The position numbers were made by a program, and so were the translations under genes. Positions 1-36,832 of a stretch of 36,832 nt of DNA are shown here, one piece after another; position 1 is the stretch's first letter; each line of letters starts with the position of its first letter. The notes beneath the pieces were generated by a model, which was given only the letters and a program-made list of their open reading frames with translations, ran no database searches and was not told the DNA's origin. Source of the stretch: a virus; the IMG/VR virus record IMGVR_UViG_3300021963_000338, positions 1 to 36,832 of that record. One strand, written 5' to 3'.

Positions 1-234
1 GACCTAGATGGCGGTTACATGAACTTCATTGACAACGTGTTTGACAGTGAGGAATACAAACTGCTGCTATGTCACAAGTGTGCCCATGAGTTTGTTAAAT
101 GGGCAAACGTCCCCGCAATTAGTCAGCAAGGCCACCCGAAAACAGAGGAGGAATACTGCGATGGCTGGACATTTGAAGAGTTCGAAAGAAAGCAATTCGA
201 ATACATCAAGAACAAATACTTCCCCAACAATTGA
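1..234 (+). CDS. Hypothetical protein, N-terminus cut by the window edge
   Basis: The frame is open from the first base (D-L-D-G-G-Y precedes the Met at 19), so the gene very likely begins upstream and the Met at 19 is internal. The visible 77 residues contain a CHKCAHEF segment, a CxxC pair followed by His, suggesting a small metal-binding unit, and an acidic and aromatic C-terminus. No named family is recognised. The next gene starts inside it at 161 in another frame. Confident that this is coding, unsure of function. Confidence 0.6.
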   Translation, partial: DLDGGYMNFIDNVFDSEEYKLLLCHKCAHEFVKWANVPAISQQGHPKTEEEYCDGWTFEEFERKQFEYIKNKYFPNN

Positions 235-343
235 AGAACTAAAGAAAAATATCTTTATTGCTCTTGAAGTTCTCAATGGCTACACAGAAGAAGAAGCACT
301 CAAGAACTATGAGTGTGAGCAAGGGACATGCCAATGTCCGTAA
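161..343 (+). CDS. Hypothetical 60-residue protein
   Basis: This ATG is preceded by a strong GAGGAGGA ribosome binding site, unlike the earlier in-frame Met at 29, which lies inside the upstream gene. The product has a Ser/Asn/Thr-rich start, a probable helix (EELKKNIFIALEVLNGY) and a short Cys tail (CEQGTCQC). It overlaps the previous gene by 74 nt. The stop codon TAA at 341-343 is directly abutted by the CCAACACAAACA element. Function unknown; the Cys tail may bind a metal ion. Confidence 0.6.
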   Translation: MAGHLKSSKESNSNTSRTNTSPTIEELKKNIFIALEVLNGYTEEEALKNYECEQGTCQCP

Positions 344-355
344 CCAACACAAACA
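344..355 (+). repeat. CCAACACAAACA element, copy 1
   Basis: Exact 12-base copy starting at the first base after the TAA stop of the upstream gene, in an intergenic gap and in the sense direction of transcription. Confidence 0.75.
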
Positions 356-380
356 CACACACCCCCGAAAGGAGCCTTAA

Positions 381-641
381 ATGGCAGGGAAAAAATCAAG
401 CGGTGGAAGCAATGATAGCCGCCCTAATGGAAAAGCATGGAAAAAGAATCCTGGACCAGATGGAGTCAAATCCAAGTCTGTCTCTAAACCAGGTCGTATT
501 AACGGTCGCGTTGCAAGCAACCATGACAAGCGAGAAGCTTGGAAAGCAGCAGGTGGTCGTGCTGACCACCCAACAATCCCACACTGGAAAACAGGCAAAG
601 TCTTTGGAAAGGATAAAGTAAGTGTTTCCAATGACGCCTAG
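381..641 (+). CDS. Hypothetical basic Gly/Ser/Lys-rich protein
   Basis: 86 residues, start supported by AAAGGAG eight bases upstream. The sequence is basic and polar (many Lys, Arg, Gly, Asn and Ser), with a likely disordered first half and a GRVASNHDKREAW segment. No family is recognised; DNA or RNA binding is only a composition-based guess. A competing frame (328-621) overlaps it but lacks a good ribosome binding site. Confidence 0.6.
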   Translation: MAGKKSSGGSNDSRPNGKAWKKNPGPDGVKSKSVSKPGRINGRVASNHDKREAWKAAGGRADHPTIPHWKTGKVFGKDKVSVSNDA

Positions 642-819
642 TCAGTCGTGGTTATTTCTATTCCTATTGTTCTATTCAATAGGCGTAACAATTTATGCGT
701 ATTACTGGAGATCTAGATACTACGACTCCTATTCATATCGCATCTATGAGCGTAAACAAGAAGGCTACAAGCGTACGCAATTAGATGAGCTGTACTCAAA
801 GTCTTTCTTCAAAGACTAA
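622..819 (+). CDS. Small membrane protein
   Basis: 65 residues from a GTG start that lies about ten bases after AAAGGA; ATG 631 is the alternative (62 residues) but sits too far from that site. One hydrophobic segment (SWLFLFLLFYSIGVTIYAYYW) is followed by a Tyr/Arg-rich basic tail, predicting a single-pass inner-membrane protein with the tail in the cytoplasm. It overlaps the preceding gene by 20 nt. It is the last gene before a 378-base gene-free stretch. Function unknown. Confidence 0.6.
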   Translation: MFPMTPSQSWLFLFLLFYSIGVTIYAYYWRSRYYDSYSYRIYERKQEGYKRTQLDELYSKSFFKD

Positions 820-902
820 TCTTGCACGGGAGCGGGATGAACTAGGTTCAGAAAACTCCCCTCGTAAGACCGCACCATCATGCGGTATACAAATGTGATG
901 GA

Positions 903-932
903 GCCTGTATAGATTTCGCCATCTATGCAGGC
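903..932 (+). ncRNA. 12-bp hairpin, possible structured RNA
   Basis: GCCTGTATAGAT (903-914) pairs over its full length with ATCTATGCAGGC (921-932), with one G-T wobble, around a 6-base loop TTCGCC. No T-run follows, so it is not a classical terminator. It lies in the middle of the gene-free leader region. Confidence 0.5.
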
Positions 933-983
933 ACGTTGGGCAGAGGCATAATAGGTGGCCAAGAACCGAGAAGGAGCATTAGT

Positions 984-1046
984 ATGAAGTACCTTATCTG
1001 TTGTAGGTTAGTCGGGTATCCCATGGGGAAACTACTCCCGACTTAG
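984..1046 (+). CDS. Possible 20-residue leader peptide
   Basis: ATG at 984 is preceded by AAGGAG with a 7-base spacer, a textbook ribosome binding site. The frame encodes MKYLICCRLVGYPMGKLLPT and stops at TAG 1044-1046. The ORF spans a hairpin whose arms are AGTCGGG (1010-1016) and CCCGACT (1037-1043), so a translating ribosome would open that hairpin. This resembles leader-peptide attenuation upstream of whiB, but it could be a chance ORF. Confidence 0.35.
   Translation: MKYLICCRLVGYPMGKLLPT
1010..1043 (+). promoter_or_regulatory. Hairpin inside the leader ORF
   Basis: Seven-base perfect inverted repeat AGTCGGG/CCCGACT with a 20-base loop, ending one base before the stop codon of the 20-codon ORF. 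No U-run follows. Confidence 0.4.
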
Positions 1047-1090
1047 CAACCACTTAAAACAATCGAAACTAAATGCGTTTGCTTATGACA

Positions 1091-1121
1091 GCACACCTCG
1101 GGGCAACCCACGTGTGCCGAG
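1091..1121 (+). promoter_or_regulatory. Possible H-type pseudoknot or alternative hairpins
   Basis: GCACAC (1091-1096) can pair with GTGTGC (1112-1117), while the adjoining CTCG (1097-1100) can pair with CGAG (1118-1121). The two helices interleave as in an H-type pseudoknot. A small GGG-GCAA-CCC hairpin (1100-1109) is an alternative. It lies about 75 bases upstream of the whiB start. Confidence 0.35.
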
Positions 1122-1158
1122 GCTAGAGTCAGGATACCGTCAAGATTGGCGCCTCTGT

Positions 1159-1170
1159 CCAACACAAACA
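1159..1170 (+). repeat. CCAACACAAACA element, copy 2
   Basis: Exact 12-base copy in the untranslated leader of whiB, 27 bases before its start codon, in the sense direction. Confidence 0.75.
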
Positions 1171-1197
1171 AACGGCACACCGACACAGGGAGACTAT

Positions 1198-1467
1198 ATG
1201 ACTGAAATCTATAACCCCGACACGTTGGCCTGGCAAGATAGGGCAGCGTGCAAAGACCTCCCGGTATCTATGTTCTACTACGATCATAATGAACGTGGTC
1301 CAGAACGCATTTATCGAGAAACAGCAGCACTGGCTGTTTGCAAAGGCTGCCCAGTAATAAGACAATGTCTGCAAGACGCAATCAACAGAAAAGATGCTCA
1401 CTCTATTCAGGGTGGAACAACTCCTGTTATGAGAGGTCATAAAATGCGGACAGTCCCAGAAGAATGA
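1198..1467 (+). CDS. whiB: WhiB-family iron-sulfur transcription regulator
   Basis: 89 residues. Start chosen at ATG 1198 after GGGAG; an upstream in-frame GTG at 1114 would add residues encoded by the structured leader. The four conserved cysteines are Cys18 (in WQDRAAC), Cys48, Cys51 and Cys57, spaced C-x29-C-x2-C-x5-C as in WhiB proteins, which hold a 4Fe-4S cluster and bind the primary sigma factor. A GG turn (SIQGGTTP, equivalent to the family's GVWGG) follows, then a basic end. WhiB proteins are confined to actinobacteria and their phages. It probably controls host or phage promoters. Confidence 0.9.
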   Translation: MTEIYNPDTLAWQDRAACKDLPVSMFYYDHNERGPERIYRETAALAVCKGCPVIRQCLQDAINRKDAHSIQGGTTPVMRGHKMRTVPEE

Positions 1468-1477
1468 AGGGAAACAA

Positions 1478-1762
1478 ATGCGAAAGCGAAAACTAGCAAC
1501 AAAAATAGAGCGCATGATGATTGAGGAGGAACTCGAACTTCATGGCTTAGATTCACAACATAGCCGGGCGTATCACACAGGCATTATTGATGGCTTAGGC
1601 CAAGCCCTGTTTGCTATTGACCCTAAGCGTGCTAGACGTAATCCAATCAGCATTGTATGGTTTGATGAAGATTATGATGAACCACGCAAAATAGAACAAC
1701 ACAGGGAAACCATGTTTGATGCAACCACTAGCAGACTATTCGAAACCGTTGAGGCTGAGTAA
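1478..1762 (+). CDS. Hypothetical protein
   Basis: 94 residues, start preceded by GAAGGGAAAC. A very basic N-terminus (MRKRKLATKIER) leads into an acidic helix, a Gly-rich helical stretch (YHTGIIDGLGQALFAI) and an acidic C-terminus. It lies 10 bases downstream of whiB and its stop overlaps the next start (TAATG), so the three genes are probably co-translated. No family recognised. Confidence 0.65.
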   Translation: MRKRKLATKIERMMIEEELELHGLDSQHSRAYHTGIIDGLGQALFAIDPKRARRNPISIVWFDEDYDEPRKIEQHRETMFDATTSRLFETVEAE

Positions 1763-2466
1763 TGGGTGCGTGGTGGATATCAAACTATGATGAAGCCAAA
1801 TCATATCTAGCAGGCGGCCGTAAAAAATGGGACCGACCAATGTATATGCGTGGGCTTCGTCTTCAACAACGAGGAAAAGACATTGCCATTCTAGACAAAT
1901 GGTGTGGCTTTGACCCTGTGTTATTTCATTCAGACGGCACCTTGACCATACAAGCGCCCCGTAGTGTCCCAACAAATTGGGGCGGTACTTGGAACCCACT
2001 AAGAAGTCAAGGCGTCCGATACAACATCAGACACTTCAGTGGTCTTAAAGAACTATTCCAAAAGAATGGGTTAGTGTATATAACCACACAAGATGCTTTA
2101 CGAACTCCATCTAAAGTTCAGAAGTGTCGAGGATGCAGGGGGTCTGGTAAGCGAGACAAATGGTGTTCGCCACCATACTGCCGTAATTCTTTTCCGTGTG
2201 AAGACCACCCGGAATGGAACCCAGGAAATACTCGTGCTTACTGGCACTACGGTGCATGTGAGCATGGAATCTTTGACAGTCACACAATTCCACAAGGAAC
2301 AGATTGCTATAGCTGCAGTGGAACTGGTAAACAAGACTATGGCAATAAACTGATTTCAATAGCTTGGGATGGTTCCCCGCTTAGGTTATTGAATGGCAAC
2401 ATAGTAAAACAACCACCAACCGAACTAGAGAAAAGGATCGCAGCGTATGTCAAGCTTGACAGTTGA
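1762..2466 (+). CDS. DnaJ-type zinc-finger protein
   Basis: 234 residues. The C-terminal half has two CxxCxGxG motifs (CRGCRGSG and CYSCSGTG) of the kind that bind zinc in DnaJ, separated by further Cys and His residues (CSPPYC, CEDH, CEHG). There is no J domain, so it is not a full co-chaperone. The N-terminal 110 residues are Trp/Arg-rich and unrecognised. It probably uses the zinc centre for protein or nucleic-acid contact. It overlaps its neighbours at both ends, by 1 nt upstream and 20 nt downstream. Confidence 0.65.
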   Translation: MGAWWISNYDEAKSYLAGGRKKWDRPMYMRGLRLQQRGKDIAILDKWCGFDPVLFHSDGTLTIQAPRSVPTNWGGTWNPLRSQGVRYNIRHFSGLKELFQKNGLVYITTQDALRTPSKVQKCRGCRGSGKRDKWCSPPYCRNSFPCEDHPEWNPGNTRAYWHYGACEHGIFDSHTIPQGTDCYSCSGTGKQDYGNKLISIAWDGSPLRLLNGNIVKQPPTELEKRIAAYVKLDS

Positions 2467-2908
2467 TTACACTGGAGAGTTCGTCCCTACGCAAGGTTTG
2501 GCAAGCACGCCTGTACAGGCTGCCCATCAAATCATGCAGGGATACATTCCAGCCAACTTAGTTGACCTAAGTACCAACCATAACTTCAGAGATGTTGTGC
2601 TTGGGTACATACTTCGAGACACTACAGACCAGGACACAGTGCTAAGAGCATTGTGCACTGCGATGCGTGGTGCCGCAGATGAAGCGCATGTGAGAATACT
2701 CAGTGAGTATGCAGCATGTGTTGCTTATTCATGGGGCAACTCACAACTAGCGGTGCAAGCAATTGCCCGCAATAAACCACAGGATGCAACAACATTTATT
2801 TGGTCTGTAGCACAAGCTATGTCTAAACAAATGCCTGGACCATTCTATCAAACGCTTGTTATATCTCAGCTGCCTCAAGCAGAGGCTGCATATACAGCAA
2901 GCGTGTAA
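2447..2908 (+). CDS. DUF4192-like protein
   Basis: 153 residues, all-helical in appearance. An FRD motif near residue 47, an Ala-rich helix pair ending in AYSWGNSQLAVQAIARN, and a closing LV-rich helix resemble the DUF4192 family, which is common in actinobacteria and their phages and has no known function. The assignment rests on pattern memory. A second protein of similar layout is at 7400-7981. A ribosome binding site (AAAAGGA) lies inside the upstream gene. The stop is abutted by a CCAACACAAACA element. Confidence 0.55.
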   Translation: MSSLTVDYTGEFVPTQGLASTPVQAAHQIMQGYIPANLVDLSTNHNFRDVVLGYILRDTTDQDTVLRALCTAMRGAADEAHVRILSEYAACVAYSWGNSQLAVQAIARNKPQDATTFIWSVAQAMSKQMPGPFYQTLVISQLPQAEAAYTASV

Positions 2909-2920
2909 CCAACACAAACA
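2909..2920 (+). repeat. CCAACACAAACA element, copy 3
   Basis: Exact 12-base copy starting directly after a TAA stop codon. The context GTAA-CCAACACAAACA is identical to that of copy 1. Confidence 0.75.
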
Positions 2921-3135
2921 ACCGTTAACTCACATATCCATTAGATAAGAAGCACTCGCATAGATACTTGATCTGACCCAAGCCGGAAAGCAATAGCCGT
3001 AGCCTGCGCCGTTATGGTCGAACGTGACATAAAGTCTAACTGACCGTTCTGCCAGGTAGCAAAATTACGTGAGCGAGCCCGTAGTAGCTAAAGTTCCAGC
3101 CTCTCTATTGCCTTCGTGCGTACATCTAATAGATA

Positions 3136-3168
3136 CCCCGGGGCAGACCTTAGAGGTCTGTCCTGGGG
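3136..3168 (+). terminator. Strong hairpin, probable terminator or attenuator
   Basis: CCCCGGGGCAGACCT pairs at all 15 positions (two G-T wobbles) with AGGTCTGTCCTGGGG around a TAG loop, followed by CTTTAACATTTAT. The U-run is short (three), so termination may be partial, acting as an attenuator before the gene at 3196. Confidence 0.65.
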
Positions 3169-3195
3169 CTTTAACATTTATAAGAAAGGAACACC

Positions 3196-3438
3196 ATGTG
3201 TGAAGCATGCAACGAGCATGAAGATGACGACATGCCTAATTTTGATTCGTTGTCAGAGGTTGAAAAACAAGAATTTTACGACTATATTTCTAAGCAAATG
3301 AACTTAGTTATGGAGAAGGCCGAGAACCATGGTGTGTTATTTGATCTAATAACTAAATGGCCTCGTGATAAGCAAGTAGCCTACGAAATGGCTGCAGTAA
3401 TTGAAAACCGCGTCCTAGAAGACGACGATGAAGACTAG
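3196..3438 (+). CDS. Hypothetical acidic protein
   Basis: 80 residues with a good AAAGGA site before the ATG. It begins with a Cys/His/acidic patch (MCEACNEHEDDD) and ends in an acidic run (LEDDDED); the middle is helical. No family recognised. It stands alone between two hairpins (3136-3168 and 3441-3463), so it may be transcribed as its own small unit. Confidence 0.6.
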   Translation: MCEACNEHEDDDMPNFDSLSEVEKQEFYDYISKQMNLVMEKAENHGVLFDLITKWPRDKQVAYEMAAVIENRVLEDDDED

Positions 3439-3440
3439 GT

Positions 3441-3463
3441 TTCCCTAACAAATCGTTAGGGAA
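3441..3463 (+). promoter_or_regulatory. Perfect 9-bp inverted repeat before the MoxR gene
   Basis: TTCCCTAAC (3441-3449) and GTTAGGGAA (3455-3463) flank a 5-base loop AAATC. There is no T-run, so it could be an operator, an mRNA-stability hairpin or a weak terminator. It starts two bases after the stop of the preceding gene and ends 12 bases before the ATG at 3476. Confidence 0.5.
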
Positions 3464-3514
3464 TGTCATAGCAATATGACAAACGATTCCATTACCAAAG
3501 AAGGGGTAAAAGCT

Positions 3515-4963
3515 ATGGATATCGCTGTATTCACAGAATCGTACGAACCAAGTATGGGTGCTAAGCGCCGTCAGGTTCTAATCACACCACACGATGGAAA
3601 TGTACGAATCTATTCACGTGACACTGACGGGACAAAGGGTCCTCACAACAAGTGGGAGGAAACCGATCTTGACAGCATCACAGGACAGATAGGTACTGAC
3701 GAAAAGCTAACACGCACACCGGTTGCTGTATACGTTACAGCAGCAGATGAGCGTGCCATGACGGACAAAGGTTATTCCCCGGTCCTCGGCACTAAGGCTT
3801 GTCAAGCACATACCAAAGCAGCACTAAGCACAGATACTATGCCTTTTGTAGAACGCCTATGCGAAATCTACGAAGCAGTAAGTATTGGTGATGATGCTCT
3901 TGAGGCCCATGTCATAGACAATCGCCGCATGCCAGGCACACCTGTTCCGTTGCAATCAGTTCCAACACAAACAACACCAGCGCCAAGGTTAAATGAAGCT
4001 TTTGAAGCTAAGTTTGATATGCAGGTAACGGCAGTAGAAGGCGGTCGAATGATTGCTGCATCACTGGCCTCTGTACCTCGAATTGAGTTGGCAAAGCGCT
4101 ATGTGCATAGAGATGTCTGGTCCGTTCCGGACTTTGAAGTCTTCGATCATGCTCGTAGTAAGAACATCAATGTTCTAATCTATGGTCCTACTGGTCCAGG
4201 TAAAACCACATCGGTTGAAGCATGGGCTGCTGAACGCGGTCTGCGTATGGCTACCGTATCTGGCAATGCTTCTATGGAGCCAAGCCAAATGACTGGTAAG
4301 TTTGTATCAGATGGTAATGGTTCATTCGCATGGGTTGACGGTCCAGTTACCGATGTAGTACGTAATGGTGGCGTCTTATTGCTCGATGAGGTCAACTTCA
4401 TCAGCCCTAAGATCTACACCGTTCTATACTCATTGTTAGATGGTCGTCGTTCTATTACCTTGTTGGACCATCATGGTGAAGTAATTGAGGCCAATCCAGA
4501 CCTCACTATCTTCGCTACCATGAATCCAGATTACATTGGTACTACACCGCTTAACTTTGCGTTCCGCAATCGTTTTGATATCCAGATTCCTTGGGATTAT
4601 GACGATAAGGTTGAGTCCAAGTTGGTCTCATCCAAGGCATTGCTTGTAGTTGCAAAACAACTACGCACTGAAGCGGCTAAAGGTCAGTACGAAACACCAA
4701 TCTCAACTAACATGCTTCAAGAGTTTGTTAACTTTGTTGACGCTCTAGGCTATGAGTTTGCAGTGGAAAACTTCATTGCTCACTTTAGTTCTGACGAAGC
4801 AGCAAGCGTTAGGTTGGTATTCCAGACTCACGAATACAATATCAAGACAGACTTTGGTATTGAAATTCCTATTGTGGTTGAACAAGAGCCTGAAAGTAAA
4901 ACTCCTGAAGAGCAGCTTCGAGAGTGGGCTGGCGTTTTAGCACAAGCTAATGGGTTGAACTAA
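3515..4963 (+). CDS. MoxR-type AAA+ ATPase
   Basis: 482 residues from ATG 3515, which has GAAGGGG nine bases upstream; an in-frame ATG at 3476 lacks a site. The N-terminal 200 residues are unrecognised. The AAA+ core has Walker A at 224-232 (GPTGPGKTT), Walker B at 286-292 (GVLLLDE), sensor-1 Asn337 in FATMNPDY, and candidate arginine fingers Arg351/Arg353 (AFRNRFD). MoxR-family ATPases remodel partner complexes, usually with a VWA-domain partner encoded next door, as here. The copy 4 element lies inside this gene. Confidence 0.85.
   Translation: MDIAVFTESYEPSMGAKRRQVLITPHDGNVRIYSRDTDGTKGPHNKWEETDLDSITGQIGTDEKLTRTPVAVYVTAADERAMTDKGYSPVLGTKACQAHTKAALSTDTMPFVERLCEIYEAVSIGDDALEAHVIDNRRMPGTPVPLQSVPTQTTPAPRLNEAFEAKFDMQVTAVEGGRMIAASLASVPRIELAKRYVHRDVWSVPDFEVFDHARSKNINVLIYGPTGPGKTTSVEAWAAERGLRMATVSGNASMEPSQMTGKFVSDGNGSFAWVDGPVTDVVRNGGVLLLDEVNFISPKIYTVLYSLLDGRRSITLLDHHGEVIEANPDLTIFATMNPDYIGTTPLNFAFRNRFDIQIPWDYDDKVESKLVSSKALLVVAKQLRTEAAKGQYETPISTNMLQEFVNFVDALGYEFAVENFIAHFSSDEAASVRLVFQTHEYNIKTDFGIEIPIVVEQEPESKTPEEQLREWAGVLAQANGLN
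3962..3973 (+). repeat. CCAACACAAACA element, copy 4
   Basis: Exact copy within the MoxR gene, read in phase 0 as Pro-Thr-Gln-Thr, in the linker before the AAA+ core. Confidence 0.7.
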
Positions 4964-4965
4964 GT

Positions 4966-6891
4966 ATGTTCATTGAAGAACTAGATCAACACCATTGGGG
5001 TGATGCCAGAAAAGAAGATGAACAGGAACGCTCTGTTCGTTTGAATGCATTATGCCGCGTGTACGAACAGGCGGACCGCGTTCTAACTGGCGACCCAGTT
5101 ATAGTCAATGTCGTACCAGATGGCCCCGCACCAGCGTGGTCAGATGGTGCTGCAATCTATATCAATCTAAGTGAGATTGAAGATATAGACCTAGAGACAT
5201 TGACTCAGGTGAACGGCTTGAATTATCACGAGCTAGCGCATCACCTGTATACGCCTCGCAAAGGCACAGAACTAGTTAAGTGGGTTATAGATAACAACTA
5301 CTTCCAAGCATTTAATATCTTGGAGGATCAGCGTATCGAAACTCTGCTTACTGGTAGGTATCCCTCTATCGCACCCTATTTAACAGCAACAGTTGCTCGT
5401 TGGTTAGGTACTTCAGAGGATATAAACGGTAACTATGTCTGCATTCGTGGACGTCGTTATCTCCCTGTTGAGATTAGACAAGCATTCAGAGATGAGTTTG
5501 CATTCCCTGAACTAATCCCAGCAATCATTGACATCGTAGATGAGTATCGATTGCTTGCATTCCCTGCTGGGTATGACAAAGCAAAAGAACTTATCAAGCG
5601 ATTCTACGACGAGGTGTGTGTACCTATGGGTATGACATCGGATATGGACGGCGGTCCCAACAAGTGTGGTGAACGTAGCCCTATATCCAAAGGTCGTCCA
5701 GAGCCAGGTAAGGCACAAGAGAAGGATGCTCAACGAGCAAAGGGCATAGGAACTAAAGAATCAACCTATGTACCTAAACCTAAGGCACAGGCAAGTAAGC
5801 AAGCCGAAGGTAACTCTCAATCTTCTCAAGACTCACCACAAGACATGTCTAACAATGATGGTAATTCATCTAGTCAGACAAATTCAAAAGCCCCAACATC
5901 TGTTCAAGAAGCGTTAGATATACGGGATGGAAATGTAAACAACCCTACATCTACGCAAGCAGGTTCGGGACACGCACCTAGTCTAGGCGGGCTGCCAGAC
6001 AAAATCAATGACATGCTAAACAATGCAATTGATGATGTCCTTGCCCGTAAAGATGTTCAAGCTGATGTCAAAACCAAACAGAAAGTAATTATTGGTGGAG
6101 ACGGAAAGCATGAAGACATCACTAAGCGAGGTAAGTTTGAAGCAACTGATGTGCCTCAAGAAGCAATGATTTCCTATCGCAAGTTTGCAAAGGAACTTCA
6201 ACGTCTTCGTGATGACTCAGAACCTACGTGGTACAAGGAGACACCAACTGGTCGTCTAAATGTACAGCGTGTAATCAGAGGCTGTGAAATTGATCAAGCC
6301 TTTGACCGTTGGGATGAAGGCGATGATGGCTGTGATATTGAAGCAGTCATTCTTGTCGACCGTTCTGGCTCCATGTCTAGCGGACGTAACGATAAGAAAG
6401 CATCTATTGCATGCTGGACAATCAAGCGTGCTCTAGAGCATATACAAGCCCCAGTCACAGTCTATGCATTTGATGATGCTGCTGAGGTTGCGTATACCCG
6501 TAACGAGCTTGCACACAAAACCAAGTACAAGTTCATCTATGGCAATGGTGGTACAGAACCGTATCCAACATTGCTTGCAGCAGAGCAGTTGCTTATGTCT
6601 TCCCGCAAGAAGAATAAGATGCTGTTCATAGTCACCGACGGCGTCTTCAACACAAACAAAAATGATGAGCTAATCGAACGTATTGGCCGTCGTGGAGTAC
6701 TCACAGCCATGACCTTAATCATGGACGATAAAGAGTGGAAGTACTACGTTGAAGACCATAAACAACTAGACGAAGAACAACTACGACACAAGTCGGAAGT
6801 GTTTGCTCGTATTAGTAATGCTAAAGACCTGCTTCCCTTTGCAAAACAGGTTGTAGTAAGTGCCATCAAAAAGCGTTCGAGAATGCGTTAG
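4966..6891 (+). CDS. VWA-domain protein with an N-terminal HExxH metallopeptidase-like region
   Basis: 641 residues, starting two bases after the MoxR stop, so translationally coupled. The N-terminal part has HELAHH (His88-Glu89 to His92) and about 30 residues later NILEDQRIE with Glu120 as a possible third zinc ligand, the gluzincin pattern. Residues 235-345 are a Ser/Gln/Asn-rich linker. The C-terminal VWA domain has the MIDAS motif DRSGS (465-469), Thr530 in GNGGTEP and Asp558 in IVTDG. The layout resembles CobT and other MoxR partners. Proteolytic activity is inference. Confidence 0.8.
   Translation: MFIEELDQHHWGDARKEDEQERSVRLNALCRVYEQADRVLTGDPVIVNVVPDGPAPAWSDGAAIYINLSEIEDIDLETLTQVNGLNYHELAHHLYTPRKGTELVKWVIDNNYFQAFNILEDQRIETLLTGRYPSIAPYLTATVARWLGTSEDINGNYVCIRGRRYLPVEIRQAFRDEFAFPELIPAIIDIVDEYRLLAFPAGYDKAKELIKRFYDEVCVPMGMTSDMDGGPNKCGERSPISKGRPEPGKAQEKDAQRAKGIGTKESTYVPKPKAQASKQAEGNSQSSQDSPQDMSNNDGNSSSQTNSKAPTSVQEALDIRDGNVNNPTSTQAGSGHAPSLGGLPDKINDMLNNAIDDVLARKDVQADVKTKQKVIIGGDGKHEDITKRGKFEATDVPQEAMISYRKFAKELQRLRDDSEPTWYKETPTGRLNVQRVIRGCEIDQAFDRWDEGDDGCDIEAVILVDRSGSMSSGRNDKKASIACWTIKRALEHIQAPVTVYAFDDAAEVAYTRNELAHKTKYKFIYGNGGTEPYPTLLAAEQLLMSSRKKNKMLFIVTDGVFNTNKNDELIERIGRRGVLTAMTLIMDDKEWKYYVEDHKQLDEEQLRHKSEVFARISNAKDLLPFAKQVVVSAIKKRSRMR
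6647..6658 (+). repeat. CCAACACAAACA element, copy 5 (one mismatch)
   Basis: TCAACACAAACA within the VWA gene, read in a different phase from copies 4 and 6 (Phe-Asn-Thr-Asn). Confidence 0.6.
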
Positions 6892-6900
6892 GAGGTAAAA

Positions 6901-7092
6901 ATGTACACAGTATACGATTCATTAACACAAGAACTAATCGAAGTCTTTCAAGACTACGATAGTGCAGAGATGTTCATGTTACATGCATCAGACCTACTAG
7001 CAGACGGTGGAGCTAACCTTTCTATTGAGCCTATATCAACAGCTCAAGAGTGGGCACTTAACAACGGTCTAGAACTAGGGGTACTTGCATGA
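6901..7092 (+). CDS. Hypothetical small protein
   Basis: 63 residues with an AGGAGGT ribosome binding site just after the VWA stop. The product is acidic with alternating hydrophobic residues (YTVYDSLTQELIEVFQDYDS), probably a small folded alpha/beta domain. Its stop overlaps the next start (ATGA). No family recognised. Confidence 0.65.
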   Translation: MYTVYDSLTQELIEVFQDYDSAEMFMLHASDLLADGGANLSIEPISTAQEWALNNGLELGVLA

Positions 7093-7262
7093 GTAAGAAA
7101 AGTGAACTATACATGAGCAGTGAGGCTATGAAGTCTCACGAGGATGCGATATACGAACTGTATAAAGCTGCAACCCGCAAACTGTTAATCAAACACAAAG
7201 CGGAAGATTTACTACCAATGCTAGGACTAGAGGAGGAAACAAATGAGCATGACCCTAGCTGA
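7089..7262 (+). CDS. Hypothetical 57-residue protein
   Basis: Starts at an ATGA overlap with the upstream gene. The product is a Lys/Glu-rich probable helix (MSKKSELYMSSEAMKSHEDA and on), ending LGLEEETNEHDPS. It overlaps the next gene, which has its own strong ribosome binding site, by 20 nt. Function unknown. Confidence 0.55.
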   Translation: MSKKSELYMSSEAMKSHEDAIYELYKAATRKLLIKHKAEDLLPMLGLEEETNEHDPS

Positions 7263-7410
7263 TATGAGTAGGTTAGAAGAACTATCTCACAAGTACGACA
7301 CATTCGAAGAAACAAAGTCTGCAATTGAGTCTGAATTTCCCGGGGTAACCGTAACCCGTACAGAAACAGGCTTCTCAATTACAACTGAGGAGGATAAGAA
7401 TGACAACTGA
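7243..7410 (+). CDS. Hypothetical 55-residue protein
   Basis: Start preceded by GAGGAGG. The product is MSMTLADMSRLEELSHKYDT continuing into a short beta-like segment (FPGVTVTRTETGFSITT) and a polar tail. It overlaps the previous gene by 20 nt and the next by 11 nt, typical of a tightly coupled small-gene operon. Not recognised. Confidence 0.55.
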   Translation: MSMTLADMSRLEELSHKYDTFEETKSAIESEFPGVTVTRTETGFSITTEEDKNDN

Positions 7411-7981
7411 AACCATAACTCGTAAAGAGGCATGCGAACTTATACGAAACTGTATCGGTAAGGAGATGCCAGAGGGGGAAGTGTTTAACAAGATTGTCTA
7501 TGCAGTGAACAATGACTTTCAAGTCAGAGACTTTCTTTTAGGCTTGCCACAATACTATGACACCCAAGAGGTAATTGACTTCCTTGGACATATGTCAACC
7601 TACTCAAATGTAGAAGATGATATCCCCTTCATTGTTGTAACAGCTTCATTAGCTTATGAAGTAGGTGCAATGGAGGAATTCTACAAGCATGTAGGTTATG
7701 CATCAGTCCACGGACCAGATTACTCTTTAAATAAAGTTCTTATGCGAGCAGCAAGTTTAGGGTATCCAGGAAAGCTGCTTACTAAAATGCGAGAAGAACT
7801 TCACGCAAAGGTTATGGAACTTTGTTATAAAACCGAACCTGACTTTGTAATTAAACCGAATGGAGATGACAATGGTAAATACGTTCCTTCCGTTCCCAAC
7901 GTATACAGCAGTGGCGAAAACACTGGACATGAAACGGCTGGGCAAACAGAGGGTGGAAGCATTCCAAATCCTCAAAGCTAA
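7400..7981 (+). CDS. DUF4192-like protein with a polar tail overlapping the next gene
   Basis: 193 residues, start preceded by GAGGAGG. The helical region with VRDFLLG (near residue 42), a helix pair containing ASLAYEVGAMEEFYKHV, and a closing helix resembles the DUF4192-like layout of 2447-2908, though the match is weak. The last 37 or so residues are Gly/Ser/Asn-rich and overlap the next gene for 110 nt in another frame, a long overlap for this genome. Function unknown. Confidence 0.55.
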   Translation: MTTETITRKEACELIRNCIGKEMPEGEVFNKIVYAVNNDFQVRDFLLGLPQYYDTQEVIDFLGHMSTYSNVEDDIPFIVVTASLAYEVGAMEEFYKHVGYASVHGPDYSLNKVLMRAASLGYPGKLLTKMREELHAKVMELCYKTEPDFVIKPNGDDNGKYVPSVPNVYSSGENTGHETAGQTEGGSIPNPQS

Positions 7982-8324
7982 TCTGGGAATGACTAAAGGC
8001 TGGGTCAATCATCCGGCAGCCGTAATGTGGCGAGGTCACGAAGGTAACCTTGCTATATACACGATAGTCATGTGTGCACGATGGGTGTCCTTAGGATACA
8101 AAGATAACATTGCCAAACAAGTTATCGAGTTAATGGACAAACTCCCTGTCGATTCATATACAGATCCGTGGTGGTTGGGTAACCAAGAATTCCACGAGAG
8201 TCATCAATCAAACCTCAAACGCAAAGATCCAATTCATTATCAGTTTGAAGTTGAAGATGACCGGCCATATCTATGGCCAACACAAACAATCGGAACACTA
8301 CGCACAACTAAAGTAAAGGAGTAA
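7872..8324 (+). CDS. Pyrimidine-dimer-glycosylase-like protein (Pyr_excise / MSMEG_6728 type)
   Basis: 150 residues. The signature N-terminus MVNTFLPFPTYTAVAKTLDM, then KRLGKQRVEAFQIL and WVNHPAAVMWRGHE, matches the MSMEG_6728-type family related to T4 endonuclease V (DenV), a base-excision enzyme that cuts the glycosyl bond at UV-induced pyrimidine dimers. ATG 7872 is chosen because GGAG sits six bases upstream; ATG 7860 and 7866 are alternatives. Repair activity is inferred from the family. An element copy lies near its 3' end. Confidence 0.75.
   Translation: MVNTFLPFPTYTAVAKTLDMKRLGKQRVEAFQILKANLGMTKGWVNHPAAVMWRGHEGNLAIYTIVMCARWVSLGYKDNIAKQVIELMDKLPVDSYTDPWWLGNQEFHESHQSNLKRKDPIHYQFEVEDDRPYLWPTQTIGTLRTTKVKE
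8277..8288 (+). repeat. CCAACACAAACA element, copy 6
   Basis: Exact copy near the 3' end of the glycosylase-like gene, phase 0 (Pro-Thr-Gln-Thr). Confidence 0.7.
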
Positions 8325-8327
8325 CAA

Positions 8328-8732
8328 ATGCAGGTAAAAGATCTAATAACCTCACGAGTATGTGGCAACACAGTATTCCAGAATTCGTGGATCTGGTATT
8401 GCGACGAATGCCGTAAACACGGGACTGCTACAAGTTCCCGTGAAGCTGAATATATGGCTAGCTGTCACGATACTTACTTCTCATATGAAAAAGTAGATTG
8501 GGAAGTAGTAGGAGAAGAGTACGACGCACTTATGTACGGAGAGGCTTCTCCAGAACAACGTAAGTCTATGACTTGGGAAGGCCTATGTATATCAGAAGGA
8601 GCTATGTACATTATTGATGAAGGGAACAACATCACGTATAGCTTTGGAGATGACTATGATGATAAAACTCCTAACCAAGTAACTGATATCGATAAGATGA
8701 TTGATATGCAAAAGCAGTTAGGACTGGACTAA
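8328..8732 (+). CDS. Hypothetical protein with a Cys/His patch
   Basis: 134 residues, start after AAAGGAG. The N-terminal part has WYCDECRKHG and a later SCHD, suggesting a small zinc-binding unit. The C-terminal half is acidic and aromatic. Its stop overlaps the next start (TAATG). No family recognised. Confidence 0.65.
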   Translation: MQVKDLITSRVCGNTVFQNSWIWYCDECRKHGTATSSREAEYMASCHDTYFSYEKVDWEVVGEEYDALMYGEASPEQRKSMTWEGLCISEGAMYIIDEGNNITYSFGDDYDDKTPNQVTDIDKMIDMQKQLGLD

Positions 8733-8929
8733 TGTCTAAATACCTCGTGCGTTGTAAGGCATCTGTTTACTATGATGTAGAAATTGAAACTAATGAGAAA
8801 TGGGACGCTGAAGCAGAGGGTCTTGACTCATTTGGAAACATTCTGGATGACTGTAAATTAGCCATGCCTTTGGAATGGGAAGGGGTAGAGGTATGGGAAG
8901 TAGAAGAAAAGGAGGAAGAAGATGCCTAA
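8732..8929 (+). CDS. Hypothetical acidic protein
   Basis: 65 residues. Alternating beta-like start (YLVRCKASVYYDVEIET) and a Glu-rich C-terminus (VWEVEEKEEEDA). Coupled to both neighbours by overlaps of 1 and 8 nt. Not recognised. Confidence 0.6.
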   Translation: MSKYLVRCKASVYYDVEIETNEKWDAEAEGLDSFGNILDDCKLAMPLEWEGVEVWEVEEKEEEDA

Positions 8930-9485
8930 TTGGTGTCAAAATACTTTAATAATAAAAGGCCCTACTGAAGACGTAACAAGATTACTAGAAGCAGTAGAAG
9001 GCTCTGATACAAAGTTATCTTTAAGAAAGATAATAACTACTCCGGAAGAGTTACAGTCTAAGTCTTCTCCCAATAGGGATGAGGATGATGTAAAAAGATT
9101 AACAGAACTTTACGGAGCTAAAGATTGGTACGACTGGCAAGTTGCAAACTGGGGTACCAAATGGGATATAGAAGCAACTATCTATGATGACAGTATGAGT
9201 CGTTCTCCCGGATACAGCACATATACGGATCCAGAAGAACGAGTTGTTCAGATGTCGTTTGATAGTGCATGGTCTCCGCCAATACCGGCCATAGCTATGC
9301 TGGCAAAACAATTCCCCAACACAAACATCTATCATTCATATGATGAATCCGGATGTGACTTTGCTGGATACAACATGTATTCTAAAGGGAGGTGTATAAA
9401 AGAAGTAGAGTGGCCGTCATACAGCCATATACGTACGTATATTGAACCTGATGCGGACATATTCGATTATTTCCCCGAAGACTAA
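8922..9485 (+). CDS. Api92-like / DUF1281 ferredoxin-like fold protein
   Basis: 187 residues. The opening MPNWCQNTLIIKG and the central YGAKDWYDWQVANWGTKWDI are hallmark segments of Api92-like (DUF1281) phage and plasmid proteins, which are thought to have a ferredoxin-like fold and unknown function. Start after GAGGAAGAAG. An element copy lies within the gene. Confidence 0.75.
   Translation: MPNWCQNTLIIKGPTEDVTRLLEAVEGSDTKLSLRKIITTPEELQSKSSPNRDEDDVKRLTELYGAKDWYDWQVANWGTKWDIEATIYDDSMSRSPGYSTYTDPEERVVQMSFDSAWSPPIPAIAMLAKQFPNTNIYHSYDESGCDFAGYNMYSKGRCIKEVEWPSYSHIRTYIEPDADIFDYFPED
9316..9327 (+). repeat. CCAACACAAACA element, copy 7
   Basis: Exact copy within the Api92-like gene, read in the same phase as copy 5 (Pro-Asn-Thr-Asn). 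Confidence 0.7.
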
Positions 9486-9497
9486 GAAGGGATTAAA

Positions 9498-9740
9498 ATG
9501 GCAATTCATCACTTAAAACTAACGTTTGACGTACACATAGCTGAGTGGCGTATAGACGACCCTAGAAAACCGGAAAACAACAACTGGTCTCTAGAGGTGT
9601 TTGACGAAAACTTAGGGCAGTGGATTAGATTGACTGATTGTACTAGACCTGGGGAAAGTCATATGATTTCTAAAATCGAATACTTAGGTAAGTATGAACC
9701 AGAAGAAGCCTCCGGTAGCACTCCGGAGGACCTCAATTGA
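9498..9740 (+). CDS. Hypothetical beta-rich protein
   Basis: 80 residues, start after AGAAGGGA. Probable beta sheet (HHLKLTFDVHIAEW; WSLEVFDENLGQWIRL), followed by an acidic tail ending STPEDLN. A 7-bp hairpin (9709-9729) lies within the last codons. Not recognised. Confidence 0.6.
   Translation: MAIHHLKLTFDVHIAEWRIDDPRKPENNNWSLEVFDENLGQWIRLTDCTRPGESHMISKIEYLGKYEPEEASGSTPEDLN
9709..9729 (+). terminator. Weak hairpin at a gene end
   Basis: CCTCCGG/CCGGAGG with a 7-base loop, spanning the end of the preceding CDS. No T-run follows, so it may only mark a pause site or stabilise the mRNA end. Confidence 0.3.
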
Positions 9741-9803
9741 CGTAGTGAACTCTTAGTTAGAGCTTACACGTATATTCTACAACACACAAGAAGGGAAAAA
9801 TAC

Positions 9804-10052
9804 ATGCTAGACATGCAATTTGCTAGCAATACTGTTAGAGATAAACACATACGCAAGCTAGTATCTGCCCTGCAAGATGCTGGACTAGAGGTGAGAGTCA
9901 CCAAAGGTAAGCAGCATATACGGGTGGAAAACCCCACCACCCACAAGGTGGTATTCTTTGGGGGTAACTCTTTGGGGGACTGGCGAGCTGCAAAAAATAT
10001 TCTACGTGACTTAAAACAGGTAGGATTTGACCAAGATATAAAACTAGGTTAG
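9804..10052 (+). CDS. HicA-like small protein
   Basis: 82 residues, start after AGAAGGGA. The order helix (IRKLVSALQDAGLEVR), strand with TKGKQH (His38 at the place of the catalytic His of HicA), strand (IRVENP...KVVFFGG) and helix (AAKNILRDLKQVGF) matches the dsRBD-like HicA fold. HicA toxins are mRNA interferases paired with HicB. No HicB-like partner is visible next door, so this is more likely a stand-alone phage RNA-binding protein than a toxin-antitoxin pair. Confidence 0.6.
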   Translation: MLDMQFASNTVRDKHIRKLVSALQDAGLEVRVTKGKQHIRVENPTTHKVVFFGGNSLGDWRAAKNILRDLKQVGFDQDIKLG

Positions 10053-10061
10053 GAATAGCAC

Positions 10062-10349
10062 ATGGCTAAAATAACAAAAACACTAAAAGCAACGCTTACT
10101 AAAAACACATCTGTAGAAAAGGGTGGGGCTTGGCTTCTCACTATTATCGAAGGGACGTCTGGAGCAATCTCAGATGGTCCGGGTGTGCACTCTGCATGGG
10201 CTAACCCATCAGCAGCTAAGCGTTACCTAAAGGCGTACGTTCAGGAAAATACTCCACGTAAATCTATTAAGATGGTTGTACAAGCAACCAATGAGGCTGA
10301 CAAGCCTACACATCTATCAGGTGAGCTAAGCTGGAAGGAGTCTGCATAA
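10062..10349 (+). CDS. Hypothetical protein
   Basis: 95 residues, start after AGGAA. Basic N-terminus (MAKITKTLKATLTKN) followed by a beta/helix pattern, with WANPSAAKRYLKAYV as a probable helix. Its stop overlaps the next small gene (TAATG). Not recognised. Confidence 0.6.
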   Translation: MAKITKTLKATLTKNTSVEKGGAWLLTIIEGTSGAISDGPGVHSAWANPSAAKRYLKAYVQENTPRKSIKMVVQATNEADKPTHLSGELSWKESA

Positions 10350-10459
10350 TGGACTTCGAAACAGTATTGCCTATCAAAACAGTTAACGATATAGTTAAAG
10401 AACTTAAAGAAACAGAAGAAGAAAATACTTGCAGTTGCGGTAATTGCACCTGCAAATAA
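10349..10459 (+). CDS. 36-residue peptide with a metallothionein-like Cys tail
   Basis: Starts at a TAATG overlap with the preceding gene. The peptide has an acidic helical part (VNDIVKELKETEEEN) and ends in CSCGNCTCK, a C-x-C-x2-C-x-C cluster like those that hold zinc or copper in metallothioneins. It is the last gene of block 1, 13 bases before the terminator. Metal binding is inferred from the cluster alone. Confidence 0.5.
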   Translation: MDFETVLPIKTVNDIVKELKETEEENTCSCGNCTCK

Positions 10460-10472
10460 GACACAAATCAAA

Positions 10473-10500
10473 TGGCCCCTCGTCTTCGGACGGGGGGCCA
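10473..10500. terminator. Bidirectional terminator with UUCG tetraloop
   Basis: TGGCCCCTCGTC and GACGGGGGGCCA form a 12-bp stem (one G-T pair) capped by TTCG closed by C-G, the extra-stable UUCG tetraloop. It lies between converging genes ending at 10459 (+) and 10521 (-). Flanking A/T tracts are short. Confidence 0.8.
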
Positions 10501-10502
10501 AA

Positions 10503-10514
10503 TGTTTGTGTTGG
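10503..10514 (-). repeat. CCAACACAAACA element, copy 8 (minus strand)
   Basis: Exact copy on the minus strand, between the stop of the acidic-peptide gene and the shared terminator. It is again in the sense orientation of the transcript that reads it. Confidence 0.7.
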
Positions 10515-10520
10515 CGAATT

Positions 10521-10658
10521 TTACGAGTCTGATTCGTCGCTATCCAACTCATCAAGAAGTAAGTCGTCTAGCTCGTCTAACTCTTCATCATCTAAATCAA
10601 AGTCTTCGAAGTCATCTTCAAAGTCTTCGTCAAACAGATCTGGATCTAGATCTTCCAT
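10521..10658 (-). CDS. 45-residue extremely acidic peptide
   Basis: ATG at 10658 has GGGAG five bases upstream. The product (MEDLDPDLFDEDFEDDFEDF and on) has 27 Asp/Glu of 45 residues and no Lys, Arg or His, with regularly spaced Phe and Leu that could form one face of a helix. It is the last gene of block 2, about 40 bases after ribonucleotide reductase. Such composition is known from DNA-mimic proteins of phages (for example Ocr), but also from simple acidic tails; no homology is claimed. Confidence 0.6.
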   Translation of the reverse strand: MEDLDPDLFDEDFEDDFEDFDLDDEELDELDDLLLDELDSDESDS

Positions 10659-10698
10659 AGCAGCTCCCAGTACTAGTAGGTGTAGAAATCGTACCCTA

Positions 10699-12732
10699 TT
10701 ATTTATTATCTTTGATCAATTTAACCTCACAGGCATCTGTGGTGCAATAGGCCTCGCCCACCGCGTCAGCTGCCATACCGGCGTATACTCCGGCGAAGTC
10801 AATTGGGAATAACTTCATGCGGGCGTCCTCATACTCTTCCTCAGTAATCTGAGTGTAGGGCATCTGTGGATATACGGTGTTGCCCATAGGCAAGAATGAA
10901 ACAGTCTTAAGCTGACCATCATGCATGTGCAGGATAGATGCGATGCTGTCGGCTTCTTTTTCTGGGTCAAAGGTCACAGTTACGGATACCGAGTTATCTG
11001 ACCAGTATCGCTGAGTAACAACCGCAAGGGCAACCTTCTCATGAACCGATACTTCCTTTTCGGCACGCTTAGCACTAGTCTTAATTGGAAAGAAGACAAC
11101 CGAGGTTGTATCTGGAGATTCTGAAGCCGGCTCTACCCGATAATTTGCCATCTTAAATAGAGGCAGCATTGGGTCAGAGTTGGCAAAGCGAATAGCTCTA
11201 TTAAAGAACTTACCTCCTGAAGCCCAGTGAACTCCAGGTGACTCACCTGCAAGAATTGACACCGTGCCTGATGGCTTGACTGTCGTCATCTTAATTGACT
11301 GGCGAACACCCAACCATTCAGAGTAAGACTCGTCGTACCCCTTGACAACAGAGTACCCCTCGTTTAGCCAATCACGTAGGACAGTCCAGCCATTGTTGTC
11401 TGCAAAGTTAGCGATACCTGAGATTGAGGTACCAATACGGCGGTTGCGCTGCATGATGGCGTTTGTCTCCTCCCAGTGGGTTGGGAGTAGGGTTACGGTC
11501 TTGGCGTATAGGTAGGCAAACTTTAAGGTGCGCTTGAAGTCCTCCAACGAATCGTGTCTATTCAAGTAGGTCTCTACAAGGGTGCACATTTCAAAGGACT
11601 CTAGGCTCTGCTCGGCACAAGGGTTATATCCAGCAACTCGCCAATCCTTGTTATTTGGTGGGTCAATTAGACGTCCGTATTTACGGGAAACATCCATCCA
11701 AACTACACCTGGCTCACCGTTAAGCACAATACCGTCAATGATTTTAGAGAAATCAGAGCCGACCTTTGCCTCTACGGAGTTGTTAGACATCCAAGCCCAA
11801 CCTGGGTTTTTAGGATCATAGGAGTTACGCTCAGGATAAACGTTGGCATTCTTTAAGTTGAGAAAGTCCTCGTCATCAATTCTGCCAATTAGGAGTTCCG
11901 CGGAACGTCGCACGTTTCCTGATACTACGCAAACACCAATTAGGTTACCGATATCCGCAATATCTTTACGGGTCAGTTTCTCACCGGCACGTCCCTTAAA
12001 CAATTTATGAATATAGTTATGCAAACGCTCTAGAGGTTCGTGTCCCGCGGCAGTTCCTCCAAAGGTTTTAATCGGAGTACCTGCTGGTCGGATTTGTGAG
12101 TAGTCAAAGATAGGCTTCTTCGAATCTGGCTTAAGGTAGGAATTGATGACGGCCGAGGTTGACTCGACCCAACCTTCGCGGGTATCCGGGACGATGATTG
12201 GTTCGGTATCTGGCTGTGGTTCATAGATTGTGAATTCCTTGTCTGCGCCCTTGTCATCGAAGCCAACTCCCACGCCAAGCATGGAGGCTTCCATAAGGAA
12301 TGCGAATGGTTTTGCTGGGTTGAGCTTTGTCATTTCTGTTGTAGAAACAAAAGCACAATTCTGTAGGGCGGCAGAGTTCCTCTGCTCATTAACAATTGAA
12401 GTTCCCATTACCCATAGTCCACGTCCTGGTGGAGTCCACTTCAACTGGAATAGGCGATCAAAAGCTTCTTTGGCAGATGCTGCTGCCTTTGAATCTGACC
12501 ATGGAAGTCGCTGGGATTTTGCATGGTCTTTTTGTAGAGAGTACATGCCATTGATAACACGTTCACAAACCTCTACCCAAGTTTCTTTAGTCCCATCCTC
12601 TTTAAGCCGAGAGTATGTTCTCAAGAAAGTAATTTCTCCTACGCTATTTCCTGCTGCGTCTGAGTATCCCCAAGGAACAGTCTTACCTTTATATGAGTTA
12701 ACAAAGTCTTCGGCTAATTTAAAAGAAAACAA
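10699..12732 (-). CDS. nrdJ: Class II adenosylcobalamin-dependent ribonucleotide reductase
   Basis: 677 residues from a TTG start with AGAAGGG upstream. It reduces ribonucleotides to deoxyribonucleotides with a B12 radical. It resembles the monomeric triphosphate reductase of Lactobacillus leichmannii (739 residues): active-site Cys372 in NPCAE with Glu374, the redox pair Cys126 (LQNCAF) and Cys383, which is 11 residues after Cys372 as in that enzyme, and a C-terminal pair Cys663/Cys668 (CTTDAC) for re-reduction. No partner subunit is needed. It supplies dNTPs for phage DNA synthesis. Confidence 0.93.
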   Translation of the reverse strand: MFSFKLAEDFVNSYKGKTVPWGYSDAAGNSVGEITFLRTYSRLKEDGTKETWVEVCERVINGMYSLQKDHAKSQRLPWSDSKAAASAKEAFDRLFQLKWTPPGRGLWVMGTSIVNEQRNSAALQNCAFVSTTEMTKLNPAKPFAFLMEASMLGVGVGFDDKGADKEFTIYEPQPDTEPIIVPDTREGWVESTSAVINSYLKPDSKKPIFDYSQIRPAGTPIKTFGGTAAGHEPLERLHNYIHKLFKGRAGEKLTRKDIADIGNLIGVCVVSGNVRRSAELLIGRIDDEDFLNLKNANVYPERNSYDPKNPGWAWMSNNSVEAKVGSDFSKIIDGIVLNGEPGVVWMDVSRKYGRLIDPPNNKDWRVAGYNPCAEQSLESFEMCTLVETYLNRHDSLEDFKRTLKFAYLYAKTVTLLPTHWEETNAIMQRNRRIGTSISGIANFADNNGWTVLRDWLNEGYSVVKGYDESYSEWLGVRQSIKMTTVKPSGTVSILAGESPGVHWASGGKFFNRAIRFANSDPMLPLFKMANYRVEPASESPDTTSVVFFPIKTSAKRAEKEVSVHEKVALAVVTQRYWSDNSVSVTVTFDPEKEADSIASILHMHDGQLKTVSFLPMGNTVYPQMPYTQITEEEYEDARMKLFPIDFAGVYAGMAADAVGEAYCTTDACEVKLIKDNK

Positions 12733-12771
12733 AGTAGTGCCCTTCTCGTTAATGTGGGTGTGTTTACATAA

Positions 12772-14280
12772 TCACTCTATATGGTCAGAGATTATTCTAG
12801 TGGTATCCTCCTCGGAAATCCCACCGTTCGGCATCTCCCTAAGGGTGTTAGCTCTATCACCAAATAAAGCTGACATTACACCACCCGTAGTTTGACGTTC
12901 TACGGTCATTCTAACGAATTCTCGGTTATCTTCTAATTCCTTCAAACTCTTAACAATCTTAAATAATCGGTCAATTTCCTGCCCAGTGTTTGGATCCGGG
13001 TAACCGCCGTTAAGTTCTTCCGCAAATCTAGCAAAAGCGACTCTTGCACCCTGCATCTCAATAATGGCATTTAACAAACCCTTAAGTTGATCTTTAGTCT
13101 TTACTTCTACTGGAAGGTTGAATGCACAGGCATTGTCTGGCTTGAAAGCCGGGCAGTTAGCGGCAACAAAACATGAATTACATTGACGTAATGAGACAGA
13201 CGTAGTTTCAAGCACTGGAACGTCTCTTATCAGGTCACGACCACTCTCATCTTTATCGATTACAGTCTTCGTATTTACCGAAAATACCGGCAAAGTACGC
13301 GATTCTGATGGGTCTCTCTCTATGATTTTAGTACGTTCAACGTCGGAATCTTTCCGCACTTCTAGGGCCCTGTTATCAGGATCTAACCCTAGTGTTTCCG
13401 CAGAACCTGGACTATCTATGTCCACACTGTTATCAGATAACTTCTCACCATCTACTACTGATAGGTGCGGCGGTTTCTTTTTATCCACGGATTTCTCCAG
13501 CTCCTGGTAGGACCAAATTGCGAGGCGGGTTACCTCTGTATTATCATCATTGAGAATCTTATCGAAGTCTAGCCCTGCTTTTTCTATAACGGATTTATAA
13601 CGGGGCCGGGCCTGGTCTTTCATTTTTTTCTGGTATCGCACCAATCTGGTGCCATCCCAAACTATTGTCTCACCTCGCATCATTGGAGATAGCCAAGCCA
13701 AAGTACTGGCTGTAGCTAGCGGGACCTGGCGTAGGTTATCTGGCTTAGCACAGGCAATCCCATGATAGTTAGTTCCAAACTGCCCCTGTAAGGCCCGTGT
13801 GCGGCCGGCTAAGGTCGTATCAGACTCTATTGTCTCCCCAAGTAGGGCAACGTTCTCCCATTTCTCAGAGAGGGAGAATAGGGCTGCATGCCCCATTTCT
13901 GGTTTCCATACTGGCCAGTATTTTGACCCAAGTTCCCACCCAATTGTTCTTCTCTGCTCTTCGATCCAGCTAGCTCCTAGGACGGGGGAATCGAACTCTA
14001 CTACCCCCGAAATACGATCATAGTTAGTTGCGATAAAGTCTTCATAGTCCGCGGCAAATTCCTCAGCTTCCCGAGCTGATAAATTCACTGTGGCGGCTGT
14101 ACCTGCAGTTAAATAGATTTTTACATCATCTGGGTACTTCTCTGATAATAGATAGGTTTTGCTTTTGGGCAGTCCACGCTTTCGTAGGCCCCAGAAGCTG
14201 ACCCCTACGCTTTTGACACCCATATCTTCTAGGAGCAATCTGTTTGAGGGAATTTCTCCGCCCATAAATACAATGCTCAT
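12772..14280 (-). CDS. Large two-part protein: possible TIM-barrel (transglycosylase-like) N-terminus and C4 metal site
   Basis: 502 residues. The N-terminal 260 residues show repeated strand-helix blocks: FMGGEIPSNRLLLEDMGVKS, VEFDSPVLG, WPVWKPEMG, YHGIACAKPD, and STLAWLSP with GETIVWDG. This spacing recalls tRNA-guanine transglycosylase/DpdA-type barrels, but I cannot confirm it. Residues 265-360 are an acidic linker. Then Cys367-x2-Cys370-x5-Cys376-x8-Cys385 forms a probable zinc or Fe-S site, followed by a helical end (AFARFAEELNGGYPDP). It overlaps the HAD-like gene by ATGA. The exact activity is unknown. Confidence 0.45.
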   Translation of the reverse strand: MSIVFMGGEIPSNRLLLEDMGVKSVGVSFWGLRKRGLPKSKTYLLSEKYPDDVKIYLTAGTAATVNLSAREAEEFAADYEDFIATNYDRISGVVEFDSPVLGASWIEEQRRTIGWELGSKYWPVWKPEMGHAALFSLSEKWENVALLGETIESDTTLAGRTRALQGQFGTNYHGIACAKPDNLRQVPLATASTLAWLSPMMRGETIVWDGTRLVRYQKKMKDQARPRYKSVIEKAGLDFDKILNDDNTEVTRLAIWSYQELEKSVDKKKPPHLSVVDGEKLSDNSVDIDSPGSAETLGLDPDNRALEVRKDSDVERTKIIERDPSESRTLPVFSVNTKTVIDKDESGRDLIRDVPVLETTSVSLRQCNSCFVAANCPAFKPDNACAFNLPVEVKTKDQLKGLLNAIIEMQGARVAFARFAEELNGGYPDPNTGQEIDRLFKIVKSLKELEDNREFVRMTVERQTTGGVMSALFGDRANTLREMPNGGISEEDTTRIISDHIE

Positions 14281-14741
14281 TCGAACCGCTTTACATTGCT
14301 TCCTAGATGGGATTCCATCAATGCCTGGCGTTGACGCTCTACTTCTTCAGCTAAATCTTCCCATGGCCGCACTTTTCTGGTTGTACGTACAAACTTAGGG
14401 GCAGCAAAGAGCATAGTTGGTACGCCTCTGGATAAAGCAAAGGCACAGCGATCTGCATCTGGGTCTACAAATAAATCAACACGTCCTTGAGCTTGAGCTA
14501 TAGCTAGCTGCCGGCAACGCAAGTCCTGTCCCTCGTAGAAGTATCTATCATCATAGATATCTCCGTACCCGACTATTAGATTAGTACGAAGCCAGTGCTC
14601 GGTCTGGGCAGGACTAAGATCAGAAGCGATGATTACCCGGTAATGTTCAGCCAAGATTCTAAAGAGCTTTACGCCCTCTGCTATTGGATCGCCTACTTCT
14701 GTTTTTAATACTCCGTCTAGTGCAACAAATGCTGTAGCCAT
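14277..14741 (-). CDS. HAD-like protein lacking the nucleophilic Asp
   Basis: 154 residues. The opening FVALDGVL matches HAD motif I (DxDGVL), but the first Asp, the phosphorylated nucleophile, is Ala7; Asp9 remains. IIASDL (Ser40) fits motif II and FVDPDADRCAFALSRGVPT resembles motif IV. HAD proteins are usually phosphatases; without the nucleophile this one is probably inactive as a phosphatase or acts as a binding protein. It sits directly after the nucleotidyltransferase-like gene and is coupled to the next by ATGA. Confidence 0.55.
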   Translation of the reverse strand: MATAFVALDGVLKTEVGDPIAEGVKLFRILAEHYRVIIASDLSPAQTEHWLRTNLIVGYGDIYDDRYFYEGQDLRCRQLAIAQAQGRVDLFVDPDADRCAFALSRGVPTMLFAAPKFVRTTRKVRPWEDLAEEVERQRQALMESHLGSNVKRFE

Positions 14742-15629
14742 TTAGTTCCTCAGTGTTCTCCTAATTAAAGTATCCGCGGTAGGCAGTTCTATACCGTAAG
14801 TTTGCAGTTGTCCTTGCTTTTCCTGTGAGTCTTTAAGTTCTTTAATAGATCGCAAAGCCTGAATGATTCCTGAACGTTTACCAGCTTGCCAGCGGTAGTT
14901 ATTAAAATCTGAATACCCAGATCCAATCTTACTGAATGCGGTTTTTCTTCCAGCATGTATATCATCATAAAGAGTTATAGCCTGGTCTGCGGCGAGCTGC
15001 AATTTTCTTTCTGCATTAATTCTGTGAGCAGGGTTTGATGCTCCACGAACTTCTTCTAGGGCCGCGGTGTAGCGGGAGAGCATCTCCTTGGCAGTTTCTT
15101 CATCTCTTATTGATCTTTGTTCCCAAGCATTGCTATATGGAGGCTGAGGATTCTTATCTGGAGATACGGTCCAAAAATTACCTATAAGGTCGTATGCTGC
15201 ATAAGGGTTTATATCCCTGATATCACTTTGCTCATTAACATAAAAAGTTAATTCGTAGCCCTCCCAATTTTTAGTGTGGGGCATTAATTCAGAATTGAAT
15301 CCCTCATTAAATGTGGATGCAACCTCAGCATCAGAATATCCAGCATAGTCCGTATTAAATCTACGGAAGTTTACATAATCTATTCCTACAAGACAGTCGA
15401 GGTCACCAGGTTCTCTGGAAGCTTCCCATTGATAGGAAACTCCAGAGCCGGCGAGCCAGGCTTTTGTCCACTGATGTGGATTTGAGAAGTGTCTGGCAAG
15501 GTAGTCGAACAATAACGATAGTACACCTGTGCGTACCCAAGGTTGTAGTTCAGTTCCCTGGAAGAGCTTAGGATCTAGCTCTGAGGAGGGGGCACTGAAG
15601 TACGACGTAGAGCCAGGAACTATATTCAT
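14742..15629 (-). CDS. Nucleotidyltransferase-like protein
   Basis: 295 residues, start after AGGAAG. WLAGSGVSYQWEASREPGDL, followed by DCLV, fits the Pol-beta-type nucleotidyltransferase pattern: a Gly-Ser pair, then D-x-D (DLD) about 13 residues later. A third acidic residue is not certain. The C-terminal half is helical with DLIGNFW and a Gln/Lys-rich end. The substrate is unknown. Its stop is adjacent to the HAD-like start, so the three genes at 12772-15629 form one unit. Confidence 0.55.
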   Translation of the reverse strand: MNIVPGSTSYFSAPSSELDPKLFQGTELQPWVRTGVLSLLFDYLARHFSNPHQWTKAWLAGSGVSYQWEASREPGDLDCLVGIDYVNFRRFNTDYAGYSDAEVASTFNEGFNSELMPHTKNWEGYELTFYVNEQSDIRDINPYAAYDLIGNFWTVSPDKNPQPPYSNAWEQRSIRDEETAKEMLSRYTAALEEVRGASNPAHRINAERKLQLAADQAITLYDDIHAGRKTAFSKIGSGYSDFNNYRWQAGKRSGIIQALRSIKELKDSQEKQGQLQTYGIELPTADTLIRRTLRN

Positions 15630-15673
15630 AGTTATATTCTTCCTGCTCTTTGTCGTTACGTCTACGTCAAACG

Positions 15674-15928
15674 TTATTCTTTAGAAGATTGTGCTTGCGC
15701 TAGGCGAAGAACTGTGTATTCGGCAGATGATTGAGCCTGAATATCCATAAGAATTTCAGAGCAATAGCGACGTACCTCAATAAGAGTTGCTTCTCTATCT
15801 AGGGGCAGTGAAATAGCTTGAGTATTACGCTCTACGTATACCGAACCATCCATGCCAACAAGTACTGCAAAACCCGTCAGTAACTTAGGTGCATCTGAAG
15901 TTGTTTCTTCTACTTTATCGTTTTCCAT
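15674..15928 (-). CDS. Hypothetical protein
   Basis: 84 residues, start after AGGAT. After an acidic start there is a beta hairpin (FAVLVGMDGSVYVERN), then a helix (IEVRRYCSEILMDIQAQ). Not recognised. Confidence 0.6.
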   Translation of the reverse strand: MENDKVEETTSDAPKLLTGFAVLVGMDGSVYVERNTQAISLPLDREATLIEVRRYCSEILMDIQAQSSAEYTVLRLAQAQSSKE

Positions 15929-15936
15929 TTTATATC

Positions 15937-16518
15937 CTAATCGTATAGGCCTGCAGCTTTGCGCTGCTGGGTTGCGTAATAAGTTTTTACTGGGCAGAAA
16001 TCACAAAGAAAGACGTTAGTTCCAGCAGACTTTGCTGCACTCATCAACCCAGCTTCTTTACGAAGCTCCGCTGTGTTCTTTGGAACTAGGCGCTTATTCT
16101 TTGCACGCCAATCATAACAGCTTTCTTTAGGACGCAAATGTTCCGAGTAACACTTCATTGCATCATCATAGAAAGTTGCTTTTGTTGTGTAGTAATCAGG
16201 GTCTAGGTCAGCAAGGCCGCCACCAACTCGATTACGTAGATTTTCAATAACTTGTTTCTTAACTTCTGGACGGGAGTACAACTTAACTCCGATCTTAGAT
16301 AGAAAACCAGTGTGGGGAACACCAGCGGATTCATGACGTTCAACTAAGATCTGAAGAGTTACATCATCATCTGGATGACCCTCAAAATCAGGAATCTCTT
16401 CAATGGTCTTACAGTTATAGCAATACAACAGGCGAATCTTAGGACCATCGTCCTTGATCTCTGTGTATGTTCCTTGATCAGCAGGCTGATTGCCTTGACC
16501 CAGAATAGGTATAGTCAT
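15937..16518 (-). CDS. Cysteine-rich probable metal-binding protein
   Basis: 193 residues, start after GGAGGGACT. It has CYNC near residue 33 and CDFC near the C-terminus, plus single Cys residues between (MKCYSEH, ESCYDW), so one or two zinc sites are likely. A basic region follows (RAKNKRLVPKN). The start lies 33 bases after the large gene at 16552. Unknown function. Confidence 0.6.
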   Translation of the reverse strand: MTIPILGQGNQPADQGTYTEIKDDGPKIRLLYCYNCKTIEEIPDFEGHPDDDVTLQILVERHESAGVPHTGFLSKIGVKLYSRPEVKKQVIENLRNRVGGGLADLDPDYYTTKATFYDDAMKCYSEHLRPKESCYDWRAKNKRLVPKNTAELRKEAGLMSAAKSAGTNVFLCDFCPVKTYYATQQRKAAGLYD

Positions 16519-16551
16519 AGTCCCTCCAATAGTGAGGGCTATATCCTACTA

Positions 16552-17805
16552 CTACTTTTCTTCAGTTCCTACTCTGAAGGCTGCCCCGCGTAATTCACGA
16601 TCAGCGGTTTTAGCTGCCTCAATACCTCTAAGACGCTCTGCCTCTGTATGTAAGGCCATAGTACTAGTAGTCTCTTTGTCTTGACGAGCCTGACGCCTGT
16701 TAGCAAAAGCCTCAATGATCCCCACTTCTGGAGCTTCTTTAGCCATTCCGGTGAGAGTAACCTTAATTGCTTTATTATGAGTCTTAGAAAAACCTCTTGG
16801 CTTTATACCTTCTAATGGAGTTCCTGAAGCAAGACGGGCCTCTTGAGAAGCACGAAGAGCCGGATTGGCAATCATCTCTTCCTCGGTATAGCCCGGTAAG
16901 TTCTCGTTGCTTGTATCCCATGGGACAGAACGGTCTTTCTTTTTACGTCCACCCTTAGGATTAGGTACGCCAGCCTTATTTAAATTAAATCTACGGGTTG
17001 ATTTAGGAACCCCCTCTTCTGTTCCTTCAGGGTTCTTAACACCTGCCATGTAATAATGTGCAGTGTTACCTTTTCGGGCACCTTCAATTTCTGGGTCTAA
17101 CTTACGACGTATAGATGATAGATAGGCGTTTGATTCTCCCAAATCCATATCTGTGCCGTCTACATCTATTTTAGGTGTTGGAGTAGCACGACCACCAGAT
17201 TCTCTAGCGCGTTCTAAAGCTCTCGCTAAAGTATCGGTTTTTTGAGACTCTGTTCTACGAGCATTTACTTCTTCTAAATGACTTGCTCCGGAACCCCCGC
17301 CTTTTCCAAGTTCTTCAGAAGTACGATCCCAAAGAGCGTCCTCTCCAGACAAACCTTGATGAACAAGATTGCGCTCCATATATGTACGCTTTTCTCGCTC
17401 TTGAATTCCGCGTAATGCTAAATGTTTTTGTACATCATCTGGATGTATGCGGGTACTACTAATGTCATAGTTACCTAATTCTAAAGCTTTTTGAGTTAGG
17501 CGAGCATGGTGGACTGCACACACCGCCTCTCTTTGATCTTCACCTTCACCAGGCATCTGTATAAAATGAGTTGCTGGGCCTGAGTGTCCGTCAGCACTCT
17601 CCGTAGCCTCACAGTCAATGTGTTGTTTTAATCCGTGTAAACCAAGTTCTGGGTAGTATCTTTGACGACGAATTGGATCTAATAAATCAGTATTGTCTGC
17701 GTAAGAACCGGAAGTAGTGTGCTCTACTTTTTTACGTGGTTCTCTTTCTGGTACTTGAACGGTGGCAGGGAGCTGCTCTCTCTCCTCAAAACTCATATTA
17801 GCCAT
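16552..17805 (-). CDS. Hypothetical large polar protein
   Basis: 417 residues, rich in Glu, Arg, Lys and Gly, with few hydrophobic stretches, so largely disordered or extended. A Cys/His region near residues 60-105 (LKQHIDCE, AVCAVHHAR) could bind a metal ion. It also has a basic stretch (PNPKGGRKKKDRS). No family recognised. The start overlaps the previous stop (TAATG). It is the largest member of the low-complexity gene group 16552-20596. Confidence 0.6.
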   Translation of the reverse strand: MANMSFEEREQLPATVQVPEREPRKKVEHTTSGSYADNTDLLDPIRRQRYYPELGLHGLKQHIDCEATESADGHSGPATHFIQMPGEGEDQREAVCAVHHARLTQKALELGNYDISSTRIHPDDVQKHLALRGIQEREKRTYMERNLVHQGLSGEDALWDRTSEELGKGGGSGASHLEEVNARRTESQKTDTLARALERARESGGRATPTPKIDVDGTDMDLGESNAYLSSIRRKLDPEIEGARKGNTAHYYMAGVKNPEGTEEGVPKSTRRFNLNKAGVPNPKGGRKKKDRSVPWDTSNENLPGYTEEEMIANPALRASQEARLASGTPLEGIKPRGFSKTHNKAIKVTLTGMAKEAPEVGIIEAFANRRQARQDKETTSTMALHTEAERLRGIEAAKTADRELRGAAFRVGTEEK

Positions 17806-18020
17806 TAGTACCCCTCAGGTTTACGTGCCGCTTTTTTACGTGCAAACGCAGCAAGTGACACTACATTCTCCCCTAAGTGCTCTGAAGCGCCAGTATCAAA
17901 ATGAGCGTTTCTGGCTCTGTTCTCTGCATCAGAAAGATTTTGATCAAAAAACTTATGGCCAGCATTCTTAAGCCCCCTGTGTGCAGGGTGCTTGTCAGAT
18001 GGTGTGCCCATGTCGTCCAT
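17805..18020 (-). CDS. Hypothetical basic protein
   Basis: 71 residues, His/Lys/Arg-rich with a probable helix at the end (VVSLAAFARKKAARKPEGY). TAATG overlaps at both ends. Not recognised. Confidence 0.6.
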   Translation of the reverse strand: MDDMGTPSDKHPAHRGLKNAGHKFFDQNLSDAENRARNAHFDTGASEHLGENVVSLAAFARKKAARKPEGY

Positions 18021-18331
18021 TAGTGCCGCTTTCCATCACTTCCTATAAATCCAGCCGTGTTATGGATACCGGCCATCTTTGCCCCCCAAGCTTCAGTTCT
18101 TGGTTCATCTGCAAGTGGTGAATTACCACGATCTATTGGACCTGGAGCACGTGTTGAGGAAAGAGGAGTTGGATCACCTGAAGGCGGTCTTTGTCCGCGA
18201 ACTGCTTTTGGCAAAGGACGCGTAGGTGCTCCTGCACGTGGAGGTGCAAACGCAGAGACTGCTGCCGCACCACCGTCTGCACGTGAGGCAGTTACTGATT
18301 TACGTGGCCGTACAAAATTAAAAAGCCCCAT
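18020..18331 (-). CDS. Hypothetical Pro/Arg/Ala-rich protein
   Basis: 103 residues from ATG 18331 (MGLFNFVRPRKSVTA), placed one base after the upstream stop; an earlier in-frame start at 18373 would run into the neighbouring gene. The middle is a disordered Pro/Ala/Arg/Gly stretch. GC content is locally higher than in the neighbours. Not recognised. Confidence 0.55.
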   Translation of the reverse strand: MGLFNFVRPRKSVTASRADGGAAAVSAFAPPRAGAPTRPLPKAVRGQRPPSGDPTPLSSTRAPGPIDRGNSPLADEPRTEAWGAKMAGIHNTAGFIGSDGKRH

Positions 18332-18332
18332 T

Positions 18333-18617
18333 TTAGTAGTTAGCACCCATTTGATTGTTCTCAATGTCTGCAACAGGCATAGGAGAACGACGAGAGTTAG
18401 ACGACTTGCTAGACAAAGGGTTGACCTTTACAGACGCTTCCTGCTCAATAAAGTCATAGTTCCAGTATGGGTTTAGACCGCTGCGGTTAGCACGCATAAT
18501 GTCGTCACCGGTTGAAGGGTCGGCAACAGTTGTATTAGGACGTACCTTACGATATTTACCGTCAGTTGCTCCCTCATTTAATGAGGTATTAAGTGAGCGT
18601 GATTCATTAGTTGCCAT
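18333..18617 (-). CDS. Hypothetical polar protein
   Basis: 94 residues, Ser/Asn/Arg-rich, with an aromatic cluster (LNPYWNYDFIEQ). TAATG overlap with the previous gene. Not recognised; part of the tiny-gene array. Confidence 0.6.
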   Translation of the reverse strand: MATNESRSLNTSLNEGATDGKYRKVRPNTTVADPSTGDDIMRANRSGLNPYWNYDFIEQEASVKVNPLSSKSSNSRRSPMPVADIENNQMGANY

Positions 18618-18775
18618 TATTTATCCTTTTCTTGATCATAAAGAGGAGTTACTTTTCTCACTGAAGAAGGCTGAGTTGCTGGCTTGTTAGATCCAGCTGC
18701 CTTAGCAAGTAAAGCAATTCCGTTTGGAGATGTAAAACCTTTGCGTACTTTCTCACGGCGAGGTACAAAGTTCAT
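18617..18775 (-). CDS. 52-residue protein with MNxVPRRE N-terminus
   Basis: Product starts MNFVPRREKVRKGFTSPNGI and ends in a charged tail (LYDQEKDK). Its start resembles that of the next upstream gene (MNSVPRREN), suggesting a shared N-terminal tag or an old duplication. Its stop overlaps the following ATG (TAATG). Confidence 0.55.
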   Translation of the reverse strand: MNFVPRREKVRKGFTSPNGIALLAKAAGSNKPATQPSSVRKVTPLYDQEKDK

Positions 18776-18777
18776 AG

Positions 18778-18957
18778 TTAATCCTTACCTGTAGTAACTT
18801 CGTATTTACCATCTTGTTCAATAATGCCCTTTGCATGAGCAGCCGAAGTCGCTCCCATAGGGGTTACTGAACCAGACCAGCTACCGTCTTTAGCTCGAAC
18901 GCTGTGGGTAAAGCTTCCACGTTGTGAGGCATTCTCTCTACGAGGTACTGAATTCAT
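18778..18957 (-). CDS. 59-residue protein with MNxVPRRE N-terminus
   Basis: Product starts MNSVPRRENASQRGSFTHS, followed by a beta-like stretch (DGSWSGSVTPMG) and GIIEQDGKYEVTTGKD. It shares the MN-x-VPRRE start with its downstream neighbour. Its ATG overlaps the stop of the upstream gene. Confidence 0.55.
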   Translation of the reverse strand: MNSVPRRENASQRGSFTHSVRAKDGSWSGSVTPMGATSAAHAKGIIEQDGKYEVTTGKD

Positions 18958-19247
18958 TTTTTACTACCCTTCTTGTTTGCTGGGGCATGTTTCTCTAAAT
19001 CTTTTTTAGTCTTTACCTTTAATGGTACAACCTTATACTGAGCTTTTTTCCCCAACTCCTTATTTAAAGACTTTTTAGGGTTAGATGGACCATCATCTGA
19101 TCCGGCACCTGCTGAAGCTTTCTTAGCTTTAGCTGGGTTCTCTTTACGCTCATAAGTAGGCTTATAGTCTTTGGAGTTTTTTAATCCAGGCACGCCAAAG
19201 TTTTTCTTCTCTGGGCCTTCTCCGGCTGCGGCTACTGCGGTCTTCAT
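18954..19247 (-). CDS. Hypothetical Lys-rich protein
   Basis: 97 residues, rich in Lys, Gly, Ala and Pro, ending in KKGSKK. Probably disordered. The composition fits a nucleic-acid-binding or virion-packaged basic protein, which is inference. It overlaps the next gene by 4 nt. Confidence 0.55.
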   Translation of the reverse strand: MKTAVAAAGEGPEKKNFGVPGLKNSKDYKPTYERKENPAKAKKASAGAGSDDGPSNPKKSLNKELGKKAQYKVVPLKVKTKKDLEKHAPANKKGSKK

Positions 19248-19271
19248 AAGGCCAGTATCTCTCTATTTTCT

Positions 19272-19559
19272 TTAATTGTCAGCCTTTGGGCGCTTTTGAA
19301 TGCGTGGGCGAATAACTCTTTTGGTTCTAGCTACATACTTTTTAGTGTTTCTACGTCGAGCCATACCCTGCTCAGATCCTGGAGCTAGTGTGTAGGCCTG
19401 ACCACCTGTCCATCTTCCAGAAGATCGTCTATCCCACTCTGGGGTACGCACCTGGCGTGTAGAAGATTCTGCTTTTGTTCTAGGCTTAGTTGCTTTAGGG
19501 GCGGCTGAAGAACGAGGTACCGAACGACGTGGGGCTTTTCCACCAGTTTTAGCGCTCAC
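19272..19559 (-). CDS. Hypothetical Arg/Lys-rich protein
   Basis: 95 residues from a GTG start (an upstream extension meets a stop). It is very basic: APRRSVPRSSAAPKATKPRT early and KRVIRPRIQKRPK at the end, with RTPEWDRRSSGRWTGGQ in the middle. It may coat nucleic acid. The start overlaps the upstream zinc-ribbon gene by 11 nt. Confidence 0.55.
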   Translation of the reverse strand: MSAKTGGKAPRRSVPRSSAAPKATKPRTKAESSTRQVRTPEWDRRSSGRWTGGQAYTLAPGSEQGMARRRNTKKYVARTKRVIRPRIQKRPKADN

Positions 19560-19719
19560 TCATAGCTCGTTTCATATGCTTGCCATAAAGTCCATTACGA
19601 CAGCTTGGACACATTTTACCATCAGTGTACATTGCTTCAACTGGGGTCATAAATAGGCCACATTTAGGACACTCAACACTACCATCATAGATAGTTTCAG
19701 TACTAATAGCGTCTACCAT
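19549..19719 (-). CDS. 56-residue zinc-ribbon protein
   Basis: CPKCG and CPSCR, spaced about 20 residues apart, form a four-Cys zinc ribbon. The rest is short and basic at the end (GKHMKRAMSER). Overlaps both neighbours. Function unknown. Confidence 0.6.
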   Translation of the reverse strand: MVDAISTETIYDGSVECPKCGLFMTPVEAMYTDGKMCPSCRNGLYGKHMKRAMSER

Positions 19720-20063
19720 ACTGACTCGCTAACATTTCGACCGGTTCCTTGGAAGGATCCGGCTGATTGGCTGAAGTCTGTACGGGTTGGCTGAAACTCT
19801 GAGTCAACATTCATTACATCTTGGATACCAAGCTCACGGGTTCTATATCCAAATCTAGGTGGGAATAGCTGTACCTGGGGAAGAGGTGGGCGGACAATAT
19901 CCTGAATCATCATTGCTGGAAGAGTTACTGAGCGAACCGCTCTAGTTAGCAAGGCTTCTTGTACGCTGCCAAATGGCCCCATGTAGTCATAACGAATCTC
20001 TGGACCGTTATCTACAATAGGTCTTCCCTTAGTGACATCATAAACGCTATCTTGTTGCGGCAT
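19713..20063 (-). CDS. Hypothetical protein
   Basis: 116 residues from ATG 20063 (MPQQDSVYDV), which overlaps the upstream stop as TAATG and has AAGGTGG upstream; the start at 20072 would add three residues. The sequence is Pro/Gln/Arg-rich with aromatic residues (PRFGYRTRELG). Not recognised. Confidence 0.6.
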   Translation of the reverse strand: MPQQDSVYDVTKGRPIVDNGPEIRYDYMGPFGSVQEALLTRAVRSVTLPAMMIQDIVRPPLPQVQLFPPRFGYRTRELGIQDVMNVDSEFQPTRTDFSQSAGSFQGTGRNVSESVW

Positions 20064-20596
20064 TATTTCCACCTTGGTTGTAAATGTACAAATTGCTGTG
20101 CGATGCGTGGATTAAATTCAGCAGGCACGTTTGAAGAGATATTTGCTTTACCATCATTAACCAGATGTGGGCGTGGAGCTAACTCTTGTTTAGGCGCATG
20201 TCTACGAACATTCATAGTTAATGAGCCATCGTTTTCTGTAAGCTCTGCACCAATCTTAATTCTACGATCTGGCTTTAAAGCTGCGGGCCACATGTATTGA
20301 CCTGGATCAATACGTTCACCCTTATGAACACCGCGTTGATATCCTCTTTGATTTTGTCTTGACTTAAGAGAATCTAAAACAGTATCAGTACCGTTACCGC
20401 GATCATCTCTACGAGAACGGATAGTGCCTAGATATCCATCTGGATACTCTGCTGAAGGGGTTCTACCTACACCAAGACGCAAGAAATCCATAGAGCTGCG
20501 AGGTACGATAGGCGTGCCTCCACCACCTGTGGTGGTGTAAGCGCCTATGTACCCGCTAGCTCCTAGGTACTGCCAATTCTGATGTGAGGATGCCAT
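20063..20596 (-). CDS. Hypothetical Gly/Arg-rich protein
   Basis: 177 residues. An N-terminal Tyr/Gly stretch (WQYLGASGYIGAYTTTGGGG) is followed by polar Arg-rich sequence and a C-terminus ending FVHLQPRWK. No clear ribosome binding site is seen before the ATG. Not recognised; it may be a virion-associated protein, judging only by its place beside the lysis genes. Confidence 0.55.
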   Translation of the reverse strand: MASSHQNWQYLGASGYIGAYTTTGGGGTPIVPRSSMDFLRLGVGRTPSAEYPDGYLGTIRSRRDDRGNGTDTVLDSLKSRQNQRGYQRGVHKGERIDPGQYMWPAALKPDRRIKIGAELTENDGSLTMNVRRHAPKQELAPRPHLVNDGKANISSNVPAEFNPRIAQQFVHLQPRWK

Positions 20597-20605
20597 ATCA
20601 GAAGT

Positions 20606-20893
20606 TTACTTTGTCTTCTTGGCTGTGGCTTTCTTAGCGGTCTTTTTCTTTGACTCATCCAGGATATCGTTTATCTGCTTTGTGATGGCTGGAAGAGCTA
20701 GGTTGGCTACAAGGCCAAAAGCTGGGTCTTTCTTATTCAAAGCACGAAGCGCTACTGGAAGTACAGCTGCTAAACCGGCCGCTACAAGAGCCTTAGGGTC
20801 AGTGTTTCCTGTAGTCCATAGAGCTACAGCTGCTGCTAGAAAAGAGCGACCATATGATGCGAGGGCCGCTGCAAGTTTTGGATCTAGTTTCAT
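20606..20893 (-). CDS. Holin-like membrane protein
   Basis: 95 residues. Two or three hydrophobic segments (SFLAAAVALWTTG; LVAAGLAAVLPVALRAL; FGLVANLALPAITKQI) and a Lys-rich tail (KKKTAKKATAKKTK) match the usual actinophage holin layout. Holins open the inner membrane at the time of lysis. It is encoded on the opposite strand to the endolysin cassette, so it could instead be another membrane protein. Confidence 0.55.
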   Translation of the reverse strand: MKLDPKLAAALASYGRSFLAAAVALWTTGNTDPKALVAAGLAAVLPVALRALNKKDPAFGLVANLALPAITKQINDILDESKKKTAKKATAKKTK

Positions 20894-20906
20894 TTATTAC
20901 TCCTTA

Positions 20907-21104
20907 TTATTTTTTCTCTGCTAGTAATGTATACAGATCATCAATTCTTTGTTCAAGTCTATTGACACTATCTTTTAAACTGCTACCACCATTTGGCTTA
21001 AGTTCAGCTAGATAGTGTTTAACCATCCAACGAACCATAATAGCAACTGAACCAATTAGTGATGCAATTGTTAGACAAAAAGCTGCCCAGTCTTGTGGTG
21101 TCAT
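20907..21104 (-). CDS. Membrane protein with a coiled-coil tail (holin-associated type)
   Basis: 65 residues from ATG 21104 (MTPQDWAAF) after GGGAG; a longer ORF from 21149 lacks a site. One membrane segment (FCLTIASLIGSVAIMVRWMV), then ELKPNGGSSLKDSVNRLEQR, a pattern seen in DUF2746-type actinophage membrane proteins, and a coiled coil. Likely part of the lysis system. Confidence 0.6.
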   Translation of the reverse strand: MTPQDWAAFCLTIASLIGSVAIMVRWMVKHYLAELKPNGGSSLKDSVNRLEQRIDDLYTLLAEKK

Positions 21105-21200
21105 TAAAACTCCCGAAGAAAATAAGATGTAGGGGAAACTATGATACATAAATTACACCATGTCATGTTAAAGTATGAACATAGATAGAAGGAGAAAAAA
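21105..21200. promoter_or_regulatory. Divergent promoter region
   Basis: 96 bases separate the divergently transcribed membrane-protein gene (-) and lysis cassette (+). Possible -10 boxes are TATGAA (21174-21179, + strand) and TATCAT (21141-21146, - strand). Their -35 partners are weak. The region also contains the A7 run discussed for the secreted protein. Confidence 0.4.
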
Positions 21201-23873
21201 ATACTTGCACTGCGCCTATTCGCAGCACTAATCCTCATACTATTTCTATCAATTCTGGGACAAAATTCAGCTAAAGCAGACGAAACCACTGTAGATACGG
21301 TGGTTGTTAGTCCTGTTTCCACACAGTCTTCGACCTCAACTGATCCAGCTCCATCTCCAAGTCCAGCACCTTCTGCTGTAACTTCGGACCCTCAAACTTC
21401 CAGTACGAGTTCGACCTCGGCCACTCCTGTGTCTTCCCCTGAACCATCTCCTTCGCCCACTCCTGATTCTTCGCAGCCCAGCGATCCAAGTCCAACTGTT
21501 GTGTCTTCACCTTCGCCTGAGACCACTTCAACTTCTCTTCAGACTCAATCCACAAGTTCCGATACAGTTCTAGCTTCTCCTTCTCAGGATAGTGCCCCTG
21601 TATCCACCCAACAACAATCCCCATCAGAAACGGTAACAGCAGTAGTAGCTCCAACGGTAGCCTCCGTTCAGGAAAAAATTACGACTGCAACTGTAACATT
21701 AAATACAGCTATCGATAGTTCTACTGCAACTGTAATTTCTGCCGCTTCTGAACCAATTTTGGCTGCACAAACCGCAATTTCAGCAGCAGAGTCCGCTACA
21801 GCAACAGCAGTAGCTGCTCAGACAGCGGTTGAATCTCAGACAGCAGTAGTTGCCACCGCTACAACAATTGTTGAGTCAGCCACAGCTACCGTTGCTACAG
21901 CCACAGTCGCAGTTGACTCTCAAACTGCCATTGTTGCCACGGCTACAACTAACCTTACAAATGCTCAAAACACTCTGACAGAACTTCAAAATACGCCATC
22001 AGATAGCAAGACATATACAACTGAGGGGTACGTAGCCCCTGTAGCTCCAGAAACACCAACGGTTACAACTACAACTCTTCCAGCCATGTGGGACGCTGCT
22101 ACAAAGATTCAAACACCTTTTGATATTAAAATGGGAAACACCGTATACGAAGGTCAAGGAACAGCTAGCCAGATCTACGTGACCTCAAAGGCAACTATTA
22201 CCTTCGGTACTGGTGACTTCAACTGGTGGGACTTTCCCCAAGGCCCAAGCATCTCAGTCTTTGGATCTGACTTCCAAAGTGCCGGAACAGGTGCTGGTAT
22301 AACAGTAACCACTACAGAAACAACACTTGCTGTGGACTGGGATCTACACAGATTTGGTGATGCAAATGGCCCTATTACCAATGTTAATTGGACTATGACC
22401 GTAAACCCTACTTCTGGGGAATGGACTGGAGTAGCGACAGTTGCAGGTAACACAGCTAACCTTTGGAATGGTCCTCGTATTGGTGTTCGTGAAGCAACAA
22501 ATACTGCTGTAAAACCAATGACAAATGTAACTAACGAAACTTTAGCGGCTCAAATTGAAAGCCAAACAGCGGTAGTTACTGATAAAACAGAGGTTAAAGA
22601 AGAGGCAGTAGCAACCCTTACTACTCTTACAGAGGCAAAAACAACTGCAGAAACAAACCTAACAACGGCTCAAACAAACCTAACAACTGAGCAATCAAAC
22701 TTAACAACAGCTCAGGAAAACCTAACAACCGCCGTTGCTACTGCAAATACTTTAGCGGATACCGCTACTGCTGTGGTTTCTCAGACTGTTGCGACAATAT
22801 CTGCGCTTTCAGCAACTGAAGCTTCGCAAGCGACTCAACAGCAGTCTGGGTCGCAAGGCGAACAGACTCCTGCACCTGCTCCCGATCCAACTCCTCCTGC
22901 TCAAGAATCTTCTCAATCAACAAGTCCTCAGAACCCTCAGCCATCCACGAATCCACCATCTGACGGGCCTTCAACAACTCCTGATTCCACAACTCCTCAA
23001 ACTGATCCATCTACTGATTCTCCAAATCCTCAAGAGCCCGAACAAGAGCCTTCTCAAGAGGAATCATCCACTCCTGATACTGACCCTGAGACTCCAACTG
23101 ACCCTTCATCTGATGACGAAGCTGATTCAACAAATGACTCAACTGATACTTCATCTACTGAGCCTTCCACAGAAGAGCCATCAGAACCCACAGAAGACCC
23201 ACAACAATCGGAAGAGCCCGAAACACCAATCGAAGAACCCGAGGTTCCCCTTGAACCCGAACTGCCTGTGGAACCAGAACAAGAACCAGAGTCACAAGAG
23301 CCAGAGCAACAAAATCCGATAGAAGAATCATCCTCTGATGATACACCATCTGTGGAAGAGGCTGTAACGGATGCCCTTGCAGATGGCAAATTAACTGAGG
23401 CTGAAAAGGAGGTTGTGGCGGAAGCTTTGATTGCAGAAGCCAATGGAGGCCCAGTCTCTGCTGAAGCTATTAAAGAGGCAGGCCTTGAGTATAAGGACCT
23501 TCCACCAGAGACTCCTGTTGAGGTTAGGAAGGATGAAAACGGTAACGAGGTTATAATTACAGCAGACGTTGCCGCAGCCCTCGTGCTACTAGAGAACCCT
23601 GCGGAGTTAATTGGCGAATTATTTAGTGACCCTGGTCAAGCCCTGAAAGCACTTGGAAGTATTGGTGCTGATATGTCCCCCGAAGAACGTGAAGAAGCAC
23701 AAAAAATGGTAGTTGCTGCCGTTATTGCGGGTCAAGCCGCTCTTAACGCAGTAGGTATTGCAGCTTCTGCTACTACAACCACAACAGGTGGTTCTACAGG
23801 CGGAGGCGGTGGAAGTTCTGGTGGCGGTGGTGCCTCTGGAGATAGCAAAGGCGTTAGGAGACGTAGACCTTGA
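21201..23873 (+). CDS. Large secreted Ser/Thr/Pro-rich protein with signal peptide; no standard start codon
   Basis: About 890 residues. The frame encodes a typical signal peptide (LALRLFAALILILFLSIL, then QNSAKA before DETT), yet contains no ATG, GTG or TTG before GTG 21300. ATA 21201 sits six bases after AGAAGGAG; a frameshift from ATG 21175 through the A7 run is the alternative. Domains in order: Ser/Pro/Thr linker, Ala/Thr heptad-like helix, a beta domain (about residues 295-425, ITFGTGDFNWWDFPQG), a second helix, a long Pro/Ser/Glu linker, a helical region, and a Gly-rich tail ending RRRRP. Probably exported to the cell surface; role unknown. Confidence 0.7.
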   Translation: MLALRLFAALILILFLSILGQNSAKADETTVDTVVVSPVSTQSSTSTDPAPSPSPAPSAVTSDPQTSSTSSTSATPVSSPEPSPSPTPDSSQPSDPSPTVVSSPSPETTSTSLQTQSTSSDTVLASPSQDSAPVSTQQQSPSETVTAVVAPTVASVQEKITTATVTLNTAIDSSTATVISAASEPILAAQTAISAAESATATAVAAQTAVESQTAVVATATTIVESATATVATATVAVDSQTAIVATATTNLTNAQNTLTELQNTPSDSKTYTTEGYVAPVAPETPTVTTTTLPAMWDAATKIQTPFDIKMGNTVYEGQGTASQIYVTSKATITFGTGDFNWWDFPQGPSISVFGSDFQSAGTGAGITVTTTETTLAVDWDLHRFGDANGPITNVNWTMTVNPTSGEWTGVATVAGNTANLWNGPRIGVREATNTAVKPMTNVTNETLAAQIESQTAVVTDKTEVKEEAVATLTTLTEAKTTAETNLTTAQTNLTTEQSNLTTAQENLTTAVATANTLADTATAVVSQTVATISALSATEASQATQQQSGSQGEQTPAPAPDPTPPAQESSQSTSPQNPQPSTNPPSDGPSTTPDSTTPQTDPSTDSPNPQEPEQEPSQEESSTPDTDPETPTDPSSDDEADSTNDSTDTSSTEPSTEEPSEPTEDPQQSEEPETPIEEPEVPLEPELPVEPEQEPESQEPEQQNPIEESSSDDTPSVEEAVTDALADGKLTEAEKEVVAEALIAEANGGPVSAEAIKEAGLEYKDLPPETPVEVRKDENGNEVIITADVAAALVLLENPAELIGELFSDPGQALKALGSIGADMSPEEREEAQKMVVAAVIAGQAALNAVGIAASATTTTTGGSTGGGGGSSGGGGASGDSKGVRRRRP

Positions 23874-24043
23874 TTAAGATCATTAAAGACATGATTGACC
23901 AGCTATGGACATTGTTAGGCATGTTTATTGCCTGGGTTGTTCTAGACGGATCTGCAAAGACTGTCGTTGGCTATGCAATTATTGGAACATTGATTGCTTG
24001 GGCCGTTACCTACCCAATTCGTAACCCTAAGGATGAGGAATGA
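23870..24043 (+). CDS. 57-residue holin-like membrane protein
   Basis: TTG start with GGAG nine bases upstream, overlapping the previous stop by 4 nt (TTGA). Two membrane segments (LWTLLGMFIAWVVLDG; TVVGYAIIGTLIAWAVTYP) and a charged tail (IRNPKDEE) fit a small two-span (class II-like) holin. Its stop overlaps the next start (ATGA). Confidence 0.6.
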   Translation: MIKIIKDMIDQLWTLLGMFIAWVVLDGSAKTVVGYAIIGTLIAWAVTYPIRNPKDEE

Positions 24044-24438
24044 AATCAATCGGAAATATTTTATTAAGAATTGTTGCTACTTTTGCAGCTAGCGGTCTAT
24101 CAGTTATTGGTGCCGGAGCAATTGCAGGTGTAGACACTATCACAGCAGTAACTGTAGCTGGTCTAACAGCTGTAGCAGCTGTAGTTGAAAAGCTAGCTCG
24201 TGGTTTTATGAACGACGGAAAGCTAGATCTAGAAGAAATTAACGCGGCCTTTGCAGCAGTAGATACTAAAGCTAAGAGCGAATCAGATCTTAAGGTAGAG
24301 GCTAAGCAAAACGGTACAGATATCGTTATTAGCTCTGCTGGAGCAATCTCTTATGCAGCAGCGTCAGTATCTAAGCCAGATGGACAGGTTCCAGAGGAAC
24401 AACCAGTTGATGAAGATTGGGCTAAGGAGGATAACTAA
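24040..24438 (+). CDS. Holin-like membrane protein
   Basis: 132 residues. The N-terminal 55 residues are hydrophobic (IVATFAASGLSVIGAGAIAG; VTVAGLTAVAAVVEKLARGF), followed by a polar, acidic C-terminal half. This layout is common in actinophage proteins annotated as holins next to endolysins. Its stop overlaps the endolysin start. Which membrane protein is the real holin cannot be told from sequence. Confidence 0.6.
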   Translation: MKSIGNILLRIVATFAASGLSVIGAGAIAGVDTITAVTVAGLTAVAAVVEKLARGFMNDGKLDLEEINAAFAAVDTKAKSESDLKVEAKQNGTDIVISSAGAISYAAASVSKPDGQVPEEQPVDEDWAKEDN

Positions 24439-25004
24439 TGGCAGATCAAGGAACAGCAGCCCGTCTTATTGAGGTTGCAACAGCAGAACTAGGGACTATT
24501 GAAGGTCCTAAGGATAATGAAACTAAGTACGGTGCCTACACAAAGGCTAACTTTCAGCCATGGTGCGGCTCTTTCGTAAACTGGTGCGCTAATGAAGCCG
24601 GCGTAAAGGTACCCAATACTGTTTACACTCCAGGTGGAGCAGCAGCCTTTAAGAAAGCCGGAGCTTGGATTGACGGAGATCTTGCGGATCCAGAACCAGG
24701 GGACATTGCCTATTTTGATTTTCCATCAGATGGCGTAGATCGTATCAGTCACGTTGGCATCGTTATTAAAGACAATGGTGATGGAACTGTATGGTGCATT
24801 GAGGGAAACACAAGCCCTGATGAAAAGGGTAGCCAACGTAATGGCGGTCAAGTTTCTAAGAAGCTACGTGCTTACAAGAAAAACCCTAAGAAGGTTATGA
24901 TTTCAATTGTTGGCTTTGGTCGCCCTAAGTTTAAGGGTGCTGCTAAGCCTGCAACTTCTACAGCAGCTACGGCTGTATGTCAGATGTGTAATCGTCCACT
25001 TTAA
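24438..25004 (+). CDS. CHAP-domain endolysin
   Basis: 188 residues. The CHAP pattern is clear: Cys43 in QPWCGSFVNW, His105 in ISHVGIVI, and Glu122/Asn124 in IEGNTS. CHAP enzymes cut peptidoglycan amide or peptide bonds to release progeny. No separate wall-binding domain is obvious; the C-terminus has an Ala/Thr linker and ends CQMCNRPL, a CxxC pair. No signal peptide, so the holin is needed for access. Confidence 0.85.
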   Translation: MADQGTAARLIEVATAELGTIEGPKDNETKYGAYTKANFQPWCGSFVNWCANEAGVKVPNTVYTPGGAAAFKKAGAWIDGDLADPEPGDIAYFDFPSDGVDRISHVGIVIKDNGDGTVWCIEGNTSPDEKGSQRNGGQVSKKLRAYKKNPKKVMISIVGFGRPKFKGAAKPATSTAATAVCQMCNRPL

Positions 25005-25096
25005 TGTACTACCTAACCCACGTAACCTTTCAAGGGATATTCCTAGTAACACTTTTAGCAATAACTTTGTTAGGGTTTTGGTGGTCGGAACACTAA
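25004..25096 (+). CDS. 30-residue membrane peptide
   Basis: ATG overlaps the endolysin stop (TAATG). One hydrophobic span (FQGIFLVTLLAITLLGFWW) with a short tail SEH; two bases later comes the terminator. It could be a spanin-like or holin-regulating peptide, or a chance ORF. Confidence 0.45.
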   Translation: MYYLTHVTFQGIFLVTLLAITLLGFWWSEH

Positions 25097-25097
25097 T

Positions 25098-25130
25098 AAA
25101 AAACCCCCGGTTATTAGCCGGGGGTTTTTT
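25098..25130. terminator. Bidirectional Rho-independent terminator
   Basis: A6, then CCCCCGG (25104-25110), a 7-base loop, CCGGGGG (25118-25124), then T6. It ends the lysis operon (+) and the DNA-metabolism operon (-). Confidence 0.93.
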
Positions 25131-25131
25131 A

Positions 25132-26310
25132 CTATCGAGACTCTCGTCCTCCAAGAACTACAAGTTCACGTCTTGGATCTACATCTGCACCAACAACAAG
25201 AGAGATAATTCCTGGTGCGCTATCTAAACCTGACTTATCTCTAAACCAAGCTGAACCATTGTCCATAGAAGGATTCTGAATAAATAAGCGTGGTCCGACA
25301 TTCTGTGATCGATAATGGTGATAGTGACCGACATTGAGAATGTCCGCATCCTTTACCGAACAACGGCCCATAACCTGACCACTCCACCACTTAACCATAT
25401 CCCTAGCTTGATGTCCATGTGCCATACCATACATAACCCCGCTTAGGTTAACTGTAAGAGTACTGTCATCTGATGCAGGATATCTAAACTCTACGCGATC
25501 ATGTAAGAACTCGTTTTCCTTACAAATATCCTCTACTTGAGCAACAACGTCAATCTGCCAAGAATCTTCTGGGCGACCAACTAGAAAACGTTGAACCTCA
25601 TCGTGATTACCTGGAACTACTGGAACTATTATCTTTCCAGCTAGAGGGGACATAGCCTTTACTTGAGCAAGAAGCATACGGCGACCTACTCGAACCTGTT
25701 CTGAAACGCCTATATCATGACGTCCCATAACCTTTCCTTTTTGGCTGGTCATACCCTCAATGCAGTCACCAAGCTGAGGCAAAGCAATCTGCCCGATGTT
25801 ATATTTTTTAGCAAGATATTTATGATGCTCAACAGCCTCATCAAAAGAACGAAGAACTCTATCAATAATTGCAGGGGTGTCATCCTTACCATACTGGGTA
25901 TCACCAACGCTATATACAGCAGTTAGGTCCCCAGTTAATTCTGAAACCTTTCCAGGTTTCCACTTTGAAATTCCCTCAAGAAGTTTCTCTAGATCATAAT
26001 CAGGAGCAGTAGAGTTTTGTGCGGGTACAACATTAACTCTAAATGACTCTAACCAATCACCATTAAATGTTTGCCAACGAGAACGTCGGTGAGAGACCAC
26101 AGTCCATTCAGCAGGATCAAGCTTTGCTTCTATAAGAATCTCTTCTGCGCCAGGAGTATTACCATCTGGTCTAGGAGTAGAAACAATAAAGCCACCATCA
26201 GTTCCAATTTCAGAACGAGGACGCCAGGCTTCTGGAATATTTTTGTTAGCTTTATCTGAACCCTGATTACCAGCTTGAATTATTGAATCATAATCATCTG
26301 CTAAAGACAT
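25132..26310 (-). CDS. Metallophosphoesterase
   Basis: 392 residues from ATG 26310, seven bases after GGAG; an in-frame TTG six bases earlier is less likely. The calcineurin-like motifs appear in order: GDTQ (Asp137), GDCIEG (Asp182), GNHDE (Asn235-His236), HGH (298-300) and GHYHHYR (329-333). About 100 N-terminal residues are an extra domain with SHRRSRWQTF. Such phage proteins resemble DNA-repair exonucleases and cyclic-nucleotide hydrolases; the substrate cannot be told. The last gene of its operon. Confidence 0.85.
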   Translation of the reverse strand: MSLADDYDSIIQAGNQGSDKANKNIPEAWRPRSEIGTDGGFIVSTPRPDGNTPGAEEILIEAKLDPAEWTVVSHRRSRWQTFNGDWLESFRVNVVPAQNSTAPDYDLEKLLEGISKWKPGKVSELTGDLTAVYSVGDTQYGKDDTPAIIDRVLRSFDEAVEHHKYLAKKYNIGQIALPQLGDCIEGMTSQKGKVMGRHDIGVSEQVRVGRRMLLAQVKAMSPLAGKIIVPVVPGNHDEVQRFLVGRPEDSWQIDVVAQVEDICKENEFLHDRVEFRYPASDDSTLTVNLSGVMYGMAHGHQARDMVKWWSGQVMGRCSVKDADILNVGHYHHYRSQNVGPRLFIQNPSMDNGSAWFRDKSGLDSAPGIISLVVGADVDPRRELVVLGGRESR

Positions 26311-26534
26311 ACACAATCTCCTCTACGGTGGTCACGAACAGCTGTTTTGCCAAACGTGCCCCCGGCACGACGGAGCAATAAAAATAAATCTTTTGTACTT
26401 AAATCATCATCTTCCATAGCAAATTCAAATGCTTTTTTATCTTCTTCAGGAAGAGTAGCGGCCCACTGACCCACAATACAATTCTTAATACTTCCCAATG
26501 ATTTTGCTTCTGCGTACAAATCTTGTAGCGACAC
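26301..26534 (-). CDS. Small helix-turn-helix-like protein
   Basis: 77 residues. CIVGQWAATLPEEDKKAFEF, then a helix-turn-helix-like end (LSTKDLFLLLRRAGGTFGKT; VRDHRRGDCVC) recalls a family of small actinophage DNA-binding proteins ending in HRxGxCxC. The match is from memory. It overlaps the metallophosphoesterase start by 10 nt. Confidence 0.5.
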   Translation of the reverse strand: MSLQDLYAEAKSLGSIKNCIVGQWAATLPEEDKKAFEFAMEDDDLSTKDLFLLLRRAGGTFGKTAVRDHRRGDCVCL

Positions 26535-26565
26535 TGATGCCTCCTCTTATGCTCCAATTGCAGTA

Positions 26566-26596
26566 CTAGGCCTTAGAGGAGTCCTCTAAGACCTAG
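26566..26596. promoter_or_regulatory. Intergenic hairpin, 13 of 14 pairs
   Basis: CTAGGCCTTAGAGG and CCTCTAAGACCTAG pair at 13 of 14 positions around AGT. No T-run on either side. It sits between two minus-strand genes and may be a terminator without a U-tract, an RNA-processing site or an operator. Confidence 0.5.
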
Positions 26597-26614
26597 TAAC
26601 TAGCATACACGAAA

Positions 26615-26983
26615 TTAGTAAGAAGCGCCTGCTCCTGAATCAAAGTTGGTACGGTCACGCTTTACAGCGGTCTTAATGATTCGACCATTTGCTTGGGTTT
26701 GTCCAGCAGCTGGATCGGTCATCTTTGTATAACTAGCCTTGATTGAGTATGCAGCTCCATTACGATCTTGAGCAGGTAATGCGGCCTGTACATTTGAACG
26801 AGGTGCACCCTTTGCTCCAGATGGATCGCCAGCTGCGGTGTTCTTCTTTGATACAAGTGTTCCTGCCTTAGGTGATGCTGAAGGAGAGGTGAAACCAAGT
26901 CCTTCTTTCATCATAGGCTGGCGACCTTGCTTTGCCATACCTGCAAGCGCCTCGTCAGGGCTTGGGATTGAGCTTTTTGCCAT
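26615..26983 (-). CDS. Hypothetical Ala/Gly/Ser/Lys-rich protein
   Basis: 122 residues, low complexity, without clear hydrophobic core segments except a short central part. It ends FDSGAGASY. Its composition resembles the tiny proteins of 16552-20596, though it lies in the other block. Not recognised. Confidence 0.55.
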   Translation of the reverse strand: MAKSSIPSPDEALAGMAKQGRQPMMKEGLGFTSPSASPKAGTLVSKKNTAAGDPSGAKGAPRSNVQAALPAQDRNGAAYSIKASYTKMTDPAAGQTQANGRIIKTAVKRDRTNFDSGAGASY

Positions 26984-27026
26984 GGGGTTCCTAACTGTTT
27001 AGAGATCTCTTAATATAAAGAATATA

Positions 27027-27311
27027 TCAACTTACATTGATAGTAAAGACTATCGCTGAAATTTGTCCGTCCCGTGAATCCACGGTGGTAAAGCCTGGTC
27101 GGCAGCTTAGGTCAAGACCTCTAGGGGCAACATAGCCTCTAGCGATAGCAATTGCCTTTACAGCCTGATTTACTGCGGATGCTCCTACAGCCCTAAGCTT
27201 AACTTGAGGGCGCTCATAAAGAGCATGAGCAATAGCAGAGCCTACGGATTGTGCATTAGAACCTGCACTTACACGTAAAAACTGCTCTTCTGTTGTATCT
27301 TTTTCAATCAC
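27027..27311 (-). CDS. SpoVS-like protein (Alba-related fold)
   Basis: 94 residues from GTG, with AAAGGA ten bases upstream. FLRVSAGSNAQSVGSAIAHA, AVGASAVNQAVKAIAIARGY and VAPRGLDLSCRPGF match stage V sporulation protein S nearly end to end. SpoVS has an Alba-like nucleic-acid-binding fold and a sporulation role in Bacillus; the phage role is unknown, possibly RNA or DNA binding. Confidence 0.85.
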   Translation of the reverse strand: MIEKDTTEEQFLRVSAGSNAQSVGSAIAHALYERPQVKLRAVGASAVNQAVKAIAIARGYVAPRGLDLSCRPGFTTVDSRDGQISAIVFTINVS

Positions 27312-27371
27312 GAGTTTGTAGTCCTTTGGATTCGATTATTAGTCGCCCACCCAAGGAACAAGGTACGTTAT

Positions 27372-27722
27372 TTATGGAGTTAAGTCAGGGTATCCAGCCT
27401 CTTTTAATAGCCTAATTAAGTCATCTAGCCGTAAAACAGCAGGCCAATCCCCGACACTTGCTGGTCCCTGGCCATTAAGGCGCAGTACAGCGATTGGAAG
27501 AGTTTCTCCATCACTACGCTCTTTTAGCTGCTTTATAGCAGCGCTAGGGTTGAAATCTTTTCTAGCCTTTACTTCCCAATCAATGCCGATAGTTCCGGTA
27601 ACGTCTGTTCCGGATCTACCTGCGCCAGTTGATTTAGCGTAAGGCCAACCTTCTAGGACAAGTTTTTCTGCAAGAATATCTTGAGATTTATACCCACGAT
27701 GTTTTCTACTCTGCGAAGGCAT
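27372..27722 (-). CDS. PD-(D/E)XK nuclease, Holliday-junction-resolvase-like
   Basis: 116 residues. Asp40 in GRSGTDVTGT and Glu50-x-Lys52 in DWEVKARKDF form the PD-(D/E)XK catalytic core, after a helix with KSQDILAEKL. The length fits small resolvases. It probably trims branched DNA during replication or packaging. A second enzyme of this type is at 30455-30772. It overlaps the dNMP kinase gene by 17 nt. Confidence 0.7.
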   Translation of the reverse strand: MPSQSRKHRGYKSQDILAEKLVLEGWPYAKSTGAGRSGTDVTGTIGIDWEVKARKDFNPSAAIKQLKERSDGETLPIAVLRLNGQGPASVGDWPAVLRLDDLIRLLKEAGYPDLTP

Positions 27723-28305
27723 TACTCATCCTGGTCTGTACTAGTAGCCGTAGATCATCAATGGTCCCGTTATTAATAAAGATTTGATCAACTTTGTAGC
27801 CGTCTAGCTCATGCTCTGATATATGAGAATTTACTGCTTCAACCCCAAGACGCTTTACGCGCCAAAGTTGTCCCCCAAGTGAGCGTAGATGTTCAGCCTC
27901 ATTTACAAACCTAACATCAGTGATAACTACTCGATCATCTGGATCGATGTTCTTTAATGCGACCTCAACCCAGATATCTGAATCAATAATGTTACGTGCA
28001 GCAACACCCAGGTCTTGAAGCAACCTGCGTACTTGCGGCTCTTGCTTTGCAGCATCCCAACCAACAAGATTAATTAAATCTTTTAAATAACCTGTAGGAC
28101 TGCAACTAACCATGGGGTTAATTTCATATAAAAAGTTTCTTATGGCGTCTGCAAAGGCAATTCTTTTATAGCCATACTTCTCTACCAGGATAGATGCGAG
28201 GGTATCTTTCCCGGACTGTGCGTAACCGGTAAGACCAATAACGTTATAGCTAGGAGATATGCCTAACTCCTCATCGGTAAATAAAGACATTTGTTCCCAG
28301 GTCAT
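27706..28305 (-). CDS. Deoxynucleoside monophosphate kinase
   Basis: 199 residues from ATG 28305 (ATGA overlap with the upstream gene); a TTG at 28317 is less likely. The P-loop is GYAQSGKDT (27-35, Lys33), the GKDT form typical of phage dNMP kinases such as T4 gp1. IAFADAIRNFLYEINP and VVITDVRFVNEAEHLR are further conserved parts. It converts dNMPs to dNDPs, feeding DNA synthesis with the class II reductase. Confidence 0.8.
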   Translation of the reverse strand: MTWEQMSLFTDEELGISPSYNVIGLTGYAQSGKDTLASILVEKYGYKRIAFADAIRNFLYEINPMVSCSPTGYLKDLINLVGWDAAKQEPQVRRLLQDLGVAARNIIDSDIWVEVALKNIDPDDRVVITDVRFVNEAEHLRSLGGQLWRVKRLGVEAVNSHISEHELDGYKVDQIFINNGTIDDLRLLVQTRMSNAFAE

Positions 28306-28799
28306 GGTGTCAACCAACTGCTTCTACCGGTTGCCTTATTAATATTTACACGGCGAGTAATCTCACGGTTAATGAGAGAGATATCTTTAGACAAGCGCTC
28401 AGAGATAATATGAATTAATCCATGATAGTTAGAAAGCTCATGTAAAGCATCGGCTTTAGTGCGGTAGTCAGGATCTACTTCAATTTCGGCGTCAATCATA
28501 GAAACCGCAGTGCCGTTCTTTTTTAACGCTAGACGCTTCTGTGCACGAACAAATGACAAGTTCTTATCTGCTTCTGCCTTATCTACTTCAGCGCACCACA
28601 ACTGTAAGTTAATAAATTCTAGATAAGCGACATACTTGGTATACAGATCCATAACCTGCTCTTCCATAAGCTCAGTTATATCTGCTGGTAGTGAGGGGGC
28701 GTCATAACTGTATTTGCCGTTTACCGTCATACCCTGCGTATTTAGAGCGGCAATAGTTCTACTACTTGCCTCTGCTACCTTTAACTCAATTGGACTCAT
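28302..28799 (-). CDS. Hypothetical helical protein
   Basis: 165 residues, start after AAGGAG. Almost wholly helical, with a charged central stretch (DKAEADKNLSFVRAQKRLAL) and a C-terminal basic helix (ISLINREITRRVNINKATG). Its conserved place in the DNA metabolism operon suggests a replication or recombination accessory. Not recognised. Confidence 0.65.
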   Translation of the reverse strand: MSPIELKVAEASSRTIAALNTQGMTVNGKYSYDAPSLPADITELMEEQVMDLYTKYVAYLEFINLQLWCAEVDKAEADKNLSFVRAQKRLALKKNGTAVSMIDAEIEVDPDYRTKADALHELSNYHGLIHIISERLSKDISLINREITRRVNINKATGRSSWLTP

Positions 28800-28962
28800 C
28801 TAAGTTCTCCTTTAACCAAGCGTTCCACTCATCTTGAAGATCATCTTCTTCGATGTACTCGTCATAACCCATCTCCATCAGATGCTCAATAAAATCATCA
28901 TCTGCTACATATACGGGTAACCCATCAAGGGTAATACCGTTTTCAGTACGCTCTAAATGCAT
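28786..28962 (-). CDS. 58-residue acidic protein
   Basis: Strong AGGAGGGG site before the ATG. The product (MHLERTENGITLDGLPVYVA, then DDDFIEHLMEMGYDEYIEED) is acidic and helical. It overlaps the next gene by 14 nt and contains that gene's ribosome binding site. Not recognised. Confidence 0.65.
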   Translation of the reverse strand: MHLERTENGITLDGLPVYVADDDFIEHLMEMGYDEYIEEDDLQDEWNAWLKENLDESN

Positions 28963-28971
28963 GACCCCTCC

Positions 28972-29103
28972 TTAACAGTAATTGCAGTAGTTGTTTATTC
29001 TAACATTCTTAATAGCAATATAAAACTCACGTCCACAATGACTACATGAAACTAGCTTTAAATTAGATTTACTTTTTAATTTAGGGATGCGTAGTTTAAT
29101 CAT
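28972..29103 (-). CDS. 43-residue zinc-ribbon protein
   Basis: MIKLRIPKLKSKSNLKLVS, then CSHCG and a final YCNYC: two CxxC pairs about 20 residues apart, a minimal zinc ribbon. The ATG overlaps the stop of the FmdB-like gene (ATGA). Confidence 0.6.
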   Translation of the reverse strand: MIKLRIPKLKSKSNLKLVSCSHCGREFYIAIKNVRINNYCNYC

Positions 29104-29270
29104 TGTCCGCCCCATCCCCCGCCTTTTAGGTGAATGCCAAAATTAGAGTATTTACGAAAACCTTCACCACCACACTCGCAGACTACTGCAGGAGCTGGTC
29201 CATCTGTAATCGGGAAAAAACTTTCAAAAGTCTCCTGACAAGTAGTGCACTTATATTCGTAGTTAGGCAT
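29100..29270 (-). CDS. FmdB-family zinc-ribbon protein
   Basis: 56 residues. MPNYEYKCTTCQETF and CECGG give two CxxC knuckles; the end GIHLKGGGWGGQ matches the FmdB-family ending (GxHFKGxGWY). Function unknown, presumed regulatory. Overlaps neighbours on both sides. Confidence 0.75.
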   Translation of the reverse strand: MPNYEYKCTTCQETFESFFPITDGPAPAVVCECGGEGFRKYSNFGIHLKGGGWGGQ

Positions 29271-30147
29271 CTTCCCCCCTAAACGGCTCGCAACGCTTGC
29301 AGCCCTTTATAGGGTCAATATTACACATGGGTGGGCGCTTGTTGTCAACTGCCCAGGCAACGTCCAAAGCACTCTCAAAGATATCTTTTGTATATTCTGG
29401 GTTGTAGGTAACTACAAATTCTTTATAATCTTGAGTAGATTTAAGCTCATAGATAAATACAATCTCGTTTGGTGCTGAAGGGATCTCACCAGCTTCAGCC
29501 ATCAAATGGGTTAGATGAAGGTAGACCTGGCCCTGAAGTTGGTGCGACCTAAACGGTGCACGAATATTCCTCCAAGCCTTCTCTAGATCCCCATCTGCCT
29601 GAGAGATAAGTGCAGGAGCCTCAAATCTAAGGGTTCCCGGCCCAATAGATTTAATTTCAATTAGGAAATCTTCTCCCAAGCCTTTAACCCAGCCATCTGA
29701 ATGTCCGGAGATCATATGCTTAGCGCTGTGTAGAGGTACTTCGCGGTACTCAAAAGTTCCGCAGCTATCTGTAAAATCTAAGTCTGAGGCTAGTTCCCAA
29801 TCAGATGGGCCACAACCTGAGCACTCCCACTTACCGTATAGAACTCCCATTTCTTTAAGCCAGGTCTGCCACTTATCGTGGATGTAATGTCCCTCAGCAA
29901 AAATAGAAGCAAGGCGTAGGTTTGGCTTCTCACGAACTTCTTTGTAGTTACCCGATAAAGCGTGATAGGAAGCTAAATGACACCACTCAGGTTTAATTAT
30001 GTCTGAAGGGTGTAGAACAGCCATATTACGAGAATCAAAAGGCTTTGCTAGTAAATGACGCTCAATAGCGCCTACCAAACGAGTATCTCGTTTGTTAGCT
30101 TCTAGAAATGCCTTTAGTGCACCCTTAGGTTTGCCCGTACTTGCCAT
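29263..30147 (-). CDS. Cas4/RecB-like exonuclease with four-Cys Fe-S site
   Basis: 294 residues. Catalytic PD-(D/E)XK residues are Asp151 (GHSDGWV), Glu164-x-Lys166 (FLIEIKS) and the Q205-x3-Y209 motif (QGQVY). Cys56 plus Cys275, Cys283 and Cys286 form the one-plus-three Cys arrangement that holds 4Fe-4S in Cas4 and AddB. Cys109/Cys112 form an extra pair. No CRISPR genes are nearby, so it is a phage DNA-end processing enzyme acting with RecA. Confidence 0.85.
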   Translation of the reverse strand: MASTGKPKGALKAFLEANKRDTRLVGAIERHLLAKPFDSRNMAVLHPSDIIKPEWCHLASYHALSGNYKEVREKPNLRLASIFAEGHYIHDKWQTWLKEMGVLYGKWECSGCGPSDWELASDLDFTDSCGTFEYREVPLHSAKHMISGHSDGWVKGLGEDFLIEIKSIGPGTLRFEAPALISQADGDLEKAWRNIRAPFRSHQLQGQVYLHLTHLMAEAGEIPSAPNEIVFIYELKSTQDYKEFVVTYNPEYTKDIFESALDVAWAVDNKRPPMCNIDPIKGCKRCEPFRGEDA

Positions 30148-30454
30148 CCTGATCTATCCATTCGTCTAATGTTAAGCCTTGTTTTTTATATTTTCTTTGA
30201 GCTGCATTTCTTTCTCTGTGGGACATACCACCAAAGATTCCGTGTAGCTCATCGTTTATAATAGCCTCTTTTAAGCACTCTTTGCGAACTGGACAGGCCG
30301 GTCGACCGTCTCGTCCCCAACAAATTGCTTTAGCCTTATCAGCTATTGGTTTGTATAAAGCCTTGTCTCTTGGAGGAAAAAATATTTCTGTATCTTCCCC
30401 ACGACACTTGGCGTCGTATCTCCAAGCCCACTTGGGCTCGTCTGGGTTATCCAT
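30125..30454 (-). CDS. Second WhiB-like protein with an expanded Cys spacing
   Basis: 109 residues. Cys17, Cys45, Cys54 and Cys60, with GIFGGM downstream, mark a WhiB protein; but the central pair is C-x8-C (ICWGRDGRPACPV) instead of the usual C-x2-C. A basic C-terminal tail (HRERNAAQRKYKKQG) follows. It probably binds the host sigma factor or DNA. It overlaps the exonuclease gene by 23 nt. Confidence 0.8.
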   Translation of the reverse strand: MDNPDEPKWAWRYDAKCRGEDTEIFFPPRDKALYKPIADKAKAICWGRDGRPACPVRKECLKEAIINDELHGIFGGMSHRERNAAQRKYKKQGLTLDEWIDQDGKYGQT

Positions 30455-30772
30455 CTATCCACCTTTGATTGAATTACGAAGTTCAAAGAAATCCTCCTCC
30501 ACTAAAACTACGTAGTTCTCTCCGTCAAGATGAAGACCTAAAACCGGAATACGGCTATCTAGGATAGCCTCGGTAGTAATCTTCTTTAGAACATCTGATT
30601 TAATGGTTACTGACTTTTTGCCAGTCCATTTGTGCTCAATCAGAAGTTCGTCGTTCCTTACATCTCCTTTACGAGACCAAAAAGCTCCAGAAGCTGCTGA
30701 CCTAGAGCCATCAATCTTCTTAGCTAACCTTTTCTCATGCTTTAGAGATTGCTTTTGTCCCTCACTCTTCAT
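30455..30772 (-). CDS. PD-(D/E)XK resolvase-like nuclease
   Basis: 105 residues. After a basic start, SRSAASGAFWSRKGDVRNDE, then LLIEHKWTGK: Asp37 and Glu46-x-Lys48 give the catalytic core. The layout fits phage Holliday-junction-resolvase-like nucleases. It is flanked by recA and whiB; its start overlaps recA by 11 nt. Confidence 0.7.
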   Translation of the reverse strand: MKSEGQKQSLKHEKRLAKKIDGSRSAASGAFWSRKGDVRNDELLIEHKWTGKKSVTIKSDVLKKITTEAILDSRIPVLGLHLDGENYVVLVEEDFFELRNSIKGG

Positions 30773-31823
30773 TAGAGTCCTCGTGAAGTGCCAAGATAGG
30801 CTGAGCCTTAATAGTGCTTAGCACGGCCTTACTTAACTCCTCTCGCAGATCAATCTCCTCACGTAGGGAGTCAATCAAAGCCTGAGCTCCCTGCCACTTA
30901 CGGTCACCATAATACATCCATCCTCCACGGCGCTCTACGATGCCATTTAGGATAGATAGGGCAACAATCTCTTTTCCGGTGTCATAACCGCCAGCATCAA
31001 TAGCCCCACCGTCTGCAAAATAGAAGTCTAGGTAGGCAGTCTGCTGTGGGGGAAAAGTCTTATTCTTAATAGTTCTGACTCGAATAGTCTGACCTACACG
31101 ACGCTTGCTTTCTCCGGTACCAACCTCGACCCAGTCGTCACGCTTTACTTCGCAACGAACACTATAGGCATAGTCCTTACCCAGACCACCTGGGGTGGTA
31201 CGCGGATCTCCGTGCATCACACCAATCTTCATACGATACTGATTGATCATAATTCCAAGAACTGGGCGCTCTGACTCAATAAGGTCTCGCTTAGTAGCGC
31301 TGGCTACTTTTCGGAAGAATTTGTTGGTGATGAGGGCTCCTCGTCCAACGGTGAATTCTTCCATGTGCTTCTCATCCTCTGCACTAGGAACCAGGGCAGG
31401 AAGTGAATCAACAACGACCATATCAACAGCCTTGCTTTCCATGAATTGAATAACCGAATCAAATGCGTCCTCCATACTGTTAGTTTCTACAAGTAAGACA
31501 CGACTGTTATCTACACCGCAAAGCTCAGCATATTTTGAGTCAAAGTCTTCTGCCGCAATCCATACGGCAGTAAAGTCAGGGTTGATCTGTTGGTTAGCTG
31601 CAATAGTTCTTAAAGCAATCGCTGTCTTCCCATGCGATGCTTCGCCCACTAGCTCTACCCAACGATTCATTGGCCAACCTCCGCCAAGAACAACATCAAG
31701 CGTTAGAGAACCAGACGTAATGCGCTGAGATAGTCGTGCCTCTCCAGCAAGAACAACTGTGTTTGCTCCAAGTTTCTTATTAATACCTGCTGCAATTTTT
31801 AATGCTTCTGCGCTTAGTACCAT
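30762..31823 (-). CDS. recA: RecA-family recombinase
   Basis: 353 residues. Walker A is GEASHGKT (60-67), the catalytic Glu lies in WIAAED (Glu92), and Walker B is VVVDS (136-140). INQYRMKIG and PGGLGKDYAYSVR match the L2/core region. It coats ssDNA and drives strand exchange for phage recombination and repair. The N-terminus lacks the long bacterial extension. Adjacent to polymerase and resolvase genes. Confidence 0.9.
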   Translation of the reverse strand: MVLSAEALKIAAGINKKLGANTVVLAGEARLSQRITSGSLTLDVVLGGGWPMNRWVELVGEASHGKTAIALRTIAANQQINPDFTAVWIAAEDFDSKYAELCGVDNSRVLLVETNSMEDAFDSVIQFMESKAVDMVVVDSLPALVPSAEDEKHMEEFTVGRGALITNKFFRKVASATKRDLIESERPVLGIMINQYRMKIGVMHGDPRTTPGGLGKDYAYSVRCEVKRDDWVEVGTGESKRRVGQTIRVRTIKNKTFPPQQTAYLDFYFADGGAIDAGGYDTGKEIVALSILNGIVERRGGWMYYGDRKWQGAQALIDSLREEIDLREELSKAVLSTIKAQPILALHEDSNEE

Positions 31824-32215
31824 TACTCAAGTCTCCCTACGATTGTTGTTGGATTAAATCCTCCGCCTTGATTTGGCTGCTTAGCTGCAATCGTTGGACC
31901 ACTGCTAGACGAACCTGTACCGCCTGCTCCAGTACCTGACTGGACAATTGGATACCCACAATCATAACAACGTTTGCGCTGAGTGCCAACTGGCGCCATG
32001 TAGTTTCCTGACATACAGCCTGGGCAACGCTCAGCATCTCTCGCGCTCTGTGCACGAGTAACTAACTGATCTTGTTGCTGATCATAAGACACCTGAATGT
32101 TAGGGCTCTGTTGAGGAGGTCGGTACACATTAGGAGAAGGAGGAGAAGTTGGGGGAGTATTTTGTGTAGGTGATTGGGTACCTAATTTTTTTGCCCACCA
32201 ATTGCTATTACTCAT
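31823..32215 (-). CDS. Zinc-ribbon protein with Pro/Gln-rich linkers
   Basis: 130 residues. A Pro/Ser/Thr/Gln-rich N-terminal linker, then CPGC and CYDCG (four-Cys ribbon, about residues 64-86), and a Gly/Ser tail. Probably a flexible adaptor in the replication complex, judging by its position next to recA. The stop shares one base with the recA start. Confidence 0.65.
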   Translation of the reverse strand: MSNSNWWAKKLGTQSPTQNTPPTSPPSPNVYRPPQQSPNIQVSYDQQQDQLVTRAQSARDAERCPGCMSGNYMAPVGTQRKRCYDCGYPIVQSGTGAGGTGSSSSGPTIAAKQPNQGGGFNPTTIVGRLE

Positions 32216-32624
32216 CTGATGCCACCCTTGATTCGATTAGTCCTATATTTGCTAAAGTTGATACGCAGGAAACTGCTGCGGATAGCGACACCATACGAAA
32301 CAAATGATTAAGCTGCTCAATCTGCTCTGGAGCCATATCCTCATCGTTCTCTTCATCAAGCATATAAGCTGAAGTTGCAATCTTTGCCGCAATATCCGCA
32401 TGTGCGTCTATAAAGGGAAGTAACCCGGCTATATTAGAAAGGCGATCTTGACTAGCCTGTTCCTCCATCTCAGCCACCTCTGAAGAGATTGGGGGTAATC
32501 CCATAAGTTCAGCAATGCCCTCTGTAGGAGTAAGCATCGCATCGTAGATAATTTCACGCATGAGGACTGTAAGAGGTACTTGCGTAATTGAAAGTTTTTT
32601 CTTCTTACGTCGAAATAGCTTCAC
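32208..32624 (-). CDS. Hypothetical helical protein with basic N-terminus
   Basis: 138 residues. Starts MKLFRRKKKKLSITQV, then helical segments (VLMREIIYDAMLTPTEGIAE) and a C-terminal hydrophobic helix (MVSLSAAVSCVSTLANIGL). It could be membrane-associated or nucleic-acid-bound. Overlaps neighbours by 4-8 nt. Not recognised. Confidence 0.65.
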   Translation of the reverse strand: MKLFRRKKKKLSITQVPLTVLMREIIYDAMLTPTEGIAELMGLPPISSEVAEMEEQASQDRLSNIAGLLPFIDAHADIAAKIATSAYMLDEENDEDMAPEQIEQLNHLFRMVSLSAAVSCVSTLANIGLIESRVASDE

Positions 32625-34597
32625 TTAGCTTCTCCCCATCGTTTAACAGTAGTTATATCCGCAAGTAACGGAACAGTTAATGCGTTAATGCCTTCCATTG
32701 CTTGCCTAATCTGCTCTGCAGTTTCCTCAGCAAGTTCAGTAGGAGTTACCGTCACTAACTCATCATGCACTGTAAGGATAAGGTTTGCCTCGGAAGGGAT
32801 CATCTTATTAGCCCTAATCATAGCAAGCTTAATGATGTCAGCTGCCGACCCCTGGATTACGGTATTAAAAGCCTGTCGTTCAGCTCTTGAACGCTTCCAT
32901 ACCTCATTAGAACGAAGATCAGGCAAATAACGACGACGCTTTAAAAGAGTGCTGGCAAAAGGAATTGGAGCCTGCCTACGGCTCTCACTGATAACCTGAC
33001 GCTTGTACCTAGCCACAGAAGGGAACTTAGATACGAAGTCATCTAATAAATCCCTAGCCTCGGCTAAAGAACACCCGATAGATGTTGAGATCTTATCTGG
33101 ACCAACACCGTAAGCCAAGGACAAAACTAATACTTTACCAGCTTTACGATCAACGCCCATGGTATTTCCAATAGTTGTATAAATGTCTTCGCCATTTAAG
33201 TAAGCACCACACATAATCCTGTCTTGGCTAAACGAAGCGATTACACGAGGTTCAATCTGAGAATAGTCAGCAACTACCAAAGAATATCCTTCTGGAGCAA
33301 CAAAAAGATTACGAATTGCCTTACCATTAGGTGTGTGCGGAGCCGGCACATTCTGCAAATTGGGATTACGGCTCGAGAATCGGCCGGTCTCCGCACCATA
33401 TTGAACAAAGTCAGTATGAATACGGCCCTTAAGCATCAAGCTTTTCTTTGCAGTAACTTTTGATTTACCAGCAAGAGTTCTAGTTATGTCTCCCCCTAGA
33501 TATGGAATTACATAGGTAGTCAACAACTTATTTAAATCAGAGTACTCAATAAGAGCATCTACTAGTGGATCCTTACCTGCCAAACCTTGTAGAGCAGGTT
33601 CAGATACAGAGAAGTCAGAAACAGAAGCTGGCTTACCCTCATCAGCCCGCTTCTGTCCTGCGGGGGTTAAAACCTTAGGCTTCAAACCCCTACCCCCATC
33701 TTTCTTAGGGGAGAACAATAATTTTTGTTTCTCAGGAACACTATTAATATTAAAAGCTTTTCCTGCAAGCCTATAGATTGTTGCCTTTGTAGTCTCAAGT
33801 TGAACTTCAAGGTTTGCCTTTAACTTCTCTAGTTCATCGACATCAATATCTGCTCCGCGTAGCTCCATACGGCAGATAACATCTAGAACATCCATTTCAA
33901 GATTAAAGATACCTCGAAGACCATCAGCGTCTAACTGCTTAGATAGCTTCAACCAAAGCTTCCAGGTCCATTCAGCATCTAGGCCCGCATAAGTAGCAAC
34001 TTCTTCAAAGCTATGCTTCTCTACTTCTTTTCCTACACCCTTCACCATGTGATAGCCAAACTCACGCTGTAAGCAGTCATCTAAACCTAAAGAGTTACGG
34101 TTTTGGTTATCTAAGATAAATGAGGCGTTCAGGGTGCATGCATACGGCTGTGCTGGAAGACCGCCGATGTATTTAGATACGCTTTGTAGATCAAATTTAA
34201 GATTGTGACCAGCCTTTACCTTGTTGCTGGTTAATAGTGGCTTAAGAGCCTTAAACACTTCTCCCGCAGTTAACTGCTCAGGTGCTGGGCCAAATATACG
34301 AGTGGCCTTACGCTCGTCTTTGCTGTAGTCAGAATCACGTAGTTCTAGCCCCTTTGCTACACGAGCAACTGCAGAAGGGAGTAGTGGGTATTCGGTACGT
34401 AGATATTCTCCGTTTGGATGACCCATAGGTATTACATCTACGCGGTCATAAGTAGCTAATGCAATCCAAGTAACAATATTTTGACGAGGATCTCCTCGGT
34501 GATCTCCGACCGTTTCTACGTCAAAGCAAAACGCATCAACAGATTCATACGCCTTAACAAGTTCAGATAGTTGTGCCTGTGTAGTAATTATATTCAT
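32621..34597 (-). CDS. polA: Family A DNA polymerase with 3'-5' exonuclease, Leu-type O-helix
   Basis: 658 residues. The exonuclease has Asp26/Glu28 (FDVET), Asp136 (HNLKFD) and Y203-x3-D207 (DEDDy type). Polymerase motif A is DYSQIEPR (444-451, Pro450 in place of the usual Leu), motif B R484-K488-L492-Y496-G497 (RKAGKVLVLSLAYG), and motif C HDE (611-613). The residue at the E. coli Phe762 position is Leu492. No 5'-3' exonuclease domain. This is the phage replicative polymerase. Ribosome binding site AGGAG before the ATG. Confidence 0.93.
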   Translation of the reverse strand: MNIITTQAQLSELVKAYESVDAFCFDVETVGDHRGDPRQNIVTWIALATYDRVDVIPMGHPNGEYLRTEYPLLPSAVARVAKGLELRDSDYSKDERKATRIFGPAPEQLTAGEVFKALKPLLTSNKVKAGHNLKFDLQSVSKYIGGLPAQPYACTLNASFILDNQNRNSLGLDDCLQREFGYHMVKGVGKEVEKHSFEEVATYAGLDAEWTWKLWLKLSKQLDADGLRGIFNLEMDVLDVICRMELRGADIDVDELEKLKANLEVQLETTKATIYRLAGKAFNINSVPEKQKLLFSPKKDGGRGLKPKVLTPAGQKRADEGKPASVSDFSVSEPALQGLAGKDPLVDALIEYSDLNKLLTTYVIPYLGGDITRTLAGKSKVTAKKSLMLKGRIHTDFVQYGAETGRFSSRNPNLQNVPAPHTPNGKAIRNLFVAPEGYSLVVADYSQIEPRVIASFSQDRIMCGAYLNGEDIYTTIGNTMGVDRKAGKVLVLSLAYGVGPDKISTSIGCSLAEARDLLDDFVSKFPSVARYKRQVISESRRQAPIPFASTLLKRRRYLPDLRSNEVWKRSRAERQAFNTVIQGSAADIIKLAMIRANKMIPSEANLILTVHDELVTVTPTELAEETAEQIRQAMEGINALTVPLLADITTVKRWGEAK

Positions 34598-34618
34598 TAG
34601 CGCTCCTGGATTAGGTGC

Positions 34619-34666
34619 GCTGAGGGCTCATAGAGAAAAGGAGACACCAAGAGATGAGCCCTCAGC
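34619..34666 (-). promoter_or_regulatory. 13-bp perfect inverted repeat upstream of polA
   Basis: GCTGAGGGCTCAT and ATGAGCCCTCAGC flank a 22-base loop. It begins 15 bases after the stop of the ssDNA-binding gene and ends 21 bases before the polA start on the minus strand. No U-run. It may be an attenuator, an operator or an RNA-processing site that lowers polA expression relative to the upstream gene. Confidence 0.6.
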
Positions 34667-34680
34667 ACGATTATTTGAGG

Positions 34681-35382
34681 TTAGTTAGCTGATGCAATTT
34701 CTCGAGCAATTTCAGCAAGTTCAGCTTTGGTAGAAGTGTGAAGTGCTTCTGGTCCAAGTGGCTTCATTGTTTTAATTAGCTCAGCTGCTGCAACAGGGTC
34801 AATACCCCAATCCTCAGCGAGGTCGCGCTCTTTCACAGGATTAATTGTGTAAGAGGTCTTTGTGCCGGTTCCGCTCTTGCTAACAGCCCAGTATAGATCT
34901 GGACGGTTGAGTGGACCAGTTTTTGCATTTGAATCAAGCTTCTCAAGTTGTCCACATAGACGAATACCTACAACCATTAGTTGAAGTTGTGGATCTTCAT
35001 CAGACAAGTTGAGAACAGTAAACGCAAACTTTTGATCTGGCTTACTGCCCACAGCAATTAGCGGGTCGCCCTCACCAATGCTAATAAATGACTTCTTTCC
35101 TGGACGGTTAACCCAGTGCTGCATAAAGGTCATTGGCTCATTACCAATGAACTTGATTAGCTGGACATCTTCGTCAAAACGGAAATCAGTTGCGAAGGAT
35201 TTACTGGATTTAGCTACAGCTTTTTTGGCTGCTGCCCAACCAGTTTGAATAATAGAAGAACGTTCAGGTGTTTCTGTCTCGTCTTCTTCTGCGAAGATCT
35301 CTTCGAGAACTTCTTGTGTAGGTGTTTCACTCACGTATGAGTCTAGATTAGGTGTTGCTTCGTTATCAATGCGGATACCCAT
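34681..35382 (-). CDS. Probable single-stranded DNA-binding protein
   Basis: 233 residues. A central beta-rich region (VQLIKFIGNEPMTFMQHWVN; FAFTVLNLSDEDPQLQLMVV) fits an OB fold, with an acidic segment before it and a helical C-terminus. Position directly before the polymerase, and the family look of actinophage ssDNA-binding proteins, support the call; not proven. Confidence 0.55.
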   Translation of the reverse strand: MGIRIDNEATPNLDSYVSETPTQEVLEEIFAEEDETETPERSSIIQTGWAAAKKAVAKSSKSFATDFRFDEDVQLIKFIGNEPMTFMQHWVNRPGKKSFISIGEGDPLIAVGSKPDQKFAFTVLNLSDEDPQLQLMVVGIRLCGQLEKLDSNAKTGPLNRPDLYWAVSKSGTGTKTSYTINPVKERDLAEDWGIDPVAAAELIKTMKPLGPEALHTSTKAELAEIAREIASAN

Positions 35383-35427
35383 TTGGGTATCTCCTTTCGG
35401 TCAATGGATCATAGGTTGATGGTCATA

Positions 35428-35895
35428 TTAAGTTGTTTCTTGAGAGTGAATCTTAGTCCATTTCTCCATCAATTCAATTGATAGATCTTGATGTCGATTC
35501 CAATCAACCCTGGGTGCTTCAAGAAGTCCCCGAGATTGAAAGCTCTCGATAGTTGCTTCGACAATTGCTCTGCTGTACATCCGCCATCCGGGCTTCTTTA
35601 CACCATTAACAATCATTGACTTTAGGCGATAAGGTGCACGTGGAATATAACCTTTTCGTTCCCAAAGCCTCAAAGTAACTAACGGTCTGTTTAGTGCAAG
35701 TCCTAGAGATCCTGCACTGAACAATTCTAGCACCTTTCCATTTGGGAGGGTCTTTACCTGAGGTTCAGAATCCCAAGTTCCTGGTGTAGAAACTTTTCTT
35801 GGTTTTGCTTTTGGGTCTGGAGCACGACGTTTGCGCTTTGACCCAGGGTAGTAATCATCCAGGCTTTCAAAGAGCTTGTCAACTTCGTCGTTCAT
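35428..35895 (-). CDS. MerR-like helix-turn-helix protein
   Basis: 155 residues. A basic, disordered N-terminus (GSKRKRRAPDPKAKPRK) precedes a MerR-type winged helix: FSAGSLGLALNRPLVTLRLW, ERKGYIPRAPYR and then WRMYSRAIVEATIESF. It probably binds DNA; regulation of the replication block or a role in DNA recognition are possible. Confidence 0.7.
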   Translation of the reverse strand: MNDEVDKLFESLDDYYPGSKRKRRAPDPKAKPRKVSTPGTWDSEPQVKTLPNGKVLELFSAGSLGLALNRPLVTLRLWERKGYIPRAPYRLKSMIVNGVKKPGWRMYSRAIVEATIESFQSRGLLEAPRVDWNRHQDLSIELMEKWTKIHSQETT

Positions 35896-35903
35896 ATTTA
35901 ACC

Positions 35904-36338
35904 TTACGATTTAGAAGGAATAAAGGCCCAGACAACTTTCTTAGGAAACATCGTATCAATCTCCTCCTCAGTAAGCAAACCTTCGTACAAACAAGACATT
36001 ACTTCATCCTCGTTTAGAACTGGCTGCATCTCAAAGCAACGAGAATATAGGTTCTTTTCTGTAAGAATCTTTGTGGCTTGAGACATGTCTAGAGATTGAG
36101 AAACTTTGCGTTGACGTTGCAAAGAACGGTAACCATCTACTTCCTGCTCTAGTGGATACCATAAGTGCCCCTTATCGTCAGGAACACCTTGACTATCTAC
36201 TAGATCAGATAGAAAAGATTTTACTTCAGTTTGTTCTTTAGTTAGATCTTCAATTCTTCGTTTTAGATTGATAAAGTGCTGAACTTTAGCAAGTATCGAA
36301 TCTACTGGTTTCTTATCTGGTGGGATGATATTTGGCAT
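35904..36338 (-). CDS. Hypothetical protein
   Basis: 144 residues, start after AAAGGAGGG. The N-terminal half is a charged coiled-coil-like helix (LKRRIEDLTKEQTEVKSFLS); the C-terminal half has acidic helices (LLTEEEIDTMFPKKVVWAFI). Not recognised. Confidence 0.65.
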   Translation of the reverse strand: MPNIIPPDKKPVDSILAKVQHFINLKRRIEDLTKEQTEVKSFLSDLVDSQGVPDDKGHLWYPLEQEVDGYRSLQRQRKVSQSLDMSQATKILTEKNLYSRCFEMQPVLNEDEVMSCLYEGLLTEEEIDTMFPKKVVWAFIPSKS

Positions 36339-36390
36339 GAGTGCCCTCCTTTGAACCCCAGCCTATACCACCCCACCGACAAGATGCAAG

Positions 36391-36832
36391 TTACTTGATG
36401 GTAATAGTTTTAGGCTTCTTTTCCTCAGGAAGTTCTTGCTTCAGGGTAATTCTTAGCAAGCCGTCCTTGAGCTCAGCGCCCTTTACAACTACGTACTCAG
36501 CTAAAGCAAAGTTCTGTGAGAATTCACGTCCTGCAATACCTTTATGAACATAGTTAGTTTCTGGGTCTGAGAGTTTTCCCTCTACAGTTAGGGTTAGCTC
36601 CTTAACTGTAATCGTGATGTCTTTCTTTGAGAAACCAGCAACAGCTAGCTCAAGGATGTGCTCATCCTTATCTCGAAGGACGTTATACGGAGGATAGGTA
36701 GAAGTCTTTGCCTCTAACGCAAGTTCCTTAAGAGTTTCAAACATCGGGTCAAACCCAATAGCCCAACGATTGATGTTTGGAAACAGAGTGTTAAGTGTGA
36801 CTGGAGTCGGAATAGACGGTGACTTTTTGTGC
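36391..36832 (-). CDS. Hsp20/alpha-crystallin small heat-shock protein, N-terminus beyond the window
   Basis: The frame stays open past Met at 36744 to the window edge, and those residues (TLFPNINRWAIGFDPMFETL) look like an IbpA-type N-terminus, so the gene is cut off. The alpha-crystallin domain shows LELAVAGFSKKDITITVKEL, LTVEGKL, AGREFSQNFAL and ITLKQELPEE, ending with an I-x-I motif (TITIK). Phage Hsp20 proteins act as holdases; specific clients are unknown. Confidence 0.85.
   Translation of the reverse strand, partial: HKKSPSIPTPVTLNTLFPNINRWAIGFDPMFETLKELALEAKTSTYPPYNVLRDKDEHILELAVAGFSKKDITITVKELTLTVEGKLSDPETNYVHKGIAGREFSQNFALAEYVVVKGAELKDGLLRITLKQELPEEKKPKTITIK

Follow-up and report, generated by a model that had tools for sequence, protein, structure and literature searches.

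A conserved and oriented 12-base word arrayed along one gene block in a family of uncultured actinobacterial-type phages

The word and its setting in the window

The question raised by this locus is why a 12-base word, CCAACACAAACA, should recur eight times in a viral DNA fragment, each time in the sense direction of its transcript. In the window, by which is meant the whole 36,832-nt stretch analysed here, seven copies are exact and the copy at 6647 reads TCAACACAAACA, with T as its first base. A scan of the whole 36.8-kb virus fragment at one mismatch or fewer found no ninth copy anywhere in the record. The number, positions and exactness of the copies, and their absence from the rest of the window, are thus as the initial annotation had given them, and its statement that chance would yield far fewer than one copy is borne out by a trinucleotide-based word model, under which the 11-base core has an expected exact count of approximately 0.02 for the window.

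Seven of the copies lie on the plus strand. Two are found directly 3' of a TAA stop codon, one at 344..355 (25 nt before an ATG at 381, and with an aligned counterpart at L012:5684 in a relative) and the other at 2909..2920 (counterpart L012:7964). The copy at 1159..1170 occupies the leader of a gene encoding a WhiB-family transcription factor (1198..1467, plus strand; PF02467, E 7.6e-14), whose start codon is at 1198, and is also present in the relatives G001 and G007. Four further copies sit inside genes, in two reading phases. Those at 3962..3973, within a MoxR-type AAA ATPase gene (3476..4963, plus strand; PF07728, phrog_249), and at 8277..8288, within a pyrimidine-dimer glycosylase-like gene (counterpart G001:77158), are read as Pro-Thr-Gln-Thr; the one at 6647..6658, within a VWA-domain, peptidase-like gene (4966..6891, plus strand; counterpart in G001 and G007), is read as Phe-Asn-Thr-Asn, and the one at 9316..9327, within a DUF1281_C gene, as Pro-Asn-Thr-Asn, with none at the aligned place in G001. 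The eighth copy (10503..10514, minus strand) is reversed and lies between the last stop codon of a minus-strand operon containing a ribonucleotide reductase (RNR) gene (10699..12732, minus strand; phrog_367) and the hairpin of that operon, a GC-rich inverted repeat at 10474..10499 that, judged by its sequence and by relatives laid out alike, resembles a shared terminator. Because of this placement, the hairpin as read on the plus strand runs into TGTTTGTGTTGG. All of these gene contexts match the initial description.

The window also codes for DNA polymerase I, a UvsX-like recombinase, Cas4-like and other exonucleases, and an endolysin. Judged by DNA polymerase and RecA, the closest cultured relatives are Streptomyces phages (for example Alone3 and BRock), with identities of 37-41%. 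BRock has a comparable organization, in which small genes on the plus strand converge with a replication block on the minus strand; no equivalent array was found in the parts of BRock and Alone3 examined, and Rfam returned no match within the window.

Abundance, orientation and selection in related phages

Scanning IMG/VR with the VWA, MoxR and RNR proteins identified contigs of ~100 kb carrying the same block. The MoxR-bearing relatives mostly contain 3-13 copies in the block (at one mismatch or fewer), running one way and followed by a reversed copy at the RNR junction, and array-carrying relatives extend down to ~53% MoxR protein identity. Most copies lie within one block of 10-13 kb, with few elsewhere in the genome, and the word marks this one gene block of a large uncultured virus family of actinobacterial type. 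In the array regions of 12 genomes, the motif is by far the commonest among words of its composition: it occurs exactly 73 times, and the mean over 792 such words is 0.24; this count over related phages had been proposed at the outset. Whether relatives carry the element at the same places was likewise tested, and they do have matching copies, with L012 holding aligned copies for six of the eight in the window. Among close relatives, sites appear and vanish in place within alignable DNA, which indicates turnover of the site rather than mobile insertion.

All 110 non-redundant array copies (110/110) are co-directional with their block, and the remaining 12 of the 122 non-redundant sites are reversed copies, chiefly those at the junction. 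The coding strand is A-rich, so that composition-matched words are mostly sense as well: control words fall on the sense strand in 86% of cases in array regions and in 67% elsewhere. Outside the arrays the motif is found 21 times in sense and nine times in antisense (70%, vs 67% for the control words), and its sense orientation there is largely an effect of composition. The observation that all eight copies are sense is true of the window and extends to 110:0 over the family, but it is weak proof when taken alone, because control words reach 86%. The placement after stop codons fared similarly, in that two window copies do follow TAA, but family-wide the figure is 10/110 against a background of 5.4%, about twice as many and no rule.

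Spacing within the arrays is regular. Its mean is 1.05-1.9 kb (~1.1 kb in dense arrays of 7-13 copies), and its coefficient of variation, 0.16-0.47, is under random expectation (p ≤0.04) in 19 of 20 arrays, with evenness reaching p ≤0.0001 in the densest.

Selection on the nucleotides is evident in the MoxR gene, where the copy sits in a hypervariable linker whose length and adjacent codons vary between lineages. Here, CCA ACA CAA ACA is kept in ~20 lineages, in one frame throughout and with a first-base T in two, and the word is absent or elsewhere in three divergent lineages. The check on synonymous sites that had been suggested for the coding copies therefore returned fixed positions in MoxR amid diverging flanks. 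Across the 122 non-redundant sites, positions 2, 4, 6, 8, 9 and 11 are invariant, position 1 is C or T, position 7 is C or T, and position 12 is A or C. The first ten bases 3' of the sites are C-rich and T-poor (38% C, 14% T), and no position is conserved in the 70 bases on the 5' side (-70 to -1). The word also shifts in concert, as whole arrays carry changed versions: array copies of G030 read CCAACGTAAACA or CCAACATAAACA (G or A at position 6), with one reading CCGACATAAACA, and the array of G019 is built of CCGCAACAAAC. The pair TGTTTGGGTTGG/CCAACCCAAACA is employed throughout L129. Transitions make up 22 of 24 substitutions at positions 1-11, vs 48-60% when the same genomes are compared, though 14 of the 24 fall at one position and hence represent few independent events. 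The 12-mer is a real, conserved, selected and oriented signal.

These data leave practically no weight for an origin by chance or codon usage, in which A-rich codons (Pro-Thr-Gln-Thr, Asn-Thr-Asn) would yield the word. The A-rich coding strand does place 86% of similar words in sense, but the explanation is refuted by the counts (73 exact copies against 0.24), and further opposed by the two reading phases together with non-coding copies, by the fixed synonymous positions in MoxR, and by the regular spacing. Selection on the peptide is ruled out by the reading phases, the non-coding copies and the fixed synonymous sites. A promoter was also rejected, as no -10/-35-type partner occurs at a constant distance and only the C-rich tract at +1 to +10 accompanies the word.

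Local structure and the layouts of sister lineages

RNA structure beside the array copies is near background, with a mean folding energy of -5.4 kcal/mol against -5.8 kcal/mol and no nut/boxB-type hairpin. The reversed copies differ, with a mean of -21.5 kcal/mol in the 40 bases beyond them (background -5.8 kcal/mol), and the reversed junction copy with its adjacent strong hairpin is found in most relatives. An intrinsic terminator was rejected as the identity of the element, given that a GC hairpin and T-tract are absent at the array copies; hairpins are present at the junction and sister-lineage copies.

Sister lineages use the word in two other ways. G017, G025 and G029 are without MoxR; their accessory block has the 12-mer in intergenic positions, 3' of terminator-like hairpins and antisense to the genes of the block, such that the coding strand reads TGTTTGTGTTGG. 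This post-terminator form (type II) was found by pattern scan in 63 stretches of viral contigs, and genomes of the window family are not among the matches. The 107 non-redundant type II sites read TGTTTGTGTTG[GA] followed by CC.CCC.CCC, with GAGAGA next in most; in 39 of them, vs ~3 expected from shuffles, the C-rich stretch lies inside a stem of 4 bp or more whose two sides vary in sequence yet pair with each other. In a third group, the word is on both strands, at either end of long palindromes whose arms vary in sequence but stay complementary; in L196 and L210 the arms show a compensatory change. Palindromes often lie just 3' of terminators, many of them between the terminator hairpin and the control region of the next gene, and some adjoin TTATCCACA, which is DnaA-box-like.

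Integron-like or other recombination cassettes were considered and rejected, as breakpoints are not at the sites and the order of the boxes is the reverse of that in attC. Homology breakpoints within 50 bp of sites are weakly enriched in the window family (12% vs 7%), with no enrichment at type II sites.

Candidate functions and known systems

In the reading that is tentatively favoured, the word is a polar site that would stop transcription or insulate against it, through a putative trans-acting factor. Observed here are the conservation of the word, its orientation and spacing, its concerted change and where it lies with respect to stops, terminators and genes; factor binding, an effect on transcription and the blocking direction are predicted. 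The 12-mer would be a cis-acting site recognized as sequence by a factor that may be encoded by the phage or particular to the lineage of the host; a polymerase for which the coding strand reads TGTTTGTGTTGG would be stopped, and one for which it reads CCAACACAAACA would pass. For the window family this means that the array would keep antisense transcription out of the plus-strand block, and that plus-strand transcription escaping the shared terminator would be halted at the reversed junction copy just beyond it and so kept from the RNR operon. The sites that follow terminators in sister lineages would each back up the terminator in front of them, and the palindromes, as head-to-head doubled sites, may act as two-way insulators between gene modules. 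This reading is preferred because all three layouts obey one rule, namely that transcription in the TGTTTGTGTTGG direction ought not to continue. Against it, one copy per 1.1 kb is more than a strict barrier would obviously require, the minus-strand RNR operon has a single copy, and the palindromes and the C-rich loops with complementary stems suggest a single strand that folds, for which a plain double-strand DNA site has no need. A broader version, considered somewhat unlikely, is a phage-wide polarity code in which one word in three layouts (alone each kilobase in operons, post-terminator with a C-rich hairpin loop, and as a head-to-head cruciform-like insulator) would mark the allowed direction of transcription through a dedicated factor common to a large family of uncultured phages and re-tuned between lineages.

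The initial annotation had proposed a signal at the RNA level. That the element is conserved, selected and oriented stands, but the RNA level, as deduced from constant sense orientation, does not follow. An RNA-level role, in which CCAACACAAACA in mRNA would be bound by a protein or pair with a small or read-through RNA carrying UGUUUGUGUUGG, is judged unlikely. It is consistent with the excess of transitions (22/24), which wobble pairing would tolerate, with the G030 variant (A6G, C7T), which is also wobble-compatible, with the C-rich, T-poor tract 3' of array copies, and with the folded TGTTTGTGTTG[GA]-CCC.CCC.CCC of sister lineages, whose covarying stems resemble an exposed seed beside a hairpin. 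The concentration of changes at one position (14/24) weakens the first point, however, the array copies lack structure beyond background, window-family genomes are absent from the type II matches, and the antisense accessory-block copies of G017, G025 and G029 mean that a sense-mRNA role explains the window family only. The more specific suggestion of nut-like antitermination is not upheld. Lambda-type nut/boxA sites are likewise A/C-rich, sense-strand operon words, unstructured as in the window family, but they come with a boxB hairpin at one or two promoter-proximal positions; the present element forms dense arrays of 7-13 copies with neither a boxB-type hairpin nor evidence of an N-like protein or Nus factors.

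A distinctly unlikely alternative is a stoperator-like silencer, whereby a phage protein at co-directional sites would halt sense transcription of the early or accessory block, either to switch from early to late expression or during quiescence. The stoperators of Cluster A mycobacteriophages (L5 and relatives) are its closest published precedent, being short, asymmetric words in many dispersed copies, mostly not promoter-bound and oriented with transcription, whose motif drifts between lineages (PMC6550527, PMC9283540), and such a silencer would explain the window family well. Stoperators are 13-14 bp long and number 20-30 throughout the genome, unlike the 12-bp core described here, which shares their asymmetry in the window family and is palindromic only in sister lineages, but is concentrated, evenly spaced and often inside genes, in one block of 10-13 kb. 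They also act through a phage repressor that blocks elongation by RNA polymerase; no repressor, integrase or ParA/partition family was among the matches listed (Pfam, PHROGs) for 61 non-structural proteins of G002, although a binder of a new kind may be present. Reversed orientation in the sister lineages, with antisense and palindromic forms and folded partners, is a further departure.

A site for DNA metabolism, such as a Chi-like nuclease regulator, a polar fork barrier or a single-strand priming site, is slightly less likely again. Chi and polar Ter-type sites are one-way and of regular density, and the word shares this habit along with a G/T-rich complement (TGTTTGTGTTGG) like that of Chi; TTATCCACA adjoins some palindromes, and the phages code for primase, DnaB, RecA-like and Cas4-like proteins. 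Chi is usually 5-8 bp and host-genome-wide, in contrast to an array limited to one block of a phage, and the sister-lineage positions are tied to terminators. The slight breakpoint enrichment in the window family, with none for type II, does not favour recombination. A related idea, that contig ends are genome ends with Chi at the entry end, was rejected, as several ends share one highly conserved region, probably the capsid, and look like assembly breaks.

Compared with intrinsic terminators, the junction, type II and many palindromic copies similarly adjoin GC-rich hairpins, and TGTTTGTGTTGG sometimes continues a T-rich tract; the array copies differ in having no hairpin, and the 12-mer is near-invariant, unlike a U-tract. 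The start-associated sequences of Cluster K mycobacteriophages are short one-way repeats at the start codons of many genes, and the window-family copies differ in being independent of gene starts. A dispersed, oriented short site is therefore a known kind of element. In the literature searched, the 12-mer itself was met only in unrelated papers, and nothing there described the word, how evenly it is spaced, its intragenic copies or the three interchangeable layouts; there is a fair chance that the signal belongs to a categorically new class. It represents a strongly selected regulatory signal common to many uncultured actinobacterial-type phage contigs, and its 12-base word, predicted blocking direction and natural lineage variants provide a handle for seeking a new phage regulatory factor. 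On the favoured polar-stop reading, it would also allow the control of antisense or read-through transcription by phages to be put to the test.

The type II elements constitute an additional structured signal beside apparent CRP sites: many of them are followed by a CRP-like TGTGAN6TCACA, 51 at one mismatch or fewer, vs 0.4 expected.

Small genes of the window

A second WhiB-family gene is located in the replication operon (30203-30424, minus strand). A small plus-strand gene (9804-10052) encodes a protein with weak similarity to the HicA toxin, falling under Pfam's cut-off. The final gene of the minus-strand ribonucleotide reductase (RNR) operon is a very acidic 45-residue ORF (10521-10658, minus strand), directly ahead of the reversed junction copy of the 12-base word.

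Type II sites and palindromes

The type II sites, which carry the sister-lineage form of the word (L258-L316, L079, L085, L094, and L097), lie between genes and share a conserved TGTTTGTGTTG[GA]-stem-CCC.CCC.CCC-stem-GAGAGA element, often followed 3' by CRP-like TGTGAN6TCACA sites ahead of each gene module. Many of the palindromes bounded by the word (L196-L215) are adjoined by TTATCCACA, which resembles a DnaA box, or by GTTATC repeats.

Other repeats and hairpins in compared phages

G028, another phage with the shared RNR, contains ∼25 copies of GCAAAAAGTAAAA (L246-L252), mostly in one orientation, that span 69.6-112.3 kb (the majority at 74-99 kb) with a spacing of 0.3-4 kb; they are usually preceded by TA, and some are directly followed by ATG. 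In the viral genome G026 (L228-L234), many genes are preceded by a promoter-like GGTTGT-N13-TACTACCGATAAT unit, ending in ATG, that recurs across 2-22 kb. In G001 (L157, 1150-1215), the most conserved gene, probably the major capsid gene, has a GC hairpin lacking a T-tract 3' of its stop codon, and this hairpin is followed by an A/C-rich spacer and then the next ribosome-binding site. This hairpin-spacer layout is also found at matching places in G007, G016, G017, G025, and G019, and the spacer is often CCAACACAAAC.
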